This document shows positions 1-64,000 of a DNA stretch of 64,000 nucleotides, piece by piece. The notes below the pieces were generated by a model. That model was given only the letters and a program-made list of their open reading frames with translations. It made no database searches and was not told the origin of the DNA. Both the position numbers and the translations under genes were made by a program. Source of the stretch: Alphaproteobacteria bacterium (GTDB lineage Bacteria; Pseudomonadota; Alphaproteobacteria; Micavibrionales; Micavibrionaceae); assembly GCA_030424975.1 (NCBI GenBank), contig JAUHVY010000001.1, positions 1,175,093 through 1,239,092 on the forward strand, read 5' to 3'. How positions within the stretch are numbered: position 1 is the first letter of the stretch; each line of letters opens with the position of its first letter.

Positions 1-230
1 TACAAGATAATATTAGCGGGATCGAGCCGATATATGGTGGCGGCGCAACGTTGGTGGCTTCGCAAATTTTGCTGCGTGTTGATATTGCCAAAAACACTCC
101 GCCCGCCATTTTAGCATTCGGCAGCCGCGATCCGAACATGTTCCATGACGGACAAGCGACAGATCAAATTCTATTCCTTGCCCGCGTCATCGAAAGGGCT
201 TTTCGAACATGGCTTCATCTTCCGTCATAG
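1..230 (+). CDS. DUF484 family protein, C-terminal end (partial)
   Basis: The open frame enters from the left edge (codons from position 3) and stops at 228-230. The 75 visible residues include a GSRDPNMF stretch, a GQATDQ segment and a terminal FLARVIERAFRTWL helix. This is the usual ending of the DUF484 family, a GAF-like protein of unknown function. DUF484 commonly lies directly upstream of xerC in proteobacteria, as here, with xerC starting about 30 bases later. The 5' part lies outside the window. Family assignment rests on the C-terminal pattern plus position. Confidence 0.85.
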   Translation, partial: QDNISGIEPIYGGGATLVASQILLRVDIAKNTPPAILAFGSRDPNMFHDGQATDQILFLARVIERAFRTWLHLPS

Positions 231-262
231 ACACGAGCATATAACCGCAAAGAGTGGTCGAT

Positions 263-1201
263 ATGATTAAACAGGAAATACTGGCGAAATGTGCAGGCGA
301 TCTGGCCGATATTCTGGTTAAATGGACTGATTATCTGGCCTATGAAAAAAATTTATCAAAGCATACATTGCGCGCCTATTCCGCGGATGTCGGGCATTTT
401 GTGAATTTCCTTTTTGATCATTTGGGAAAGGCACCGTGCCTTGACGATTTGTCTACCATTACAATCCGTGATTTCCGCGGATGGATGGCCAAAAAAGCTA
501 TGGAGGGCACATCAAACGCCAGCCGTGCGCGATCTTTATCCGGCATTAAAAACCTTCTGCAATGGCTGGATAAGCAAGGCATTATGCATAACGCCGCCAT
601 TGGCACAGTCCGTAGCCCCAAATTACCGCATAAATTACCGCGCCCCCTGCAACAAGATCATGCCATGGACCTCATCAAACACGCGGGCATGCTAGAACGT
701 CATGATTGGGTCGGTGCACGCAACACGGCATTATTTATGCTGTTATACGGATGCGGCCTGCGTATTAACGAGGCGCTATCCCTTGATATTAAAGATTTCC
801 CGCAGGACGGTTTTTTACGCGTTATCGGTAAGGGGAATAAGGAGCGCCAAGTACCGGTTCTGCCGATCGTTGAAAAGCATTTATCAGAATATCTGGCGGC
901 TTGCCCCTATCCGTCGGATAAATCACGCGCCATATTTCTTGGGGCACGCGGCAAACGCCTTAATCAAGGGATCGCGCAGCGCGCTATGCGTGAATTGCGT
1001 GTCACCTTGGGTTTACCCGAAAACGCAACGCCGCATGCCTTCCGACACAGCTTTGCCACCCATTTACTACAAAATGGCGCAAACCTAAGAGAAATCCAAG
1101 AGTTACTGGGGCATGAATCCTTGAGCACTACGCAGCGATATACAGAAATAAACGCAGAAGAAATGATGCGTATCTATAAATCCGCCCATCCGCGCGCATA
1201 A
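263..1201 (+). CDS. xerC: Tyrosine recombinase XerC
   Basis: Site-specific recombinase that resolves chromosome dimers at dif together with XerD. The N-terminal SAM-like core-binding domain covers about residues 15-105 and the catalytic domain about 125-305. All catalytic residues are visible, numbered from the ATG at 263: R167 in GCGLR, K190 in GKGNKER, H258 and R261 in HAFRH, H284 in LGHE, and nucleophile Y293 in TQRYTE. A GTG nine bases upstream is also in frame, but AAAGAG at 249-254 is spaced correctly for the ATG. Length (312 aa) is normal. XerC is preferred over XerD because of the adjoining DUF484 gene. Confidence 0.96.
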   Translation: MIKQEILAKCAGDLADILVKWTDYLAYEKNLSKHTLRAYSADVGHFVNFLFDHLGKAPCLDDLSTITIRDFRGWMAKKAMEGTSNASRARSLSGIKNLLQWLDKQGIMHNAAIGTVRSPKLPHKLPRPLQQDHAMDLIKHAGMLERHDWVGARNTALFMLLYGCGLRINEALSLDIKDFPQDGFLRVIGKGNKERQVPVLPIVEKHLSEYLAACPYPSDKSRAIFLGARGKRLNQGIAQRAMRELRVTLGLPENATPHAFRHSFATHLLQNGANLREIQELLGHESLSTTQRYTEINAEEMMRIYKSAHPRA

Positions 1202-1255
1202 ATTTTCACACAATTTCGTTGCTCTTTGCGACACAGATACGTTAAAATTGTTTCC

Positions 1256-1699
1256 ATGTTAGAAAAAGAAATGACACCATCAGATATTGATATCAACGAG
1301 CAATTTCCGATTTTGCGCGTGGCTGCGGACGCCTCTGCGGAAGAAGAACTGCAGATTGTTGTCAACAGCGCGTCATATGATGCAGATACACAAACTGCGA
1401 CAATCAAGCTAAAGGATGCCTTCAGCAAGAAATCACAAGTTGATGATTACAACGGTGAGCACATCACTATGGTCTATAACAAGGCCGCTGCGGATCTGGA
1501 GCATTGCCCGGAAATGCATGTATCGCTGAGTGATGTTGAACGTACATTAAATTTCTTTACCAATACGGTTACCCTAGAGGTTTCGAACATTACAGCCGAA
1601 CAAGCGAAGTTGATTTCAGATGCACAATGCTTCAAACTTGATACAGACACGGTAAAAGCTATTGTCGCCCCCGGGTTTAACGGCGGCCCCAAAATATAG
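1256..1699 (+). CDS. Hypothetical protein, 147 aa
   Basis: Not recognised. The protein is acidic and apparently soluble, with no signal peptide or membrane segment. It contains three cysteines or histidine-cysteine spots (EHCPEMH, AQCFKL) and ends in a glycine-rich GFNGGPKI. ATG at 1256 or 1271 could be the start; AGAAAAAGAA sits just before the second. It follows xerC by 54 bases on the same strand and is closed by the hairpin at 1717-1738, so it may be co-transcribed with DUF484-xerC. No function can be inferred. Confidence 0.7.
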   Translation: MLEKEMTPSDIDINEQFPILRVAADASAEEELQIVVNSASYDADTQTATIKLKDAFSKKSQVDDYNGEHITMVYNKAAADLEHCPEMHVSLSDVERTLNFFTNTVTLEVSNITAEQAKLISDAQCFKLDTDTVKAIVAPGFNGGPKI

Positions 1700-1716
1700 G
1701 TCTCAAAATATAAAAA

Positions 1717-1738
1717 GCCCGCCTTTAAAAAAGCGGGC
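1717..1738. terminator. Rho-independent terminator, probably bidirectional
   Basis: GCCCGC at 1717-1722 pairs with GCGGGC at 1733-1738 across an AT-rich loop. It is preceded by AAAAA, which is a U-run when read from the other strand, and followed by CTTCATT. It separates two convergent genes. Confidence 0.75.
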
Positions 1739-1769
1739 CTTCATTCCACATGATCGTATAATAATTCTG

Positions 1770-2105
1770 TTACAAGCCGGGAGCCTCTTGCGCCGGCTCA
1801 TCATCGCCAAACCAATCGGCGGCAAAGCTTTCTCCACAACCGGCAGAACCACGTGACGCATATTCATCCAAGCGTTTCTTTACCGCTTCTGATGTTACAT
1901 GAGGCACGCGTTGTGCAGGCTCATCAATTACAGGGCCACCATTATGATTAGACGGTGCCGTAGTATTTGGAGCTGTGTTATTATCTTCCCAATCTGCAAT
2001 ATGACTTTCACCACATTCTGCAGACCCTCTTTGCGCATACTCATCAAAACGCTTTTGTAAAATTTCTGAGTATCCACCCTCTTTTTTCTGATTATCTTCA
2101 GCCAT
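1770..2105 (-). CDS. Hypothetical protein with duplicated cysteine motif, 111 aa
   Basis: Small hydrophilic protein made of two copies of one unit. Each unit reads K-R-[FL]-D-E-Y-A-x-R-G-S-A-x-C-G-E-S followed by x-x-A-D-W, at about residues 18-39 and 76-98, joined by an Asn/Thr/Pro-rich linker. Each unit has one invariant Cys. AAGGGA lies upstream of the ATG at 2105. There is no signal peptide. I do not recognise the family. The repeat could be a binding module or short peptide motif, and the paired Cys could bind metal or form a disulfide. Confidence 0.75.
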   Translation of the reverse strand: MAEDNQKKEGGYSEILQKRFDEYAQRGSAECGESHIADWEDNNTAPNTTAPSNHNGGPVIDEPAQRVPHVTSEAVKKRLDEYASRGSAGCGESFAADWFGDDEPAQEAPGL

Positions 2106-2272
2106 TCTCGTCCCTTTTCATAAGATTTGCGCGCATATTACATGGTTTTTACTATCATTGCATTCTGCGCTGCACAAAACAGGTGTTTTTTTACATGATC
2201 AATTTGCTTTTTTTTAAATAAACATGGTATTTTACAAATAATAAAAAAAGATATTTGGGGTTAAATTTTATT

Positions 2273-3067
2273 ATGTCTGTTAAACATAATCCGCAGAATG
2301 TACATATGGCGTTCGACAACGCCTGTGCGGGTATGGGGCATAATCAGGTTGCATGGCGCCTCAATCAGAGTATCGACAGCCGAGATGAAATTATTACTGC
2401 ATTCAAAGATATGGGGCAGTTTCAACTCACCCCTTTGAGTAGTAAGTTTGCGGACGCGCGCGTTGCGCTCGCCTTTTATGCCGGCAATGGTATTGTGGCA
2501 AAAGTTATTCCCGATACGTTCTATGAAAACGTAGACGATGTACATGCTATTCCTCCGATTACATCAGACACCGTTAATACGGAGATGGGGAAATTCATCA
2601 TTGATACCTATCCGTTTATTGAAAAAGGCGACATAAAAGCGAGGGATGTTGAAGATACGCGATCGCGTCTGTCTAATATCGGATTAACATTCAATAATGA
2701 ATACGGAAACAGCCGTAATTTACATCGCATGCCGGATCGCAACGGTACAGTCGTAAGTATCGATTCAGGAAACTTCATCAGAGAAGATAGTGACCTGCAG
2801 CCGGAAACTTTAAAAGAACAATGGCATGCATATATGACGGAGATCTTCCCGATCTATGGCGAAGGGCGAATAGATCCGCAAAGCAATGACACAACACATG
2901 AGTTTATGTCATTACACAATCCGCATACCGATATCATAGGTTTTGACCTTTATCGTGAAGACCCGATTATCAGAGAGTCGCAAGAACACAATAATGGCAC
3001 AACATCAAAGCGAGGAAATTTCTGGAGCATGTTTGTACCAAAAAGATCAGAATTTACTATAGGGTAA
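2273..3067 (+). CDS. Hypothetical protein, first member of a tandem paralogue pair (264 aa)
   Basis: Not recognised. It aligns along its whole length with the next gene. Shared blocks include VAMAFD/VHMAFDNA near the start, II.[TA][TF]KDMGQ, D-A-R-[VI]-[AS]-[LF]-AFYAG[ND]GIVAKVIP near residues 62-82, R[NM]x[HV]xMPD[RK]NGT, and FP[IV]Y[GK]EGR. The protein looks soluble, with no signal peptide. The ATG at 2273 is chosen over an upstream TTG because GGGG at about 2257-2260 suits it. Only four bases separate its stop from the paralogue's start, so the two are one transcription unit. Confidence 0.85.
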   Translation: MSVKHNPQNVHMAFDNACAGMGHNQVAWRLNQSIDSRDEIITAFKDMGQFQLTPLSSKFADARVALAFYAGNGIVAKVIPDTFYENVDDVHAIPPITSDTVNTEMGKFIIDTYPFIEKGDIKARDVEDTRSRLSNIGLTFNNEYGNSRNLHRMPDRNGTVVSIDSGNFIREDSDLQPETLKEQWHAYMTEIFPIYGEGRIDPQSNDTTHEFMSLHNPHTDIIGFDLYREDPIIRESQEHNNGTTSKRGNFWSMFVPKRSEFTIG

Positions 3068-3071
3068 GAGA

Positions 3072-3884
3072 ATGAGTTTCGATAAGTATCAAGTAAGATC
3101 GGTTGCCATGGCATTTGACCACGCGAAAGCGGGATTAGGTGCCAATCAGGTAAACCTTGAACTCCGCCGCAATATGAATGCCGAACGAGAGATCATAACA
3201 ACCTTGAAAGATATGGGACAAGACAGATTGGTAAATTTAACCAGTTGTTTTGATGATGCACGTATTTCATTCGCCTTTTATGCAGGTGATGGCATCGTGG
3301 CAAAAGTCATTCCAAAAGATTTTGATACTGATGATCAATTCATACACCACCTGCCTGCAATAACATCTCATACCGTAAGGGGTGAATTAGATGATTTCAG
3401 CATCAAGCTATACCCATGGGTACCGGGCAGCTACACAACACAAAAAGATGTTGAAACATTACGAACAACGATGAATGCTGTCGGAGAAAACTTTTCTAAC
3501 GGTGATGACACGCCGCGAAATGTTCATAAAATGCCAGATAAAAACGGCACTTTGGTTGGAATTGATTCCAACATGTATATCAGTGCTTATAACGGCAAAA
3601 ACACGCCACCGGAATTACTGGAACACTGGAATCGGTATTTGGCGCTTATGTTCCCGGTATACAAAGAAGGCCGCGTTCCGGAACAAACACAAGATACAGA
3701 TTTTCAATTCAGATCAATACATGATCGTGAAGCAGGCATTGTCGGTTTTGATGCTATGCGTTATCTCGAAGACGGCAAAGATCCGATTATTATGGCCGCA
3801 GAAAATCCGCATGTTCAAAAGAAGTCATTTTGGGGCAGCATATTTGGCTCTTGGGGGGCTTCAAACCAACACGAACCGGGCTAA
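3072..3884 (+). CDS. Hypothetical protein, second member of the tandem pair (270 aa)
   Basis: Paralogue of the preceding gene. The AFYAGDGIVAKVIP core, the KMPDKNGT segment and the FPVYKEGR block are all retained, so the copies come from one duplication that has since diverged (roughly 40% identity by eye). The C-terminal tail differs, ending in KSFWGSIFGSWGAS. AAGAGAATG gives a weak ribosome site. No enzyme motif is apparent. Conservation of the central hydrophobic block suggests a common fold with different partners or surfaces. Confidence 0.87.
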   Translation: MSFDKYQVRSVAMAFDHAKAGLGANQVNLELRRNMNAEREIITTLKDMGQDRLVNLTSCFDDARISFAFYAGDGIVAKVIPKDFDTDDQFIHHLPAITSHTVRGELDDFSIKLYPWVPGSYTTQKDVETLRTTMNAVGENFSNGDDTPRNVHKMPDKNGTLVGIDSNMYISAYNGKNTPPELLEHWNRYLALMFPVYKEGRVPEQTQDTDFQFRSIHDREAGIVGFDAMRYLEDGKDPIIMAAENPHVQKKSFWGSIFGSWGASNQHEPG

Positions 3885-3906
3885 CCCCCCCTAGATCTGA
3901 GGGGTT
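3883..3906. terminator. Possible terminator hairpin between convergent genes
   Basis: AACCCC at 3883-3888 pairs with GGGGTT at 3901-3906. It spans the stop codons of both convergent genes. The U-run is poor on either strand, so this is a weak call. Confidence 0.45.
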
Positions 3907-4544
3907 CCTAATTCAATATCATCGGCACCATCATCGCCAAAATCGAGCAAACAAGATGCGCTTGTCCCCTGACGCATACCAAGATCATATAAATGACCGT
4001 GTGTATTTTCGATGCGGAAAATATCTGTTCCCTCTATGCGTGACAGACCGACCTCTGTCGTTGCGCGCATTTGAAAATCTTTCGGATGAACAAAAACCAG
4101 GCTCGCACCGGTTCTTTCAACGGCATCGCGCCACGCATTATCTTTAAAATGATTTGGACTTGTATCAAATGTGTGGTCGCCCTGATCACGATAATGTAAC
4201 GCCATATTCTCATCTTTTGGGTGAAACACATGGCATAAAACAACAACGTCAGCGGTATATTCACCATCCAAAAAGTCATCGCCATACATGCGGTTTACGA
4301 CCTCAACCTCAAAGTCAGGATCAAGAGTAAAATTATTTTCCTTGAGCGATTCCATCGTTTCATGCAGACGCAAATAATCAGCCAATATTAGCCCCTGAAA
4401 TTCTGCATCAGGTGCACCGCCTGCTACGGCACCAACCATTAATATTTTGGAAATTTTTGTCTGGCGCGGATCAGCGGCTACAGTCATTTCCGCGAATTCC
4501 TCGCGCAAATCATTCATATCTAATTTTGGTTTTTTATCACCCAT
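3891..4544 (-). CDS. Hypothetical protein, 217 aa
   Basis: Not recognised. Soluble, acidic protein. The centre alternates strands and helices (ISKILMVGAVAGG, YTADVVVLCHVF, GASLVFVHPKDF), which resembles a Rossmann-like or flavodoxin-like alpha/beta fold, but no cofactor signature is clear. Its only ribosome-binding sequence, GGCGGAG, is the 3' arm of the hairpin that terminates lpd (4551-4586), with seven Us between it and the ATG. The gene may therefore be translated only when that hairpin is open, or from read-through of lpd. Confidence 0.75.
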   Translation of the reverse strand: MGDKKPKLDMNDLREEFAEMTVAADPRQTKISKILMVGAVAGGAPDAEFQGLILADYLRLHETMESLKENNFTLDPDFEVEVVNRMYGDDFLDGEYTADVVVLCHVFHPKDENMALHYRDQGDHTFDTSPNHFKDNAWRDAVERTGASLVFVHPKDFQMRATTEVGLSRIEGTDIFRIENTHGHLYDLGMRQGTSASCLLDFGDDGADDIELGTPQI

Positions 4545-4586
4545 AAAAAAACTCCGCCCGCAATATTATGTCATTACGGGCAGAGT
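4545..4586 (-). terminator. lpd terminator overlapping the next gene's Shine-Dalgarno
   Basis: Read on the minus strand, ACTCTGCCCG pairs with CGGGCGGAGT (plus-strand arms 4577-4586 and 4551-4560). One G-U wobble is possible only on this strand. A run of seven Us follows and runs straight into the ATG at 4544. Confidence 0.85.
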
Positions 4587-4616
4587 ATATATTACACGCG
4601 CGTAAAGCGCAAAATT

Positions 4617-6005
4617 TTAGATATGGATCGGACGTTTATGTACGGCTAACGCTGCCTCTTTCACGACCTCTGTCAATGTCGGGTGTGCGTGACATGTACG
4701 GGCAATGTCTTCCGCTGTGCCTTCAAATTCCATCACGCTAACGACTTCCTGGATCAAATCACCGGCATTCGGGCCGACAATATGTGCACCAAGAATGCGG
4801 TCTGTTTCTTTGTCTGCGATGATTTTCACAAAACCATCAGTACAGCCCATTGCACGTGCACGGCCATTCGCCATGAACGGGAATTTACCGACATTATATT
4901 TCACGCCTGCTTCTTTCAGCTGCTCTTCGGTTTTACCGACATTAGCAACTTCCGGCCATGTGTACACAACGCCAGGAATGCAATCATAATCGATATGTCC
5001 GCTCTCTCCTGCCAAAAGCTCTGCCAAGATAACGCCTTCATCTTCGGCTTTGTGCGCAAGCATCGGCCCCACGATCACGTCACCGATCGCAAAGATACCT
5101 TCAACAGATGTTTCAAAATATTCATCTGTTTTGATGCGGCCGCGATCGTCAAGCTCAACACCAACATTCTCAAGACCTAGACCGTCAACATATGGTTTAC
5201 GGCCAATCGCCATCAATACAACATCCGCCTTTAATGTTTCTGCATCACCGCCTGCTGCAGGCTCCACGCTTAGCTCAACGCCTTTTGCAGATGTTTTTGC
5301 GCCTGTTACCTTGCTTGATAACTTGAACTCAAGACCTTGTTTTTCGAATAATTTCTTGGCTTCTTTACGCACTTCACCGTCCATACCAGGCAAGATATTG
5401 TCAAGATATTCAACAACGGTTACTTTCGCACCCAGACGACGCCATACGGTTCCAAGCTCCAGACCGATAACGCCACCGCCGATAACGACCATGCTTTTCG
5501 GAACTTCCGGAAGCTCAAGTGCGCCTGTAGAAGAAACGATTTTCTTTTCATCAATTTCAATGCCCGGCAATGAAATCACATCAGAACCGGTTGCAATAAT
5601 GATATTGTCCGCTTCGTAAGTTTCCTTACCGACTTTTACTTTTCCGGCTTCAACGATTTCACCAAGACCTTCGATACGGGTGATTTTGTTTTTCTTGAAC
5701 AAGAAATCAATACCCTTTGTATTGGCATCAACAACACCGTCTTTGTGCTTCATCATACCTTTCAGGTCTAACTTTGGTGATGCCTTGATTCCAAAGTCAC
5801 CGAAGTGATGTTCGGCCTCTTCGAATTTTTCAGACGCATGCAATAATGCCTTTGACGGAATACAACCAATATTCAAACATGTACCGCCAAGTGTCTTACG
5901 TTTTTCAATACAGGCTGTTTTCATGCCAAGCTGCGCACAACGAATTGCAGCAACATAACCGCCGGGACCTGCACCAATTACAATCACATCAAATTTATCG
6001 GACAT
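4617..6005 (-). CDS. lpd: Dihydrolipoyl dehydrogenase (E3)
   Basis: FAD- and NAD-dependent enzyme that reoxidises the lipoyl groups of 2-oxo acid dehydrogenase complexes. In this context it is E3 of the 2-oxoglutarate dehydrogenase complex with SucA and SucB. The FAD-binding GAGPGG is at residues 11-16. The redox-active disulfide is C43/C48 in CLNIGC. The NAD-binding GGGVIGLELG lies near residue 175. The catalytic H441/E446 pair is in HAHPTLTE. At 462 aa it is full length. It is the last TCA gene of the dispersed minus-strand series and is followed by a strong terminator. Confidence 0.98.
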   Translation of the reverse strand: MSDKFDVIVIGAGPGGYVAAIRCAQLGMKTACIEKRKTLGGTCLNIGCIPSKALLHASEKFEEAEHHFGDFGIKASPKLDLKGMMKHKDGVVDANTKGIDFLFKKNKITRIEGLGEIVEAGKVKVGKETYEADNIIIATGSDVISLPGIEIDEKKIVSSTGALELPEVPKSMVVIGGGVIGLELGTVWRRLGAKVTVVEYLDNILPGMDGEVRKEAKKLFEKQGLEFKLSSKVTGAKTSAKGVELSVEPAAGGDAETLKADVVLMAIGRKPYVDGLGLENVGVELDDRGRIKTDEYFETSVEGIFAIGDVIVGPMLAHKAEDEGVILAELLAGESGHIDYDCIPGVVYTWPEVANVGKTEEQLKEAGVKYNVGKFPFMANGRARAMGCTDGFVKIIADKETDRILGAHIVGPNAGDLIQEVVSVMEFEGTAEDIARTCHAHPTLTEVVKEAALAVHKRPIHI

Positions 6006-6169
6006 TTTGTTATCAAAACCTTTTGTTTAACAGAATTCATTGGCTAATAGATAAGCCCTGATATTCCGCATGGCAAGGCTTAATGTAATTTGAAAAGATT
6101 TCTTTATCTTTTTCTGTCACCATATTATAAAAAATAAACACGGAACAGAACTTGGTAATATAAGCGGCA

Positions 6170-7303
6170 ATGAATAAGCAAAGCGGAATTAAGGACGTAT
6201 TTTCACGTCAAACGGGGTTTAGCGAAGACGAATTAAAAGATATTGGTATGAAGCTGATCCTTGAGAGCCGCAAGGCTGCAAACAACAGTGATCATCACCG
6301 TTATCATGTGGGATCTGCGCTGCTTGCGGTCGATAAAAAACAAGCATACACAATCACCTCAAATGCTAATCGAATTCCTGATGCCCTAAAAGATCAGGGT
6401 ATGGATTCACATGATCAGATTGGTCATGGCAGCCCGACCGTACATGGTGAATTCCCCCTGCTCTATCAGGCACCACCATCTGAACATATATTCCTTGGGT
6501 GCAACACGCCCAACTGTGCATCTTGTTTGAAATCAGCAATTATGCGCGACGTTGATGCATTATTTGTTGATGCGAAAAGCCTTCCCGGTTTTAAAAGTCC
6601 CGATGCGGAAGAAAACCCATGGACACAGGACCGCGCAGATTTTTGGAATGATTTATGTATTCCGATTGCACGCGCGGCGCAAATTCCAATTTATGCCATT
6701 AATCCCGAGGAAGATAAAATAAGCATCCTACTCTCAGGAAAGCCACCGCATTTACGCCCAAAACCCGAATCAGAAGCCAGCATTTTAACCGATAACCAAA
6801 TTCTGGCATTACAAAACAATCCTGATTTATTCCTCTCGCAGTTGCGCGGAAAACGTGCTGCTATTGGCGTTGCAACGGACAAGTCGACGGGCGAAAATAT
6901 GTTTATTTTTGCAGAAGACAGTATGCCACCCGGATTTGAATCCGGGCGTGACCAATATTTGGTTGATCGATTTGCCGACCAACATTATCACTTCCCGCTC
7001 GACCCGATTATTCACATGATGATGACAGCATCAAAACATAATTTAGAATTACAAAACGGTAAGATATTAACCAATTTCGTTCCAAGCTCAGGCAGACAGT
7101 TGGATCTGGCATCAATCGGATTAAAAGATATGCTGTTCACCAAAGATACGCTTCCGCCAACAGAGGAAGCGGCGAAAGCAATTTCCGATTTATCGCATAT
7201 GGGTGTAATTTCCTATCATAAAATCAAGCCAAAACAGGCGATTTTACAAATGATCAACCAATCATTCGGATCAATGGAAAAACAAAGCACCATCGAGCAC
7301 TAA
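6170..7303 (+). CDS. Zinc-dependent deaminase-fold protein (cytidine deaminase superfamily), 377 aa
   Basis: The active-site pattern of the cytidine/nucleic-acid deaminase superfamily is complete: H92-G-E94, then P114-N-C116-A-S-C119, giving three Zn ligands and the proton-shuttling Glu. About residues 20-135 form the catalytic domain. A second, apparently inactive deaminase-like domain follows at about 225-330 (LDPIIHMMMTASKH, KILTNFVPSSGR). The same two-domain plan and the NG-x-I-x-[TS]-N-x-VP-[TS]-S element occur in the gene at 10074, so the two are distant paralogues on either side of the LOG-like gene. The closest class may be Bd3614-type deaminases, but I cannot confirm that. The substrate is unknown. 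Confidence 0.8.
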   Translation: MNKQSGIKDVFSRQTGFSEDELKDIGMKLILESRKAANNSDHHRYHVGSALLAVDKKQAYTITSNANRIPDALKDQGMDSHDQIGHGSPTVHGEFPLLYQAPPSEHIFLGCNTPNCASCLKSAIMRDVDALFVDAKSLPGFKSPDAEENPWTQDRADFWNDLCIPIARAAQIPIYAINPEEDKISILLSGKPPHLRPKPESEASILTDNQILALQNNPDLFLSQLRGKRAAIGVATDKSTGENMFIFAEDSMPPGFESGRDQYLVDRFADQHYHFPLDPIIHMMMTASKHNLELQNGKILTNFVPSSGRQLDLASIGLKDMLFTKDTLPPTEEAAKAISDLSHMGVISYHKIKPKQAILQMINQSFGSMEKQSTIEH

Positions 7304-7316
7304 TTCTTACATAACG

Positions 7317-9839
7317 TTACGTCAGTTCGAATTGCTGATCTGCATCATCATCTTGGTCATACGAGTTAAAACCGCCCTTTATTTCAGCGCGCGGCACATC
7401 TAGATCATAGCCCAAATCGGCGGCATATTCGTTTCTTGCCTCTAATGCCTGCTCAGGCGTGTCATAGAAATGCATATTCAAAATTTCGCGTTGCTCCGGC
7501 GTGAACGATTCCTTTAACGCATCGAAATATCCGAACTCTACAGCTGTTCCGTTTTTCACGGCAGAGTTCACAAAATGCACGCGTTTCTTTTGATCGTTAT
7601 CAAAGCCGGGGAAAATACCATAGCCGCGCTCTTCGACCATTAAATTGTGATATAGCGATGTATAAATCTCATAATCGGTACCGACACCGCCAATAAATGA
7701 CGTGACAACATGCGCAGGAGCGATAATCGCGTGCTGGCGTTCACCCATTTGATCAAATGTCACACTATGGAAGTGATTATCACCAAAGCCGAGATAATTA
7801 CCCTCAAAACCACCATTTTCAACATCCATATCATATTCACGCAATAACGGTTTTAATGATCCCTCTTTGCGTGACGCGATTGGCACACGAAAAGCAATAG
7901 ATTGAAATTCATTGTGCCCATCTTTGAGGGCATCTAACGCACCACGGAAAAACTGCCCCATAATGAAACGGCCACCGCCACCATGCGTCATGGTAATCGT
8001 CTTCTTCGCGCTTTCATTCGTATATTTATATGCATCTTCATTCCCTGATTTCAGGTGGGAACTGGCAGAGCCAAGAAGACACTCGACGAACCCTGTCTTC
8101 TCACCTGAAATAGCAGAAAATTCATCGGCATCGATCATGTGATATGGTTTTTTCTCCGGCATTTTTTTCATATGCTCGGTATCCCATTGCCCCTCAGCCA
8201 TTACTGAGCGGAAACTGTGCTCATCTGAAAACCCACGGAAGACATGCTCAGAGCGTGATGTCACTGTTCTGAACTTCACCGCGTTATGATATGACGGCAT
8301 TTCAGAAGCGCGCACCTGATGATTAATCATCAACGGGCGACCAATTGCACTTGCGCCGCCAAGAGGTTTAATTGTTGCGCGGTTTGAAATCACCATGCGC
8401 GCCACTAGTTTTTGTTCAAGTTCATATAATTCAGGATCAACCCCTTTTGGCGCATCTTTCGGCCATGGTTCAACAACCGTTCCATCAGCTTCAAGGAAGG
8501 CTTGCTCCAGATCTTCATGCGATTCAATTCTGAAACTCGTTTCAACGCGCTCATAACCCAACAACCTTAAGTTGCCATGATTGTAGGTTACATCTTCAGG
8601 CGGTATAGCCGATTTATCATCTAGCATCCAATCTATGTCGGTCCATTGATCAGGGTCTTTTCCCTTATCTGTATAGAAATCGTTTAGCTGATTAACATCT
8701 TTACCCCAGGCATTTTGCTGCGCGAATGAAACTTCACCGAAGTTAAGGTTTGAAATTAACCTCGCACCTGGCTGATCTTTTAATTCATGCACGCGCGGTT
8801 TTTCGAGTTTTGGAATCCCCATAACCTCGACGAGTGCGCGCATAGCGCGAGCGCTTGCAAATTGATGTTTGAAATATCCGCTATGCGGATCAGAGCGTAA
8901 TTTTTCAATCGTAATCGGCTTTTGCTGCTCATCGACGATACCATGATAATCTGCCGGCACATCAAAATCATTCAAATCAAGCTGAACGCCTGCTTTTTCC
9001 ATGTCTAAGTGACGTTGTGTTACAGGCAAGAAACGTCGGTTTTGTTCAGACGCAGAAATAAAAATTCCCTCCTTAGGGATTGGCTGGCTCTCATCATGCT
9101 CCAAAAATTTAATATAATAACTAACGTAACTTTTATGCGTATCAGGAACGTGATGCCCCTTGCCTTCCATTTCCGCTTTTGCCTCTTCTAACATCATCAG
9201 AAGGTTTACAGCACCACCAACGGCATTCTGGAGCTCATTGACGCGCTTTCCAGGAAAAGCATGGCCGCTTTCAAAACATTCGTCGACCAAGTGCAAATCA
9301 CGCACAGCATCCCAAACACTTGCCTGCTTTAAGATGCTCGGCACGACCATTTCGCGATCTTCGCTCATGACAATAACATGTTTGGCATCTTCAACACCGA
9401 TTGCGGATAACGCCTCGTTCAGCTCTCGGCTGGTGGCGTCTTCCACTGGTTCCAACATACCAATAATTGCCTTACCGCGCGCAATCTCAATGGCGTTATC
9501 TTCTTCTTCCAGAGAATCAGGGCCGGCAATAAAACTTTTCTTGGTTTCCAATGCAAAGACTGAATGTGACAAAGGGTGATCATTCTCCCAATGCTTCAGG
9601 TCATTTTCCGTGACCATAATCCCCTTATAACCGGGGTCCCATTCATTTTCACGTTCTGCCCAATCTTCTGTAAGATAAACCGCACTGGATACTGTGCCGG
9701 AATCAAGCGATACAGGCAGCAATTCGACCGCTTCATCATTTTGCGTTCCATCAAAATCTTCAGAACGATCAGGTAATTTTTTAAACAAATTACGAAGAGA
9801 TATATCCGGCTTATATGGCCCGATAACAACACGCGACAT
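7317..9839 (-). CDS. Large protein with C-terminal LOG-like (TIGR00730-type) nucleotide glycohydrolase domain, 840 aa
   Basis: Residues about 585-800 match the LOG / cytokinin-riboside-monophosphate phosphoribohydrolase fold. A first strand FVECLLGSASS is followed by HGGGGRFIMG at 619-628 (family GGGxxGxMG). MGERQHAI at 698-705 sits where the family has MxxRK. IGGVGTDYE at 716-724 corresponds to PGGxGTxxE. LOG enzymes cleave the base from nucleoside monophosphates. Residues about 255-400 faintly recall HAM1-type nucleotide pyrophosphatases (FISASEQN, ITIEKLR, QPGARLIS), which is unproven. Residues 1-250 are unassigned. Typical LOG proteins are 180-450 aa, so this is unusually long. It lies between two deaminase-fold genes. 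Confidence 0.75.
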   Translation of the reverse strand: MSRVVIGPYKPDISLRNLFKKLPDRSEDFDGTQNDEAVELLPVSLDSGTVSSAVYLTEDWAERENEWDPGYKGIMVTENDLKHWENDHPLSHSVFALETKKSFIAGPDSLEEEDNAIEIARGKAIIGMLEPVEDATSRELNEALSAIGVEDAKHVIVMSEDREMVVPSILKQASVWDAVRDLHLVDECFESGHAFPGKRVNELQNAVGGAVNLLMMLEEAKAEMEGKGHHVPDTHKSYVSYYIKFLEHDESQPIPKEGIFISASEQNRRFLPVTQRHLDMEKAGVQLDLNDFDVPADYHGIVDEQQKPITIEKLRSDPHSGYFKHQFASARAMRALVEVMGIPKLEKPRVHELKDQPGARLISNLNFGEVSFAQQNAWGKDVNQLNDFYTDKGKDPDQWTDIDWMLDDKSAIPPEDVTYNHGNLRLLGYERVETSFRIESHEDLEQAFLEADGTVVEPWPKDAPKGVDPELYELEQKLVARMVISNRATIKPLGGASAIGRPLMINHQVRASEMPSYHNAVKFRTVTSRSEHVFRGFSDEHSFRSVMAEGQWDTEHMKKMPEKKPYHMIDADEFSAISGEKTGFVECLLGSASSHLKSGNEDAYKYTNESAKKTITMTHGGGGRFIMGQFFRGALDALKDGHNEFQSIAFRVPIASRKEGSLKPLLREYDMDVENGGFEGNYLGFGDNHFHSVTFDQMGERQHAIIAPAHVVTSFIGGVGTDYEIYTSLYHNLMVEERGYGIFPGFDNDQKKRVHFVNSAVKNGTAVEFGYFDALKESFTPEQREILNMHFYDTPEQALEARNEYAADLGYDLDVPRAEIKGGFNSYDQDDDADQQFELT

Positions 9840-10073
9840 TAGAACACCCTTACTTTTTCTAAACCGTTACACTATTTATTTTCTTACTTTATGGCCGTGA
9901 CACCTCCGGTAAGATTTTTTTACCCTAAATTCCTAACACACTGAGAATTAAAAACGCAAACTTTTATGATAAAAAAATAATGTTGCTTTTTTGCTTAATT
10001 AACAACAAGATAGAACGCTAAAAATTTCATAATAACACGATCCGTACGCGATAAAGAAAGTTCAACTCTATAC

Positions 10074-11054
10074 ATGAGCGCATCACCATTTGAATTAATG
10101 AAGCTCGCCCGCATTGCAGAGGCAAAAAGCCCGCATCCGACTCATAAAGTCGGGGCGCTCATATGCGGCATAACCCCCAAAGGTCATCATTTCGAAATTT
10201 CAAAAGCCAATATTTGGCCGGAAAAATTAATCACAACCATTGGCAAAGAACAAAAACTGGGGAATGCCAGCACAACAATTCATGCTGAAATCGCCGCGCT
10301 TTGTAGCATGGACACGCCATCACAAGGGGCGGATATCTATATTACCGACTTACCATGCCCTAATTGCGCAAAAGGATTGTGTGAGGCCGGTATAAACGCC
10401 GTTTATGTTGATGCTCACACGCACAAGACAGCTTTAGGGAAGAAAATTAAACCGTATTTTGAAACGGTATCCTTGCCTTTGTTTGAAAAAGCACGCATCC
10501 CTGTTTATGAAGTTGATATTGAACGACATGATCTTCGTGCTTTGCTGCGCCCGCATATTATCGAAGGTGATGATGTCGCCGTTAGCCGTCCGTTGGAACG
10601 TATCGCGGTACCAAAAGATAAAGCACCTGCCGCTGCGTTTTATGAATATATAAAAACATTGCAAAAAACATATGATGCAAACACACCTTTTGCGGCATGT
10701 CTTGCACATAGCAAAGATACAAAAAAATCATTTCTAATATCCTGCGAAGCGCATATCTCTATTGGGTTTACAGCCGACGATGTGCGCGCCATCAGAACGG
10801 CGCAACGTAAATATGACCCCATAATTCAACCGGTTAATCGTTTGCTTTTGGCCTGCGCGCGCTATGGCGTTAAAATTGATAACGGCTATATATATTCCAA
10901 CCACGTTCCGACATCACGAGAATTCGTGAACATGATTGGCGCACATTTGTTGTCGTCATATATCGGAAATAAAGACATTTGCCGCGACCAATGGGGCTTA
11001 GATGCCATGCAACAAATCAAAAAACATAAAATTATGGATTTAGAAACTTTGTAA
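10074..11054 (+). CDS. Zinc-dependent deaminase-fold protein (dCMP/cytidine deaminase-like), 326 aa
   Basis: A typical dCMP/tRNA-deaminase-like start (ELMKLARIAEAKSPHPTHKVGALI) leads to the Zn site H70-A-E72 and P94-C95-P96-N-C98. A degenerate second deaminase domain covers about residues 185-310. It keeps the secondary-structure pattern (NRLLLACARYG, YIYSNHVPTSR) but has no HxE or CxxC. The E. coli cytidine deaminase has a comparable active-plus-broken architecture. It is divergent from the LOG-like gene across 234 bases, which should hold the promoters. The reaction is inferred only as hydrolytic deamination; base or nucleotide specificity is not visible. Confidence 0.82.
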   Translation: MSASPFELMKLARIAEAKSPHPTHKVGALICGITPKGHHFEISKANIWPEKLITTIGKEQKLGNASTTIHAEIAALCSMDTPSQGADIYITDLPCPNCAKGLCEAGINAVYVDAHTHKTALGKKIKPYFETVSLPLFEKARIPVYEVDIERHDLRALLRPHIIEGDDVAVSRPLERIAVPKDKAPAAAFYEYIKTLQKTYDANTPFAACLAHSKDTKKSFLISCEAHISIGFTADDVRAIRTAQRKYDPIIQPVNRLLLACARYGVKIDNGYIYSNHVPTSREFVNMIGAHLLSSYIGNKDICRDQWGLDAMQQIKKHKIMDLETL

Positions 11055-11097
11055 TTTTATAATGTCCTCGCGTGAACAACAAATAACGGATAAAAAT

Positions 11098-11520
11098 ATG
11101 AGAAAAATTCTCTTCGCTCTTTTTTTAACTACGCTCTCAGCCATGCCGGCACTGGCGCAAAATAACAACCCGATTAATCGATGCTTCGAAGGTGTTGATG
11201 CAACAACCCCACCGCAAGGCGTTGTTGACTGCCTCAGAGAAGATTACGAAGACAGAGATATGATACGTCAGCAGATAGAGGGTGAGCTGACAGAAAAAAT
11301 TCGTGACAACACCAATGGCACAACACATGCGCAGGCCTTAAATGATGTTAAAAATTTTGAAACCAGCGTTGAAATGTTTGAAAGATACAGAAACAGAGAA
11401 TGCAGCAATCAGGAAACATTCCGTCGCGATAAACCGAATGAGGGTTTATATTCCAAATATGTTTGCATGTATAAAATGACCTCGCACCGCATCGACATGA
11501 TGATTGACCTCATGAAATAA
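11098..11520 (+). CDS. Exported protein, LprI/DUF1311-like, 140 aa
   Basis: The start at 11098 gives a clean Sec signal peptide (MRKILFALFLTTLSAMPALA, cleavage after ALA), with GGA upstream. An earlier in-frame ATG at 11062 would place 12 hydrophilic residues before it and is rejected. The mature part is a helical periplasmic domain with four cysteines (CFEG, DCLRED, ECSNQ, VCMY) and the F.RYRNREC element. This fits the DUF1311/LprI family, some members of which inhibit lysozyme. That role would suit a genome rich in muramidases, but the assignment is moderate. Confidence 0.7.
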   Translation: MRKILFALFLTTLSAMPALAQNNNPINRCFEGVDATTPPQGVVDCLREDYEDRDMIRQQIEGELTEKIRDNTNGTTHAQALNDVKNFETSVEMFERYRNRECSNQETFRRDKPNEGLYSKYVCMYKMTSHRIDMMIDLMK

Positions 11521-11548
11521 TACAGCAAGCGCATTTTTAAAAACAAAA

Positions 11549-11575
11549 AACCCCGCCAATATGACGGGGTTTTAT
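11549..11575. terminator. Bidirectional terminator between the LprI-like gene and sucB
   Basis: CCCCG at 11551-11555 and CGGGG at 11565-11569 form a GC stem, extended by AA/TT. It is flanked by a run of As on the left and TTTTATTTTAT on the right, so it can serve both convergent genes. Confidence 0.85.
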
Positions 11576-11602
11576 TTTATTCTAATGCAGTATCAAATGA
11601 TA

Positions 11603-12820
11603 TTAAACATCAAGCAACAGACGCTGTGGGTCTTCCAATGCTTGCTTGATGCGTACCAAAGAGCTAACAGCTTCGCGGCCGTCAACAATGCGGTGATCAT
11701 AGCTTTGCGCCAGATACATCATCGGCTTAACAACAATTTGTCCTGTTTTCTCATCAACCATCGGGCGCTTTTGAATAGAGTGCATACCAAGAATACCTGA
11801 TTGCGGTGTATTCAAGATTGGCGTAGACATCAAAGATCCAAACACACCACCATTTGTGATTGTGTATGTACCGCCTGTCATTTCATCCATAGACAGCTTA
11901 CCATCGCGCGCACGCTTGCCGAAATCTACGATTGTTGCTTCGATCTCAGCCATGCTCAACTTATCAGCATCACGGATAACAGGAACAACAAGACCTTGTG
12001 GTGTAGATACCGCAACGCCGATATTGTAGTAGTTTTTGTAAACGATTTCATCGCCCTGAATTTCTGCGTTAATCGCAGGGAATTCTTTCAACGCCTGAAC
12101 TGTCGCCTTAATGAAGATCGACATAAAACCAAGCTTAATACCGTGTTTCTTTTCGAAAACATCTTTGTATTCATTACGCAAAGCCATCACAGGGCCCATA
12201 TCGACTTCGTTAAATGTCGTCAACATTGCTGCTGTGTTTTGTGCTTCTTTCAAACGACGGGCAATAACCTGACGTAATTTTGACATTTTAACACGCTCTT
12301 CACGTGGGCCTTGATCTACGGCAACGGCAGGTGCTGCTGCACTTGAAGATGCACCGCCTTTTGCAAGGAAGTTTTGAACATCTTCTTTTGTAATACGGCC
12401 ATCTTTACCGCTCGCAGGAACCTGACTAGCATCAAGATTATTATCCGCAAGCAATTTACGCACTGCCGGAGATGTTTTTGCATCTGCGCTTGGCGCTGCT
12501 GCTTTTTCTTCTTTCGCAGGGGCTTTTGCTTCTGCAGCTTTCGGGGCTTCGTCCTTCTTGGCTGGCGCAGCGTCATTTGCTACGGCGCCTGCTTCCAATT
12601 CACCAAGGATCGCACCAACTTCAACGCTCTCACCTTCACCAACGGCGATCTTAACGATCACACCATCAGCAGGAGCATTAACTTCGAGTGTTACTTTATC
12701 TGTTTCAAGCTCTACAATCGGCTCATCGGCCTTTACCGCTTCACCCTCTTTCTTAAGCCACTGCGCAACTGTCGCTTCGGCTACGGATTCACCTAATGTA
12801 GGGACAACGATTTGAGTCAT
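11603..12820 (-). CDS. sucB: 2-oxoglutarate dehydrogenase E2, dihydrolipoyl succinyltransferase
   Basis: Core acyltransferase of the 2-oxoglutarate dehydrogenase complex, making succinyl-CoA. It has an N-terminal lipoyl domain with lipoyl-lysine K42 in ETDKVTLEV. An Ala/Pro/Lys linker follows, then the peripheral-subunit-binding domain at about 134-170 ([11 protein letters not shown]...GRITKEDV). The catalytic domain ends in DHRIVDG with H376 and D380. The 405-aa length is standard. It is separated from sucA by 4.4 kb of thiamine and unknown genes. In most alphaproteobacteria sucA and sucB are adjacent. Confidence 0.98.
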
Positions 12821-13076
12821 AATCTCATCTCTCTTTTGTAAATTTTTACGTTCAGTTTTCTTTTTTTACCTGTGAACACCTTTATGTTCACCGCTTTTCT
12901 TAATACTCCGTAGTTTACGGAATAGCAAGTGCGGATACACCCGAAATCAAAAGAAAACTTATTTTTCACGGCATCTTGCAACAGCATAGGGAATCGCTTA
13001 TCACTGTCTGCGCATACACTGTGCGCGACACGGATTAAAATCATCAAAAACACGACTATTTAAACGCTCCAAGTCC
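12821..13076. promoter_or_regulatory. sucB upstream region with three small inverted repeats
   Basis: No gene is supported here. Three inverted repeats are visible: GTGAACA/TGTTCAC (12872-12878 and 12885-12891), TCCGTA/TACGGA (12907-12912 and 12916-12921), and GCGCA/TGCGC around 13008-13024. None has a proper U-run, so they are more likely operator or leader elements than terminators. The sucB promoter must lie here or further upstream. Confidence 0.35.
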
Positions 13077-14036
13077 TTAGAAATGCGTCCAGCCTTTATT
13101 TAAAGCATTAATACGCAACGATCCGGTATTCAAAAAAGTCGTTTTTAAACCATTTTCTGAAAATTTTCCGATAACCTGTGGATTCAATTCGCACGAATCG
13201 CATTCAGCCAAAAACAGTGGCAGATTCGCATCTGAAACGGCTAAAATCAGCTCATAATCATCTCCGCTGCATATAACCTCTTCTTGGGTAATAATTCCTT
13301 CCGAAATAGCGCGCTCCACATCGTCGGAAAAAGATAATTTTGATATATCGATCTCCATGCCAAGCCCCGATGCGGCGGCGATATTACGTGCATCCGCAAT
13401 CAAGCCGTCTGATATATCGGCACATGCATTCGCATATCGACGTATTGCAGACGCCAGAACATGCCTTGGCCGCGGCCTGCGATAACGATCTACGGCCATT
13501 TTATATAGTGGTTCCTCATGCCCTGCTGTTAAGACGCTTAGCCCCGTAACAGCATCTCCTACGCCGCCCGTTATCACGATATTATCACCGTCTTTGGCGT
13601 GCATACGGCGTACGGCCTGCCCGCGTGGAACCGTTCCAAGTATTGTGATTGAAATCGATAGCACCCCACCCTTAATAGAGGTCGTATCCCCGCCTGAGCA
13701 ATAAACATTATAGGCCTGATTATCTGCCATCAATGCATCGCAAAATGCCTTTAACCACTTTTCATCAGGCTTTTGCGGATAAGCAATATTTAGCTGATAA
13801 CATAACGGGTCAGCGCCCATAGAAATGATATCAGAGATATTAACGCGCAGAGCCTTATGCGCGATATTCTCCGCACGCTCAGCTTCCAAGAAATGAGTCC
13901 CCGCATTTAATGTATCACTACTGATCACCAGCTCATGCCCATCAGGAACTGCAATGACCGCGCCGTCATCTTTTAACGCATCGTGCCCCATTGTAAGGGG
14001 AGCAAAATATTCTGCTATCACATCGAATTCATTCAT
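13077..14036 (-). CDS. thiL: Thiamine-monophosphate kinase
   Basis: Phosphorylates thiamine monophosphate to thiamine diphosphate, the last step of cofactor synthesis. PurM-like ATP-binding fold: SSDTLNAGTHF near residue 40, NISDIISMGADP near 70, and CADISDGLIADA and CSGDDYELI in the C-terminal half. The start MNEFDVIAEYF at 14036 is the family's usual one. The upstream reading frame ends a few bases earlier at 14042. It is the last gene of a thiE-thiD-unknown-thiL operon and makes the cofactor needed by SucA, whose gene lies just upstream. Confidence 0.96.
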   Translation of the reverse strand: MNEFDVIAEYFAPLTMGHDALKDDGAVIAVPDGHELVISSDTLNAGTHFLEAERAENIAHKALRVNISDIISMGADPLCYQLNIAYPQKPDEKWLKAFCDALMADNQAYNVYCSGGDTTSIKGGVLSISITILGTVPRGQAVRRMHAKDGDNIVITGGVGDAVTGLSVLTAGHEEPLYKMAVDRYRRPRPRHVLASAIRRYANACADISDGLIADARNIAAASGLGMEIDISKLSFSDDVERAISEGIITQEEVICSGDDYELILAVSDANLPLFLAECDSCELNPQVIGKFSENGLKTTFLNTGSLRINALNKGWTHF

Positions 14037-14041
14037 ATGCA

Positions 14042-14560
14042 CTACTCATGATTATGATTTGCATGATCATTCGCGGTAATCGTGCCCCCCTCATCGGTAA
14101 TTTTTTGATCGATGAAACGATTAATATGCTCAGGGGCGCTTTTTGAATATAAATCCCACGCCTTAGATAGTGAAATACCCGCCTCACTATCGCACCCATC
14201 AGCCTTTAATTGCGCACTTGTTTTCTTTTGCATTTGATCAGCAATTAGCAGCATTTTCTTCAATATTACCTTATCAGGTTGATCAGGGTAACGATTATGC
14301 AATAACCCGCCATAGCGCCCCGCCAGTAATTGCTGATTACCCAGCAAATTAATGTTTTCAGGCTTATTCAAATCAAACATCTCTTTCGGGTCGCGGCCAT
14401 TACAAACCTGATCAAACGCTAAGGCCGCATTGAAGACAGCAAAGCCGCTTATAACCACCCTCTCTTCAACCGATACAACTTGTTCATCTTGCGCCATAGC
14501 AACAGAGAAATTGAATACAGCCAAACATAGGGTCAGAAACAAGATTTTAATGATGTGCAT
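14042..14560 (-). CDS. Exported hypothetical protein, 172 aa
   Basis: The start at 14560 gives a Sec signal peptide (MHIIKILFLTLCLAVFNF, cleavage after AMA) and has GGAG seven bases upstream. The mature helical protein has two cysteines (DQVCNGRD, ADGCDSE) about 85 residues apart that could form a disulfide, and ends in a His/Asn-rich NDHANHNHE. Its start overlaps the thiD stop by 14 bases and its stop is 6 bases from thiL, so it is translationally coupled within the thiamine operon. I do not recognise the family. Location and a metal-like His tail are only hints. Confidence 0.8.
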   Translation of the reverse strand: MHIIKILFLTLCLAVFNFSVAMAQDEQVVSVEERVVISGFAVFNAALAFDQVCNGRDPKEMFDLNKPENINLLGNQQLLAGRYGGLLHNRYPDQPDKVILKKMLLIADQMQKKTSAQLKADGCDSEAGISLSKAWDLYSKSAPEHINRFIDQKITDEGGTITANDHANHNHE

Positions 14561-15377
14561 TGCCGGCTCCCATTTGAATATGTGTATGCCCATGATAAAC
14601 AGGGCCGTGGCCATGACCGACATCTAAAAATTGTGCTGTTTTCAACGCATCGGTTAAGTATAATTTCGCGCGCTCGCACGCTTCGGGCAACGCATAGCCA
14701 AGCCCCAAATTTGCCGCAATCGCCGAGGATAAAGTGCACCCCGTGCCATGCGTATTGTGCGTATCAACACGCGGCGCAGAAAATTCATGTGTGCGCATGC
14801 CATCCGCAAGAACATCGATGGCATCCTGCCTCTTCAGGTGTCCGCCCTTCAAATAAACGGCCTTCGCACGTAATTCTAATGCACTTTGCGCGGCGGCCTC
14901 CATGTCCAACACGGCCTTACGCATAAGCTTTTCAGCTTCGGGAATATTCGGCGTTAAAACATCACATAACGGAATGAGCGTATCGCGCATCGCGGCAACC
15001 GCATCACCATCAATCAAGCTATCACCGCTTGTGGCTACCATAACAGGATCAAGAACAATGTTCTTTGCTTTATGCTTCCGGAGGGCACGTGCAACAGCCT
15101 CTATAATCTCAGCATTCGCAAGCATACCGATCTTCACCGCGTCCACGGAGACATCATCAAAAATCGCGGCAATTTGGTCGGTTACGAATTCATGCGGCAC
15201 AGCAATAAAGCCACGCACACCTTGGGTGTTTTGTGCCGTTAACGCGGCGATCACTGCCATTCCGTATGTATCGTGGGCCGCAAATGTTTTTAAGTCGGCC
15301 TGAATGCCCGCTCCGCCCGAGGGGTCAGATCCCGCGATACTCAGGATGTTTGGAATTTTAACGCGCGCGTTACTCAT
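14547..15377 (-). CDS. thiD: Hydroxymethylpyrimidine/phosphomethylpyrimidine kinase
   Basis: Phosphorylates HMP and HMP-phosphate to HMP-diphosphate for coupling by ThiE. Ribokinase-like fold: IAGSDPSGGAGIQADLKTF at the N-terminus and NTHGTGCTLSSAIAANL near the C-terminus, which holds the anion hole and catalytic base region. The ATG at 15377 shares its A with the thiE stop (TAATG), which fixes the start and indicates coupling. A longer in-frame extension upstream would lie inside thiE. 276 aa is normal. Confidence 0.96.
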   Translation of the reverse strand: MSNARVKIPNILSIAGSDPSGGAGIQADLKTFAAHDTYGMAVIAALTAQNTQGVRGFIAVPHEFVTDQIAAIFDDVSVDAVKIGMLANAEIIEAVARALRKHKAKNIVLDPVMVATSGDSLIDGDAVAAMRDTLIPLCDVLTPNIPEAEKLMRKAVLDMEAAAQSALELRAKAVYLKGGHLKRQDAIDVLADGMRTHEFSAPRVDTHNTHGTGCTLSSAIAANLGLGYALPEACERAKLYLTDALKTAQFLDVGHGHGPVYHGHTHIQMGAGNAHH

Positions 15378-16027
15378 TATGCTGCTTGTCCTCTTGCTTG
15401 CTTCACAATATTTACAAATTCTTGCGCCGCGCCGCAAACATCTTCGGCCTCACTGATGGCGCGCATCATGGCAACACCATTCACACCGCATCCCATGACC
15501 TGAGATGTGTTTTCTGGTGTAATGCCGCCAATGCCAACCACAGGTACGGGTGCATACGGTAATAAGGCATTAAAACCCTCTGCCCCTAAAACAGGTTTAT
15601 CCGGCTTTGTCAGAGTCGCGTAAAACGGTCCAGTCCCCGCATAATCGACAATATTCGGATCGATCGCGGCATAATGTTCACGCGTAAAAGCCGTTAAGCC
15701 CAGAATCTTATCATTGCCAATTATTTCGCGTGCCTGTGCCGGTGACATATCATCTTGACCGATATGCACACCATCCGCGTTGATACGTCGTGCCAAATCA
15801 ACATGGTCATTGATAATGAAGGGAATATCAAAGCCGACAAGCGCATGCTGTACGGCGATGGCCTGCTGCTCAACAATATCTAATGCATCCGATTTACTAC
15901 GAAGCTGTATCATTGTCACACCACCGCGAGCAGCCTCCACGGCGACATCTTGTAACAAACGCCCACCACAGACCGATGGGTCGAGCACGAAATATACAGA
16001 TAAGTCAAATGCATCTCTTTTTGTCAT
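15377..16027 (-). CDS. thiE: Thiamine-phosphate synthase
   Basis: Joins HMP-diphosphate and thiazole phosphate into thiamine monophosphate. TIM-barrel motifs are all present: MIQLRSK, INDHVDLARRINADGVHIGQDD, GTGPFYATLTKPD and VVGIGGITPEN. It is the first gene of the thiamine operon. The bases upstream do not contain a recognisable TPP riboswitch core. No thiC or thiG lies in the window, so the supply of HMP and thiazole is not shown here. Confidence 0.96.
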   Translation of the reverse strand: MTKRDAFDLSVYFVLDPSVCGGRLLQDVAVEAARGGVTMIQLRSKSDALDIVEQQAIAVQHALVGFDIPFIINDHVDLARRINADGVHIGQDDMSPAQAREIIGNDKILGLTAFTREHYAAIDPNIVDYAGTGPFYATLTKPDKPVLGAEGFNALLPYAPVPVVGIGGITPENTSQVMGCGVNGVAMMRAISEAEDVCGAAQEFVNIVKQARGQAA

Positions 16028-16170
16028 GATTGTACAGTGTCGCGCAAAGCCTCCGAAGTCAAGATTGCATTGAAAATAACAAAAACATGACCTTTAGTAT
16101 TATTTTCTTGCTTCTCCGCTATACAATCCAGTACGTTATTTTCAATCAAAAATATGAGGGGTTCTTAATA

Positions 16171-16590
16171 ATGACGGGAAGTCAGGTCAGCGCAGAATTG
16201 CGCGAATTTAGCGGATCTACAATCGATACACCATTTGAGAAAATGCGCGCGAATGCAATTTTAAATGCATCTCATGACGCAAAAGGATTTAGCATTATCA
16301 ACTTTAATGTCAGCGGCTTTCTTAAGTCGGCAAAACATAACGATATTATATATATACTTTGTCTTTGGGCCATCGAGCCTGTGAACAAGGCACCATCAAA
16401 ATTCGAACAGCACCCGCAAGCCGGCCAACAAGCTCTCATCAAACGTGCAAGCCTGTTAGCTGATAATTTATCACAGCGCCGCGATTTAAATGATGATTTC
16501 CTGCAAAAGCTACGCATTCATATGGAGCGAACCATTGAAAATCACATGATTGCCTTCTTAAGCAATGTACAAGAAGCGCAGAGTGCATAG
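16171..16590 (+). CDS. Hypothetical protein, first of a tandem pair (139 aa)
   Basis: ATG at 16171 with GAGGGG nine bases upstream. Helical soluble protein without known motifs. It aligns with the following gene through F-[ED]-[KQ]-MRANA-[IV]-[LI]-NA-x-HD, [GS]-[FL]-SII-x-FN, and a shared KRA-x-x-L-x-x-[DN]-[ML]-S-[QK]-R block. The pair is oriented against the surrounding TCA and thiamine genes. It is unrecognised. The all-helical pattern with a conserved hydrophobic core could be a small regulatory or adaptor fold. Confidence 0.8.
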   Translation: MTGSQVSAELREFSGSTIDTPFEKMRANAILNASHDAKGFSIINFNVSGFLKSAKHNDIIYILCLWAIEPVNKAPSKFEQHPQAGQQALIKRASLLADNLSQRRDLNDDFLQKLRIHMERTIENHMIAFLSNVQEAQSA

Positions 16591-16708
16591 CATTTAAAAT
16601 AAATTTATATAAAATTTTATCGAATTAACTTTTTATTTAACCCTTTCTCGTAAAACAGATCATGTCAGCTACTTCCTGTAGCAAATAATAATCACATGAG
16701 GCTAAAAA

Positions 16709-17134
16709 ATGAGAATGGTTTACAAAGCCAGTGACTTCGAAGGAACGAAGATCAAATCAGCGTTTGATCAGATGCGCGCGAACGCGGTCATCAACGCACA
16801 ACACGATACACGAGGCTTAAGTATCATCAGCTTTAACATCTGCGCGTTTATCCAACAGGCACGTTTCGATGATGCGTATTTTGTGTTGAATGAATGGGCT
16901 GTTGCTCCACTCCTCCGTAATCCTCAAAAATTCAGAAAATACCCGCGCGCCGGAATGAACGCATTATATAAACGTGCGCAGGTTTTAATCAAAGATATGT
17001 CAAAAAGACAAAACATTCCTTATTGGTTCATTGAACGCATTCAAAGCGAAATGGATATGAATATCGAAGAATATTATGCCGAATTATGCCCGAACTATGT
17101 GCATGAAACGGTTGTAAAAAATACTGCGTCCTAA
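16709..17134 (+). CDS. Hypothetical protein, second of the tandem pair (141 aa)
   Basis: Paralogue of the preceding gene, with the same FDQMRANAVINAQHD start and the KRAQVLIKDMSKRQ block. The GAGGCTAAAAA sequence before the ATG supports the start. It ends at a strong double-hairpin terminator facing sucA. The 118-base gap between the copies is AT-rich and could carry a separate promoter. Function unknown. Confidence 0.82.
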   Translation: MRMVYKASDFEGTKIKSAFDQMRANAVINAQHDTRGLSIISFNICAFIQQARFDDAYFVLNEWAVAPLLRNPQKFRKYPRAGMNALYKRAQVLIKDMSKRQNIPYWFIERIQSEMDMNIEEYYAELCPNYVHETVVKNTAS

Positions 17135-17162
17135 TAATTTTCTCTCAAAAAGTAACTGAATA

Positions 17163-17220
17163 GCCGTTTTTGGTAAGAAGAACGGCAAAGGCACATCCCC
17201 CCTAGAGGATGTGCCTTTTC
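17163..17220. terminator. Double-hairpin terminator between convergent units
   Basis: A first stem GCCGTT/AACGGC (17163-17168 and 17181-17186) is followed by a 12-bp stem AAAGGCACATCC/GGATGTGCCTTT (17187-17198 and 17207-17218) and TTCTTTA. It is strong on the plus strand and could also stop transcription from sucA. Confidence 0.88.
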
Positions 17221-17248
17221 TTTATACTTTATTCTATAGCAAAAACGT

Positions 17249-20152
17249 TTACTTAACGCTCAAAGCTTCATCAACAAGCTTCGCCTGCTCTGCATGGTGG
17301 CGCTTATTAGAGCCTGTCGCAGGTGACGCCGTAGCCGGACGACCGACATAAGACGGACGACCTGCTTTATGACCGATGTCACTCAAAACAGCCTCAATAC
17401 GACGATCAACAAATGTCCATGCACCTTGGTTTTCAGGCTCTTCCTGACACCAAACAACATCAGCATTCTTGAACGGCTTCAATTCATCAGCCAATGCATT
17501 GTGCGGGAATGGATATAGTTGCTCAAGACGCAAGATAACAACATCATCAATGCCGCGATCGCGACGCTCTTGCAGAAGGTCATAGTAAACCTTACCTGAA
17601 CAGAGAACCACACGTTTGATTTTGTCATCTTTTGCCAAGCTGCCCTTATCATCATCCCACAATACACGGTGGAATGTGCTGTCGCCTGTGAACATCTCGA
17701 TATCAGATACCGCCAATTTGTGACGTAGTAATGATTTCGGCGTCATCATAACAAGCGGCTTACGGAAATCACGGTGCATCTGACGTCGCAAAACGTGGAA
17801 ATAGTTCGCCGGCGTTGTACAGTTACAAACCTGCCAGTTATCTTCACCACATAGCTGCAAGAAACGTTCAAAACGCGCAGATGAGTGTTCCGGCCCCTGC
17901 CCTTCATAACCATGCGGCAGAAGCATCACAAGACCTGACATACGCAACCACTTTGATTCACCTGATGAAATGAACTGGTCAATCATAACCTGTGCGCCGT
18001 TGGCAAAGTCACCGAATTGCGCTTCCCAGATTGTAAGCGTTTTCGGATCGGCCAATGAGAAACCGTATTCAAAACCAAGTACGGCCATCTCAGATAGCGG
18101 GCTGTCATGAGCTTCGAATGTTGGCTGATCATCTTTGATGTGCTGTAGTGCAATGTGCTTGTTCTCATTTTCTTGATCATACCAAATCGCATGACGGTGA
18201 GAGAACGTACCACGACCAACATCCTGACCTGATAAACGCACACCGTATCCGTCATCAATCAATGTACCGAATGCCAAAGCCTCAGCAGTTGCCCAATCAA
18301 AGCCCTTTCCGGTTTCAAGCATATTGTCCTTAGCATTAACAACACGCATCAATTTCTTGTTGATGTTGAAACCTTCGGGAACATTCGCGATGATTTTACC
18401 AATGCGCTTCAATTCCTTTTCAGAAACAGCCGTATCACCGCGACGATCATCGCCATAAGCCACTTTCAAGCCAGACCAAACCCCTTCGAGGAAGTCGGCA
18501 GAGTTCGGCTTATAGCTATCAACGGCGGCAAATGCCTCATCAAGAATGGCGTTGAAATCATCATAGATTTTATCTGCGTCTTCTTGCGTCATTGATCCTT
18601 CGCCGATCAACTGGTTCGCATATTTCGAACGTGTTGTTTCCTGCGTCGCGATTTTCTTGTACATCAATGGCTGTGTGAAGGCAGGTTCATCGCCCTCGTT
18701 ATGGCCATAACGACGATAACAGAAGATATCAATCACAACGTCTTTCTGGAATAGCTGGCGGAATTCTGTTGCAATACGTGCAACATGAACAACCGCTTCC
18801 GGATCATCACCGTTCACATGAAAGATCGGCGCGTCTAACATTTTCGCAACATCCGTACAATACGGACCCGAGCGAGAGAATTTTGGCATTGTCGTAAAGC
18901 CGATCTGGTTGTTAATCACGATATGCAGCGTACCACCAACACGATAGCCCGGCAGTTCAGAGATCATGAAAGTTTCAGCAATAATGCCCTGCCCCGCGAA
19001 AGCAGCATCACCATGTAGCAATAGCGGAAGAACTTTCGTTGATTCAGTATCATTACGTTGCACCTGTTTTGCGCGTACCTTACCGACAACAACGGGGTTT
19101 ACGAATTCAAGGTGCGACGGGTTTGCCGTCAATGACAGGTGAATATTATTACCATCAAAATCGCGATCCGCCGATGTACCGAGGTGGTATTTAACATCGC
19201 CTGATCCCAAAACATCATCAGGTGTAGAAGATTGCCCCTGGAATTCCGCGAACATTGTTGTAAACGGCTTGTCCATAACATTCGCAAGAACGTTCAAACG
19301 GCCACGGTGTGCCATACCGATAACAATCTCTTCCAAGCCCATCTGGCCACCACGCTTCATGATTTGCTCAATCGCAGGGATCAGCGCTTCACCACCATCA
19401 ACGCCGAAACGCTTCGTGCCTGTGTGCTTTTTATTCAAGTATTGCTCGAACCCTTCGGCGGCTGTCAAACGCTCAAGAATTGCGCGCTTACCTTCAGGTG
19501 AGAATTCAGTCTTATTGCGTGGTTCCTCAATGCGGTCTTGGATCCATTTACGCTGCTCAGGATCACTCAGGTGCATATATTCAACACCGACAGTGCCTGT
19601 ATAAATTTCACGCAATGCGCCAACGATCTGACGCAATGTTGCCTCTTTCAGACCAAGCATACCATTGACAAAAATCGGACGATCATAATCGGCATCCGTA
19701 AAACCGTAATATTCAGGGTTCAATTCCGGGTGGTCGCCTGATTGTTTCATGCCAAGCGGATCCAGATTGGAAAGGAAGTGACCACGGAAACGATATGAAC
19801 GGATCAACATCAAAGCGCGAATTGAATCAAGCGCCGCCTGTTTCACATCAGCAGCAGCAACGCCGCCCTTTTTCGCAACATCATTTGCGATGCTTTCAAC
19901 CAAAACGCCATCTGCAGGTGCAATGGCCGCGCTACCGAAGCTGCGTTTATCTTTTGCATTTTCCTTTGGCGTCCAGCTTGCACCGGAAAGTTCCTTCAAA
20001 AAGGCAGCTTCGCTGTCTTTCAAACCGTCAAAAAATGATGCCCAACTTGCATCTACATTTGCCGGATTTTTCAAAAACTGTGCGTAAAGATGCGCGATAT
20101 ATTCCGCATTTACACCGCTCAGGAATGTCTGATCTGATTGTGCCTGTGTCAT
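17249..20152 (-). CDS. sucA: 2-oxoglutarate dehydrogenase E1
   Basis: Thiamine-diphosphate-dependent decarboxylating subunit of the 2-oxoglutarate dehydrogenase complex. The N-terminal FLSGVNAEYIAHLYAQFLKNP segment is the E2-binding helix region of the family. The E1 core follows, with GMAHRGRLNVLANV, the substrate and ThDP region around HLGTSADRDF and SHLEFVNPVVVG, and HVNGDDPEAV with CYRRYGHNEGDEP. The transketolase-like C-terminal half holds SGQDVGRGTFSHRHA. At 967 aa it is full length. It appears to have its own promoter because a terminator separates it from the gene upstream. Confidence 0.98.
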   Translation of the reverse strand: MTQAQSDQTFLSGVNAEYIAHLYAQFLKNPANVDASWASFFDGLKDSEAAFLKELSGASWTPKENAKDKRSFGSAAIAPADGVLVESIANDVAKKGGVAAADVKQAALDSIRALMLIRSYRFRGHFLSNLDPLGMKQSGDHPELNPEYYGFTDADYDRPIFVNGMLGLKEATLRQIVGALREIYTGTVGVEYMHLSDPEQRKWIQDRIEEPRNKTEFSPEGKRAILERLTAAEGFEQYLNKKHTGTKRFGVDGGEALIPAIEQIMKRGGQMGLEEIVIGMAHRGRLNVLANVMDKPFTTMFAEFQGQSSTPDDVLGSGDVKYHLGTSADRDFDGNNIHLSLTANPSHLEFVNPVVVGKVRAKQVQRNDTESTKVLPLLLHGDAAFAGQGIIAETFMISELPGYRVGGTLHIVINNQIGFTTMPKFSRSGPYCTDVAKMLDAPIFHVNGDDPEAVVHVARIATEFRQLFQKDVVIDIFCYRRYGHNEGDEPAFTQPLMYKKIATQETTRSKYANQLIGEGSMTQEDADKIYDDFNAILDEAFAAVDSYKPNSADFLEGVWSGLKVAYGDDRRGDTAVSEKELKRIGKIIANVPEGFNINKKLMRVVNAKDNMLETGKGFDWATAEALAFGTLIDDGYGVRLSGQDVGRGTFSHRHAIWYDQENENKHIALQHIKDDQPTFEAHDSPLSEMAVLGFEYGFSLADPKTLTIWEAQFGDFANGAQVMIDQFISSGESKWLRMSGLVMLLPHGYEGQGPEHSSARFERFLQLCGEDNWQVCNCTTPANYFHVLRRQMHRDFRKPLVMMTPKSLLRHKLAVSDIEMFTGDSTFHRVLWDDDKGSLAKDDKIKRVVLCSGKVYYDLLQERRDRGIDDVVILRLEQLYPFPHNALADELKPFKNADVVWCQEEPENQGAWTFVDRRIEAVLSDIGHKAGRPSYVGRPATASPATGSNKRHHAEQAKLVDEALSVK

Positions 20153-20277
20153 AGGATAGATCCTTGCCTTAATTTTATTTTTTCAAAGTTTTGCTTATTA
20201 GGGAATAGACCAATAGCGGCGGCTTTTCAAGGGAAACCGAAACGATTAGAGCAGAAAAAGTGATTTTACCGCGAATG

Positions 20278-20306
20278 AAAAAACGGCGCACAAAAATAGT
20301 GCGCCG
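20278..20306 (-). terminator. Terminator upstream of sucA
   Basis: On the minus strand, CGGCGCAC and GTGCGCCG (plus positions 20299-20306 and 20284-20291) form a perfect 8-bp stem followed by six Us (20278-20283). It ends transcription of the two unknown genes upstream and isolates sucA. Confidence 0.88.
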
Positions 20307-20328
20307 CAACATAATCATTTAATGTGCC

Positions 20329-20868
20329 CTATGCGTGTTTTTTAAGCGCCTGCGTGATGCGTGAAATAGCACTGTCTTCTGCGGCACTTACATTCATCGG
20401 ATGGCTTTCGTTATCGGCTGACATCCCCTTCAGATTGTTGATAAGAGAATTGAAAAAGCCCTTTGGTTTTTCTGCGCCTTGACCGAATTCACCAAAGGCT
20501 TGCGCAACCGTTGTTGAAATCTCAACCACCATCTTAATATAGCTTTTGATCTCTGCATCCGTGGCATGAACCTTTAGCGCAAGGACAGCTTTTTCGCATG
20601 ACGGCTCAATGTTGAACACACCTTGCGACCATTTTTCCCACTGATCTTTAGAGTTCAAGATTTCCGCTGCAATCTCTTTGTTCAAATCAGAGCCCTCTTG
20701 CTGTTTTGCAAAAGCACCGATTGAGGTTTCAAGTGCACGCATTTCAAGCTCGTCATCTTGCTCCCCGTCTTCATCCTCGGCGTAGCTGACATTCAGCGCC
20801 GCACGATAAGGCAATGAAACAATCAGTTCGGTATCTTCCGCAGAAAAAACATGAAGTTGTGTAGGCAT
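20329..20868 (-). CDS. Conserved hypothetical protein, second of a tandem pair (179 aa)
   Basis: Acidic soluble protein. The N-terminal [IL]VSLPYR-[AV]-[AG]-L-x-VS block, an acidic stretch and E-MRALE-[ST] are shared with the neighbouring upstream gene. The C-terminal ~40 residues (FFNSLINNLKGMS...AEDSAISRITQAL) also correspond. No catalytic motif or export signal. SLPYR proteins of this sort seem to occur in other alphaproteobacteria, but I know no function. It ends at the terminator before sucA. Confidence 0.82.
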   Translation of the reverse strand: MPTQLHVFSAEDTELIVSLPYRAALNVSYAEDEDGEQDDELEMRALETSIGAFAKQQEGSDLNKEIAAEILNSKDQWEKWSQGVFNIEPSCEKAVLALKVHATDAEIKSYIKMVVEISTTVAQAFGEFGQGAEKPKGFFNSLINNLKGMSADNESHPMNVSAAEDSAISRITQALKKHA

Positions 20869-20915
20869 GGTATAGCTTTCCCGTCTTGTTTAAAAATGAA
20901 GGTTTTTTTCAAAAT

Positions 20916-21476
20916 TTAAATATAATTTGTATTTAGCGCCTGCGCCAAACGTTGCAAAGCCTTGCGTTCATCAAGCGAGATATTGATGAACTGATCCCAC
21001 TCCATAGGGATAATCCCTTTGCTAACGGCTTCTTTACGGCTTTTCATGTAATACATGTAAATTCTGATTTTATCGAGCATCGGCGTTGAATCACCATATT
21101 CACGAAACGCCAGCGCAACGGATTCACCAATTTCAATCAAATGGCGTTTAAATGATGACACTTCTTTGTCATCTACGGCGCTACTCAGGATATCAACGGC
21201 CTGATGACACTGCGATTCAATTGTATCCAGATTTTCGCCCCATATATCCCACTCTGCCTTACGATTAACGGTTTCACTAATCACGTATTGAACCGTTTCT
21301 GAACCGAAGACTTCTTGTGAGTACGCTGTAATGATGCTCTCCAATGCACGCATCTCCGCCTCGTCTGAATCATCGCCGCCAGATTGATCGCTTTCACTGA
21401 CATACAAGCCAACACGATAAGGCAAACTCACCAGAAGATTACGTTGATCAGGCAAGAGGCTATCGAGAAAATTCAT
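20916..21476 (-). CDS. Conserved hypothetical protein, first of the tandem pair (186 aa)
   Basis: Paralogue of the gene downstream, with matching LLVSLPYRVGLYVSESD, DEAEMRALESI and C-terminal ERKALQRLAQALN blocks. AAAGGA precedes the chosen ATG at 21476; a longer form from 21506 is possible. It is separated from its partner by 47 bases, so probably one transcript. The acidic GGDDSDEAE segment is intact in both copies and may be functional. Role unknown. Confidence 0.82.
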   Translation of the reverse strand: MNFLDSLLPDQRNLLVSLPYRVGLYVSESDQSGGDDSDEAEMRALESIITAYSQEVFGSETVQYVISETVNRKAEWDIWGENLDTIESQCHQAVDILSSAVDDKEVSSFKRHLIEIGESVALAFREYGDSTPMLDKIRIYMYYMKSRKEAVSKGIIPMEWDQFINISLDERKALQRLAQALNTNYI

Positions 21477-21623
21477 TACGGCATAATCCTTTATAAAATG
21501 TTTCATAAACTCTACACTGAAAAACGATCTAACTCAAACACCTTTGAAATGAATTGAAACATATATATAACCATAGGTAACAAAATATCGTCCCCTAATA
21601 TCAAAATTACGCAGGAGGCCAAT

Positions 21624-22298
21624 ATGGGCTATATTCGCAAAGTTACAGGCGCAAATGAGAAACTTGTCCTTATTACGCGCCTTCATGGCATTTATCTTTT
21701 TATGGCGTTTTTCTGGTTTGCCGCAATTGCCGGATTAGGATTCTTTCTCGAATATATGCTCTGGCATTATGCAGGCAGCAAGATTTTTACATACGAACTG
21801 GATTTGTGGTTTATCACATTTAACCAAGAACACACCCCTATCCCTTGGATGTTTACATTGGCGGGATTCGCTGTTTTTTGGCCGCTCTTCACAACCTATA
21901 TATCGACCGAAGTCGGCCTGACCGACCGTCGCATCATTCACAAAAAAGGTCTTGTGATGATTGAGGTACAGCAAGTAGAACTTGAGGATATTCGCGGTGA
22001 ACAAGTGCATCACGGATGGCTGGGGTGGCTCTTCGGCTATGGTCGCATCCATTTTGATTGCCGTTTTATTGATGATGTTTACCTTCCTGCTATTCGCGAT
22101 CCGTACAGATTAGTTAAGGCAGTGCACACAGCGCGCATGCGACATGATGATATTCCCTATACACGCGATGATTTAGACGGTGATATCATTCGAATTGATG
22201 AAGAGCGTATCAAAGCATTCAAAGCCCGTGAGAAACTAAAACGGATGGCACGCAAAACACGCAGAGATTTTAATGCAGCAGAAAATGCGGGCTATTAA
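21624..22298 (+). CDS. Membrane protein with bacterial PH (bPH_2/DUF304-like) domain, 224 aa
   Basis: Two membrane segments (about residues 24-48 and 72-92) lead into a bacterial pleckstrin-homology-like domain. The signature is ISTEVGLTDRRIIHKKGL followed by VELEDIRGEQVHHGWLGWLFGYGRIHF, as in YdbT-type proteins. A basic, helical cytoplasmic tail (KAFKAREKLKRMARKTRRD) ends it. A strong AGGAGG lies before the ATG. It is transcribed alone, away from the unknown pair, and stops at a bidirectional terminator facing sucD. Such proteins are often envelope-stress or membrane-scaffold proteins; the exact role is not visible. Confidence 0.85.
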   Translation: MGYIRKVTGANEKLVLITRLHGIYLFMAFFWFAAIAGLGFFLEYMLWHYAGSKIFTYELDLWFITFNQEHTPIPWMFTLAGFAVFWPLFTTYISTEVGLTDRRIIHKKGLVMIEVQQVELEDIRGEQVHHGWLGWLFGYGRIHFDCRFIDDVYLPAIRDPYRLVKAVHTARMRHDDIPYTRDDLDGDIIRIDEERIKAFKAREKLKRMARKTRRDFNAAENAGY

Positions 22299-22330
22299 CC
22301 CCAATTCTACACGTTAAGTCACAATAAAAA

Positions 22331-22353
22331 AAGCGCCGCAAAAAACGGCGCTT
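22331..22353. terminator. Bidirectional terminator between PH-domain gene and sucD
   Basis: AAGCGCCG (22331-22338) pairs with CGGCGCTT (22346-22353). It is flanked by AAAAAAA on the left and CTTTATTTTATT on the right, so it is efficient in both directions. Confidence 0.9.
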
Positions 22354-22388
22354 CTTTATTTTATTCTGATGACAAAAGTCGCATGCAA

Positions 22389-23264
22389 TTAAGCAGCCAT
22401 CGCCTTCATCATTGCATCACCAAGACCGGCCGGGCTTTCGGATACAACAAAGCCAGCAGAGCGCATAGCATCCATTTTCGCAGGCGCCGTATCATCCGCA
22501 CCTGAAATCAACGCACCGGCGTGGCCCATACGTTTACCCGGAGGGGCTGTTGCACCGGCAATAAAGCCTGCAATCGGCTTCTTCGTTTTCAAACCTTTGT
22601 AGAATTCACATGCTTCAAGCTCAGCTGAACCACCGATTTCACCGATCATCAAGATACCCTCTGTCTCAGGGTCATCCATGAACATTTCGATACAATCAAT
22701 GAAGTTTGTACCATTCACAGGGTCACCACCGATACCGATACATGTCGACTGACCAAGGCCAACCGCACCTGTTTGTGCAACAGCTTCGTATGTCAATGTT
22801 CCTGATCGTGAAACGATACCGATCTTACCGCGTTTGTGAATGTGACCCGGCATGATACCGATTTTACATTCATCAGGCGTGATAATACCCGGGCAGTTCG
22901 GACCGATTAGACGTGTTTTTGAATTGGTCAAAGCACGCTTTACCTTCACCATATCAAGAACAGGAATACCTTCTGTGATACAGATCGCCAATTCGATTTC
23001 GGCATCAATAGCCTCAAGGATTGCGTCGGCTGCGAATGGAGGCGGAACATAAATAACAGAAGCATTTGCGCCTGTACGTTCTTTTGCTTCGCCCACTGTG
23101 TCAAACACAGGAAGACCTAGGTGATCAGTGCCACCCTTGCCCGGTGTCACACCACCGACCATTTTTGTACCGTAAGCAATTGCTTGCTCACTGTGGAAAG
23201 TACCCTGAGCGCCTGTGAAGCCCTGACAGATTACTTTTGTCTCTTTGTTTACCAATACTGACAT
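22389..23264 (-). CDS. sucD: Succinyl-CoA synthetase alpha subunit
   Basis: Binds CoA and carries the phospho-histidine of succinyl-CoA synthetase. The N-terminal CoA-binding Rossmann fold has [19 protein letters not shown]. The ligase domain contains [10 protein letters not shown], and the active-site His is in [12 protein letters not shown]. At 291 aa it is standard. It is separated from sucC by the DUF2059 gene, whereas sucC-sucD normally overlap or touch. A terminator follows. Confidence 0.98.
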
Positions 23265-23296
23265 TAATTTTCTCCAATATCTTTTAATGCATATAA

Positions 23297-23796
23297 TTAT
23301 TCGGCTGTTTCAGCTTCAGGCTGCTTTTCTACCGTCTGACTATCTTGCTTTTTTTGCTTTTTTTCGACCATCACCTGCTGCAGCCCTTTAATAGTCTGCT
23401 GCTGGATGTATGGCATAAAATCAGTCGTATAAGCAGGCATTTTCTTTAGCACGGATTGCCCCGCGTTAGTTGAGTAAAATGCCGTCATCGCGTCCATTTC
23501 CTCAACCGTAAAATGCTTTACCATTGCCGTCATCAATGCACTACGGATTGCATCCATATCATATGTTTTCAACAAGGCATCATAGTCTTCAGATGAAAAA
23601 GCCTGAATTTGCGGATTGCGTTTCATTTCGTCAATCATACTCGTAATCATACCCTCCACCGGAACCACCTTCTCATAGGCGATTGCAGCATCCTTGAGCG
23701 CTTGCTCAGAATCTGCAGCATATGTAGGGGCGATGCCCGATCCGAGAACCAGACACCCTGTAATGATTAGAAACGATTGACGAGTCAGAAATCGCA

Positions 23797-23797
<1 letters not shown>
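23297..23797 (-). CDS. Exported DUF2059 protein inserted between sucC and sucD
   Basis: Signal peptide [19 protein letters not shown] with cleavage near TYAAD. The DUF2059 signature [20 protein letters not shown] is at about residues 91-110, with a polar Gln/Lys/Glu-rich tail. Family members are periplasmic helical proteins of unknown function. Its ATG shares a base with the sucC stop (TAATG at 23795-23799), so it is co-translated with sucC, and sucD follows 32 bases later. The cysteine in ITGC does not sit in a good lipobox context, so periplasmic rather than lipoprotein is favoured. Confidence 0.87.
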
Positions 23798-24999
<1,202 letters not shown>

Positions 25000-25044
25000 A
25001 TGAGTAGAGCTCCGTCTTCATATCTAAAATGTACAGCCCGAAAC

Positions 25045-25058
25045 ATCCGCATGCGGAT
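25045..25058. promoter_or_regulatory. 14-bp palindrome upstream of sucC, possible operator
   Basis: ATCCGCATGCGGAT is a perfect palindrome centred about 52 bases before the sucC start. Position and symmetry fit a dimeric regulator site or a leader hairpin in the sucC transcript. Confidence 0.45.
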
Positions 25059-25197
25059 ATTACCGCGCCCCTAACGATCATTTGAAGGTTTAACACCTCT
25101 GTTTCCATTTGAAAACCGTAAAAATCAAGAATATTGATATCGCGCATGCTAAAATATGTACAAAGGGTTATATTACGAAAATAAGGTATACTTCTTT

Positions 25198-25227
25198 TTG
25201 ACAAAACACTGTTTTTTACCTTAGAAT
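25198..25227 (+). promoter_or_regulatory. Sigma70-type promoter for the coiled-coil gene
   Basis: TTGACA at 25198-25203 and TAGAAT at 25222-25227 are separated by 18 bases, the best -35/-10 pair in the region. It predicts a leader of about 85 bases before the ATG at 25322. Confidence 0.65.
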
Positions 25228-25321
25228 GTTGCAATGGAATAAGAATGTGCCGAACTGTTTGTTTTTTAAACATTCAAGTTATCGTCACATAAAAACAGAT
25301 AACCAGAGGGAATGAATAATT

Positions 25322-28126
25322 ATGGCAGGGCCGAATTTACCGGGTGATATCAATAGAAAAGAAGAAGACAAAACCGCGATAGAAAAGGAACAGGAACAAG
25401 GGGTTGACCTGCGCCGTAACGACGATCCTGAACCTGCAGTTATGGCAGGCTTATCATCTGATGAGATTGGTTTAAGTGCGCGTTCGACAGGTGAGTTGAA
25501 TGATGCATCTAAGATTAAGCCCAGCAACTCTCAACCCTCCTCTCAGGATTTAAAAGAAGAGCAAGATGCTGTCGACCATGTTTACGCAGGCGGCATGGAA
25601 ACGAATGCGGCCAGAGAGCAATATAATGATGCCATGTCAGGCGCCGGTGACGGCCGCGTATCAGGCACAATCTTTGATAATATCGAACAACAAAATATGA
25701 AAGCCGAAGAAGAGCGCAAGAAAGAACTTGCGCGCGCTGCGGCATCTTATGGTGCACTTGACTCTTGGGATGGATTCTTCCAACGATATGACGCTGTTTA
25801 CAAAGATATGGAAGTGGCGGAAAAAGACTGGGAACGCGCAAGACGCGAAGTTGATGAAGCCATCGAAAGCATGGATGAGGATATCAACAAACTCAATGAA
25901 CAAATTGACCATCTGAAACCAAATGGCGAGGCCGCACGCCTAAAGCAGGAGCGCGGTGAAGAACTGTCGCCGACGGAAGAACTACAATTAGCACAGTATG
26001 AAACAGCCATTGCCGCAAGAGACTCTCTTGTTGAAGAAAAGGCGTTGATGGTTGAGAGCTTAGCCGAAATTCGCTCAGATATGCGTGAAAAGCGCGCGTT
26101 ACTACGTGAATTCAGAGCCAAAGAAGCGCGCGGTGAGGAACTAACCGAAGACGATGTCGCTGCCATGGAACAGCTACGTGGCGAAATGCATGGCCTACGC
26201 AATGACATTAAAAACATTCAAACTCGTGCTGAAACTGCGCAAACGTCATACGTCGCAGTAGGAACAATGTTCGACCAATCAAGCCAACGTTTGAAAGATG
26301 AAGGCAAGCCTGAATACACACAAAGCGAACTTCTTGCTCAACAAGAGTTTATTCGTGACATGGCCGCGGCGCGAAAAGACGGTGCGCTTGATGAAGCTGA
26401 AATTCGTGCGATGGCAGACACCATGGGAAGAACGGGCTTAGCACAAAAAGACCCTGAGACATTCGCACAATTTACACAAGGCGTTGCTTCACAACTTGAT
26501 CAAACCGGCCTTGGCGTGCGCATAACAAATGAAGACGGCACAACAAGCACGGTGTATGGCGATTCGGCAAAAGAAGAACTCGCCAGAATTTCAGAAAAAA
26601 TCAAAGCGGAATATGATGCATTAAAAAATGATGCGGATGCACTTAATGATAATATTGCAGGAATTGAGACTGAGCGTAACGAGTTGCAAGCTGCACGTCA
26701 GATTTCACTCGATAAAGTTTATGAATCATCAAATATTGTTACGAAGGCCCTAACGACGGGCACTGAAGAAGAGCGAGATAACGCACGTATTGCAAAGGAA
26801 ACTGTTGGCGACAACATGAGTATCCTGCCGCAAGTTATCGAAGATGCCAATGGTAATACAGTTTTCAAAGACTATGATAACGATCGCTCTTATTATTATA
26901 TGAATGACAACAATGAGCGTGTTTATTACGAAGCGAATGACCCGCAAATCGACAATTTTGAAAATTGGGAAGACGGACAACTATACTCTTCTGCAGCGAA
27001 GATGTCCGTTGCACCGCAATCATCACCGGTAGAAGGTCTGTTTTCATCTAGCAGCGCCATGTCTTCAATAGCCATGAAACCCAACGGAGAAGAAATCGTT
27101 CGCCCGCGTGCATTTGGTAATAACATGGCGAACTACGGCGTTTACCTTGCGGAATATGAGCGAAAGTCAGAGCTTGTAAACGCAGAACAGATTGCCTCTC
27201 AGATTAGTGATCTAAATACTCAAATTGCCGAGTTGGAAAGCATCAAGGGATTGGGCGAAGAAAAAATGGAAGAGATCGGCGATATTATCGCGCAGGTCGA
27301 AAGCGGCCAAATTGATGCTGCACAAGCTCAAGAGCGTCTTGAAGCCATCAAAAACAGTCCGGAAGTTCTTGCCCTACAAAATGCTGCCGATAAAAACGGT
27401 GATTCCGTACAAGACAGCAGCGCCGACGAATGGTCAGCAACAGAAAGTATGACCTTAGAAGCAAGTGATTCGTACCTGTCGCTCAGTGGTAAAATTAAAG
27501 ACCAGATAGAGGGAAGCTCGATTAACCGTAACACGCTTGATGAAATTTTGAGCGGAGCAAGTGACGTTGACCGTGAGCAGGCGCTGGCCTATCTGGAACG
27601 CCAGAACATCAGCATCGAAGATCCTGAAAACGATATGCAGCAACCAGAGCCGACGATGGATGCCACAATGGATGCGAACTTTGATGCTCAGGAGCCGGAA
27701 CCATCAACGCAAGCAGCACAAAACCTTGCTAATAACGCAGTTCAATTTATGGTTATACCGGGCATAAGCGCGCCTCAACAGAGCATAGCAGCATACACGC
27801 CCGCACCTGACCCAAATGGCATTTATGCCTCCCCGACCGCGTATCAAAGCTTTGCAGATACATTGGATGCTCCGCCTGATGGGCCAACGCCTTCTTATAT
27901 GGAACCTGTACAAAATGGCACGAAGGACTTGACCGTAAGCCCGTCGAACCAGTCAGCAGATGCATTTAGCGGTAGAGCACCAACACAACCGACCACAAGC
28001 TTAACACCGCAGGAAGAGCAACTCAGATTACAACAGGAGCTTCTGGAAGCCCGCGCAAGAGAGCTTGAAATGGCACGCCAAAACGAATTAGGCGCTAATT
28101 CGGGCGGCGGTATGGGATCGATGTGA
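25322..28126 (+). CDS. Large coiled-coil protein, 934 aa
   Basis: Not recognised. The N-terminal 120 residues are polar and disordered-looking. About 125-330 is dense heptad-type coiled coil rich in Glu, Arg, Lys and Ala. A second helical block lies at about 410-480 and a third at about 630-690. A Tyr/Asn/Asp-rich stretch (RSYYYMNDNNERVYYE) lies around 520-535. The Pro/Thr/Gln-rich C-terminal third ends in GANSGGGMGSM. No signal peptide, membrane segment or enzyme motif. It is first in a plus-strand series with two wall-hydrolase genes that also lack signal peptides, so it may be a structural or carrier partner. That role is inference from position only. Confidence 0.85.
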   Translation: MAGPNLPGDINRKEEDKTAIEKEQEQGVDLRRNDDPEPAVMAGLSSDEIGLSARSTGELNDASKIKPSNSQPSSQDLKEEQDAVDHVYAGGMETNAAREQYNDAMSGAGDGRVSGTIFDNIEQQNMKAEEERKKELARAAASYGALDSWDGFFQRYDAVYKDMEVAEKDWERARREVDEAIESMDEDINKLNEQIDHLKPNGEAARLKQERGEELSPTEELQLAQYETAIAARDSLVEEKALMVESLAEIRSDMREKRALLREFRAKEARGEELTEDDVAAMEQLRGEMHGLRNDIKNIQTRAETAQTSYVAVGTMFDQSSQRLKDEGKPEYTQSELLAQQEFIRDMAAARKDGALDEAEIRAMADTMGRTGLAQKDPETFAQFTQGVASQLDQTGLGVRITNEDGTTSTVYGDSAKEELARISEKIKAEYDALKNDADALNDNIAGIETERNELQAARQISLDKVYESSNIVTKALTTGTEEERDNARIAKETVGDNMSILPQVIEDANGNTVFKDYDNDRSYYYMNDNNERVYYEANDPQIDNFENWEDGQLYSSAAKMSVAPQSSPVEGLFSSSSAMSSIAMKPNGEEIVRPRAFGNNMANYGVYLAEYERKSELVNAEQIASQISDLNTQIAELESIKGLGEEKMEEIGDIIAQVESGQIDAAQAQERLEAIKNSPEVLALQNAADKNGDSVQDSSADEWSATESMTLEASDSYLSLSGKIKDQIEGSSINRNTLDEILSGASDVDREQALAYLERQNISIEDPENDMQQPEPTMDATMDANFDAQEPEPSTQAAQNLANNAVQFMVIPGISAPQQSIAAYTPAPDPNGIYASPTAYQSFADTLDAPPDGPTPSYMEPVQNGTKDLTVSPSNQSADAFSGRAPTQPTTSLTPQEEQLRLQQELLEARARELEMARQNELGANSGGGMGSM

Positions 28127-28154
28127 TCAAAGCAACCGATTCCGCAACTAAAAT

Positions 28155-28194
28155 TTGACAGTTACTGTAGTTCTATATAATATTACAGTAACTG
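28155..28194 (+). promoter_or_regulatory. Promoter embedded in paired palindromes before the muramidase gene
   Basis: TTGACA (28155-28160) and TATAAT (28176-28181) are 15 bases apart. The arms CAGTTACTGTA (28159-28169) and TACAGTAACTG (28184-28194) form an 11-bp perfect inverted repeat. Each arm also contains its own small palindrome, CAGT-W-ACTG, with the two copies 27 bp apart. One overlaps the -35 and the other the start point, as expected for two operator sites. No U-run follows, so it is not a terminator. Confidence 0.65.
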
Positions 28195-28258
28195 ACGATA
28201 TAAGTGTAAACTTGCAGATATAAGCAAGGCATTTAATTATAATTGGGTGAATACAGAT

Positions 28259-29362
28259 ATGGCGATAAACGCTTCCACAGATGTGATCAGCACCTCACCT
28301 GGTGTTAACGAAATCGGTCTCTCGACCGATCAGGTTCGTCGTGAAGAAGAGCACAAGAATCGCCAATCCCGCATCATGAATGAACAAACAATGTCAGAAG
28401 GCAATCTCATTGCTTTCCTGCTTGCGTTATTCTTGGGCATGAAGGATGACAATGGCCTTAGCAGCCCTGAAGCTTTAAACGAGCTTGCCGGATCTCTGTC
28501 TATTGATCCTCTTATTTTCTCCAATACCGTTAACTCTTTCCGCTCCGGAAATATGAGTATCTCGGATGCTGTGCGATCAACACGCACAAACATGAATTCC
28601 TCGACAGCTGATTTTTCTCGTGCCGAGGCTGCGATTGCGCAATATGCAGAATCAGGAAACCCTTTACTCGAACTCATCGCAGATAAAGAATCCGGCGGTG
28701 ATTATAACCGTGTATACGGCGCTGGTGTTCAACGCCGTGATTTGACGAATATGACGATCAACGAAGTGCTGGCGTGGCAACGCCATTACACTGGCACCGA
28801 AGGGTCAGCCTCCTCTGCGGCAGGTAAATACCAAATTATTCGTAAAACACTGGAAGGCCTCAAAGATGAAATGGGCCTTACAGGAAATGAAAAGTTTGAC
28901 GAAGAAATGCAAGACCGCATGGCGTATCAACTATTGGAACGCCGTGGCTACAGTGATTATTTAGCTGGCAACATGGCAGAATCAACATTCATGAGAAAAA
29001 TTTCTCAGGAATGGGCATCTATGCCAAAAGATGAAGGTGGCCGAAGCTATTACGCCGGTGATGGACTAAACAAAGCACACGCAACGCCTGAAACTTTATT
29101 ATTGGCCATGCGCCATGCACAGGACAACCAATTAACGCAAGAGCGCACCGCGCAACTTTTGGCGCAAAACGGTTCTTTATCAGGCACTTTCGCAACGGCT
29201 CAGGCAAATGAAGACCCTGCGCAAGTTGACCCGCAACAGCCAGACCCGCTAACGACTGCCTTTGATGGACAAGGTGTTGATCAAACGGAGCTTGTTGCAA
29301 GCACGAATGCAAATGACGTAAACAACCCTGCACCGAATGTCGGTATGGGCGCCGCAGTTTAA
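28259..29362 (+). CDS. Muramidase/transglycosylase, lambda-lysozyme (GH104)-like, 367 aa, no signal peptide
   Basis: Residues about 133-290 match the phage-type muramidase fold. LLELIADKESGGDYNRVYG carries catalytic Glu E144. MTINEVLAWQ, EGSASSAAGKYQI and the helix QDRMAYQLLERRGY are standard landmarks, with FMRKISQEWASMP after. Expected action is cleavage of the glycan backbone of peptidoglycan. Upstream is a polar N-terminus plus a short hydrophobic stretch (NLIAFLLALFLGM, 49-61). Downstream is an Asn/Pro/Gln-rich tail ending PNVGMGAAV. There is no Sec signal. ATG 28259 is preferred over a GTG 12 bases earlier. Confidence 0.85.
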   Translation: MAINASTDVISTSPGVNEIGLSTDQVRREEEHKNRQSRIMNEQTMSEGNLIAFLLALFLGMKDDNGLSSPEALNELAGSLSIDPLIFSNTVNSFRSGNMSISDAVRSTRTNMNSSTADFSRAEAAIAQYAESGNPLLELIADKESGGDYNRVYGAGVQRRDLTNMTINEVLAWQRHYTGTEGSASSAAGKYQIIRKTLEGLKDEMGLTGNEKFDEEMQDRMAYQLLERRGYSDYLAGNMAESTFMRKISQEWASMPKDEGGRSYYAGDGLNKAHATPETLLLAMRHAQDNQLTQERTAQLLAQNGSLSGTFATAQANEDPAQVDPQQPDPLTTAFDGQGVDQTELVASTNANDVNNPAPNVGMGAAV

Positions 29363-29428
29363 TTAGCGATAAATTTGACGCAAGAGATAAAAAAAAGATA
29401 AAATAAGAAAAAATATTAGGGTGAGAAT

Positions 29429-30232
29429 ATGACGGCAGTTATACCATTGGTGAATATGAGCGCATTAAGCGCAACAATGATTCAAACATCCCAGACAGAT
29501 AATGCGCGTGGTGGCTATTGTGCGAAAGGTGTTGCCAATATTTTAGAACGTGTTGGCTTGGACTGTACACGTGGAAACGCCCATACATGGGATGACACAC
29601 TACCCCAAAACGGTTGGCAAAAGCTTGAAGGTATTACGCCTGAGAATGCTCCGCCCGGCGCGGTAATTGTTTATGACCGCGATGCGAATTACGCCGGAAA
29701 AGGCGGCGGCGCGGAATATGGTCACGTTGAAATCGTTGCCGAAGACGCCAACGGTAACCGTAAATACGTATCAGATGCAGCGCGCGACAATTGGGGGGGA
29801 ACGGTTCCTGACAACTTTGTCGGGGTTTACATTCACCCTGATCTGCACCGCACCGTTGCCGGCACAGGCACTGTTTTAGCGGCCGACCAACCGGTACAAT
29901 ATGAAATTTACAATGATGAATATGCGCAGCGCGTGCGAAACAGTACATCGATGGATCATTTATTACTGGGTGGTGCCTTAGATGCGAATACGCCTGAAAA
30001 TGTTACATCTATGTTTAATGATGCGTCTGTCGGAACACCTTTCATGGCATTGATGGTAATTATCGGTCAGATTTTCGGTATAGAAATGAATCTCGATAAG
30101 CTGACTCAAAACACTGAAAATGCGGCAAATAATGATGCCAATACAAACACAGCACCAGAGGAAACAGTTGATATCACTGATCCTGCATTAAATGCATCAA
30201 ATAATACAGGCGCCAACGCCCCCGTGATGTGA
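29429..30232 (+). CDS. CHAP/NlpC-like cysteine amidase, 267 aa, no signal peptide
   Basis: The first ~135 residues look like a CHAP-type peptidoglycan amidase/endopeptidase. The nucleophile is C31 in GGYCAKGVANIL and the His is H99 in EYGHVEIV. A polar third residue lies in VSDAARDNWGG (D116 or N121). PPGAVIVYDRD before the His matches the family's 'pGDivvf' element. The C-terminal half has a hydrophobic segment (MALMVIIGQIFGIEM, about 208-222) and an Asn/Thr-rich tail ending NTGANAPVM. AGGGTGAG precedes the ATG. Closed by a strong terminator. Substrate inferred as peptide stems of peptidoglycan. Confidence 0.78.
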   Translation: MTAVIPLVNMSALSATMIQTSQTDNARGGYCAKGVANILERVGLDCTRGNAHTWDDTLPQNGWQKLEGITPENAPPGAVIVYDRDANYAGKGGGAEYGHVEIVAEDANGNRKYVSDAARDNWGGTVPDNFVGVYIHPDLHRTVAGTGTVLAADQPVQYEIYNDEYAQRVRNSTSMDHLLLGGALDANTPENVTSMFNDASVGTPFMALMVIIGQIFGIEMNLDKLTQNTENAANNDANTNTAPEETVDITDPALNASNNTGANAPVM

Positions 30233-30259
30233 TTACATACAATAAATTTCATATAATTT

Positions 30260-30289
30260 AGCCGGAGTATTTTACATTCCGGCTTTTTT
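30260..30289 (+). terminator. Terminator of the wall-hydrolase cassette
   Basis: AGCCGGA (30260-30266) pairs with TCCGGCT (30278-30284), followed by TTTTT. It separates the CHAP-like gene from the secreted transglycosylase gene, so the latter needs its own promoter. Confidence 0.92.
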
Positions 30290-30426
30290 ACTTGTATAAT
30301 CAAATCAATTCTTAGCGGTTTATTTACCTGCTCCAAGGTAATATAAAATCAGCCGCATCCTTAATTTTTTAGCAATTCTCTGCCGCGCGGCCCTCAATAC
30401 ACTCTCGCGTAATAAAGGCATTAGCC

Positions 30427-31704
30427 ATGACACATTTGAATTATGCACGACTGTTCTTTTTTACGGCGCTTTGCGTTCCTTATGGCGTGGCAAATGCCGC
30501 AGAACCAAAAGCAAAGCCGGAACCGTTACACATAAAAATCGGGGCACCGCAAAAATCATCCGAAGAAATAACAATTATTCATGGTCAATACGCAAAAACA
30601 GACACACAAATCGATACGAAGGCATTATTAAGTGCGGTTCCGGAAAATTTGAAAGTAATGAATGCGGCAGAAAAAGAGACACAGCCCCACCCGAACATTA
30701 CTCCCGCAAAAATAAGTGAAAATGCGCCAACCATCAAAAATGAAACCTCAAAACAACCCGCAAGCACTCGCCCCGCTCCTAAACGGATTATTCAAGCTGC
30801 ATGCTCGACAGATATGATTGCAACATCTGCTATGCCGACGAATCAGACAAAAATACTTGCCGATTCTATGAAGAGCAGCCTACATGCTACCGGTCATGAT
30901 CCCTATTTAATTGATGCAATGTACCGTGCCAGTGAACAAACAGGCGTAAACTTTGATTTGCTGGCATTAAAAGCCATGATGGAGAGCGATTTAGGGCGCA
31001 TTACACAATCCTCCTCCAGTTCGGCGCGGGGCGCATTTCAATTTGTTGATGCGACGTGGCTACTGTTAATCAAACGATACGGTGATCGAATCGGCTATGC
31101 TGAATATGCGCATGCGATTAACTATGATCCTGAATTAAAAGATTATTTTATAGAATCGGACAGTTTTTCAAAATCCGATATCTTGGCTTTGCGTGATAAT
31201 GAAGACATAGCCGCGATGATAAAATCATACCAAATCCAAGATGAGGTGCGCGTTATTAAGCGTTATAAGAATGGTGCCGAAGTCAATGCCACCGACCATT
31301 ACATTGTTCATATGCTGGGGCTTGCGATGGCGAAAACATATTATGAGCTCCTCATGGCCGAATCGCCTATTATTTTAACCAATTTAAAGAATCAATATTT
31401 TGCGCAGGCGATCGCTGTAAATAAAAGCTTCTTTTATGACGCGAATGGCAATGGCCTTAATGCCGCACAATCTTACGCCCGCTTCCAAAAGAAGGTCAGT
31501 GCCAAAATGGCGCAAATGCAAAATATGCGTTCACCGCAAAATGATATTCAAAATGCTTCCTTATCCATAAATTCAAATTGCAATCACCCGAATGTTACAA
31601 CGGTTACCGCGCAGGCCGCAAAAGAAAAAGGATACCCGAAACGGGCAGATAGTATGGGTTTAATTGATAAGATGGTGTATAAATATAAAATATCCATGCA
31701 ATAA
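30427..31704 (+). CDS. Exported lytic transglycosylase (SLT domain), 425 aa
   Basis: Sec signal peptide (MTHLNYARLFFFTALCVPYG, cleavage near ANA). A Pro/Lys/Thr-rich linker of about 120 residues follows, with one Cys (QAACSTD). The SLT domain starts at about residue 160 with catalytic Glu E186 in LKAMMESDLG, followed by SSSARGAFQFVDATWL. It cuts glycan strands to 1,6-anhydro products in the periplasm. The region after the core (FSKSDILALRDNEDIAAMIKSY) is longer than in small SLT proteins. It is the only clearly exported member of the four-gene plus-strand cluster. Confidence 0.9.
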   Translation: MTHLNYARLFFFTALCVPYGVANAAEPKAKPEPLHIKIGAPQKSSEEITIIHGQYAKTDTQIDTKALLSAVPENLKVMNAAEKETQPHPNITPAKISENAPTIKNETSKQPASTRPAPKRIIQAACSTDMIATSAMPTNQTKILADSMKSSLHATGHDPYLIDAMYRASEQTGVNFDLLALKAMMESDLGRITQSSSSSARGAFQFVDATWLLLIKRYGDRIGYAEYAHAINYDPELKDYFIESDSFSKSDILALRDNEDIAAMIKSYQIQDEVRVIKRYKNGAEVNATDHYIVHMLGLAMAKTYYELLMAESPIILTNLKNQYFAQAIAVNKSFFYDANGNGLNAAQSYARFQKKVSAKMAQMQNMRSPQNDIQNASLSINSNCNHPNVTTVTAQAAKEKGYPKRADSMGLIDKMVYKYKISMQ

Positions 31705-31753
31705 GAATCAGGCAAGAGATTGGCTAATGGTGTACTAGCTGTTTGATAAGATT

Positions 31754-31782
31754 AAAAAAACGCCCCGAAAACATACGGGGCG
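31754..31782 (-). terminator. mdh terminator, possibly bidirectional
   Basis: CGCCCCG (31761-31767) and CGGGGCG (31776-31782) form a GC-rich stem. On the minus strand it is followed by seven Us, ideal for mdh. The plus-strand tail (ATCTTTAT) is weaker but may also serve the transglycosylase gene. Confidence 0.88.
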
Positions 31783-31812
31783 ATCTTTATAAATACATAC
31801 GTTCAGCCAAAA

Positions 31813-32811
31813 TTATGCCGCGGCAGAAGATGAAGCAAAAAGCTTTTCTACAGCAGCACGCTCTTCGCGAAGTTCTTTTTCGGTGGCATCAATGCGGCCT
31901 TGTGAAAATGCACTGATTTCAAGGCCCTGCACAATTGTATATTTGCCGTCTTTACATGTTACGGGGTAACCGAAAATTATGCCCTCTTCCACGCCATAAG
32001 AACCGTCAGACGGTATCGCCATAGACACCCAATCACCTTCGGCTGTTCCCAGTGCCCAGCTACGCATGTGATCAATTGCCGCAGACGCCGCAGACGCCGC
32101 AGATGATGCTCCGCGTGCCTTAATGATAGCCGCGCCACGCTGTTGCACTTCGGGAATATATGTCCCTTCGTACCAGTCACGATCAACTTGATCAAGAGCA
32201 GCCGCACCTTTGACAGTTGCATGATGCAGATCAGGATATTGTGTCGAGCTATGGTTACCCCAAATTGTGACCTTTTTCACATCCGTCGCAAGCGTGCCTG
32301 TTTTTTCAGCCAACTGGCTGATGGCGCGGTTGTGATCAAGACGAACCATTGCCGTAAAACATTTCGGATCAAGATCAGGCGCGTTTTGTTGCGCGATCAA
32401 CGCGTTTGTATTTGCCGGGTTACCAACAACCAAAACCTTTACATCGCGTTTTGCGTGATCGTTAATGGCCTTGCCCTGCGGGCCGAAGATACCGCCATTT
32501 GCCTCGAGCAAATCTTTACGCTCCATGCCGTCTTTACGTGGCATCGCACCGACAAGATAAGCGAAATCAACATCCTTGAACGCCACATTCAAATCATCTG
32601 TCGCAACAATACCGTGTAATAACGGGAACGCACAGTCATTCAATTCCATGACAACACCGTTCAACGCGCCAAGCGCAGGCGTGATTTCCAGCAAATGTAA
32701 AATAACGGGCTGATCTGGGCCTAACATATCGCCAGCAGCCAAACGGAATAGCAACGCATAACCAATTTGGCCTGCGGCACCTGTAACAGCAATTCTTACC
32801 GGATCTTTCAT
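31813..32811 (-). CDS. mdh: Malate dehydrogenase, cytosolic (MDH-type 2) subfamily
   Basis: NAD-dependent oxidation of malate to oxaloacetate. NAD site [19 protein letters not shown], acceptor-site acidic residue in LLEI, substrate arginines in [14 protein letters not shown], and catalytic MVRLDHNRA and [12 protein letters not shown]. The NH2-terminal [22 protein letters not shown] and the [11 protein letters not shown] segment are those of the cytosolic/plastid-like MDH type, about 330 aa. Most alphaproteobacteria instead carry an LDH-like MDH of about 320 aa next to sucCD. The position beside zapE and sucC is nevertheless the standard one. Confidence 0.96.
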
Positions 32812-32878
32812 AATTCCTACCCTTCGTTCAAATATCTGAAAAGATTATAATTTCCACACCATTAGATATAGTGATTTT

Positions 32879-32910
32879 CACGCCGCCCCACAAGGGGGAA
32901 CACAGGCGTG
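32879..32910. repeat. Compound inverted repeat upstream of mdh
   Basis: Outer arms CACGCC (32879-32884) and GGCGTG (32905-32910) enclose an inner CCCC/GGGG stem (32886-32889 and 32894-32897). No U-run follows. It could be a dispersed palindromic (REP-like) unit or the folded leader of mdh. I see no second copy in the window. Confidence 0.45.
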
Positions 32911-32951
32911 TTGGTAGAAAATATCAGCGAAGGATCTTTAAAAGAGGTGCT

Positions 32952-33536
32952 TTAGTCTTCGTATTCCAAATGCGCATCGGAACGCGGACGTTTGCCGCTC
33001 ACTTCTTCCAGAATTTGCATGAAAATGTCATTGCGCTCATCTTCTTCTCGGGCGCGCTGAAGTTGTTCTTCAGCATCGTGAACCAAATCGGCCTTGTATG
33101 TACCGCTGTAATTCAAAGGGCCGCGTGTATTACCTTCCGGCTCATCCATTTCGGCCATCAGTTCCTCTAACGCGTCCATCGTACGGTTAGACGCATAATC
33201 GGCAAATGGTGAATTTGAATATGTGTTATCGCCGCCGCCATAAATAATATAGGAATCAGAAAGTAATGCATCGTTTTCCGCATCACTTAAATTCGGATCA
33301 ATTTTTGATTTTTCAATGTCCAAAACGCGCAACAACAATGCGTCAACTTCGTCATTATCCGCGCCGTCATCGAATGCTTCCCATGCGCGATAAAAAAGTT
33401 CGCGTGCTGCCTCATCCATGCTGGCTGTGCTGTTTTCGATAAAATCTGCTTCCATTGGGGGCACCATAATTATTCCGTCTTGTGCGGTTTTATTTTCCGA
33501 ATCTGATTGGCCGTGAAAAGACTTTCCAACACCCAT
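32952..33536 (-). CDS. Hypothetical acidic protein, 194 aa
   Basis: AGGTGA lies eight bases before the ATG at 33536, which fixes the start over one slightly upstream. The protein is very acidic, without signal or membrane segment. The middle part (DEAARELFYRAWEAFDDG, VDALLLRVLDIE) looks like helical-repeat sequence. The C-terminus is strongly charged (QLQRAREEDERNDIFMQILEE). It sits between zapE and mdh, which are normally adjacent. Unrecognised. Confidence 0.78.
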   Translation of the reverse strand: MGVGKSFHGQSDSENKTAQDGIIMVPPMEADFIENSTASMDEAARELFYRAWEAFDDGADNDEVDALLLRVLDIEKSKIDPNLSDAENDALLSDSYIIYGGGDNTYSNSPFADYASNRTMDALEELMAEMDEPEGNTRGPLNYSGTYKADLVHDAEEQLQRAREEDERNDIFMQILEEVSGKRPRSDAHLEYED

Positions 33537-33661
33537 TATCAATATCACCTAAGTTTATTTATTATTATCATTATTAATTAGGTTATTTATACCACGCGCA
33601 TAATAAAACATGCAAGAAAATACACCAAAAGCGGAACTAAATTGAGTATAAAGACACTGTT

Positions 33662-34765
33662 TTAAGGGTAGCCTTCGCTCTGCATTTCAATCAAACGCGA
33701 AACGGTGCGCTCAAATTCATAGGCATGATCACGTCCTGCATAGAGCTTATCCGCAGGCTTTGCCGCCGATATAATCACGCGGGCACGCGCCTCATACAGT
33801 GCGTCGATAAGATTCATCAGGCGTTTTGCCTCGTTCCGCTTATCCTTCGAAAGCTTTGGCACGCCTTGTAAAATAATACAATTATAACGCTTGGCAATTT
33901 CCAAATAATCTTCCGCGCCATACGGGCGTTCGCATAATTGTGCAAATGTAAACCACGCTACGCCTGCAGCCGCACGCTCCACCACTATTTCCCGCCCTTT
34001 TACATTCAGGCTTTGCTGCTCCACCTTTCGACCTACCGTTAGCTTGGCGAAAATATCCTCAAGCATTTGGTCTGTCTTACGCCCCAGTGGCGTGAAATAT
34101 GTGCCGTCAACCAAGATGCTCTTTGTGCGGTAATCATGCGGACTGTCGAGGTGAACTGCATGAACCTTGGTCTTCAGCAATTTAATGAACGGCAAGAAAC
34201 GATCACGTTGCAGACCGTTTTTATATAAATCATCAGGTGCCCAGTTACTGGTTGCAACAACAATCACTTCGCGCTCAAACAAGATTTTAAACAAGCGCCC
34301 CAAAATCATCGCATCGGTAATATCAACGACATGAAATTCGTCAAAACACAAAATTTTGGCGTTTTGCGCAATGATCTCCGCCAAGGATGGCAAAGCCTGA
34401 TCGACAATCCCCTTTACACTGTCAGAAGCGCTGCGGGTATTAATATAGTTATGAACCTCGATCATAAATTCATGAAAATGCACACGGCGTTTTTTACAAT
34501 CATCCGGCAAACAATCGTAGAACAGATCCATCAACATTGATTTACCGCGCCCCACACCGCCATACATATACACGCCTTTCGGTGTAGGACGATCTGCCTT
34601 GGCTTTGCCTGTAATGCGATCAAAGAAGCTCGGTTTCGGTGTTTCATTATCGCTTAGGATATCTTCATACAGGCGATGCAACGTGACAACAGCACGCTCT
34701 TGCATTGGGTCTGCCAGAATCTCTCCTTTGCTAACTTTACTGCGATATAACTTAAGCGGGGTCAT
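33662..34765 (-). CDS. zapE: Cell division protein ZapE (AFG1-type ATPase)
   Basis: Z-ring-associated AAA ATPase. Walker A GGVGRGKSMLMD is near residue 70 and Walker B CFDEFHVVD near 140. The family elements HFHEFM and ATSNWAPDDLY are also visible. 367 aa is normal. The start overlaps the end of tatC by 14 bases, so it is the distal gene of the Tat/Scp operon. ZapE next to mdh is a common alphaproteobacterial arrangement, here interrupted by one unknown gene. Confidence 0.96.
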   Translation of the reverse strand: MTPLKLYRSKVSKGEILADPMQERAVVTLHRLYEDILSDNETPKPSFFDRITGKAKADRPTPKGVYMYGGVGRGKSMLMDLFYDCLPDDCKKRRVHFHEFMIEVHNYINTRSASDSVKGIVDQALPSLAEIIAQNAKILCFDEFHVVDITDAMILGRLFKILFEREVIVVATSNWAPDDLYKNGLQRDRFLPFIKLLKTKVHAVHLDSPHDYRTKSILVDGTYFTPLGRKTDQMLEDIFAKLTVGRKVEQQSLNVKGREIVVERAAAGVAWFTFAQLCERPYGAEDYLEIAKRYNCIILQGVPKLSKDKRNEAKRLMNLIDALYEARARVIISAAKPADKLYAGRDHAYEFERTVSRLIEMQSEGYP

Positions 34766-35543
34766 TTTCTATCTCTGGTTTATTACCCGTTGTGATGATC
34801 AGGATAATAGACAGTTCATATAACGCAAGCAACGGAATAGCCAGAAGAACTTGTGAAATAACATCAGGCGGGGTCAGAAGCGCGCCGATGACGAAGCTAA
34901 TGATAACCGCGTATTTGCGTTTTTCGCGCAAAAACTCGACAGTAACTATACCTGCGCGCCCCATTAAAGTGAGGAAAACAGGAAGCTGGAAGCATAATCC
35001 AAAAGCAAATATCAAGGTCATGATTAAATCCAGATACGCGCTGATGCGAGCTTCCATTTGTATCGGCAGTGCCATTTCCGATCCTGTTGCCTGAAAGCTC
35101 AGGAAAAAAGGCCATGCCATTGGTAAAACAAGATAATAAACACATGCCCCGCCCATGAAAAACAAGGCGGGCGTAGCAACAAGAAATGGCAGAAAAACAC
35201 GCTTTTCAGTGTTATAAAGGCCGGGCGCAACAAATGACCATATCTGAATCAACAAAATTGGAAATGTCACAAAAATGCCGGCAAAAAACGCTACCTTAAT
35301 ATACGTAAAAAAACCCTCGGTTAAATCCGTATATATCAAACGATGCGTATCATTACTGTCCATTGCGGCTGCCAAAGGCTCCAGCAGAAAACTATAGATC
35401 TCATTCACAAAGAATAAAGCGATGACCGTACCCACGATCATAATACCCATTACCATTAATAAACGCGTACGAAGCTCGACTAAATGTTCAATAACCGGCT
35501 TGGCGGTTTCATCCATGCCTGTACGGCTCTGATCACTACTCAT
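34752..35543 (-). CDS. tatC: Sec-independent protein translocase TatC
   Basis: Twin-arginine signal receptor and core channel protein. Begins with the conserved cytoplasmic segment VIEHLVELRTRLL, followed by six membrane helices. The signature FEFPILLIQIW-like segment (VTFPILLIQIWSFVAPGLY) and FGLCFQLPVF are present. GGAGG is six bases before the ATG at 35543, so the start lies inside the end of tatB (8-base overlap). Longer in-frame starts further upstream are unlikely. 263 aa. Confidence 0.96.
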   Translation of the reverse strand: MSSDQSRTGMDETAKPVIEHLVELRTRLLMVMGIMIVGTVIALFFVNEIYSFLLEPLAAAMDSNDTHRLIYTDLTEGFFTYIKVAFFAGIFVTFPILLIQIWSFVAPGLYNTEKRVFLPFLVATPALFFMGGACVYYLVLPMAWPFFLSFQATGSEMALPIQMEARISAYLDLIMTLIFAFGLCFQLPVFLTLMGRAGIVTVEFLREKRKYAVIISFVIGALLTPPDVISQVLLAIPLLALYELSIILIITTGNKPEIENDPA

Positions 35544-35892
35544 CATCACCCTCCGCCTTATCACGCTTTGCCTTTGCTGTTGTGACCTCTTCGTCTTGGC
35601 GTTTTAATGCCGCCAACTCCTCCGCGGGCAAAATATCATATTCATCATCGGCTGCGGCCTCATCGAACACCACATCGTCTTTGGCCTCGAAATTCACACT
35701 GCGGCGAATATCATCTAAATCGGCATCACGCATAACATCTTCGAATTGTTGTGAAATTGCGAATTTAATGTATTGAAAACGACGGAAAATACGCCCCAGA
35801 GCGATCATAACCGCAGGGATCTCATTGGGGCCTATAACGATAATCGCTACGGCTATAATCAGAAATAGCTCCGGCCAACCAAAATCAAGCAT
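35536..35892 (-). CDS. tatB: Sec-independent protein translocase TatB
   Basis: A single N-terminal membrane helix (MLDFGWPELFLIIAVAIIVI) with the family's GPNEIP hinge is followed by an amphipathic helix and a long acidic tail. The FGWPELF start and GP-x-E-[IL]-P signature distinguish it from TatA. It partners TatC in binding twin-arginine substrates. Separated from tatA by one membrane-protein gene. Confidence 0.93.
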   Translation of the reverse strand: MLDFGWPELFLIIAVAIIVIGPNEIPAVMIALGRIFRRFQYIKFAISQQFEDVMRDADLDDIRRSVNFEAKDDVVFDEAAADDEYDILPAEELAALKRQDEEVTTAKAKRDKAEGDDE

Positions 35893-35904
35893 TTAAACAA
35901 TACC

Positions 35905-36318
35905 TTACATTAAACCTATTATACGAAAACTCAGTAATATTCCTGCGACATAACCGGGAACAACAACAATCCCGTTAAACCCTATCGCAAGCGTCAGCAA
36001 TATACTGCGTTCCTTTTCCGATAGATCACCTTCGTTTTCAAGTTCCTCCTCGGCGAGCTTGGTTTCACGAACTGCGCGTGTAAATTCCCAGAAAATCCCC
36101 ATACAAACAAGAGGGATAATCGAATACCCAAAGAGGTTTTGAATATTTTCATTAAAAAATCCGGTTACGCACAAACAGATACAAAACAAAGATAACGCAG
36201 ATGAAATCAAATGATTGCGACTTCGAAGTTTATCTGCCGTTGCGCCGACTGCAAAAAGAAGAACACAAAAAACAAGATAGCACCAAGCCCAGGCCGGCAT
36301 ATACACAGATGAAAGCAT
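35905..36318 (-). CDS. Membrane protein inserted between tatA and tatB, 137 aa
   Basis: Four or five hydrophobic helices: WCYLVFCVLLFAVGATA, a serine/cysteine-rich one after SRNHLIS, YSIIPLVCMGIFWEF, and a pair around GFNGIVVVPGYVAGILL. A charged cytoplasmic loop EEELENEGDLSEKER separates the last two. The ATG at 36318 is five bases after the tatA stop, so the gene is coupled to tatA. I do not recognise the family. Longer in-frame versions would run backwards through tatA and are rejected. Position suggests a part in export, but that is only inference. Confidence 0.75.
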   Translation of the reverse strand: MLSSVYMPAWAWCYLVFCVLLFAVGATADKLRSRNHLISSALSLFCICLCVTGFFNENIQNLFGYSIIPLVCMGIFWEFTRAVRETKLAEEELENEGDLSEKERSILLTLAIGFNGIVVVPGYVAGILLSFRIIGLM

Positions 36319-36322
36319 CACA

Positions 36323-36562
36323 TTACTCTTTGGCTTCGCTCTTAACGCTGTCCTCTTCAACGGCCTTGGCATCAATAACGGTTTCATCTGTAACGGCTTT
36401 TGCCTTGGCATTTGCGTTACTCTGATCTTCTTCTTTCATGCCTTTTTTGAAACTGTTTATCCCTTTTGCAAGGTTTTCCATCATATCCGGAATACGCTTA
36501 TATCCGAAAATCAGCATAAACAGCAGTATTACTACAATAATTTGCGTTGGCCCCGGCATCAT
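36323..36562 (-). CDS. tatA: Sec-independent protein translocase TatA
   Basis: 79-residue protein with the TatA plan: a short N-terminus, one membrane helix (TQIIVVILLFMLIFGYKRIP) with the FG hinge, an amphipathic helix NLAKGINSFKKGMKEE, and an acidic disordered tail. It oligomerises to open the twin-arginine pore. The start lies seven bases after the scpB stop. Confidence 0.93.
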   Translation of the reverse strand: MMPGPTQIIVVILLFMLIFGYKRIPDMMENLAKGINSFKKGMKEEDQSNANAKAKAVTDETVIDAKAVEEDSVKSEAKE

Positions 36563-36568
36563 ATCGTT

Positions 36569-37261
36569 TTATCCTTCCAGATCTTGTATTTCATCTTCCA
36601 AATATTCAAAGTCATCTTCTTCTAACTCTTCTGCATCCTCTTGTCCAGAGGGACGCGGCATAGAGGCGGCATCGCCTTCTTCCCCTTTGCCCGTAAACAG
36701 GTCATCCTGATGAACTGTTTCAATTGCAGGACGACGATCCAGTAAGCCCGAAGCCTTCATTTCATCCATGCCCGGTAAATCTGTAATTGCTTCTAATGCG
36801 AAATGATCAAGGAAACCGTTTGTTGTCACCCATGTAAGCGGCCGCCCCAATGTTTCGCGGCGACGCCCGGGTTTGACCCACCCCATTTCCATGAGCATAT
36901 CCAACGTCCCCTTATGCGTACCAACACCACGAATATTTTCAATTTCCGCGCGTGTAACGGGTTGGTGATACGCAATAATAGACAACGTTTCCATGGCCGC
37001 CCGTGAGAGCTTCTTACTCACCTGCTTTTCGACGCTTAAATCCTCTGCAAGATCTTTGGCCGTACGGAACGCCCATTGCCCTTGAATATTCAACAAGTTA
37101 ACACCGCGATCAGCATATTCATTTTGTAATTCCAACAATATGCCGCCGACATCCGCGCCATCAGGCATATATTCATGCAATGTATTCGTACTCATCGGTT
37201 CTGACGCCGCAAATAACAACGCCTCCAATAATCTTTTGTTTTTATCTTTTACCTCAACCAT
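36569..37261 (-). CDS. scpB: Segregation and condensation protein B
   Basis: Winged-helix kleisin partner of SMC-ScpA. LLEALLFAASEPMS at the N-terminus, LSRAAMETLSIIAYHQPVTRAEIENIRGV in the centre and RPLTWVTTNGFLDHFALE are family landmarks. The acidic Glu/Asp-rich tail of about 45 residues is longer than usual. ATG 37261 overlaps the upstream gene's stop by eight bases. Confidence 0.96.
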   Translation of the reverse strand: MVEVKDKNKRLLEALLFAASEPMSTNTLHEYMPDGADVGGILLELQNEYADRGVNLLNIQGQWAFRTAKDLAEDLSVEKQVSKKLSRAAMETLSIIAYHQPVTRAEIENIRGVGTHKGTLDMLMEMGWVKPGRRRETLGRPLTWVTTNGFLDHFALEAITDLPGMDEMKASGLLDRRPAIETVHQDDLFTGKGEEGDAASMPRPSGQEDAEELEEDDFEYLEDEIQDLEG

Positions 37262-37658
37262 ACGCCATTCCCATTGCAATATAATATGCCGCAACAATCA
37301 CCAGAAACGGCAACACAAAACCTTTGATTAACACCGAGAACAGGCTAGCCTTGTCCTTGGTGTTATACATTTTATGCATGTCATCAATATTATAGCTGTG
37401 AACCGACACGCCTTTGTCTTTTTTGCTGCTTTTATAGCCTTTTTTCTCTGTATAAACTTTGTTTACAAACTTTTCCTGCTGCCTTTTTTCCTTAAAAAAC
37501 GGACGTATAAACAGCCACAAAAAAGCACCGATTAAAAAACAAACAATCTGCGTTGTGAAAATCACACCTAACAAGACCACCCATGGCGGCGCATAATCAT
37601 ACATCCAATCAGGTACGCCGAAAATCCATAGCACGTTCATCAAGAAATTATTTATCAC
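37254..37658 (-). CDS. Hypothetical membrane protein between scpA and scpB, 134 aa
   Basis: Two or three hydrophobic segments: VVLLGVIFTTQIVCFLIGAF near residues 27-46 and VLIKGFVLPFLVIVAAYYIA near 107-128. Between them is a very basic Lys/Tyr-rich loop (KEKRQQEKF, KKGYKSSKKDKG). Its start is two bases after scpA and its stop overlaps the scpB start. Unrecognised. A basic loop flanked by helices could contact DNA or lipids, but nothing proves it. Confidence 0.8.
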   Translation of the reverse strand: MINNFLMNVLWIFGVPDWMYDYAPPWVVLLGVIFTTQIVCFLIGAFLWLFIRPFFKEKRQQEKFVNKVYTEKKGYKSSKKDKGVSVHSYNIDDMHKMYNTKDKASLFSVLIKGFVLPFLVIVAAYYIAMGMAYG

Positions 37659-37660
37659 GG

Positions 37661-38494
37661 CTATTCATCTTCCTCGTCACGATCATGGCGCGTGCGCATA
37701 TAAATCGGGCGAAACAACCCGTCTTGCCTGAACTCAAGTTTGCCCTGTTTTGCCAATTCCAAACCGGCCGTAAACGTAGAAGCCAACGCCGAGCGCGCAT
37801 ATAGTGAATCCTGCAAATTATCAGGTACGAAGCTTTGCAACGTTGCCCATACACTACGTACGCCCTGGCGCGGCAACGCACCAAGCATTTTGGTCAAACG
37901 CCCCATCGCATTTTCCGTCGACATCAACCTGAACTCAGGTAAATCATACCCCGTATCATCATTGCGGCGTTGAATATTGCCATAGGATTTTATCAAATCG
38001 AATAGAGATACCTTCCATTGCGTGACAATGGTGGTCTCAACGCCCTCGGGCTGCCCTCTGCCATAGATGCCCTGCCCTAGTTGCGGTCGATCCAGAAGCT
38101 TTTCCGCCGCATTTTGCATTGCCTCTAATCGCATCAGTTGGAACTGCAGCGCCTGCGCCATCTCTTCTGCGCTCGGCTCATCGTCATTTTCCTCCTTCGG
38201 AAGGAATAAACGCGATTTCAAATAAGCCAGCCACGCCGCCATCACCAAATATTCAGCCGCTAGCTCTAAATTTCGCTGTTTCGCGCGATCAATGAATTCC
38301 AGATATTGCCGCACCAATTGCAAAATAGAAATTTTTGTCAGGTCAACTTTTTGATTTCTTGACAGCTCGAGCAAGACATCGATCGGCCCCTCGTAACCAT
38401 CAATATTGAGCAAAAGCTGATCGACATTTTCCCGTGTTTCAATATCAGAAACACCATCCTCTGTCGTATTCAGCTCCCCCTCATCTTCATTCAT
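37661..38494 (-). CDS. scpA: Segregation and condensation protein A
   Basis: Kleisin of the SMC condensin complex. Conserved N-terminal YEGPIDVLLELSRNQKVDLTKISILQLVRQYLEFI, the LVMAAWLAYLKSRLFLP helix, and a C-terminal winged-helix domain. The start at 38494 shares bases with the nagZ stop (ATGA), giving 277 aa. A longer frame would run into nagZ. Confidence 0.96.
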   Translation of the reverse strand: MNEDEGELNTTEDGVSDIETRENVDQLLLNIDGYEGPIDVLLELSRNQKVDLTKISILQLVRQYLEFIDRAKQRNLELAAEYLVMAAWLAYLKSRLFLPKEENDDEPSAEEMAQALQFQLMRLEAMQNAAEKLLDRPQLGQGIYGRGQPEGVETTIVTQWKVSLFDLIKSYGNIQRRNDDTGYDLPEFRLMSTENAMGRLTKMLGALPRQGVRSVWATLQSFVPDNLQDSLYARSALASTFTAGLELAKQGKLEFRQDGLFRPIYMRTRHDRDEEDE

Positions 38495-39522
38495 GCCGCC
38501 AAGCTTCCGAAGGAGGCCGCCCGTGAAAGGCGTGCCAAAGTTTGCTCTCTTGTTTTCGGCAGAGCCTGCGCAAGCGCACACATCGGCTCGAACTCACCCG
38601 CACAATAAAGTGCCAGATCACAGCCAGCATTCAAGCTTGCCAATGCCTTTTCAGCCGCACCGCCATATGAATCCAGTGCCTTCATGTCCAGATCATCACC
38701 AATCAAAATGCCATCAAAACCAATATCCTCACGGATTACCTTTATTGCATCAGACGATACCGATACGGGATGTTTTGGATCGAGCGCATCATAGGTAATA
38801 TGCGCGGTCATCGCCCAAACGGCATGCCCGATATCAGATGCGCTAATATCTTTAAACGGTTTAAAATCAACGGCGGACAAATCATCATATGATGTATCCA
38901 AATGCGGCAATTCCAAATGGCTGTCTGCGCCTGCACGGCCGTGACCCGGAATATGCTTGATAATCGGCGTTATACCAACACTCAGAAAATGCCGACAGAC
39001 AGACAAACCTAAACGCGCAACAACCGCAGGATCAGATGAGAATGACCGATCACCGATAATGTCATGCGCGCCGTCAAAAAACACATCCAAAACAGGCGCA
39101 CAATCAACATTGATGCCAAGGTCATTCAACTCCTCTGCCATGCGCAGGGTTTCGAACCTTAATTCCTCTAATGCTTTTTCAGGGTTTTCAGAAAATAAAT
39201 CTCCGTAATCACGCATCGGGCGAAAGTCACGCCAATGAGGCGGACGCAAACGTTGCACACGACCGCCCTCTTGATCAATCAGAACAGGGCAATCACGCCC
39301 GACCGTTTCTTTTAAATCATCAACCAACCTGCGGAGCTGTTTCGGGTTGTCGCAATTGCGTTTAAACAGGATAAAGCCGAACGGATCACAGTCACGGAAC
39401 AACGCACGTTCATCCTCGCTGAGTAGTAATCCTTGGAGAGAGAAAATAGAGGCGCAGGAATTTTCTGCGCCTTTTGAATAATCATTGGCGCGATACGCCG
39501 CGGCGGCCGGATTATTTGACAA
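38491..39522 (-). CDS. nagZ: Beta-N-acetylhexosaminidase NagZ (GH3)
   Basis: Cytoplasmic enzyme of peptidoglycan recycling that removes GlcNAc from 1,6-anhydro-muropeptides. Landmarks are DQEGGRVQRLRPP, the GH3 signature IKHIPGHGRAGADSH, and the nucleophile region IGDDLDMKAL. Start codon TTG at 39522 is supported by GGAGGG seven bases upstream. It overlaps the SPOR gene by 11 bases. Its substrates would come from transglycosylases such as the one at 30427. Confidence 0.96.
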   Translation of the reverse strand: MSNNPAAAAYRANDYSKGAENSCASIFSLQGLLLSEDERALFRDCDPFGFILFKRNCDNPKQLRRLVDDLKETVGRDCPVLIDQEGGRVQRLRPPHWRDFRPMRDYGDLFSENPEKALEELRFETLRMAEELNDLGINVDCAPVLDVFFDGAHDIIGDRSFSSDPAVVARLGLSVCRHFLSVGITPIIKHIPGHGRAGADSHLELPHLDTSYDDLSAVDFKPFKDISASDIGHAVWAMTAHITYDALDPKHPVSVSSDAIKVIREDIGFDGILIGDDLDMKALDSYGGAAEKALASLNAGCDLALYCAGEFEPMCALAQALPKTREQTLARLSRAASFGSLAA

Positions 39523-40711
39523 CGAGGCACCCTCCCGGTTTTCCTGATTTTTTCAATGAATCACAAATCTCGGTCGCGCTACCCTTGCTCATCGGACCGG
39601 CTTGTATACGGTAAAATGTACCGCTGGCTAGTGATGCCTCTTGGACGCGGAATTTAGACGATTTTAAAACACCGTATTTCGCCTGCATTTTTGCCCATTC
39701 ACCGCCTGCACGTGCTGGGTCTGTAATACTTGCTAATTGTACGAAATAATTACCCGCCGTAATCTCTGGCGCAGCGTTTAAGCCTGCCGCGGGCTCGATT
39801 GACGACGCACCAGACGCGGCGGCCTCTTTTTCCTGTAAAACATTACGAACATATTCAATCGTTTCAGGTGCCTGTCCCGGCGCATTGACTTTACCAGGTA
39901 CTTTCGCAACAACAGGTGCAGCAGGTTTACCTTGTGCAGCCGCAGAAGCAACCTTCATTTCAAATTCACCCACGCCTTCATTTGCATTTGTTTCAGCAAC
40001 CTCAGATGAAACAGAACCGATTTTTTGTAAAATGTTATTGGCGCTTGGCTCTTTAATTTCAAATGATGATGACGCGCTTTGTGTAACCTCTGTCTCAGGC
40101 TTGGATACTTCGGAAGATGAGGACACGGCATCGCTACCATCAACGTCTTTCACTGTAATTGTTTTTACGCTTTGCGCATCGGCAAAAACATCTACGGCCT
40201 GATCTTCGGCATCACGCGGTAACGCACCGACCATCGCATCGTCTTCAGGCTTTTCATAGAATTCAGAAGCCGCAGCGGAGCTTTCCATTGCCTTCGCAAT
40301 TGCTTCCTCCTTTGAGCTCATAATCTGTTTCTGACGTTCCAGCAAATTTTTGATCTGCTGTGCATCTGCCTGAATCGAAGGCTGCCCTGCGCGGGCTAGT
40401 AATGTGCTGTCTGTGTTTGGCACTTTCAAGCCACCCGGCTCGCTTGGCTTAACCTTGATAGCGCCCAAGTCGGCCTTCACAATCGGCACAGCCTTTTGCT
40501 CTTGCTCGGCCGGGTATGCAATATACACAGCGCCAACAAACAAAGCCGCCGCCCCCAGTAAAGCGCAAGTCGCAAAAACAGGACTTTTTGATTGCCCTTT
40601 TAACGCACTACTAAAGCCTGCAAAACGGCTTTGCGGTACCGGACGCTGTTTTTTTGGTGCCTTCAGGTAATGATCATACCCGTATTGGTGAAATTGGTTT
40701 CCCTGACTCAT
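39512..40711 (-). CDS. SPOR-domain inner-membrane protein, 399 aa
   Basis: A cytoplasmic basic N-terminus of about 45 residues precedes one membrane helix (FATCALLGAAALFVGAVYIA). A long Ala/Ser/Pro/Glu-rich periplasmic linker follows, then a C-terminal SPOR domain at about 320-399 (YFVQLASITDPARA...FYRIQAGPMSKGSA...CLVVK). SPOR domains bind denuded glycan at the septum, so a cell-division or wall role is likely. Its place ahead of nagZ-scpA-scpB is the standard alphaproteobacterial one. Confidence 0.93.
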   Translation of the reverse strand: MSQGNQFHQYGYDHYLKAPKKQRPVPQSRFAGFSSALKGQSKSPVFATCALLGAAALFVGAVYIAYPAEQEQKAVPIVKADLGAIKVKPSEPGGLKVPNTDSTLLARAGQPSIQADAQQIKNLLERQKQIMSSKEEAIAKAMESSAAASEFYEKPEDDAMVGALPRDAEDQAVDVFADAQSVKTITVKDVDGSDAVSSSSEVSKPETEVTQSASSSFEIKEPSANNILQKIGSVSSEVAETNANEGVGEFEMKVASAAAQGKPAAPVVAKVPGKVNAPGQAPETIEYVRNVLQEKEAAASGASSIEPAAGLNAAPEITAGNYFVQLASITDPARAGGEWAKMQAKYGVLKSSKFRVQEASLASGTFYRIQAGPMSKGSATEICDSLKKSGKPGGCLVVK

Positions 40712-40811
40712 CTCGCCTATCCTTATAACTCAAGCAATCGTGAAATCCTGACCCCCTGGCCCCACGCAAGAGAATCACACATAAATTTTGATATGCCGCA
40801 TTATAACAAGA

Positions 40812-42008
40812 TCAGCGCAAATCCCAATAGAGGTCAAACAGGCGTTCATGCTCTCTGATGGCGTATCTGTCGGTCATACCGGCAATGTAATCCGCCACAA
40901 TGCGCGCGCGTAACTGTTCATCATCAACGGCTCCAGCCTCCTCGACGCGGCGCTGCCAGTTGTCGGGAAATAATTGATAATTCTTGTGGAAAGCTTCGAA
41001 CAAGTCACCGACAATGCGCTCAACCTTAATGCGGATACGGTTAATCGAGTAATGTCGATACATGCGGTTATACAAGAAGGAGCGCAGTTTCTGGACATCT
41101 TCGAACATTTCCGGTGAAAATGCGACAACCTGCATACCGCACATGCGAATGTCTTCGGGCGATTCGGGTTTTACCTTCGCCAGATTTTCACGCGTTTGTG
41201 CCAACACGTCATCCGCCATCACGCCGATCATATCGCGCTTTAGCTCCTGTATCAGATACCGCTGCTCTATGCCCGGATATTTATTACGAATATCAGTTAT
41301 AACACGTTGAATTAGCGGCACTTCTTCGATATCTGAAATAGAAAACAATCCGGCGCGTATACCATCTTCCACATCGTGGTTATTATAGGCAATATCATCG
41401 GACAATGCGGCAACCTGCGCCTCCATTGAGGCATAGGTCGTAAAACGCATATCCATTTTTTCCTGCAACTCACGCGCTGCAATATGCGGCGCGCCATGCA
41501 CAGGGCCGTTATGCTTAATCACCCCTTCCAATGTTTCCCATGTCAAATTCAAACCGTTCCATTTCGGGTACTTACGCTCAAGCGTCGTTAACACGCGCAA
41601 AGATTGATCATTATGTTCAAAACGCCCGAACGGCTCCATCGCGTCTTGCAGGAACTCCTCCCCGATATGAGCGAAAGGCGTGTGCCCCAAATCATGCGCA
41701 AGGGCAATGGTTTCCGCCAGATCCTCGTTCACCATAAAGGCGCGCGCAAGTGTTCGTGTAATCTGCGCCACCTCCAACGTATGCGTCAGACGTGTACGGT
41801 AATGATCCCCTTCGTGATAGACAAACACCTGCGTTTTATATTTCAAACGACGAAAAGCGCTGGCGTGAATAATACGATCGCGGTCCCGTTGAAAGGCGTT
41901 TCTGTGGCGGCTTTCGGGTTCTTCATGAACGCGCCCCAATGTTTCTTCGGGCTTGCTGGCATAGGCCGCCAAAGGAAGTGCGCAATAGTTATAAGATGTT
42001 TGTTCCAT
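40812..42008 (-). CDS. dgt: dGTP triphosphohydrolase-like HD protein
   Basis: HD-domain deoxynucleoside-triphosphate hydrolase (type-2 dGTPase-like). HASAFRRLKYKTQVF, RTRLTHTLEVAQI, the metal-binding HD of ALAHDLGHTPFAHIGE, and LSDDIAYNNHDVEDG are all present. 398 aa is typical. In many alphaproteobacteria argS lies between dgt and the SPOR gene; here only about 100 bases separate them. Confidence 0.95.
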   Translation of the reverse strand: MEQTSYNYCALPLAAYASKPEETLGRVHEEPESRHRNAFQRDRDRIIHASAFRRLKYKTQVFVYHEGDHYRTRLTHTLEVAQITRTLARAFMVNEDLAETIALAHDLGHTPFAHIGEEFLQDAMEPFGRFEHNDQSLRVLTTLERKYPKWNGLNLTWETLEGVIKHNGPVHGAPHIAARELQEKMDMRFTTYASMEAQVAALSDDIAYNNHDVEDGIRAGLFSISDIEEVPLIQRVITDIRNKYPGIEQRYLIQELKRDMIGVMADDVLAQTRENLAKVKPESPEDIRMCGMQVVAFSPEMFEDVQKLRSFLYNRMYRHYSINRIRIKVERIVGDLFEAFHKNYQLFPDNWQRRVEEAGAVDDEQLRARIVADYIAGMTDRYAIREHERLFDLYWDLR

Positions 42009-42049
42009 TTTAGTTGATTACCTAAGAGTTGACGCTGTATATTACTATC

Positions 42050-42370
42050 ATGGACATGAAAATCGATGACAGCGCGGTAAAGCGTATAAAAGAGTTAAGG
42101 TCGGCGCAAGACAAAGATGCACTAATGCTTCGCATTCGTGTGGAGGGTGGCGGCTGCTCAGGGTTTCAATACAAGCTGGAGCTTACCGAGGATAAGAATG
42201 AAAAAGACCTTATCTTTGGCGATAGCGTTCTGACCGATGATATATCGATGGGCTTTTTGGATGGCGCCACCATTTCATTTGAACAGGGTTTAATCGGGTC
42301 CGAATTCAAAATCAACAACCCGAATGCCACGGCCGGATGCGGTTGCGGCACGTCATTTTCAATTATGTAG
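42050..42370 (+). CDS. A-type iron-sulfur carrier (IscA/ErpA/HesB family)
   Basis: Carries and delivers Fe-S clusters to apoproteins. The three ligands are present: C36 in GGGCSGFQY and C97/C99 in AGCGCGTSF. Residues 30-45 and the C-terminus match the family, at 106 aa. The start is taken as ATG 42050 although an ATG lies two codons further on. It is divergent from dgt across a 40-base gap, another common alphaproteobacterial pairing. IscA versus ErpA cannot be decided here. Confidence 0.94.
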   Translation: MDMKIDDSAVKRIKELRSAQDKDALMLRIRVEGGGCSGFQYKLELTEDKNEKDLIFGDSVLTDDISMGFLDGATISFEQGLIGSEFKINNPNATAGCGCGTSFSIM

Positions 42371-42484
42371 TCCCTAATACGCAAATGACCACATATGTAT
42401 GAAAAACAGCGACTTACTTCCGTCATTCGCGAAATTAAATTACATTTAATGCTAATATTTCTTCGCATTTATGGGGGAGCTTAA

Positions 42485-42847
42485 ATGTCAGACCAAACTT
42501 TATTTGAAAAATTAGGCGGAAAGCCTGCAATTGATGCTGCTGTTGATATTTTTTACGATAAAATCATGGCGGATGAGCGGGTTAACCATCTGTTCGAGGG
42601 CGTTGATATGAAACGTCAACGCGCAAAACAAAAGGCATTTATGACCTATGCATTTGGCGGCGCACCGAATTATTCAGGGGAATCCATGCGTAAGGCTCAT
42701 GCGCATTTAGACTTGAACGAAGGGCATTTCAATGCGGTTGCTGAAGATTTGATTGCGACATTAAATGATCTGAACGTGCCGCAAAACCTTATTGATGAGG
42801 TTATCGCCATTGTGAGCACAACAAAGAATGATGTCTTAAACCTTTAA
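42485..42847 (+). CDS. Group I truncated haemoglobin
   Basis: 120-residue globin beginning LFEKLGGKPAIDAAVDIFYDKI, with Phe-Tyr at the B9-B10 position that stabilises bound ligand. Continues with FMTYAFGGAPNYSG and the proximal-His region MRKAHAHLDLNEGHF. Such proteins bind O2 or NO and often detoxify NO. GGGGGAG precedes the ATG. It is not obviously in an operon with the Fe-S carrier, given 114 bases between them. Confidence 0.94.
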   Translation: MSDQTLFEKLGGKPAIDAAVDIFYDKIMADERVNHLFEGVDMKRQRAKQKAFMTYAFGGAPNYSGESMRKAHAHLDLNEGHFNAVAEDLIATLNDLNVPQNLIDEVIAIVSTTKNDVLNL

Positions 42848-42864
42848 ACAATATTGGCACATGG

Positions 42865-44016
42865 TTACCCATGCTCCATATTGCCCTCATTATAAGGCTT
42901 ATCATCATTTGCAGCGGGACCACCGACGAACCCTTGAATCTTCATTTCACGGGCATGCTCAATATCAGCAATATCCGAAGCAAATAGCGGATTATCCTTT
43001 ACGTGATCATAAAAACGATCTTCCCATTCATGTTCCTGGTATTGCATGCGAATAGATGAAACCGCAGACGCCTTTGCAACCGCATCAATCATTTCATCGC
43101 CACGGGATAGATAAAACATCAGCGCGCCGTCACGCGTGTCCCCCGCTCCGTTTACATTCACTAGCTTCGGTGCGGGAGTTACAGGAATTTCGCTCACCTT
43201 ACCCTCATGATAAACACGTACAGGATCAAGCCCGTCAGACATAATAATTGTTCGTGCCTTATATTGCTTATCTTGTAATAATTCGAATAATTTATCCGGG
43301 TTTTTCTCACCCGGTATCATCCCTTCCACAAATGCATCACCCGGAACAATCACAATATCTGAATTTTTCAAAATATTATCGATACGCTCTGCCTCTTTTT
43401 GATCTTTCGATATTGATTTAAAACCATAATCCGTAATCATCACCGCATCGGTTTGATCTGCCATACCAATTGCTATATCTGCAAGCGCAGGACGCGCAGG
43501 ATCAAGAAACACAAATCCCGATGTACTGATTTCCGCATGAATTTGGTTTTTCACATTTGATATCATACCGTCATTTGCCGCGTTAAATTGCTCGGCCAGT
43601 GGCATGTCTTTAAAAATATGACGGCCGCCCTGAAATGTCGAAACGATGCTTTTTGCAACGCCCGGCCCCGGTTGACCAACAGAAACATCCGTATGGTTAA
43701 AACCTTCATGCTCCATCAATTCACGTGTCATTTCACGCGCGTGGCGCGCAAGCAAGTATTCACCAAAATTACTGTAACTTTCTTGTGCAGGCTCTTGCCC
43801 CATTCGCGTTACGATTTTTGTATTTTGCTCATCCCCATAAACGCGTGCCAATTTGCGTGCCGCGCGCGCTGCATTTGCAGATGCCCCGCCAATAGCGGCA
43901 TGCATACCACCTGTTGCGAAATCTTTTGTATCACCGAGGCTATCAACATCACCAACAGCACCGACATCAAGATTCACCTTGCCAATAAATAATAAATTCT
44001 TATCAAAATGAGACAT
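42865..44016 (-). CDS. PfkB-family carbohydrate/nucleoside kinase, 383 aa
   Basis: Ribokinase-like fold: GKVNLDVGAVGDVD at the N-terminus, GGASANAARAARKLA, and the C-terminal signature NVNGAGDTRDGALM with the catalytic Asp in GAGD. At 383 aa it is longer than most family members (about 300-340). The extra length is in the middle and in a polar tail (GGPAANDDKPYNEGN). Substrate is not decidable from sequence; sugar or nucleoside are both possible. Confidence 0.88.
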   Translation of the reverse strand: MSHFDKNLLFIGKVNLDVGAVGDVDSLGDTKDFATGGMHAAIGGASANAARAARKLARVYGDEQNTKIVTRMGQEPAQESYSNFGEYLLARHAREMTRELMEHEGFNHTDVSVGQPGPGVAKSIVSTFQGGRHIFKDMPLAEQFNAANDGMISNVKNQIHAEISTSGFVFLDPARPALADIAIGMADQTDAVMITDYGFKSISKDQKEAERIDNILKNSDIVIVPGDAFVEGMIPGEKNPDKLFELLQDKQYKARTIIMSDGLDPVRVYHEGKVSEIPVTPAPKLVNVNGAGDTRDGALMFYLSRGDEMIDAVAKASAVSSIRMQYQEHEWEDRFYDHVKDNPLFASDIADIEHAREMKIQGFVGGPAANDDKPYNEGNMEHG

Positions 44017-44160
44017 TACTTTACCCGTTATTATCTTCGTTTATTTTTATTTGGCTCGATATTATCAATATACTGTCTTAAAAAACAAATATTAAACATG
44101 TTGCAGCGCACACCATATATTTGATCTTGTCCGTCCTGCGGCGTGTGATATGCTCGCGCT

Positions 44161-44925
44161 ATGAAAATCACGTCTTGGAATGTCAACTCAATCAAAGCCC
44201 GCACTGAGCATGTCATTGAGTATTTAAACACTGAAAAACCTGATGTCCTGATGATTCAGGAACTGAAAGGGTTAGAATTCCCCTCCGATCAATTTGAAGG
44301 AACAGGGTATAAAACCTATGCCGTAGGACAAAAAGCCTATAACGGCGTTGCCGTATTTTCTACGCATGAAATCAATGTGATAAAGGGCAAGCTTGACGGC
44401 GATGATGAAGATGAGCAAGCAAGATACATCGAAGCTGACATAAACGGCGTACGTATGATCAATATTTACCTGCCAAACGGCAACCCCGCCCCCGGCCCGA
44501 AATATGATTATAAACTTCAATGGATGGAGCGGTTATTTAAACGGCTTAAGACCTTATGTGATGATGATATACCGTTTCTTATCGGGGGCGATTTTAATGT
44601 TATCCCTAAGGGCGAGGATTGCCACGCCCCCAAAGATTGGGAAGGTGATGCCCTCTTCCGCGCAGAAACACACGCTGCGTTTCGAAAGTTAATAAACCTT
44701 GGGCTGACTGATGCCTTCCGTGCCATCGATACACGCGCAGAAAACTATACCTTCTGGGATTACCAAGCCGGCGCATGGCAACGCAATAACGGCATTCGCA
44801 TTGATCACTTTTTACTCTCCCCAGTCATCGCCGACAGACTACAAGATTGCCGCATCAATAAAACACCGCGCGGATGGGATCGCCCATCGGACCACACACC
44901 GATTGAAGTGATTATTGCTGCATAA
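44161..44925 (+). CDS. xthA: Exodeoxyribonuclease III
   Basis: AP endonuclease and 3'-5' exonuclease of base-excision repair. Metal and catalytic motifs: WNVNSIKAR, MIQELKG, NIYLPNG, GGDFNVIP, and the terminal RPSDHTPIEV. 254 aa is normal. Divergent from the PfkB gene. Confidence 0.95.
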   Translation: MKITSWNVNSIKARTEHVIEYLNTEKPDVLMIQELKGLEFPSDQFEGTGYKTYAVGQKAYNGVAVFSTHEINVIKGKLDGDDEDEQARYIEADINGVRMINIYLPNGNPAPGPKYDYKLQWMERLFKRLKTLCDDDIPFLIGGDFNVIPKGEDCHAPKDWEGDALFRAETHAAFRKLINLGLTDAFRAIDTRAENYTFWDYQAGAWQRNNGIRIDHFLLSPVIADRLQDCRINKTPRGWDRPSDHTPIEVIIAA

Positions 44926-45106
44926 CGATATTCTCGCGTAACGCATTAAAAACAAAGACATTTCCTCCAAACAAGTCACGACGTATTCAAATCCGAAAAT
45001 AAAAGTGGAAAGTTGAGGAAAACTTTGTGCGAGGTGATGATTCGCCAGCGCATAAGTGATAGCGTTTATCTATAGATTTTTTCACAAACAAAATACTGCG
45101 CGGATA

Positions 45107-46060
45107 ATGTTCAATTCAGATTTAAAAAACTTTTCCTTAAAGGCCGGCATCATCACATCTCTTTTACTTGGTGGTTGTATCGCAACAACCCTTCCGTATA
45201 TGCGGGCGGAAACGGCACAACGTCTGGCGGCTCCTGCTTGGATGATCAAACGTGATATCCCTGCAGGACAGTTTAATTTACTCGCTTATGAACGTATCCA
45301 TGAGCGCGGCGCAGTAGCAAATGTTTACATTGAAGGCGACGGTTCTGCCTTCACCTCGCCGAAGGAATGGACAACAAACCCGACACCTGAAAATCCGGTC
45401 GCCCTGCACCTTGCAACAAAAGATAAGGCAGATAACGTTATATACCTTGCGCGTCCGTGCCAGTACATAACAACAACACAAAACGGCGCATCCTGTGATG
45501 ATAAATACTGGAAAGAGGCACGGTTCTCTTCTGAGGTATTAGAAGCCTATCAAGATGCCCTTGATGAAATTGCGCGCCGCTATGATATCACAGGTTATCA
45601 CCTTATCGGCTATTCCGGTGGCGGAGCCATAGCGACAATTCTGGCGGCTGAGCGCAAGGATATCCTCAGCCTGCGCACAGTTGCAGGTATTCTGGACCAT
45701 GAAACGCAAACCGCCATTACAAAATCGGAACAAAGCATGGGCGAATCTTTGAATGCGGTTGATTATGGTGTCGATTTAACGCGCATGCCGCAATATCACT
45801 TTGTCGGCGGGCAGGATGCGGTTGTCCCTCCAGCGATCCTTCACAGTTACCTACAGGCCATGCCACCAAGCCATTGTGTTCAGTCCATGGTCGTGCAAGA
45901 AGCAGGATATGAGAAAGGGTGGACTGATAAATGGCCCGAACTTCTGAAGCTTCCTGTACATTGCTACAGCAAGAACGGTCCGGATGTATACGAAGGCGCG
46001 GAGCCAAAATCTGATGCTAAACCGTTTTATACCCTGCCTGAGAAACCCGCAAAACCGTGA
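45107..46060 (+). CDS. Alpha/beta-hydrolase lipoprotein, 317 aa
   Basis: The start at 45107 gives a lipoprotein signal with lipobox LLLGGC (Cys 24), so it is probably membrane-anchored in the periplasm. Alpha/beta-hydrolase landmarks: nucleophile elbow GYSGGGA around residue 170 and a GGQDAVVP loop that should hold the acid; the His is probably near the C-terminus. Four Cys in the mature part (RPCQY, ASCDDK, SHCVQ, VHCYSK) are compatible with two disulfides. Its stop overlaps the DUF983 start (GTGA). The ester or lipid substrate is unknown. Confidence 0.85.
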   Translation: MFNSDLKNFSLKAGIITSLLLGGCIATTLPYMRAETAQRLAAPAWMIKRDIPAGQFNLLAYERIHERGAVANVYIEGDGSAFTSPKEWTTNPTPENPVALHLATKDKADNVIYLARPCQYITTTQNGASCDDKYWKEARFSSEVLEAYQDALDEIARRYDITGYHLIGYSGGGAIATILAAERKDILSLRTVAGILDHETQTAITKSEQSMGESLNAVDYGVDLTRMPQYHFVGGQDAVVPPAILHSYLQAMPPSHCVQSMVVQEAGYEKGWTDKWPELLKLPVHCYSKNGPDVYEGAEPKSDAKPFYTLPEKPAKP

Positions 46061-46434
46061 GTGATACCTCTCCTCTAAAATTCTCTGAAGCAGTCTTGCG
46101 CGGCCTCAAAAACCGTTGCCCCAGATGTGCAACGGGAAAGCTATTGCGTGGATATTTAACACCTCGAAAATGTTGCGATCACTGTGGCTTAGACTACGAG
46201 CCATTACGCGCCGATGACGGCCCAGCATGGGCAACAATTCTAATCACCGGTCACTTAACCATGCCGTTTGTATTTTGGATATTAGAATTTGGGTTTGACA
46301 ATTTATGGATTGAGATCGGCCTGCCTATTGCCTTTATCGTGATCCTGAGCGCAATAATCTTGCCCTATGCCAAGGGGGCATTTATGGGCATTATTTGGTT
46401 GATGCATTACAGAAAAGATGAAGCGGCAGAGTAA
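46057..46434 (+). CDS. DUF983 membrane protein
   Basis: DUF983 pattern: RGLKNRCPRCATGKLLRGYL with one CPxC, CCDHCGLDYEPLRADDGPAW with the second CxxC, then two membrane helices. The four Cys resemble a rubredoxin-like zinc site. Start is GTG at 46057, which overlaps the previous stop in GTGA and is therefore coupled. The family is often near haem or cytochrome oxidase genes; no such neighbours are visible here. Confidence 0.9.
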   Translation: MSDTSPLKFSEAVLRGLKNRCPRCATGKLLRGYLTPRKCCDHCGLDYEPLRADDGPAWATILITGHLTMPFVFWILEFGFDNLWIEIGLPIAFIVILSAIILPYAKGAFMGIIWLMHYRKDEAAE

Positions 46435-46435
46435 C

Positions 46436-47200
46436 CTATTCCGCCGCAGCCTCTTCTTGCGCTTCCAGCTCCTCTGCCTTACGCTTTTCTTCTTCACGAT
46501 GATACGATGCAACCACCTGCTTGATCACCTCATCACACTGAGCATGAATAGTATCAATGATCGGCAAATCCGTTACGCCTTCATTAATCACCATCGGCAA
46601 TTCCGTACACCCTAAAATTACGGCATCGACATCGCCATAGCGTGAGAGAAGCTTGCGAAAACGCTCTGCGAACTCATCTTTCATAATGCCTGCGGAAATC
46701 TGCGATTGCATATCTTGGATTTCATTACGATCTTCTTCGCTCGGCACAGACACATCAAGCCCGAAAAACGACAAACGATCGGCAAAGAAACCATCCTCCA
46801 TGGTAAATTTCGTACCAAGCAAAAGCACACGCTTTGCCTCTATCTCTTGTGCTTTTTTGGCTGTTGCCACAACTAAATGAACGACTTGCGCTTGCAAAAC
46901 GGCCTCTTGCTGCTCGACCAAGATATCGAAACCCTTATGCAAGGTATTGTTACAGATCAGAATATAATCCGGCCCCATATCATCCAGACGTTTTAGCTCG
47001 TCCCGCAAAATTGCAGGAATTTCATCCCAGCCACCATCGGCGGTGTAGCGTGATTTAATCGGATCATAATTTATAGAATAAAGAATAATACGCGCACTGT
47101 GATGCCCACCCAGCGCCTGCGCAACTTTCTTATTGATGTAATTATAATAAAGCGGCGTGGACGGCCAACTCGTACCGCCCAAAAGACCGATGATTTTCAT
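46436..47200 (-). CDS. Aspartate/glutamate racemase family protein
   Basis: Cofactor-independent two-cysteine racemase fold: IGLLGGTSWPST at the N-terminus, C83 in ICNNTLHK and C198 in LGCTELPMV as the acid/base pair. 254 aa with a Glu/Ala-rich tail. Aspartate racemase is likelier than MurI (no MurI-type N-terminal G-x-F-D-S-G-x-GG). Convergent with DUF983 with only one base between stops. Confidence 0.9.
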   Translation of the reverse strand: MKIIGLLGGTSWPSTPLYYNYINKKVAQALGGHHSARIILYSINYDPIKSRYTADGGWDEIPAILRDELKRLDDMGPDYILICNNTLHKGFDILVEQQEAVLQAQVVHLVVATAKKAQEIEAKRVLLLGTKFTMEDGFFADRLSFFGLDVSVPSEEDRNEIQDMQSQISAGIMKDEFAERFRKLLSRYGDVDAVILGCTELPMVINEGVTDLPIIDTIHAQCDEVIKQVVASYHREEEKRKAEELEAQEEAAAE

Positions 47201-47218
47201 GACAGAACCTTACGTTTT

Positions 47219-49300
47219 TTATGCTACGGTGTTTTCGTGCGTAAAATCGTAATCTCTGTGCCTGTCGATATCAAGGGAATAAGCCTCGGCTTTTGGAATG
47301 CTATTACCTTTAACGCCCTTTTTCTCACAGACATCAGCAATAATTTCATTCGCCATCTCAACACCTCGTGTCAACTGCACGACCTCAAAACCTTCATCAT
47401 ATAGACGCTGTGGAATTTGCTCGAGATAATCCTCAAGTTGATCTTGCGCCTCATCCGCCCAGTCCGCGTAATGCGCCGCATAGAAATCTTCACCTGCACG
47501 TTTATCAGCATCAACTTGCGGGGTATGTGCCTTATAATGAGCGCGCTTGTCCTGCTCTAATGCAGCTTGAGCAACGGCTTCAAGAATATGCGCACCGCCA
47601 AGTGCATTATAAACATCATGCTTTGTTCGGATTGTAACACCATTTTTTTCAAACCCTTCACCACCTGTGCTTTGCGCATAAGATGGCAAAGCCGGCGCAG
47701 GATTAGAGCTTAATTCACCGTTCAATTTTTTCTGAACATGTGTCATGCCTTCTTTTTTGGCATTATCCCAAAGTGCGATTGTCACAATGTCATTTTCAGA
47801 TACATTTTCAAAACCTGCGGCGGCGATATCTGCCCTGGCCTTGTCAACGCGTGGCTCCAGTAATGTTGAAGGACGCGCATCCTTTTGATCTTCCGGTAAT
47901 TGTTGGCCGAAAACCTTGATATTACGTGATAACAATTCATCAGGATCCCCCGGAACCTTGCCCAAACGGCCAGCCATATATTTTGCAATATCAGTGGTCA
48001 TTTTCGAATGCATAGCAGCAATCATAAAAGCTTCGCCCTTCGGAATATAACCACGTCCCTGCGATGGTGCGCGCGTTTTGTCATTTAAAACATCAGTCAC
48101 AAAGTTCAGAACCTCTTTCGATCCGTTTGGTTGCTTTCTCAATTCTTGGATCTTGGGGCCAAACTCTTTGTCCGTGACAAAATGCAATAAAACCTGTGCA
48201 GCCTGTGTTGTTGTGTTTTTCGCATGCGGCGTTACCTGCATCGGGTCACCCAGCAATGGCAACATTTTTTCCTGCACGCGATATATCGCGATTTGCGCAT
48301 CATCCCAATCCATCCCCATCATGCCACTAGTGCTTGGGTTCACGAGGGATTTCAAAGTAGATGCCGCGCCGCCCGGAGCCTTCGCCCCATGCATGGCGTC
48401 AAACACATCCTTGTTAAAGACAGGCTCTGAATCACGGTATTGGTTACGCAACGCATATAATGCCGGGCGGTCCGCCTCAATCGCTTCTATGTTTAATTGC
48501 GGCGCACGGGCACGCACATCCGGGTTCGGATGACTTTCAATCATATCCATCAAACGCAAAACCGATGGCTGCCCCACATTTTCGGCTGATGCAGGGTGCC
48601 CGCAATCAATTGTATCCGCGCCTGCCTCGATCGCGGCCATATAAATAGGATACGCCATACCATGCGTATTATGCGCATGCACATGAACCTCCATATCCGG
48701 AAATTCGTCTTTTAGCCATTTTGTCAGCTCATAAACATCTTCAGGCGGAGCTATTCCCACGGGGTCTTTCAAATAAAAACTATCCGCACCCGCATCATAG
48801 AGTTCACGCGCAGAATTTTTATACATATCCATTGTATAGGCTTCGCTATCGGCAACACAGATAACACCTTGCGCATGCTTACCCTGCTTTTTCACCTCTT
48901 CGATAACTTTAATCTGTTTACGCGTATCATTAAAGCCGTCAAAGATCGTGAAGATATCAACGCCTGCCTCTGCGCTTTGTTTTACAAATGCCTCAATGAC
49001 ATCATCAGGGTTATCATCATAACCAACCAATGTATCACCGCGCACAAGAATGCTTAAAGGAGTATCGGAGAATGCCTCGCGCATTTTGCCGAATTCCTCC
49101 CAAGGGTCACGCCCCTGCATCATCGGAACATGGAAGAACGTACCGCCGCCGGCCTGAATAGAGCTGTACCCAACTTCGTCCGCATGTGCCTCTGCGGTCG
49201 TCATTTGTTCAGCTGATAAAATACCGGCGAAATTCGCCTGATTCGTATCACGAATTGTATTCTGAATTTTTACAGGATTTGTGTTTTTGCTCATGCTCAC
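47219..49300 (-). CDS. Pyruvate/oxaloacetate carboxyltransferase-type protein lacking a biotin domain, 693 aa
   Basis: HMGL-like TIM barrel with the carboxyltransferase signature: TIRDTNQANF, IFDGFNDTRKQ, metal/carbamyl-Lys region YLKDPVGIAPPE and metal motif VHVHAHNTHG. The conserved PYC/OADA second domain follows to about residue 510. After that comes a unique ~170-residue C-terminus (ALPSYAQSTGG, NALGGAHILEAVAQ, HYADWADEAQ) with no AMKM biotinylation motif. Oxaloacetate decarboxylase alpha or pyruvate carboxylase B would have that domain. Function as a carboxyltransferase therefore needs a separate BCCP, or differs altogether. Confidence 0.88.
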   Translation of the reverse strand: MSMSKNTNPVKIQNTIRDTNQANFAGILSAEQMTTAEAHADEVGYSSIQAGGGTFFHVPMMQGRDPWEEFGKMREAFSDTPLSILVRGDTLVGYDDNPDDVIEAFVKQSAEAGVDIFTIFDGFNDTRKQIKVIEEVKKQGKHAQGVICVADSEAYTMDMYKNSARELYDAGADSFYLKDPVGIAPPEDVYELTKWLKDEFPDMEVHVHAHNTHGMAYPIYMAAIEAGADTIDCGHPASAENVGQPSVLRLMDMIESHPNPDVRARAPQLNIEAIEADRPALYALRNQYRDSEPVFNKDVFDAMHGAKAPGGAASTLKSLVNPSTSGMMGMDWDDAQIAIYRVQEKMLPLLGDPMQVTPHAKNTTTQAAQVLLHFVTDKEFGPKIQELRKQPNGSKEVLNFVTDVLNDKTRAPSQGRGYIPKGEAFMIAAMHSKMTTDIAKYMAGRLGKVPGDPDELLSRNIKVFGQQLPEDQKDARPSTLLEPRVDKARADIAAAGFENVSENDIVTIALWDNAKKEGMTHVQKKLNGELSSNPAPALPSYAQSTGGEGFEKNGVTIRTKHDVYNALGGAHILEAVAQAALEQDKRAHYKAHTPQVDADKRAGEDFYAAHYADWADEAQDQLEDYLEQIPQRLYDEGFEVVQLTRGVEMANEIIADVCEKKGVKGNSIPKAEAYSLDIDRHRDYDFTHENTVA

Positions 49301-49464
49301 CCTCGCGTCTTTTCACGCACTCATATATTATAAATTATTGAAGTAAATTTTTAGATAATATGATGGGGTTATGTCAAGGAAATGCACTGATAATTTTTCC
49401 AAATTTTGTTTTTTCTTAACAATATGATAAAACCCCTAAAATCAAAATAAAAGGGAGCGTAAAA

Positions 49465-49785
49465 ATGAGCCGAGAAGATGACATTATATGGGGTGAAGAC
49501 CAGCAATACAAAGAGCCCGGTACAGCCGGAAAGATCGGCGCTAATGCCCTGTTAATTACCGCTTTTGCAGGTGCCATGACCGGCCTTGGTTATTTACTTG
49601 ATTTAGGAAACGAAAAAGAAGACCAGCGTTTACTGGCACGCCTAACACCTGAACAAACAGAAATTATTCAACAAGCCGCGCAGTTCGAAAGCTGTGAAGT
49701 TATCACACCCAAAATGCAGCGTTTATGCATAAAAGAAGAACGCGCCATACAAGCGGGTGAACCATCTATATTCGCCATAGACTAA
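49465..49785 (+). CDS. Small hypothetical membrane protein, 106 aa
   Basis: A good AAGGGAG precedes the ATG. One membrane helix (GANALLITAFAGAMTGLGYLL) follows about 20 polar residues. The C-terminal ~55 residues carry two Cys (FESCEVI, QRLCIKE) that could pair. Unrecognised. Confidence 0.75.
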   Translation: MSREDDIIWGEDQQYKEPGTAGKIGANALLITAFAGAMTGLGYLLDLGNEKEDQRLLARLTPEQTEIIQQAAQFESCEVITPKMQRLCIKEERAIQAGEPSIFAID

Positions 49786-49792
49786 GCCGCTT

Positions 49793-50593
49793 TTACGCAT
49801 CATGCATTGCGCCGAATACCTTCTGCAATAATTCCGTTGTGCGTTTTGCAGGATTTTCTCTGATGGCGGCCTCTTCTTGCGCTACGTAATAAAAAACACC
49901 GTCAAGCGCGCGCTCCACGACATAGTTCTGCAGATCAGCCTTTACATCAGGCATAAACGGCAATTGTGCATATTGCCCCATCACGGAATCATAGGCACGT
50001 ATAGCTCCGGCCTGTGTCAATGCATCTTGCACAACAGGTTGCATTTCCCGCGCTAAACCCGCGCCCATTGTTTTACGCAAATAGGATGTGGCAGCATCAT
50101 TCGGCCCCGTCAAAATATTTTTCGCATCCGCAAATGTCATTTGGCTTATTGCTTCAAAAAACAATGCTTTAGCTTTTGGTGTTGCCTGCTCGGCTGCGCG
50201 GTTTAAACGCAACTCCAAATCTTCGGTTAAACCGTTCATCCCTATCTTTGACAATGCCTTATCAACTGTAGCTAATTTTTCGGGCAAAGGAATATGTATC
50301 GTCGGATCAAGGTTAAACCCGTTCTCCACCCCTAATTTCGATACAACACTACCCGTTCCAATTTTCAATGCCTCGCGTAACGCTGCTCCTACCTCAGCTT
50401 CAGACAATACTGAAACATTCGCCGATTGCCCCATACCGAACATACCGAAAAGGTTATTGGCTGTATCAGAATTAAGGACAGCTTGTGTTTGGGCAAAAAA
50501 ACCATCATCGGATGAATATCCTCCCGACGTTGAAACACACCCACCAAGCATCAGAATGCCCGTGCAACCTATCAATATTTTAAAACTTTTCAT
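49793..50593 (-). CDS. DUF4197 lipoprotein, 266 aa
   Basis: Lipoprotein signal MKSFKILIGCTGILMLGGC with lipobox L-G-G-C. DUF4197 landmarks: AALREALKIGTGSVV, IHIPLPEKLATV, MTFADAKNILTGPNDAATSYLRKTMG, and ALDGVFYYVAQEEAAIRENPAKRTTELLQKVFG. The start at 50593 is preferred; a much longer frame upstream has no signal peptide or ribosome site. Family function is unknown. Confidence 0.9.
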   Translation of the reverse strand: MKSFKILIGCTGILMLGGCVSTSGGYSSDDGFFAQTQAVLNSDTANNLFGMFGMGQSANVSVLSEAEVGAALREALKIGTGSVVSKLGVENGFNLDPTIHIPLPEKLATVDKALSKIGMNGLTEDLELRLNRAAEQATPKAKALFFEAISQMTFADAKNILTGPNDAATSYLRKTMGAGLAREMQPVVQDALTQAGAIRAYDSVMGQYAQLPFMPDVKADLQNYVVERALDGVFYYVAQEEAAIRENPAKRTTELLQKVFGAMHDA

Positions 50594-50781
50594 TTTATTT
50601 CTTTTCTGTAATTTATGAACACAAGCCCATACGCAAAAACTATCTAAACATAGATTAGCCAACGACAAAACAAAAGCCATATCGTCACCTATCGGCTCCG
50701 CTTTGTAACACCCTGCTATAATTGCAAAGACGCATAAAATATGGTAAAACCCAGTATAAAATAATAATTTGGTGATAAGCA

Positions 50782-51936
50782 TTGGCAGACGTAATTCCCG
50801 CAGCCACAGGAAATAAACCGCATCTTTTTTTAACCGCAGAAGAAGTGCGTGATTTGCCATGGATTCCGTTCGAAGACGACAATACAATGGGAATCCCCCT
50901 TCGTGACATGAGCGACGAACAGGTCCAAATGGCTCAAGAAGCCCTGATGCTCCATGGTATTTACACATCAACATTTAAGAAAAATGATGAACATTACCTC
51001 AGCATGAATATGGCGACGCAATCAAACATTAACGCCATTAATGTTTTAAAAAATGCCCCAAATGATTTTATCGGCGGTGTTTTCGGTTACGGTATCGGCC
51101 CCGACCCGCGCATGAATGATTTGGATGTAGCGCATATAGCCAATATTGAAGAAAAATTACAGGAGGCAAGGTTTACCAATGCTGTAAATGGACGAATCGT
51201 TGCCGGAATATCTCCTGATGAAGCCGATGATCTGTTAAACTGGATGGTACAGCGCACGCGCAACCATTTATTTACACGAAGCTACGGCAATCATTCTATG
51301 CAGACCCCTCTTTCGGTTCAGGGCGCATGCGGCCTGGCGCAGGGTATTACTGCACATCAAGCAGATACATTCAGATTAGACAATTATTGCCACCAAGTGA
51401 GCGACGTTTCTGATGATTCACATATGCGACACGCCTTTAACGTCATTGATATTCCCGTAGAAGAAAACGGAAAAGCGCAAATAAAACCGTATCTTGTTGA
51501 CGTATCTTTCAGGCAATTCTTCGATCACGAATTTTGCTACATCTCCAACCCGAAATCGAAAAACAAAGTTACACAAGGACCATCTTGGGGCACGAACCTT
51601 GTTAAAACGCCGGAAGGTAAAGATTTAGCCGATTCGATTCTGCGCGACGGCTATGCTCCCTTAACCAAAGAAACGGCACGCCTCTATGTTGAATCACAAA
51701 CCTTCAAGAGGTCCGATGATCAAACAACACTTACCCCTACGGAATGGCGCACAAACACTCATGTATTAGACCTAAGAGAAGACACATCGGAAAACGACTA
51801 TTTGTTAAGTGAGATGGTTGAATGGGGCGTTGATATTCGTACGCCGAAGATGGTTTTGAATGATGAGCCACTTGAAAATGTGCTGGACGATCACGACAAT
51901 TCAGCACTCAGTAATAATTATAGTCATGAGCTATAA
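50782..51936 (+). CDS. Possible transglutaminase/papain-like cysteine enzyme, 384 aa
   Basis: Residues about 178-250 show an ordered Cys-His-Asp arrangement: C183 in QGACGLAQ, H217 in MRHAFNV and D240 in YLVDVSFRQFF. The HxFNV...YLVDVSFRQF pattern resembles transglutaminase-like and papain-fold toxin domains, where the third strand supplies the Asp. The N-terminal 170 residues and C-terminal 130 are unrecognised. TTG at 50782 with GGTGA six bases upstream is the only supported start. No signal peptide. First gene of the accessory stretch leading to the tRNA. Assignment is by pattern, so tentative. Confidence 0.6.
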   Translation: MADVIPAATGNKPHLFLTAEEVRDLPWIPFEDDNTMGIPLRDMSDEQVQMAQEALMLHGIYTSTFKKNDEHYLSMNMATQSNINAINVLKNAPNDFIGGVFGYGIGPDPRMNDLDVAHIANIEEKLQEARFTNAVNGRIVAGISPDEADDLLNWMVQRTRNHLFTRSYGNHSMQTPLSVQGACGLAQGITAHQADTFRLDNYCHQVSDVSDDSHMRHAFNVIDIPVEENGKAQIKPYLVDVSFRQFFDHEFCYISNPKSKNKVTQGPSWGTNLVKTPEGKDLADSILRDGYAPLTKETARLYVESQTFKRSDDQTTLTPTEWRTNTHVLDLREDTSENDYLLSEMVEWGVDIRTPKMVLNDEPLENVLDDHDNSALSNNYSHEL

Positions 51937-51956
51937 TACGCTCAGAGGAAAATACA

Positions 51957-52175
51957 ATGGCCAAAAAAAGACTCCCCTGGGAAATGCCTGATATGGCGCA
52001 TATAAACGCAAAAGACATTGAGGCCGAAAGCAAAAAAGAACAAGCATTCGGCGACACCATAGAGGGCGGATGCTGGTTCAGCCATGTCGGCGGCATTGAT
52101 GAAATGGAAAAAGATTACGCAAACCGCAGCAAAGAACACAATCCGGATAGCGATGTAAATACGCCTCAACCATAA
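51957..52175 (+). CDS. Hypothetical small protein, 72 aa
   Basis: GAGG about ten bases before the ATG; 20 bases after the possible cysteine enzyme, so probably co-transcribed with it. Charged, soluble, with one Cys (GGCWFSHVGG). Could be an immunity or accessory partner, but only from position and size. Confidence 0.65.
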   Translation: MAKKRLPWEMPDMAHINAKDIEAESKKEQAFGDTIEGGCWFSHVGGIDEMEKDYANRSKEHNPDSDVNTPQP

Positions 52176-52189
52176 ATTCGTAAGTATTC

Positions 52190-52558
52190 ATGATGCACTA
52201 TTACAAAAGAAACCTCTTCACAAATTTATTAACGAAGCTATCGCGCATTTTGTACAACTTTACTTCTTTTGGAAATTACTACGTCACCTATTACATCAAC
52301 GCCGATGACATTGAACATATTGATTTTAAAAACACATTTAAAATGAAACTCAATGACGTAGGTATTTCAAGGCTTAAGAAAGAACTGAACATCAACAGTA
52401 AATCATATGTTTCAATCATCGCAACCAACAAAGATGATGAAATGTGCAAGATAACGCATGCGCCTGACATTTCGCATATTTTATGTGGTGATACACTTAT
52501 TTGGTCTGTGAATGATATAAAACAGCGCGATGTGCAAAAAAAATTCTTCAATATTTAA
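52190..52558 (+). CDS. Hypothetical protein, AT-rich, 122 aa
   Basis: Lys/Asn/Ile-rich protein, noticeably more AT-rich than the neighbours upstream. No membrane helix or motif. The predicted start has only a weak ribosome site, so the start is uncertain. It marks the beginning of the AT-rich part of the island. Confidence 0.5.
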   Translation: MMHYYKRNLFTNLLTKLSRILYNFTSFGNYYVTYYINADDIEHIDFKNTFKMKLNDVGISRLKKELNINSKSYVSIIATNKDDEMCKITHAPDISHILCGDTLIWSVNDIKQRDVQKKFFNI

Positions 52559-52577
52559 AGAATTTTTATCACTTAAA

Positions 52578-52691
52578 ATGGTTCACTTGTTTGGGCGCAA
52601 AACAAATATCGAAAAGCTGATAAAAAAGCGTGGATTTACGATTGATCATACGACCTTGAAAAGATGGGAGTTGCTTTCAACAATACCCTAG
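52578..52691 (+). pseudogene. Transposase-like fragment (IS6-type helix-turn-helix), remnant
   Basis: A 37-codon frame contains NIEKLIKKRGFTIDHTTLKRW. The RG-x-x-[VI]-DHTT-[IL]-x-RW pattern is that of the N-terminal DNA-binding part of IS6/IS26-family transposases. It stops soon after and nothing else of the gene is present, so it is a degraded piece. The identification is by a short motif and should be treated as moderate. Confidence 0.5.
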
Positions 52692-52762
52692 CAATAGCCT
52701 ATTTTCTTTCTTTTTTAATATTTCCATAGTATTACTTCAGAAATAATAAAAAAATTCGATAG

Positions 52763-54289
52763 ATGGTTGAAGAAATGATAAGAGCAGAGCGTGGTGAGCA
52801 TGGCTCAGAAATACAGCATGATATTTATGATGCTGTTATGGTCCCCGAAAACCTTGTGCATATAACAAAAGACCTTGAAGATGCTCAAAGCGCCCATTTG
52901 ATTATGTCGCAGCTTAGTTTAAAAGAGCTTGGCGGATATGAGAATGTGCAGCGCATTCTTGATCTTTCTGTACAGACCCCTTCCTTTATAGTTCTTTTTA
53001 CGGATAAGGAGCTAGAGGCTTTTGATCAAGGATCTGAAAGCATTGTAGAGAAAACTGATGCTAAAGCTGAATATCTACATGCTCAGTTCGGTCCAGTGAT
53101 TCAGTTTATTGATCCGGATTTACGAGAGGACTTCTGGCTTAATCTTTTAGATCACAACAGCAGTGAAATGAAATATTCTAGTGATATCAAGGTTGTATCA
53201 ATAAAAATTGATCATGAATTGGATCACGACCCCCTTTTTGAAGGCAATAAGAAGCAGCGTCTTGATTTTATTTTGGGACATGAATTGGATCACGTAGATA
53301 ATGCGAATAGTGATACCAAGCGATATATGTCAGAACTGGCCTCTGATAACACTGGCCTCTGCGCTGTTGAGCAGGAGGAAGGCGGGAAAAGCCCTAGTAA
53401 AGATGATGTACAAACAAGTTTAGTTGCTAAACGCATGAGAAATGAGTTTTCAGGGCACATTTTCAACGTTGCAAAAGGTGCGTTTTTTGAAGGTGTTCAC
53501 GAATACTCGACAGCGCCATTCATAGAAGCATGTGCACCAGCGAATATTTCAGAAGAAGCGCGTTCTTCCTATTTGTCTATGTATGGAAATATGACCGAGA
53601 TTATTAATCAGAAAACGCCAGAATGGCTTTCTGACTATGATTTTTTAGGCCGTCCATCAGAAATTATTTATAAAACACATGATACGCAGAATTCTTTCTT
53701 TAAATTTAATGCCCTCGCTCACATTTTGATTGGTATGGGAGTAGAAGCGAGAGAGGCTCGTGCACAAAACCGTGAATTCAAGAGCTTATCAGACTATGAT
53801 ATTTCAGCTAAGGCTCAATATATTTCTGCATTAAGAGAAAAGCATGGTGATGCATTTGATAAGGCTCTCGATGAATACGTGCACAGAAACATATATCGTG
53901 ATCTCAAGCCAGCCATAGAGCAACTTGAGGATAGCCTGCAAACCGATGCATGGTTGACGGAGATGACATTTATTGATCGTATAGAAGATGGTTCAGAAAG
54001 AAGACATGCAGAGGCAGACTTTGTGGAGAGGTTAAAGACTGAAAATAAAGATTTTGTTCGCCCTCTTTTCGCACGTGAGCTAGTTGAATACGCAATGCAT
54101 GATATATATGACAACAAACCCGAACAATGGGATGCGATTGTTGGCGAACTGGCGCTGAAAACCTATCAAAGTGGCATAGAAGATGATCAGGTAAAATCCG
54201 CTTTAGAAACCTATCTGAACCATAACAAGATACTCAATAATCAAACTACGGCTCCAGAGCCAACAACAAAGCTCGGAGCTGTGCACTAA
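52763..54289 (+). CDS. Candidate zinc metallopeptidase (HELDH), 508 aa
   Basis: The HExxH zinc motif occurs as FILGHELDHVDNAN (residues 170-182) with a downstream ELASD (E191, D195), the spacing of a gluzincin third ligand. A second HELDH occurs 22 residues earlier in KIDHELDHDPLF (151-155). The two share catgaattggatcac at the DNA level, suggesting local duplication. The rest is helical and unrecognised. No signal peptide. The start could be 52763 or 52775. It lies in the AT-rich island, so foreign origin is likely. Activity is inferred from motif only. Confidence 0.7.
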   Translation: MVEEMIRAERGEHGSEIQHDIYDAVMVPENLVHITKDLEDAQSAHLIMSQLSLKELGGYENVQRILDLSVQTPSFIVLFTDKELEAFDQGSESIVEKTDAKAEYLHAQFGPVIQFIDPDLREDFWLNLLDHNSSEMKYSSDIKVVSIKIDHELDHDPLFEGNKKQRLDFILGHELDHVDNANSDTKRYMSELASDNTGLCAVEQEEGGKSPSKDDVQTSLVAKRMRNEFSGHIFNVAKGAFFEGVHEYSTAPFIEACAPANISEEARSSYLSMYGNMTEIINQKTPEWLSDYDFLGRPSEIIYKTHDTQNSFFKFNALAHILIGMGVEAREARAQNREFKSLSDYDISAKAQYISALREKHGDAFDKALDEYVHRNIYRDLKPAIEQLEDSLQTDAWLTEMTFIDRIEDGSERRHAEADFVERLKTENKDFVRPLFARELVEYAMHDIYDNKPEQWDAIVGELALKTYQSGIEDDQVKSALETYLNHNKILNNQTTAPEPTTKLGAVH

Positions 54290-54360
54290 TTCGCTTTTGT
54301 TGCCGTGTCGCAAAGGCGCATCTATTCGAAGCGATAGACCAAATTAGGGACGGTGAGTAT

Positions 54361-54422
54361 AAAATGGTGCAGCCCGATAGAGAGACCTCAAACGCATTAT
54401 TCAAGGTTCTTGAGGACTGGAA
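54361..54422 (+). repeat. Direct repeat copy 1, remnant of a gene 3' end
   Basis: 62 bases matching 55089-55150 at 57 of 62 positions. Both copies read in the same frame as M-x-QPDRETSNALFKV-x-EDWN, and most differences are silent or conservative. In frame upstream the reading continues back through FEAIDQIRDGEYK, and copy 1 closes with a stop at 54436-54438. Confidence 0.8.
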
Positions 54423-54441
54423 TGCCGTTTTGAAATGATTT

Positions 54442-54858
54442 CTACCCATACTTTGTATAGAGAACAAAGCTTATTATCAGAAAAAGGACTGCATACATCA
54501 AAATGACATCATACCGTCGTTTCGGAATACTATGATCTGGGTACTCAACTGACCATTCTTTTAGATTAGCGAAATTCTGTAACATTTCTAACGTTACGGG
54601 TATTTGAGAAACACGCTTATCAGGCGTTTTAAACACCATTGAAAACAAATTAAAAAAAGGTTCTTCGGGCGTATGGAAATACCATAAGTAACTCTCCATA
54701 TTTACATCGAATTTATTTGCATACTTCTCTAAAAACTCATTGAGATCGTCTCCAGTTAAACAAAGATCAGATTGCAATGTAGAAGTAAGTAACAACTGCC
54801 TTTTCTCACCTAATTCAGATTGAACAAGCTCTTCTATGTCTTTAAATTCTACCATCAT
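54442..54858 (-). CDS. DUF1493-like protein with C-terminal membrane helix, 138 aa
   Basis: TSTLQSDLCLTGDDLNEFLEKYANKFDVNMESYLWYFHTPE matches the DUF1493 pattern (dT.L..DL.l.GDDa.EFlekYa..F.Vd), a family with an acyl-carrier-protein-like fold. One hydrophobic helix near the end (YAVLFLIISFVLYTK) would anchor it to the inner membrane. It lies between the two 62-bp repeat copies, which suggests it was inserted or duplicated together with them. Confidence 0.7.
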   Translation of the reverse strand: MMVEFKDIEELVQSELGEKRQLLLTSTLQSDLCLTGDDLNEFLEKYANKFDVNMESYLWYFHTPEEPFFNLFSMVFKTPDKRVSQIPVTLEMLQNFANLKEWSVEYPDHSIPKRRYDVILMYAVLFLIISFVLYTKYG

Positions 54859-55002
54859 CTTAACTTACCATTTTTCAGAGTTCCTTAGAGCAGAAAACGA
54901 TTATTATTTGTAAAATCTATTTATAAAAGATTTTTCTGCTTAAACTTCAATCTATAAAACCAGCCGCCCAATATTCCGCTCCCCCACGCCTATTATGGGG
55001 GC

Positions 55003-55080
55003 ATGAGCAATGACACCAAGAGCAAAAAGCCGACACCGTTTTCCTTACGCCTCAGCGTTGAAGTACGTTTGCAAATGTAG
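55003..55080 (+). pseudogene. MobC-like N-terminal fragment
   Basis: 25 codons reading MSNDTKSKKP then TPFSLRLSVEVRLQM before a stop. The [AT]PFSLRL-[ST]-x-E-x-R-x-x-[LM] pattern is the start of MobC/relaxosome accessory proteins of mobilisable elements. The rest of the gene is missing. Motif-based, moderate confidence. Confidence 0.55.
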
Positions 55081-55088
55081 GGAAAGAG

Positions 55089-55150
55089 AAAATGGCGCAG
55101 CCCGATAGAGAAACCTCGAACGCATTATTCAAGGTTTTTGAGGATTGGAA
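55089..55150 (+). repeat. Direct repeat copy 2, remnant of a gene 3' end
   Basis: Second copy of the 62-base element at 54361, 728 bases away. Here the frame does not stop after EDWN but runs to the end of the following region. It lies immediately before the convergent AsmA-like gene, as copy 1 lies before the DUF1493-like gene. Confidence 0.8.
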
Positions 55151-55169
55151 CACAAAACTTAAAACCGAG

Positions 55170-56528
55170 CTATTCCTTATTTCTTTTTTTATTAAGGAAG
55201 CTTTTTAAGCCTTGAATTCCATTTTCAACGTCATTCTTTATCTCTTCTTTTGTACTGCCTGTCACAGCCGCCATTTTTTTAGATAATGCATTTATAACTG
55301 TATCCCAAAGCCCAGAAGCATCCAATGATGATTTACTTTCAAATTGCTTTTCATTCATCACAAGAGAAAATCTAAAATCGACATCATCGTCATGCTTGTT
55401 AATATAATTTACTATAGGGAATGCGATAGCTTTACTAACAACAGAAGCATCCTTAGGCGCTTTAACAGTCACACCTTTTAACTGCATGTTCCAATCCATC
55501 TCAATTTCGGCATTATCACTATATTGCCATTTATCTTCTACTAAAATGTCTATGCTGCCACTTTCAAACCAACTAAACGGGGCTTTATGCACATAGCCCT
55601 TAATCAAACTCACAGGAAAATTATCAAGGTGCCACTTGGTATTTCGGCCATCGCCAATTTCTTCCGAAGTTATTGTTATTTTATGGTTATTTAAACTTCC
55701 CTCAATATTTGACCTGAAGAACGTATCAAATACTGCATATTTGCTTCGAAATGGAGCGCTATGAATTTTGTTGAGAGCTAAGACTAATGGCTCTTTATCA
55801 TTTTTATAGATATCTATCTCCACATCATTAATAGCCATATTATTAACAACAAACGTCTTTTTGGCTTTTAGTTTATTAAGCGGGATATCAACTTCAATTT
55901 GGTTATTATCTTTATGTTTAATACCTAACTTAAATTTCCCTAAAGCGGCTTCAAATTTACTTTTAGAGGTTACCTCCTTTTGCTTTGTCTTATCCTTAAT
56001 ATTTCCACGAACACCATCAACAGCAAAAGTCTCTAAAGTTATAGGGTTTGACAACAAACTGAATATATCAATATTCAACTCAACTTTCTGAGCGGATATA
56101 TCAAAATCTAGTTTCTCATGGCCTTGTCTTTGAGCATTAAACTCCACAAACGCTAACTCACCTAAAAAAACATTTCCGCCAACGGAAGAGAAGGTGACTT
56201 CAATATTTGTTTTATCCTCAACCTTAGAGATAATAAAACGAGCGGTTGGTTCAAACAAAAACGTATTCACCACAAGCAAAGAGACAATAATAATCAGAAA
56301 AAATGCCCCAGAAATTCTAGTCACGGCCTTTAATGGAAAAGTTTTTTTAGGGTGTACAATATTTGATTTAAGCGCTTCACTCTTCTCTTTACCTGTTGAA
56401 GATATTAGACAAAAGACCAACTCAAATACACCTCCTATCAAGGTTGCTGCAAGGTTCACTAGCGTTCCAATCGCTACTATGAATGGAAATAACAAAAACT
56501 CACCCAACAAGATAACCAAAAGTTCCAT
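55170..56528 (-). CDS. AsmA-like/DUF748-type membrane protein, 452 aa
   Basis: The N-terminus has two or three hydrophobic segments (LLVILLGEFLLFPFIVAIGT, ISGAFFLIIIVSLLVVN). A large periplasmic region follows that opens IISKVEDKTNIEVTFSSVGGNVFLGELAF, the AsmA-type start, and continues in amphipathic beta-strands. Such proteins are thought to move lipids or assist the envelope. AT-rich and Lys/Asn-rich codon use set it apart from core genes. Its 5' end lies about 110 bases from the tRNA 3' end. Confidence 0.7.
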   Translation of the reverse strand: MELLVILLGEFLLFPFIVAIGTLVNLAATLIGGVFELVFCLISSTGKEKSEALKSNIVHPKKTFPLKAVTRISGAFFLIIIVSLLVVNTFLFEPTARFIISKVEDKTNIEVTFSSVGGNVFLGELAFVEFNAQRQGHEKLDFDISAQKVELNIDIFSLLSNPITLETFAVDGVRGNIKDKTKQKEVTSKSKFEAALGKFKLGIKHKDNNQIEVDIPLNKLKAKKTFVVNNMAINDVEIDIYKNDKEPLVLALNKIHSAPFRSKYAVFDTFFRSNIEGSLNNHKITITSEEIGDGRNTKWHLDNFPVSLIKGYVHKAPFSWFESGSIDILVEDKWQYSDNAEIEMDWNMQLKGVTVKAPKDASVVSKAIAFPIVNYINKHDDDVDFRFSLVMNEKQFESKSSLDASGLWDTVINALSKKMAAVTGSTKEEIKNDVENGIQGLKSFLNKKRNKE

Positions 56529-56637
56529 ATATTTTACTTTTCCTGAAATTTTACTGTAGAAAGAATATACAGAAAAACAGCATATTTAAACGCCCAAAAT
56601 AAATTTGATTCGATGATAAAATGGAAGTTTTTGTAAA

Positions 56638-56712
56638 TGGTGCCACGAGAGAGAATTGAACTCTCGACCTCGTCATTACCAATGACGCGCTCTACCACTG
56701 AGCTACCGCGGC
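56638..56712 (-). tRNA. tRNA-Thr (anticodon GGT)
   Basis: A 75-nt cloverleaf is complete: acceptor GCCGCGG, D-stem GCTC, anticodon stem CGTCA with loop TTGGTAA, T-arm GAGAG-TTCAATT-CTCTC, discriminator A and encoded CCA. The 3' end points toward the AT-rich island. Confidence 0.97.
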
Positions 56713-56890
56713 ACTTTTTGATAACGTGCGCGGAAAACTACACGAAAACATTGGACATGTCACGCGGTTTTAGCGAAATTAATACACAAGATGAGGGCGG
56801 TGCAGCGCATACCCCACATATCCCCATTAAAAACAGGGGACGCAGCAAAAAAGCGCTACCCTTTTGACAATAATTTTGTATGGTAAATGT

Positions 56891-57025
56891 ATGAGTAAAT
56901 CGATGAAAGAAGATAAGCTGGATAAGCGAGCAGCAGCGCTGCGCGATAATTTGCGCCGTCGCAAGGCCAAAGCAAAGACCGAAAAATCGGAAAAAGCAGG
57001 CAATCCGGATAAAAAAGAAAGTTAA
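56891..57025 (+). CDS. Small basic protein, 44 aa, upstream of dcd
   Basis: Short frame rich in Lys, Arg, Ala and Asp, with the core AAALRDNLRRRKAKAKT. The same kind of short LR-x-NL-x-RRKAQ-x-R protein is found just before murA in other alphaproteobacteria, so it looks like a real conserved gene. It ends 25 bases before the dcd start. Possibly nucleic-acid binding from charge alone. Confidence 0.7.
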   Translation: MSKSMKEDKLDKRAAALRDNLRRRKAKAKTEKSEKAGNPDKKES

Positions 57026-57050
57026 TTCAGTACATTAAGCGAGAGTATCT

Positions 57051-57650
57051 ATGGCAGTATTAAAGCCCCAAAATGAAAATTCCCCACTTATGGCACCCGG
57101 TATTTTGGCCGATCACCAAATTCGTGATCTGGCGGTTAATCAGGGCATGATTGAGCCGTTCGTTGAAAAACAAAAGCGAGACGGTGCGATTTCTTACGGG
57201 CTTTCATCTTATGGTTATGACGCCAGATGTTCCAGCGATTTCAAGATCTTCACTAATGTTGACAACGCAATGGTTGACCCGAAAAACTTCTCGGATCAGA
57301 GCTTTGTTGACAGAAACACCGATATTTGTGTAATACCTCCCAACAGTTTTGTTCTGACACATACTGTGGAATATTTTCGCATTCCGAAAGATGTTCTGGT
57401 AATTTGTCTGGGCAAAAGCACATATGCACGGTGTGGCCTGATTGTGAATGTCACACCACTGGAGCCCGGTTGGGAAGGCCACGTAACATTGGAAATTTCC
57501 AATACGACCCCTCTTCCGGCACGCGTTTATGCCAATGAGGGTATTGCGCAATTTTTATTTTTTAAAGGGAGTGATGCGTGTGAAACAAGCTACGCAGACC
57601 GAAGCGGAAAATACATGGGACAGCGCGGCGTTACTCTTCCCCGACTTTAG
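57051..57650 (+). CDS. dcd: dCTP deaminase
   Basis: Converts dCTP to d[13 protein letters not shown] near residue 52, [44 protein letters not shown] and the C-terminal [19 protein letters not shown] are family-diagnostic. 199 aa. First of a core run with murA, hisG, UPF0262, infA, maf and rng. Confidence 0.97.
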
Positions 57651-57699
57651 TAAGGGGAAAGTCAGCCAAAGCGTTAGCCCGCAAATCAAGGCCTCGCCA

Positions 57700-58968
57700 T
57701 TGGATAAAATAAAGGTTATCGGCGGTGCACAATTAAACGGCACCATTCCCATCAGCGGCGCGAAAAACTGCGCGTTGAAATTGATGTGCGCGTCATTACT
57801 GACGGGCGATTCCATGTATTTCGAGAATAGCCCCAACACCTTACGTGATATGCGCTCACAGGTTGAGCTGCTGGAGTATCTTGGTTGCGCGGTGAAACGC
57901 GAAGATGACATGATGGCCATCAATGCGGGAAATATCAAAACATATACCGCGCCGTATGACATTGTGCGTAAAATGCGCGGATCTATCCTTGTTTTAGGGC
58001 CTCTTCTTGCTCGCTTCGGTGAAGCCAAAGTATCACTGCCGGGTGGCTGCGCCATCGGAACGCGCCCAGTTGATTTGCATATCAAAGGTCTGGAAGAGCT
58101 TGGTGCTACGATTACCCTGGAAGAAGGATATATTCATGCAAAAGCGCCTGCAGGCGGATTGCAGGGCGCAAAAATCCTGTTCCCTAAGGTATCAGTCGGC
58201 GCGACAGAAAACCTGATGATGGCGGCAACACTGGCGAATGGAACAACCGTTCTAGCCAATGCTGCGCGTGAGCCGGAAATCACAGATTTAGGTGAATGCC
58301 TGATTAAAATGGGCGCAAAAATAGAGGGACTTGGCACCGATACAATACGTATCGAAGGCGTCAAATCTCTCCATGGGGCACGCCATAGCATTATCCCGGA
58401 CCGAATTGAAACAGGCACATATATCATCGCAGCAGGCATGGCTGGCGGCACAGTTCGCCTTAAAAATGCACGCATTGACGACCTGAGCGCCGTTTTAGGC
58501 CACCTTTCACAAGCGGGCATCGAAGTTGAAAAAGACGGTGGCGACATTATTGTTCGCCGCGAAATCGAGCGTTTACGCGGTGTTGATATCATGACGGAAC
58601 CGCATCCCGGCTTCCCAACCGATTTACAGGCACAATTTATGGCGATGCTTTGTATTGCTGAAGGCGCCGGCCTTGTAACAGAAACCATCTTTGAAAACCG
58701 CTTTATGCACGTCCCCGAACTTAGCCGTATGGGCGCGGATATTTCCGTTCAGGGAAACTCAGCCATCGTGCGCGGTGTCCCTACTCTTAAGGGCGCGGAA
58801 GTCATGGCAACCGATTTACGCGCGAGCGTTGCACTGGTTCTTGCGGGATTGGTCGCGGATGGTGAAACAACGGTTAATCGTATCTACCATCTGGAACGCG
58901 GATACGAAGATATTGTCGGCAAGCTGTCAGCTTGCGGCGCAAATATCAAGCGCATTAGCGGCGAATAA
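57700..58968 (+). CDS. murA: UDP-N-acetylglucosamine 1-carboxyvinyltransferase
   Basis: First committed step of peptidoglycan synthesis. [29 protein letters not shown] begins the core. The active-site Cys is in [14 protein letters not shown], and FPTDLQAQ and the C-terminal signature follow. The TTG at 57700 with AAGG eight bases upstream gives 422 aa, the usual length. An alternative ATG at 57574 with AAAGGGAG, inside dcd, would add 42 residues; I think this less likely but it cannot be excluded. Confidence 0.93.
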
Positions 58969-58989
58969 AGCCGTACGCGGAGACATGAC

Positions 58990-59748
58990 ATGACCGATTT
59001 GAGAGATGCATTCGTTGACAAACAAATGAAGCGGCTTGAGGATAAGTCCTTCGGTTACTTGCGCAAAAACGGTATATACAATCTTGCCGTAACACAATTC
59101 GAAAAACAGGATCTGCCCGATTCCCGTATCGTAAGAAATGCATTTTTGCTTAACTTTGAAAAAACGATGAAGGGCTTGAGCGCTATTAACCCTGACGTTA
59201 TTTCGCAAAGCGATACTGTGGCATCATTAAGCTATGGCGGTGCACAAACATTGCGCCGCTATGCTGTTGATAATGAAGACAGTGACACCGCAATTGATAA
59301 CACCATTTCCGAATCTATGTTGGCCGCATCCATATGCGCGAATGCAGTAAACGGTGAGTATAGCGCGCGAGACTATATTGGCCTGATCGGGTCTGATGCC
59401 TACCTGCTTGTGAGTGTTACGGATAAAATCAGAGAAAATCCTGACTATTTTTCCAAGGGCGCAACCTCCCCCGAGGAGCGATGCCTGCACCTTGCACGTG
59501 TTATTGATGAAATGAACCTTGCCTTCAAGGCGTCACAACATGAAGTAGAAAAGACGGGATCTGTTCGCCCCAACACAGCGCGTCATGCACACATGATAAT
59601 TGAACATATTGATGATCTGGGGCTACGCCCTCAGAATTCGACGTTCGAAGAATATGTCATTAACAAACGAAATACATTAGAACAAGACCTGAGCGCGAGC
59701 CCTGTCACAACTCCGGGAACAGTCATCAATTTGTTTGACCATTCATAA
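58990..59748 (+). CDS. Hypothetical protein between murA and hisG, 252 aa
   Basis: Soluble, acidic, mostly helical. It contains SISESMLAASICANAVNG-type helices and RPNTARHAHMIIEHIDDLG. GGAGACATGACATG upstream gives the ribosome site. Starts 21 bases after murA. In related bacteria this position often holds hisD and a DUF2948 gene, so this is an unusual occupant. Unrecognised. Confidence 0.75.
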   Translation: MTDLRDAFVDKQMKRLEDKSFGYLRKNGIYNLAVTQFEKQDLPDSRIVRNAFLLNFEKTMKGLSAINPDVISQSDTVASLSYGGAQTLRRYAVDNEDSDTAIDNTISESMLAASICANAVNGEYSARDYIGLIGSDAYLLVSVTDKIRENPDYFSKGATSPEERCLHLARVIDEMNLAFKASQHEVEKTGSVRPNTARHAHMIIEHIDDLGLRPQNSTFEEYVINKRNTLEQDLSASPVTTPGTVINLFDHS

Positions 59749-59813
59749 AAAAACCCATTGTAATAACGAAATCTTTTCTTGCTGCACCGCCGTAATCACG
59801 TTACAAAATCAAT

Positions 59814-60482
59814 ATGATGAATACACCATCCGAAAAATTGATACTCGCCGTTCCCAAGGGACGCATTTTGAAAGAACTTCTGCCGATGCTCGCACGATGC
59901 GATATCATCCCCGAAGACGATTTCAACAATGACGCCAGCCGTAAATTACGGTTTACGACTAATCATGAAAATTTAGATATTATTCGGGTACGCGCCTTTG
60001 ACGTTGCAACATTTGTTGCCTATGGCGGCGCGCATCTTGGTGTTGTCGGTAGCGACGCATTAGAAGAATTTAACTACAGCGATATTTACGCGCCCCTAGA
60101 TTTAGGTATCGGTCATTGCCGCCTGTCCGTTGCAATGTTAACGAAAGATGCGCAGGAAGATGATCCGAAAACATGGAGCCATATCCGCGTCGCAACAAAA
60201 TACCCTGCCCTAACGGCCAGACACTTCGCGCGGCGCGGTGTACAAACCGAATGTGTAAAGCTGAACGGTGCCATGGAAATTGCCCCTACACTTGGCCTTG
60301 CACCGCGCATTGTTGACCTTGTTTCAACCGGAAGCACATTAAAGGCCAACGATATGGTTGAGGTTGAAAAAATATTGGATGTATCTTCTCGCCTTATCAT
60401 CAATCGCAGCACGCAAAAAACGCGTCATGATGAAATCCAGTTCTGGATTGAATCCTTTAGAAAAGCAGTAAAGGCCGGATAA
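59814..60482 (+). CDS. hisG: ATP phosphoribosyltransferase, short form
   Basis: First step of histidine synthesis. [31 protein letters not shown], the PRPP-binding ...[15 protein letters not shown] region and short overall length (222 aa) indicate the HisG_S type, which needs the HisZ regulatory subunit. No hisZ is in the window. ATG at 59814 or 59817. Confidence 0.94.
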
Positions 60483-60483
60483 A

Positions 60484-60981
60484 ATGCCACATCGAGGAAG
60501 CAGTTGGATCAAGGAAGTTTCCCTCACCCGTGAGGAAGATGCCCCTGATACGACATCGCTGACGCATCGTGATTGTGAAATTGCGTTACACGACCTAAAG
60601 GAAGACAGTTTTTTTCAACCCGAAAATGACAAAGACGGCCCCTATACGGTTGAATTATATATTCAGGAAAATAAGCTTATCTTTCATATCCAGAATAAAT
60701 TCGGAAAAGATATTCCCTTTCTTGTCTTGTCGCTCAAACCCTATCGCCGCCTGATCAAAGATTATTTTATGATTGTTCAAAGTTATGATGATGCCGTAAA
60801 AGACGGCAAACCATCACGCATTGAAGCCATTGATATGGGCAGACGCGGCCTGCATAATGAGGGTGCGGAGCTGCTGCAGGAGCGCCTGAGCGGCAAGATT
60901 GACGTGGATTTCGATACGGCACGGCGTATTTTTACGTTAATTTGTGTCTTGCATACAGGCAAAGCGCATATTCTTAGATAG
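60484..60981 (+). CDS. UPF0262 family protein
   Basis: Strong match to the UPF0262 pattern: H-R-D-C-EIALHDLKED, GPYTVELYIQENKLIFHI, FRRLIKDYFMI-like LKPYRRLIKDYFMIVQSY, PSRIEAIDMGRRGLHNEGAELLQERL, FDTARRIFTLICVLH. The family is alphaproteobacterial and of unknown function. The start is one base after hisG, with AAAGG upstream, so the two are coupled. Confidence 0.95.
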   Translation: MPHRGSSWIKEVSLTREEDAPDTTSLTHRDCEIALHDLKEDSFFQPENDKDGPYTVELYIQENKLIFHIQNKFGKDIPFLVLSLKPYRRLIKDYFMIVQSYDDAVKDGKPSRIEAIDMGRRGLHNEGAELLQERLSGKIDVDFDTARRIFTLICVLHTGKAHILR

Positions 60982-61025
60982 TAAAGATTTTAACAGGAGA
61001 TTTCTGCGCTTTTTCAGGCAAATAA

Positions 61026-61052
61026 TTGACGTAACCCCCGAAAAGGTATAGA
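61026..61052 (+). promoter_or_regulatory. Possible infA promoter
   Basis: TTGACG (61026-61031) and TATAGA (61047-61052) are 15 bases apart, a short spacing. It is the best -35/-10 pair in the gap before infA. Confidence 0.45.
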
Positions 61053-61089
61053 ACATTACAAAATTTCAACCCGAGAGAAAAATTTACGA

Positions 61090-61308
61090 ATGGCAAAAGA
61101 AGAGTTAATTGAATTTAAAGGCGTCGTTTCAGAGGTTCTGCCCAATGCAATGTTCCGCGTTGTTTTGGAAAACGAACACATTATCCTGGCACATACTGCA
61201 GGGAAAATGAGAAAAAACCGTATTCGCGTTCTTCAGGGTGATAAAGTTGTTGTGGAAATGACTCCTTATGACCTGACAAAAGGCCGCATTATTTTCCGCG
61301 AAAAATAA
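61090..61308 (+). CDS. infA: Translation initiation factor IF-1
   Basis: 72-residue OB-fold protein: [44 protein letters not shown] and [12 protein letters not shown] are diagnostic. Binds the 30S A-site during initiation. Confidence 0.98.
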
Positions 61309-61336
61309 GCCCTTCACGTAAGTCGAGGCCAGAAAG

Positions 61337-61942
61337 ATGACGGCCAACACCACCCAAAAAAACCATAAAGACCTTATCCTTGCATCAGCATCACCGCGCA
61401 GGGTTGATTTATTACGCCAAGTCAGTATTACACCGCGCGACATCATCCCCGCCGATATTGATGAAACCCCTGCCAAGGATGAATTACCGCGAAACTTGGC
61501 GCAGAGATTGGCCACAGAAAAAGCAAAAGCCATCGCAGCGCAAAATCCGAATACATTTATCATTGCTGCCGATACCGTAGTTGCTTGCGGGCGACGTGCC
61601 CTGCCGAAAGCAGAAACAAAAGACGATGCCGTAAAGTGTCTGAAGTTATTATCAGGCAGACGCCATCACGTTTATGGCGGAATTTGTGTTATCACCGACC
61701 AAGGCAAGGTCATAAACCGCGTATGTGATACATCGGTAAAATTTAAATGCCTTAGCCCACAAGAAATTGACACCTATATCAATAGCGGCGAGTGGCACGG
61801 CAAAGCAGGTGGATACGCCATTCAGGGAATGGCCTCCGCTTATATCTCATTTATTCAGGGTTCATATTCCAATGTCGTTGGCCTACCGCTTTATGATATA
61901 ATGCAAATTCTGAGCGGGAACGGATTCTTTAACGACCAATGA
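61337..61942 (+). CDS. maf: Maf-like nucleotide pyrophosphatase
   Basis: Nucleoside-triphosphate pyrophosphatase that removes modified or non-canonical nucleotides. LILASASPRRVDLLRQVSI, IAADTVVACGRRALPKAE, LSGRRHHVYGGI and KAGGYAIQGMAS are the family motifs. 201 aa. Starts 29 bases after infA; infA-maf-rng is the standard order. Confidence 0.96.
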   Translation: MTANTTQKNHKDLILASASPRRVDLLRQVSITPRDIIPADIDETPAKDELPRNLAQRLATEKAKAIAAQNPNTFIIAADTVVACGRRALPKAETKDDAVKCLKLLSGRRHHVYGGICVITDQGKVINRVCDTSVKFKCLSPQEIDTYINSGEWHGKAGGYAIQGMASAYISFIQGSYSNVVGLPLYDIMQILSGNGFFNDQ

Positions 61943-61986
61943 CCGCCAAATGACATGATCACCATCCTGTATTCCAAGGGGGCATT

Positions 61987-63210
61987 TTGGATATTTTAAT
62001 CGAAGAACTTCAGGGTCAAATCTGGGCAACAGCCCTTGAAAAAGGCAAGATTGAAGGGATTGAGATCGACCCCATTAACGAAACGGTTCGTTACGGCTCC
62101 ATATACTGGGCGCGAGTTGAAAGCATTGATTCATCCCTAGATGCGGCTTATTTGGATTTGGATGGTTACAACAAGGCCATCCTGTTCAACCGAGACACGC
62201 GTTATCGCGATGCGGACGGCAACATAACAAAGGGCGGTGAAAAAGCCATCGGCAAGTCCCTCTCCCCCGGTGATATGATAGCCGTGCAGGCCAAAACCTC
62301 TTATATCGAAGTCGAAACACCCAAAGCATGGGAAGATGATCACAAAAAACCCATCGTCAGTATGGATATCACCCTACAGGGACGGTATTTGATTTTTTGC
62401 GATATGATGAATACAAACCGCATATCAAAACGCATTCGCGGCAAAAAGATCCGTGAACAGTTAGAGGATATGCTTTGCTCTCTCGAAGATATGCGCGGTT
62501 TTATCCTCCGCTCCTCCGCGCTTGATATGCAAACCGAAATTTTACGCCGCGAAGCAGGTTTGTTGCGTGAGATATGGGGCAATATTACGGCGCATTTTGA
62601 TGGGGACGAGGCAGCACTCATCTACGAAGGACCTGATTCTATTCAAAGAATCTTGAGTGATAACGCAACGAACCCGATTGAACGTATTGAAGTTGTCACC
62701 ATGGATCACTTCGCACAAGTCGAGGATTGGTGTTCCTATTTCGCACCTGATTTAATGACAAAAATCATGCCCGTAGAACTTGATGACGGCGCAGTTGACC
62801 TTGCACTATTCGATCATCGCGATGTTTTGCCACAAATCTCGGCATTATTGCAAAATTACGTCATGCTCAAACAAGGCAGCAGCATCATTATACAGGAAAC
62901 CGCCGCCATGACCGTCATCGATGTAAATAAGGGCAGCGATAAGCGAGGCGCTCTGGCGATCAACACAGACGCCGCACATGAAATCGGCCGTCAAATCAGA
63001 TTGCGCAATATTGGCGGCATTATCGTTGTGGACTTCATGAAAATGAATGCGAAAGACCAAAAATCATTACTGAAAGCGCTGGACTACGAAACATATCAAG
63101 ACCCCTGCACTGTGCAGATTCACGGAATAACAAAACTTGGACTGGTTGAGATAACCCGTAAACGCCGTACGGCATCACTAAACAAGCGCATAAGCCACAA
63201 TAACTTTTAG
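61987..63210 (+). CDS. rng: Ribonuclease E/G family protein (RNase G-like)
   Basis: Single-strand endoribonuclease of mRNA and rRNA processing. N-terminal S1-like region (GSIYWARVESIDSSLDAAYLDLDGYNKAIL). Catalytic region with TVIDVNKGSDKRG and GGIIVVDFMKM for the metal-binding Asp residues. Ends just after LVEITRKRRTASL. At 407 aa it is shorter than E. coli RNase G (489) and lacks the zinc-link CPxC segment, as in the short form seen in some alphaproteobacteria. Start is TTG 61987 with AAGGGGG upstream. Confidence 0.9.
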   Translation: MDILIEELQGQIWATALEKGKIEGIEIDPINETVRYGSIYWARVESIDSSLDAAYLDLDGYNKAILFNRDTRYRDADGNITKGGEKAIGKSLSPGDMIAVQAKTSYIEVETPKAWEDDHKKPIVSMDITLQGRYLIFCDMMNTNRISKRIRGKKIREQLEDMLCSLEDMRGFILRSSALDMQTEILRREAGLLREIWGNITAHFDGDEAALIYEGPDSIQRILSDNATNPIERIEVVTMDHFAQVEDWCSYFAPDLMTKIMPVELDDGAVDLALFDHRDVLPQISALLQNYVMLKQGSSIIIQETAAMTVIDVNKGSDKRGALAINTDAAHEIGRQIRLRNIGGIIVVDFMKMNAKDQKSLLKALDYETYQDPCTVQIHGITKLGLVEITRKRRTASLNKRISHNNF

Positions 63211-63302
63211 TAATTTATACAGCACCTTAGGTTTCTATAAAATTTGCCCTATACTAAATAGTTGTGATAGTATGATTTGATATAAAAATATTGGGTGAAT
63301 TT

Positions 63303-63935
63303 ATGGGTAAACATAAGCAAAATTTCCTGCAAAGTACTGCACTTCCTGTGATGCTGAGCTTCGCTCTTGTGTCATGCGGCGGCGACGGAGATGCCCAGAA
63401 AGACGCACAGCAGAAAAATGCACAAACACAAGAGGTTGTCATTGAGATCAATGATAGCGTCATTGCGAATGATGTGGCAGCACCAAAAAATCCTGAAGCA
63501 ATAGAGATTACAAAACCCATTTCGGAAAAAACAGATTCAGGCGCACAATATTTACAAGAAACATATAACACCCCTGCCCCCTTCGTTCCGGGCACGGAAA
63601 CAGGCGCATCAGATATGAGTGACGGCATAAAAGATACACAGAACAGCACCTCAGGGAGCAGCGCGCTATCAGAAATAAGAGAGCGCATTGAAAATGGCGA
63701 AACATCGGAGCATTTAAAAAAACAACACATGTTCCCCCCGCCCTTTATTCCCGGCACGCCATCACTAGATGAGCGCATAGATACGACAGACAGCATAAAC
63801 AGCGCGCAGGATTCCACATTAAGTAAAGCGATGCAAAATATTTTAAAACGCATCGAGACGGACGGACATAAATATTTAGAAGATAAACACCAGTATCCGC
63901 CGCCTTTTGTACCAAAAGGCAATGAACCGGAATAA
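63303..63935 (+). CDS. Lipoprotein with proline-rich repeats, 210 aa
   Basis: Lipoprotein signal ending FALVSC (lipobox L-V-S-C). The mature part carries three related units ending in a P-x-PF-[IV]-PG motif: TPAPFVPGTE, FPPPFIPGTP and YPPPFVPKGN. Units two and three are each preceded by a helix of the type E-x-L-x-x-x-H. GGTGA supports the ATG at 63303. Unrecognised. Repeated Pro-rich anchors suggest binding to a partner or span of the wall. Confidence 0.8.
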   Translation: MGKHKQNFLQSTALPVMLSFALVSCGGDGDAQKDAQQKNAQTQEVVIEINDSVIANDVAAPKNPEAIEITKPISEKTDSGAQYLQETYNTPAPFVPGTETGASDMSDGIKDTQNSTSGSSALSEIRERIENGETSEHLKKQHMFPPPFIPGTPSLDERIDTTDSINSAQDSTLSKAMQNILKRIETDGHKYLEDKHQYPPPFVPKGNEPE

Positions 63936-63961
63936 AAAGACCAAAGGGATTGATATAAAAT

Positions 63962-64000
63962 ATGGGTATGTCGGGTATTACAAATATAGCACCAGAAGAG
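63962..64000 (+). CDS. Start of next gene (partial)
   Basis: ATG at 63962 with AAAGGG upstream. Thirteen codons reading MGMSGITNIAPEE are visible before the window ends. Too short to identify. It follows the repeat lipoprotein by 26 bases. Confidence 0.45.
   Translation, partial: MGMSGITNIAPEE

Follow-up and report, generated by a model that had tools for sequence, protein, structure and literature searches.

The HAM1/RdgB reaction takes nucleoside triphosphates to monophosphates, known LOG enzymes cleave nucleoside monophosphates into the base and ribose-5-phosphate, and the FCY1 cytosine deaminase is part of the nucleotide-analogue metabolism in which yeast HAM1 and LOG1 also take part. 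Among deaminases, E. coli Cdd is built of an active and an inactive deaminase domain. According to the yeast study, HAM1 and LOG1 each confer resistance to 5-FU and HAP with partial genetic dependence, and its authors placed Log1p downstream of Ham1p (PMC5940212). The Kongming system (KomABC), as outlined in two reports, couples a dITP-making step, carried out by KomA and kinases, to the dITP-binding KomB and the NAD+-depleting effector KomC (PMC12948488, PMC12774641). CDADC1 pairs an inactive with an active deaminase domain (PMC12088426).

The locus described here shares with yeast HAM1 and LOG1 the two folds and the inferred series from triphosphate through monophosphate to base, and in relatives it is associated with an FCY1-like deaminase. 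In yeast, however, HAM1 and LOG1 are separate genes, whereas here both folds are found in one predicted protein that adjoins a two-domain deaminase of the dCMP type. Among the matches listed in searches of the open-licence PMC literature (at most 15 titles per search), neither a HAM1-LOG fusion nor the present locus is described.

Organization of the locus

The window is the whole stretch of DNA analysed, 64,000 nucleotides long, and the features considered here are collected in Table 1. P0002 is divergent with respect to P0003 and convergent with respect to P0001. The sequence-only reading had described two proteins with complete deaminase zinc sites flanking an 840-aa protein, and both the coordinates and the residue numbers (H92/E94/C116/C119 in P0001, H70/E72/C95/C98 in P0003) proved accurate; moreover, the H-x-E and C-x-x-C zinc columns are invariant in 54/54 aligned members of the deaminase family, c0 (alignment A6, P0001 and P0003 included).

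Table 1. Genes and domains of the locus, in positions of the window
Feature	Position	Strand	Description
lpdA-like dihydrolipoamide dehydrogenase	4617..6005	-	left border of site; name from sequence reading
P0001	6170..7303	+	377 aa; divergent subfamily of two-domain deaminase c0
P0002	7317..9839	-	840 aa; HAM1-LOG fusion protein
LOG domain of P0002	7407..8105	-	residues about 579-811
Middle domain of P0002	8142..8555	-	residues about 429-566; perhaps degenerate LOG-like half, tentative
HAM1/ITPase-like domain of P0002	8811..9632	-	residues about 70-343
P0002/P0003 intergenic gap	9840..10073		234 bases between divergent genes
P0003	10074..11054	+	326 aa; two-domain deaminase c0
sucB-like dihydrolipoyl succinyltransferase	11603..12820	-	right border of site; name from sequence reading

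Two-domain deaminases

The model of P0003 (pLDDT 96.9) consists of a dCMP-deaminase-like N-terminal domain and a zinc-less second domain in which K246-Y247, P253, P279-T-S-R282-E283, N286 and G289 are conserved. In a structure search, mainly over the first domain, human dCMP deaminase matched P0003 at Z 15.8 and the PBCV-1 dCMP/dCTP deaminase at Z 14.1, and dCMP deaminases were also the best matches of the c0 profile (E 9e-11). P0003 scored 40.2 bits against PF00383, above the cut-off of 25. With the dCMP deaminases DCTD, T4 and ComEB it shares the N-terminal fold and the zinc site, but it carries an extra domain and lies far below the ComEB cut-off (TIGR02571, 47.3 bits vs. 219.45); against the anti-phage dCTP deaminase model NF041025 it reached 30.6 bits, below the cut-off of 400.

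P0001 alone had no match to PF00383 in the Pfam search and was tied to P0003 by direct sequence matches (E 3.8e-10 and 1.2e-10). In a c0 tree of 41 rows, a hand-picked subset with three very long branches, its closest relatives are those of G004, G007 and G015, each the sole c0 match of its genome and located at the same site, subject to the tree program's warning that the grouping of the P0001 clade with another long branch may be spurious. The rare plan of one active and one broken domain that had been attributed to both deaminases is supported for P0003 by the model and by the family alignment, in which P0001 is included; it is not unique, as Cdd and CDADC1 likewise combine an active deaminase domain with an inactive one in a single chain. 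Cdd (1ctt) aligns over the whole P0003 model with a Foldseek E of 8.8e-5 and a TM of only 0.34. The active domain comes first in c0 and second in CDADC1, and the inactive domain of c0 has its own invariant residues, Y247 and P279.

P0002, a predicted fusion of HAM1-like and LOG domains

P0001 and P0002 were resolved by family alignments and models, after Pfam, NCBIfam and PADLOC searches and single-protein structure-sequence searches had given no usable match; P0002 alone had no useful match in Pfam and none among PDB sequences. The LOG motifs noticed earlier in the C-terminal third of P0002 (HGGGGRFIMG at 619-628, MGERQ at 698-702 and GGVGTDYE at 717-724) go beyond chance, because profile A5, built from the HAM1-LOG family, finds LOG proteins of known structure at E 4e-15 and the model of this part has the LOG Rossmann fold (Z 20.7, 171 aligned, rmsd 2.0). 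Its matches include PpnN (6gfl, Z 19.2) and the Mtb LOG protein (7w2i, Z 20.1). Residues G620, R701, G718, G720 and E724 of the LOG core are invariant in 16/16 aligned P0002 relatives, and the PGGxGTxxE motif reads IGGVGTDYE, with I716 in place of the leading P. PF03641 (LOG) gave no match to P0002 at E up to 1, and two relatives scored 26.8 and 27.4 bits around the cut-off of 27. PpnN (YgdH) and the LOG phosphoribohydrolases share the LOG fold and GGxGTxxE with P0002; PpnN differs in that P0002 has no PAG1 or PAG2 match (Pfam, E up to 1) and has the HAM1-like domain fused instead.

This HAM1-like domain was overlooked when P0002 was read as merely LOG-like. In a structure search with the model it showed the HAM1/RdgB fold (1vp2, Z 12.8, 184 aligned, rmsd 3.0), and E. 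coli RdgB with ITP (2q16) matched at Z 12.2. When the domain was aligned by hhalign with the RdgB of the same genome, K82, E111, K123 and D161 paired one for one with the K, E, K and D that we take to be the HAM1 core residues, with a score of 30.6 (30 column shuffles reached at most 19.2) and a probability of just 28.7%; all four residues are invariant in 16/16 aligned relatives. PF01725 (HAM1) gave no match to P0002 in the Pfam search, and one relative reached 17.2 bits (L066; cut-off 22.5). RdgB has known base-recognition parts in the HAM1 fold, and since these are not obviously retained in P0002, a role of the HAM1-like domain as a sensor is possible.

Confidence in the P0002 model is middling (pLDDT 71.5). 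Between the two recognized domains, the middle domain may be a degenerate LOG half, as weakly suggested by its hhalign score of 21.9 against the LOG part (highest of 30 controls with shuffled columns, 10.2; probability only 4.5%). Structure prediction, which the sequence-only reading had put forward as a check, gave a LOG fold in the P0002 model and a deaminase fold in the P0003 model. The same genome also encodes a standard RdgB, and two further genes in it belong to the LOG family. Across the 15 loci in which all three genes are full length, the mean identity of HAM1-LOG is 21% vs. 73% for lpdA, a fast divergence that is unusual for a house-keeping protein.

Distribution and genomic association in Micavibrionales

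The c0 family is present in 102 of the 142 genomes of the order Micavibrionales, some of those retained having fragments; nine of 111 matching genomes are excluded, as a best E of 3e-7 to 7e-4 is what ordinary deaminases would give. Counted over the 79 named loci rather than the 102 genomes, c0 adjoins lpdA and/or sucB in 76. HAM1-LOG is patchy, occurring in at least 42 of the 142 genomes, a count of hand-picked long matches out of 128 matching genomes, the others listed being short stand-alone LOG-like matches. As most c0 genomes (102 vs. at least 42 of 142) lack HAM1-LOG, c0 appears to have a job independent of it.

With each genome taken as one unit and kinship ignored, 27 of 42 genomes have HAM1-LOG no more than 4 kb from c0 and 8 have it at an unrelated site, among the matches listed, and uniform placement would lead one to expect proximity in about 0.5% per genome. 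Profile A5 was built from 16 proteins beside c0 and so leans to such genes; after removal of the 16 seed genomes, which were matched by hand via contig coordinates, the count among the matches listed is 11 of 26. Several genomes, G080, G081, G055 and G023 among them, are in separate pieces. HAM1-LOG is on the strand opposite to c0 in 19/19 named loci and in the window. Further, across the 15 full-length loci its distances correlate with the c0 and lpdA distances (r 0.68 and 0.59, respectively; 0/5000 permutations), which points to transmission of HAM1-LOG mainly along with the chromosome.

The window genome is the only one in which HAM1-LOG was seen between two deaminases of the tandem type; at other loci the second deaminase, where present, is an FCY1-like enzyme, and the combination of c0, HAM1-LOG and FCY1-like deaminase, all three adjoining, recurs in 14 genomes. 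Co-occurrence, also proposed earlier as a check, is seen for HAM1-LOG and c0 but not for the exact trio. The FCY1-like profile (A4), made from 6 genomes of the locus, ranks yeast cytosine deaminase (about 1e-44) ahead of the next family (3e-22). At E up to 1e-75, a cut-off chosen after inspection of the list, it found 18 genomes, 17 of them with HAM1-LOG, and without the 6 source genomes 11 of 12 (Fisher p 1e-6); at a looser cut-off of 1e-20 the link was weaker (26 of 51 genomes; Fisher p 5e-5). The Fisher tests and the permutations, too, take genomes as independent, with kinship ignored.

A candidate house-cleaning module and its alternatives

Cumulatively, our findings incline us, at slightly better than even probability, to regard the trio as a lineage-specific, nucleotide-degrading house-cleaning module. 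House-cleaning, one of three functions suggested by the sequence-only reading, is favoured because P0002 also has a HAM1-like domain and because in yeast a serial action of HAM1 and LOG1 has been inferred; of the nucleotide-processing trio proposed earlier, this function is retained, while the three genes in exactly this arrangement do not form a fixed system. P0002 would most likely be a two-step shredder of nucleoside triphosphates within one chain, the HAM1-like domain yielding the monophosphate by hydrolysis and the LOG domain then splitting it into free base and (deoxy)ribose-5-phosphate, a cleavage that is proposed to make re-phosphorylation of the nucleotide impossible. P0003, and perhaps P0001, would most likely deaminate a cytosine-type nucleotide, e.g. 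dCMP or dCTP, and the FCY1-like enzyme of relatives would deaminate cytosine released by LOG. The substrates would probably be unwanted, damaged or modified nucleotides, which in a bacterial predator could derive from digested prey. Computation shows which folds are present, which core residues are invariant and how the genes are associated in genomes; what the enzymes do, on which substrates and in what order, and whether predation is involved, we infer. A natural fusion beside bacterial deaminases would be independent support for the HAM1 to LOG1 series inferred in yeast for unwanted nucleotides, and it offers one purifiable protein in which the coupling of both steps could be measured. It also bears on how a prey-digesting bacterium excludes foreign, modified nucleotides from its own DNA and RNA.

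The main alternative, which we regard as unlikely, is a Kongming-like immunity in which the deaminase yields or accumulates a deaminated nucleotide, the HAM1-like domain senses it and LOG destroys nucleotides, stopping infection. A nucleotide-converting step and a HAM1-fold protein would indeed be common to both, the dITP-bound KomBC structure (9xvc) is among the matches of the P0002 HAM1-like domain (Z 11.9), the LOG part has weaker matches to SLOG domains of the ThsA defence proteins (Z 12.4), and the patchiness and fast divergence of HAM1-LOG point the same way. However, no match to a NAD-cleaving SIR2 or TIR domain was found in P0001-P0003 (Pfam, E up to 1), so that LOG would substitute for the effector; c0 is a common chromosomal gene at a house-keeping site, and HAM1-LOG is itself mainly chromosomally inherited. 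Within the trio, PADLOC returned a single partial match, of dCTPase to residues 66-113 of P0003 (E 1.6e-9), and it gave no convincing match among 10 neighbours, where one weak partial hit fell on lpdA (E 7e-4). P0002 was unmatched in 50,697 phage records, and c0 (A6) had two partial matches in IMG/VR, covering the first domain only, of which the one inspected is a 162-aa single-domain deaminase; a plasmid search with P0003 returned two weak partial matches. Similarly improbable is a defence in which the deaminase alters the pool while one HAM1-LOG protein serves as sensor of the altered triphosphate and also breaks down that triphosphate, or the normal pool, to free bases. Such defence, doubtful as it is, would follow Kongming-like logic with a phosphoribohydrolase replacing the NADase, and perhaps also shield the predator from modified prey nucleotides; if immunity were the true function, a phosphoribohydrolase effector would be added to nucleotide-based immunity.

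Also unlikely, and placed after immunity, is a role in feeding, whereby an epibiotic predator, as the window organism putatively is, would convert prey cytosine nucleotides into uracil and ribose-5-phosphate. LOG together with dCMP-type and FCY1-type deaminases fits such a route, a PfkB-family sugar/nucleoside kinase directly precedes c0 in 11 of the 79 named loci by strict distance (13 by gene order), and Micavibrio is a known predator (PMC3189940); against it, the M. aeruginosavorus genome paper describes complete pathways of nucleotide synthesis and lists none of the known nucleotide transporters (PMC3189940). Moreover, the HAM1 step takes triphosphates rather than nuclease products. We consider it least probable, and indeed very unlikely, that c0 simply serves dTTP supply as the dCMP deaminase of the lineage, with HAM1-LOG adjacent by chance. 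While c0 is closest to dCMP deaminases and common in the lineage, dCTP deaminase (Dcd) is above cut-off in 126 of the 142 genomes, the window genome included, and both the far-above-chance proximity of c0 and HAM1-LOG and their constant relative strand speak against a chance neighbourhood. On the same Dcd count, c0 as a replacement of Dcd was rejected.

Surroundings of the locus

Promoter-like matches around the gap between P0002 and P0003 showed no excess over shuffled sequence. The site of the trio adjoins an energy-metabolism gene cluster (lpdA, sucB).

The deaminases and their chromosomal site

The three open reading frames of the trio were recovered as the sequence-only reading had described them, between genes whose sequences we take to be those of lpdA and sucB in the oxoglutarate dehydrogenase cluster. 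P0001 and P0003 match each other directly (E 3.8e-10 and 1.2e-10) and belong to one two-domain deaminase family, c0, in which the zinc residues H70, E72, C95 and C98 (P0003 numbering) are invariant across a 54-member alignment. The second domain lacks a zinc site and retains Y247 and P279 in 54/54 members and K246, R282 and G289 in 52 to 53; an inactive deaminase domain can be retained for structure, as CDADC1 shows (PMC12088426). The structure of P0003 was predicted confidently (pLDDT 96.9, pTM 0.94), and its modelled first domain resembled human dCMP deaminase (Z 15.8, 142 aligned, rmsd 3.4) and PBCV-1 dCMP/dCTP deaminase (Z 14.1, 133 aligned, rmsd 2.6) in a search that barely probed the second domain. 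With Foldseek, the tandem cytidine deaminase 1ctt aligned along the whole model, at a low TM of 0.34.

Features of the trio locus, other window genes and one outside relative
Feature	Position	Strand	Remark
c17 gene pair	2255-3884	+	tandem paralogues, 270 aa each
lpdA (presumed)	4617-6005		flank of trio
P0001	6170-7303	+	c0 deaminase
P0002	7317-9839	-	HAM1-LOG protein
P0003	10074-11054	+	c0 deaminase
152-aa protein	11062-11520	+	7 bases downstream of P0003
sucB (presumed)	11603-12820		flank of trio
Dcd	57102-57644	+	ordinary dCTP deaminase; position converted from genome coordinates
miaA-like gene and LOG relative of P0002 in genome G251	L186:5310-6176 and 6372 onward		relative (779-aa frame) directly after the miaA-like gene

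Within the order, c0 was detected in 102/142 genomes (E up to 1e-20) from three of seven families; at E 1e-3 the count was 111 genomes, nine of which resemble ordinary deaminases. Outside it, an even class sample of 385 genomes gave a single match at 1e-15, partial and confined to the first domain. Among 79 named loci, where relatives of P0003 come mostly from Micavibrio or Alphaproteobacteria MAGs, c0 was accompanied by lpdA and sucB in 46, lpdA only in 16, sucB only in 14 and neither in 3, so that the site is common to at least 76/79.

P0003 groups in the tree with genus mates and others, and P0001 joins proteins of three genomes (G004, G007, G015) in a clade with full support and a long stem, the deep placement of P0001 being unsure. 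Both types are present in the window genome; in those three the P0001 type is the sole c0 match, sited between lpdA and sucB. At these loci (L038, L039, L040) it occupies the place held by the P0003 type in most relatives read; one subfamily appears to have replaced the other there. Two c0 genes also lie close together in L119 and G125, there with no adjacent HAM1-LOG; in G094 the second c0 is on a separate contig.

A PfkB-family kinase directly precedes c0 in 11/79 loci by a strict distance rule (13 by gene order). CYTH-domain proteins occur in 5/79 (L049, L061, L065, L068, L070; weak matches in L068 and L070), between lpdA and c0 in the slot otherwise held by HAM1-LOG, and precede the kinase in three of the five.

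P0002 joins a HAM1-like and a LOG-like part

P0002 searched alone had no usable match in Pfam, NCBIfam or the PDB sequences; partial matches to LOG and Ham1p_like came from its relatives at this site in other genomes. A model built from an alignment of 16 relatives was of middling confidence (pLDDT 71.5, pTM 0.71; unreliable at residues 12-60, 350-432 and 825-840). In this model, residues 582-807 matched the LOG protein 3qua (Z 20.7, 171 aligned, rmsd 2.0; 579-811 by other structure rows), and residues 70-343 matched HAM1 proteins, namely 1vp2 (Z 12.8, 184 aligned, rmsd 3.0), RdgB with ITP, 2q16 (Z 12.2, 183 aligned, rmsd 3.2), and KomBC with dITP, 9xvc (Z 11.9, 179 aligned, rmsd 3.0). Each core has residues that are invariant across the alignment: K82, E111, K123 and D161 in HAM1, and G620, R701, G718, G720 and E724 in LOG. 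The four HAM1 residues line up with K, E, K and D of the genome's own RdgB at a score of 30.6, compared with 12.3 for the reversed target and 19.2 for the highest of 30 column shuffles; the probability was only 28.7% against this one-sequence target. For the LOG part the score was 67.5, and no shuffle exceeded 14.7.

HAM1-LOG often lies near c0

Long HAM1-LOG proteins, picked by hand among the matches listed, occurred in 42/142 genomes of the order. They lay within 4 kb of c0 in 27/42, where uniform placement would give about 0.5%; six adjoin lpdA and not c0 on their contig (G079, G110, G111, G122, G123, G124), one is separated by a contig cut (G025), and eight are sited elsewhere (G005, G018, G062, G065, G068, G093, G116, G118). 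Three of the 42 genomes have no c0 match (G093, G111, G123). Keeping in mind that the search profile was built from 16 proteins found beside c0, removal of the seed genomes left 11/26 within 4 kb, an association somewhat weaker and still far above chance, uncorrected for genome relatedness, which leaves the odds of the functional readings unchanged. Searching with P0002 alone found it in 3/58 genomes, each time beside c0. HAM1-LOG is carried by 19/79 named loci, three of which are truncated at contig ends, and in 19/19 it is on the strand opposite to c0.

In the class sample, four genomes outside the order matched at 1e-22: G274 over most of the model, G173 over the first part only, and G358 and G251 over the LOG part only. 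The stretches fetched around these matches held no c0, FCY1-like, lpdA or sucB match. The gene before the G251 relative is presumably miaA (tRNA isopentenyltransferase).

Another deaminase, FCY1-like, is present in 15/79 named loci; the 13 sequences that its profile matched best, at about 1e-44 to 7e-43, were of yeast cytosine deaminase, the next match being a TadA-like protein at 3e-22. It occurred in 18 genomes of the order (E up to 1e-75), 17 with HAM1-LOG (11/12 excluding six profile-source genomes; 26/51 at the looser 1e-20), and adjoins both HAM1-LOG and c0 in 14. The deaminase/HAM1-LOG/deaminase arrangement thus recurs, with its second deaminase drawn from another family than in the window; two c0 genes around HAM1-LOG were seen in the window genome only.

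Proposed roles in nucleotide degradation or immunity

It is established for the two families that HAM1 enzymes convert NTP to NMP and that LOG enzymes split NMP into base and ribose-5-phosphate. As a fusion with both cores intact, P0002 should perform the two steps in order, NTP to NMP and then NMP to base and ribose-5-phosphate, and the deaminases would process the same nucleotides either ahead of it or afterwards. The splitting of NMP is the PpnN reaction (PMC6717881), and a yeast study reports that over-expressed HAM1 and LOG1 each protect against 5-FU and HAP, with partial mutual dependence and Log1p placed after Ham1p (PMC5940212). Besides this module, the window genome has an ordinary RdgB, a Dcd and two further LOG-family genes, so the module is an addition and not a replacement.

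Kongming immunity combines dITP synthesis with KomB, which binds dITP, and KomC, which depletes NAD (PMC12948488, PMC12774641). The trio is like it in one fold and one idea only; Pfam found no NADase in the trio, and PADLOC showed no defence island in ten neighbours scanned, which argues against Kongming-like immunity. Distances between HAM1-LOG proteins track those of c0 (r 0.68) and lpdA (r 0.59) over 15 loci with full-length genes, values reached in 0/5000 permutations, and mean identities were 21% for HAM1-LOG, 42% for c0 and 73% for lpdA. This fits a gene that is inherited with the chromosome, often lost and quick to change; defence genes too are fast-changing and patchy, so these traits do not separate the two main readings. 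The architecture and the gene association are solid, and nucleotide degradation is an inference; the original observation is confirmed and its interpretation supported in part. Neither the fusion nor the trio locus was found described in the open-licence PMC literature searched, of which coverage was partial.

Neighbouring genes in the window

The 152-aa protein has a signal-peptide-like stretch near its start and weakly resembles LprI (E 0.017) and UmoC (E 2e-4). In L042 too, c0 is followed by a related ORF (phmmer E 4.5e-8). The c17 pair gave no match in Pfam and NCBIfam scans, and has relatives in L041 and, more weakly matched, L090.
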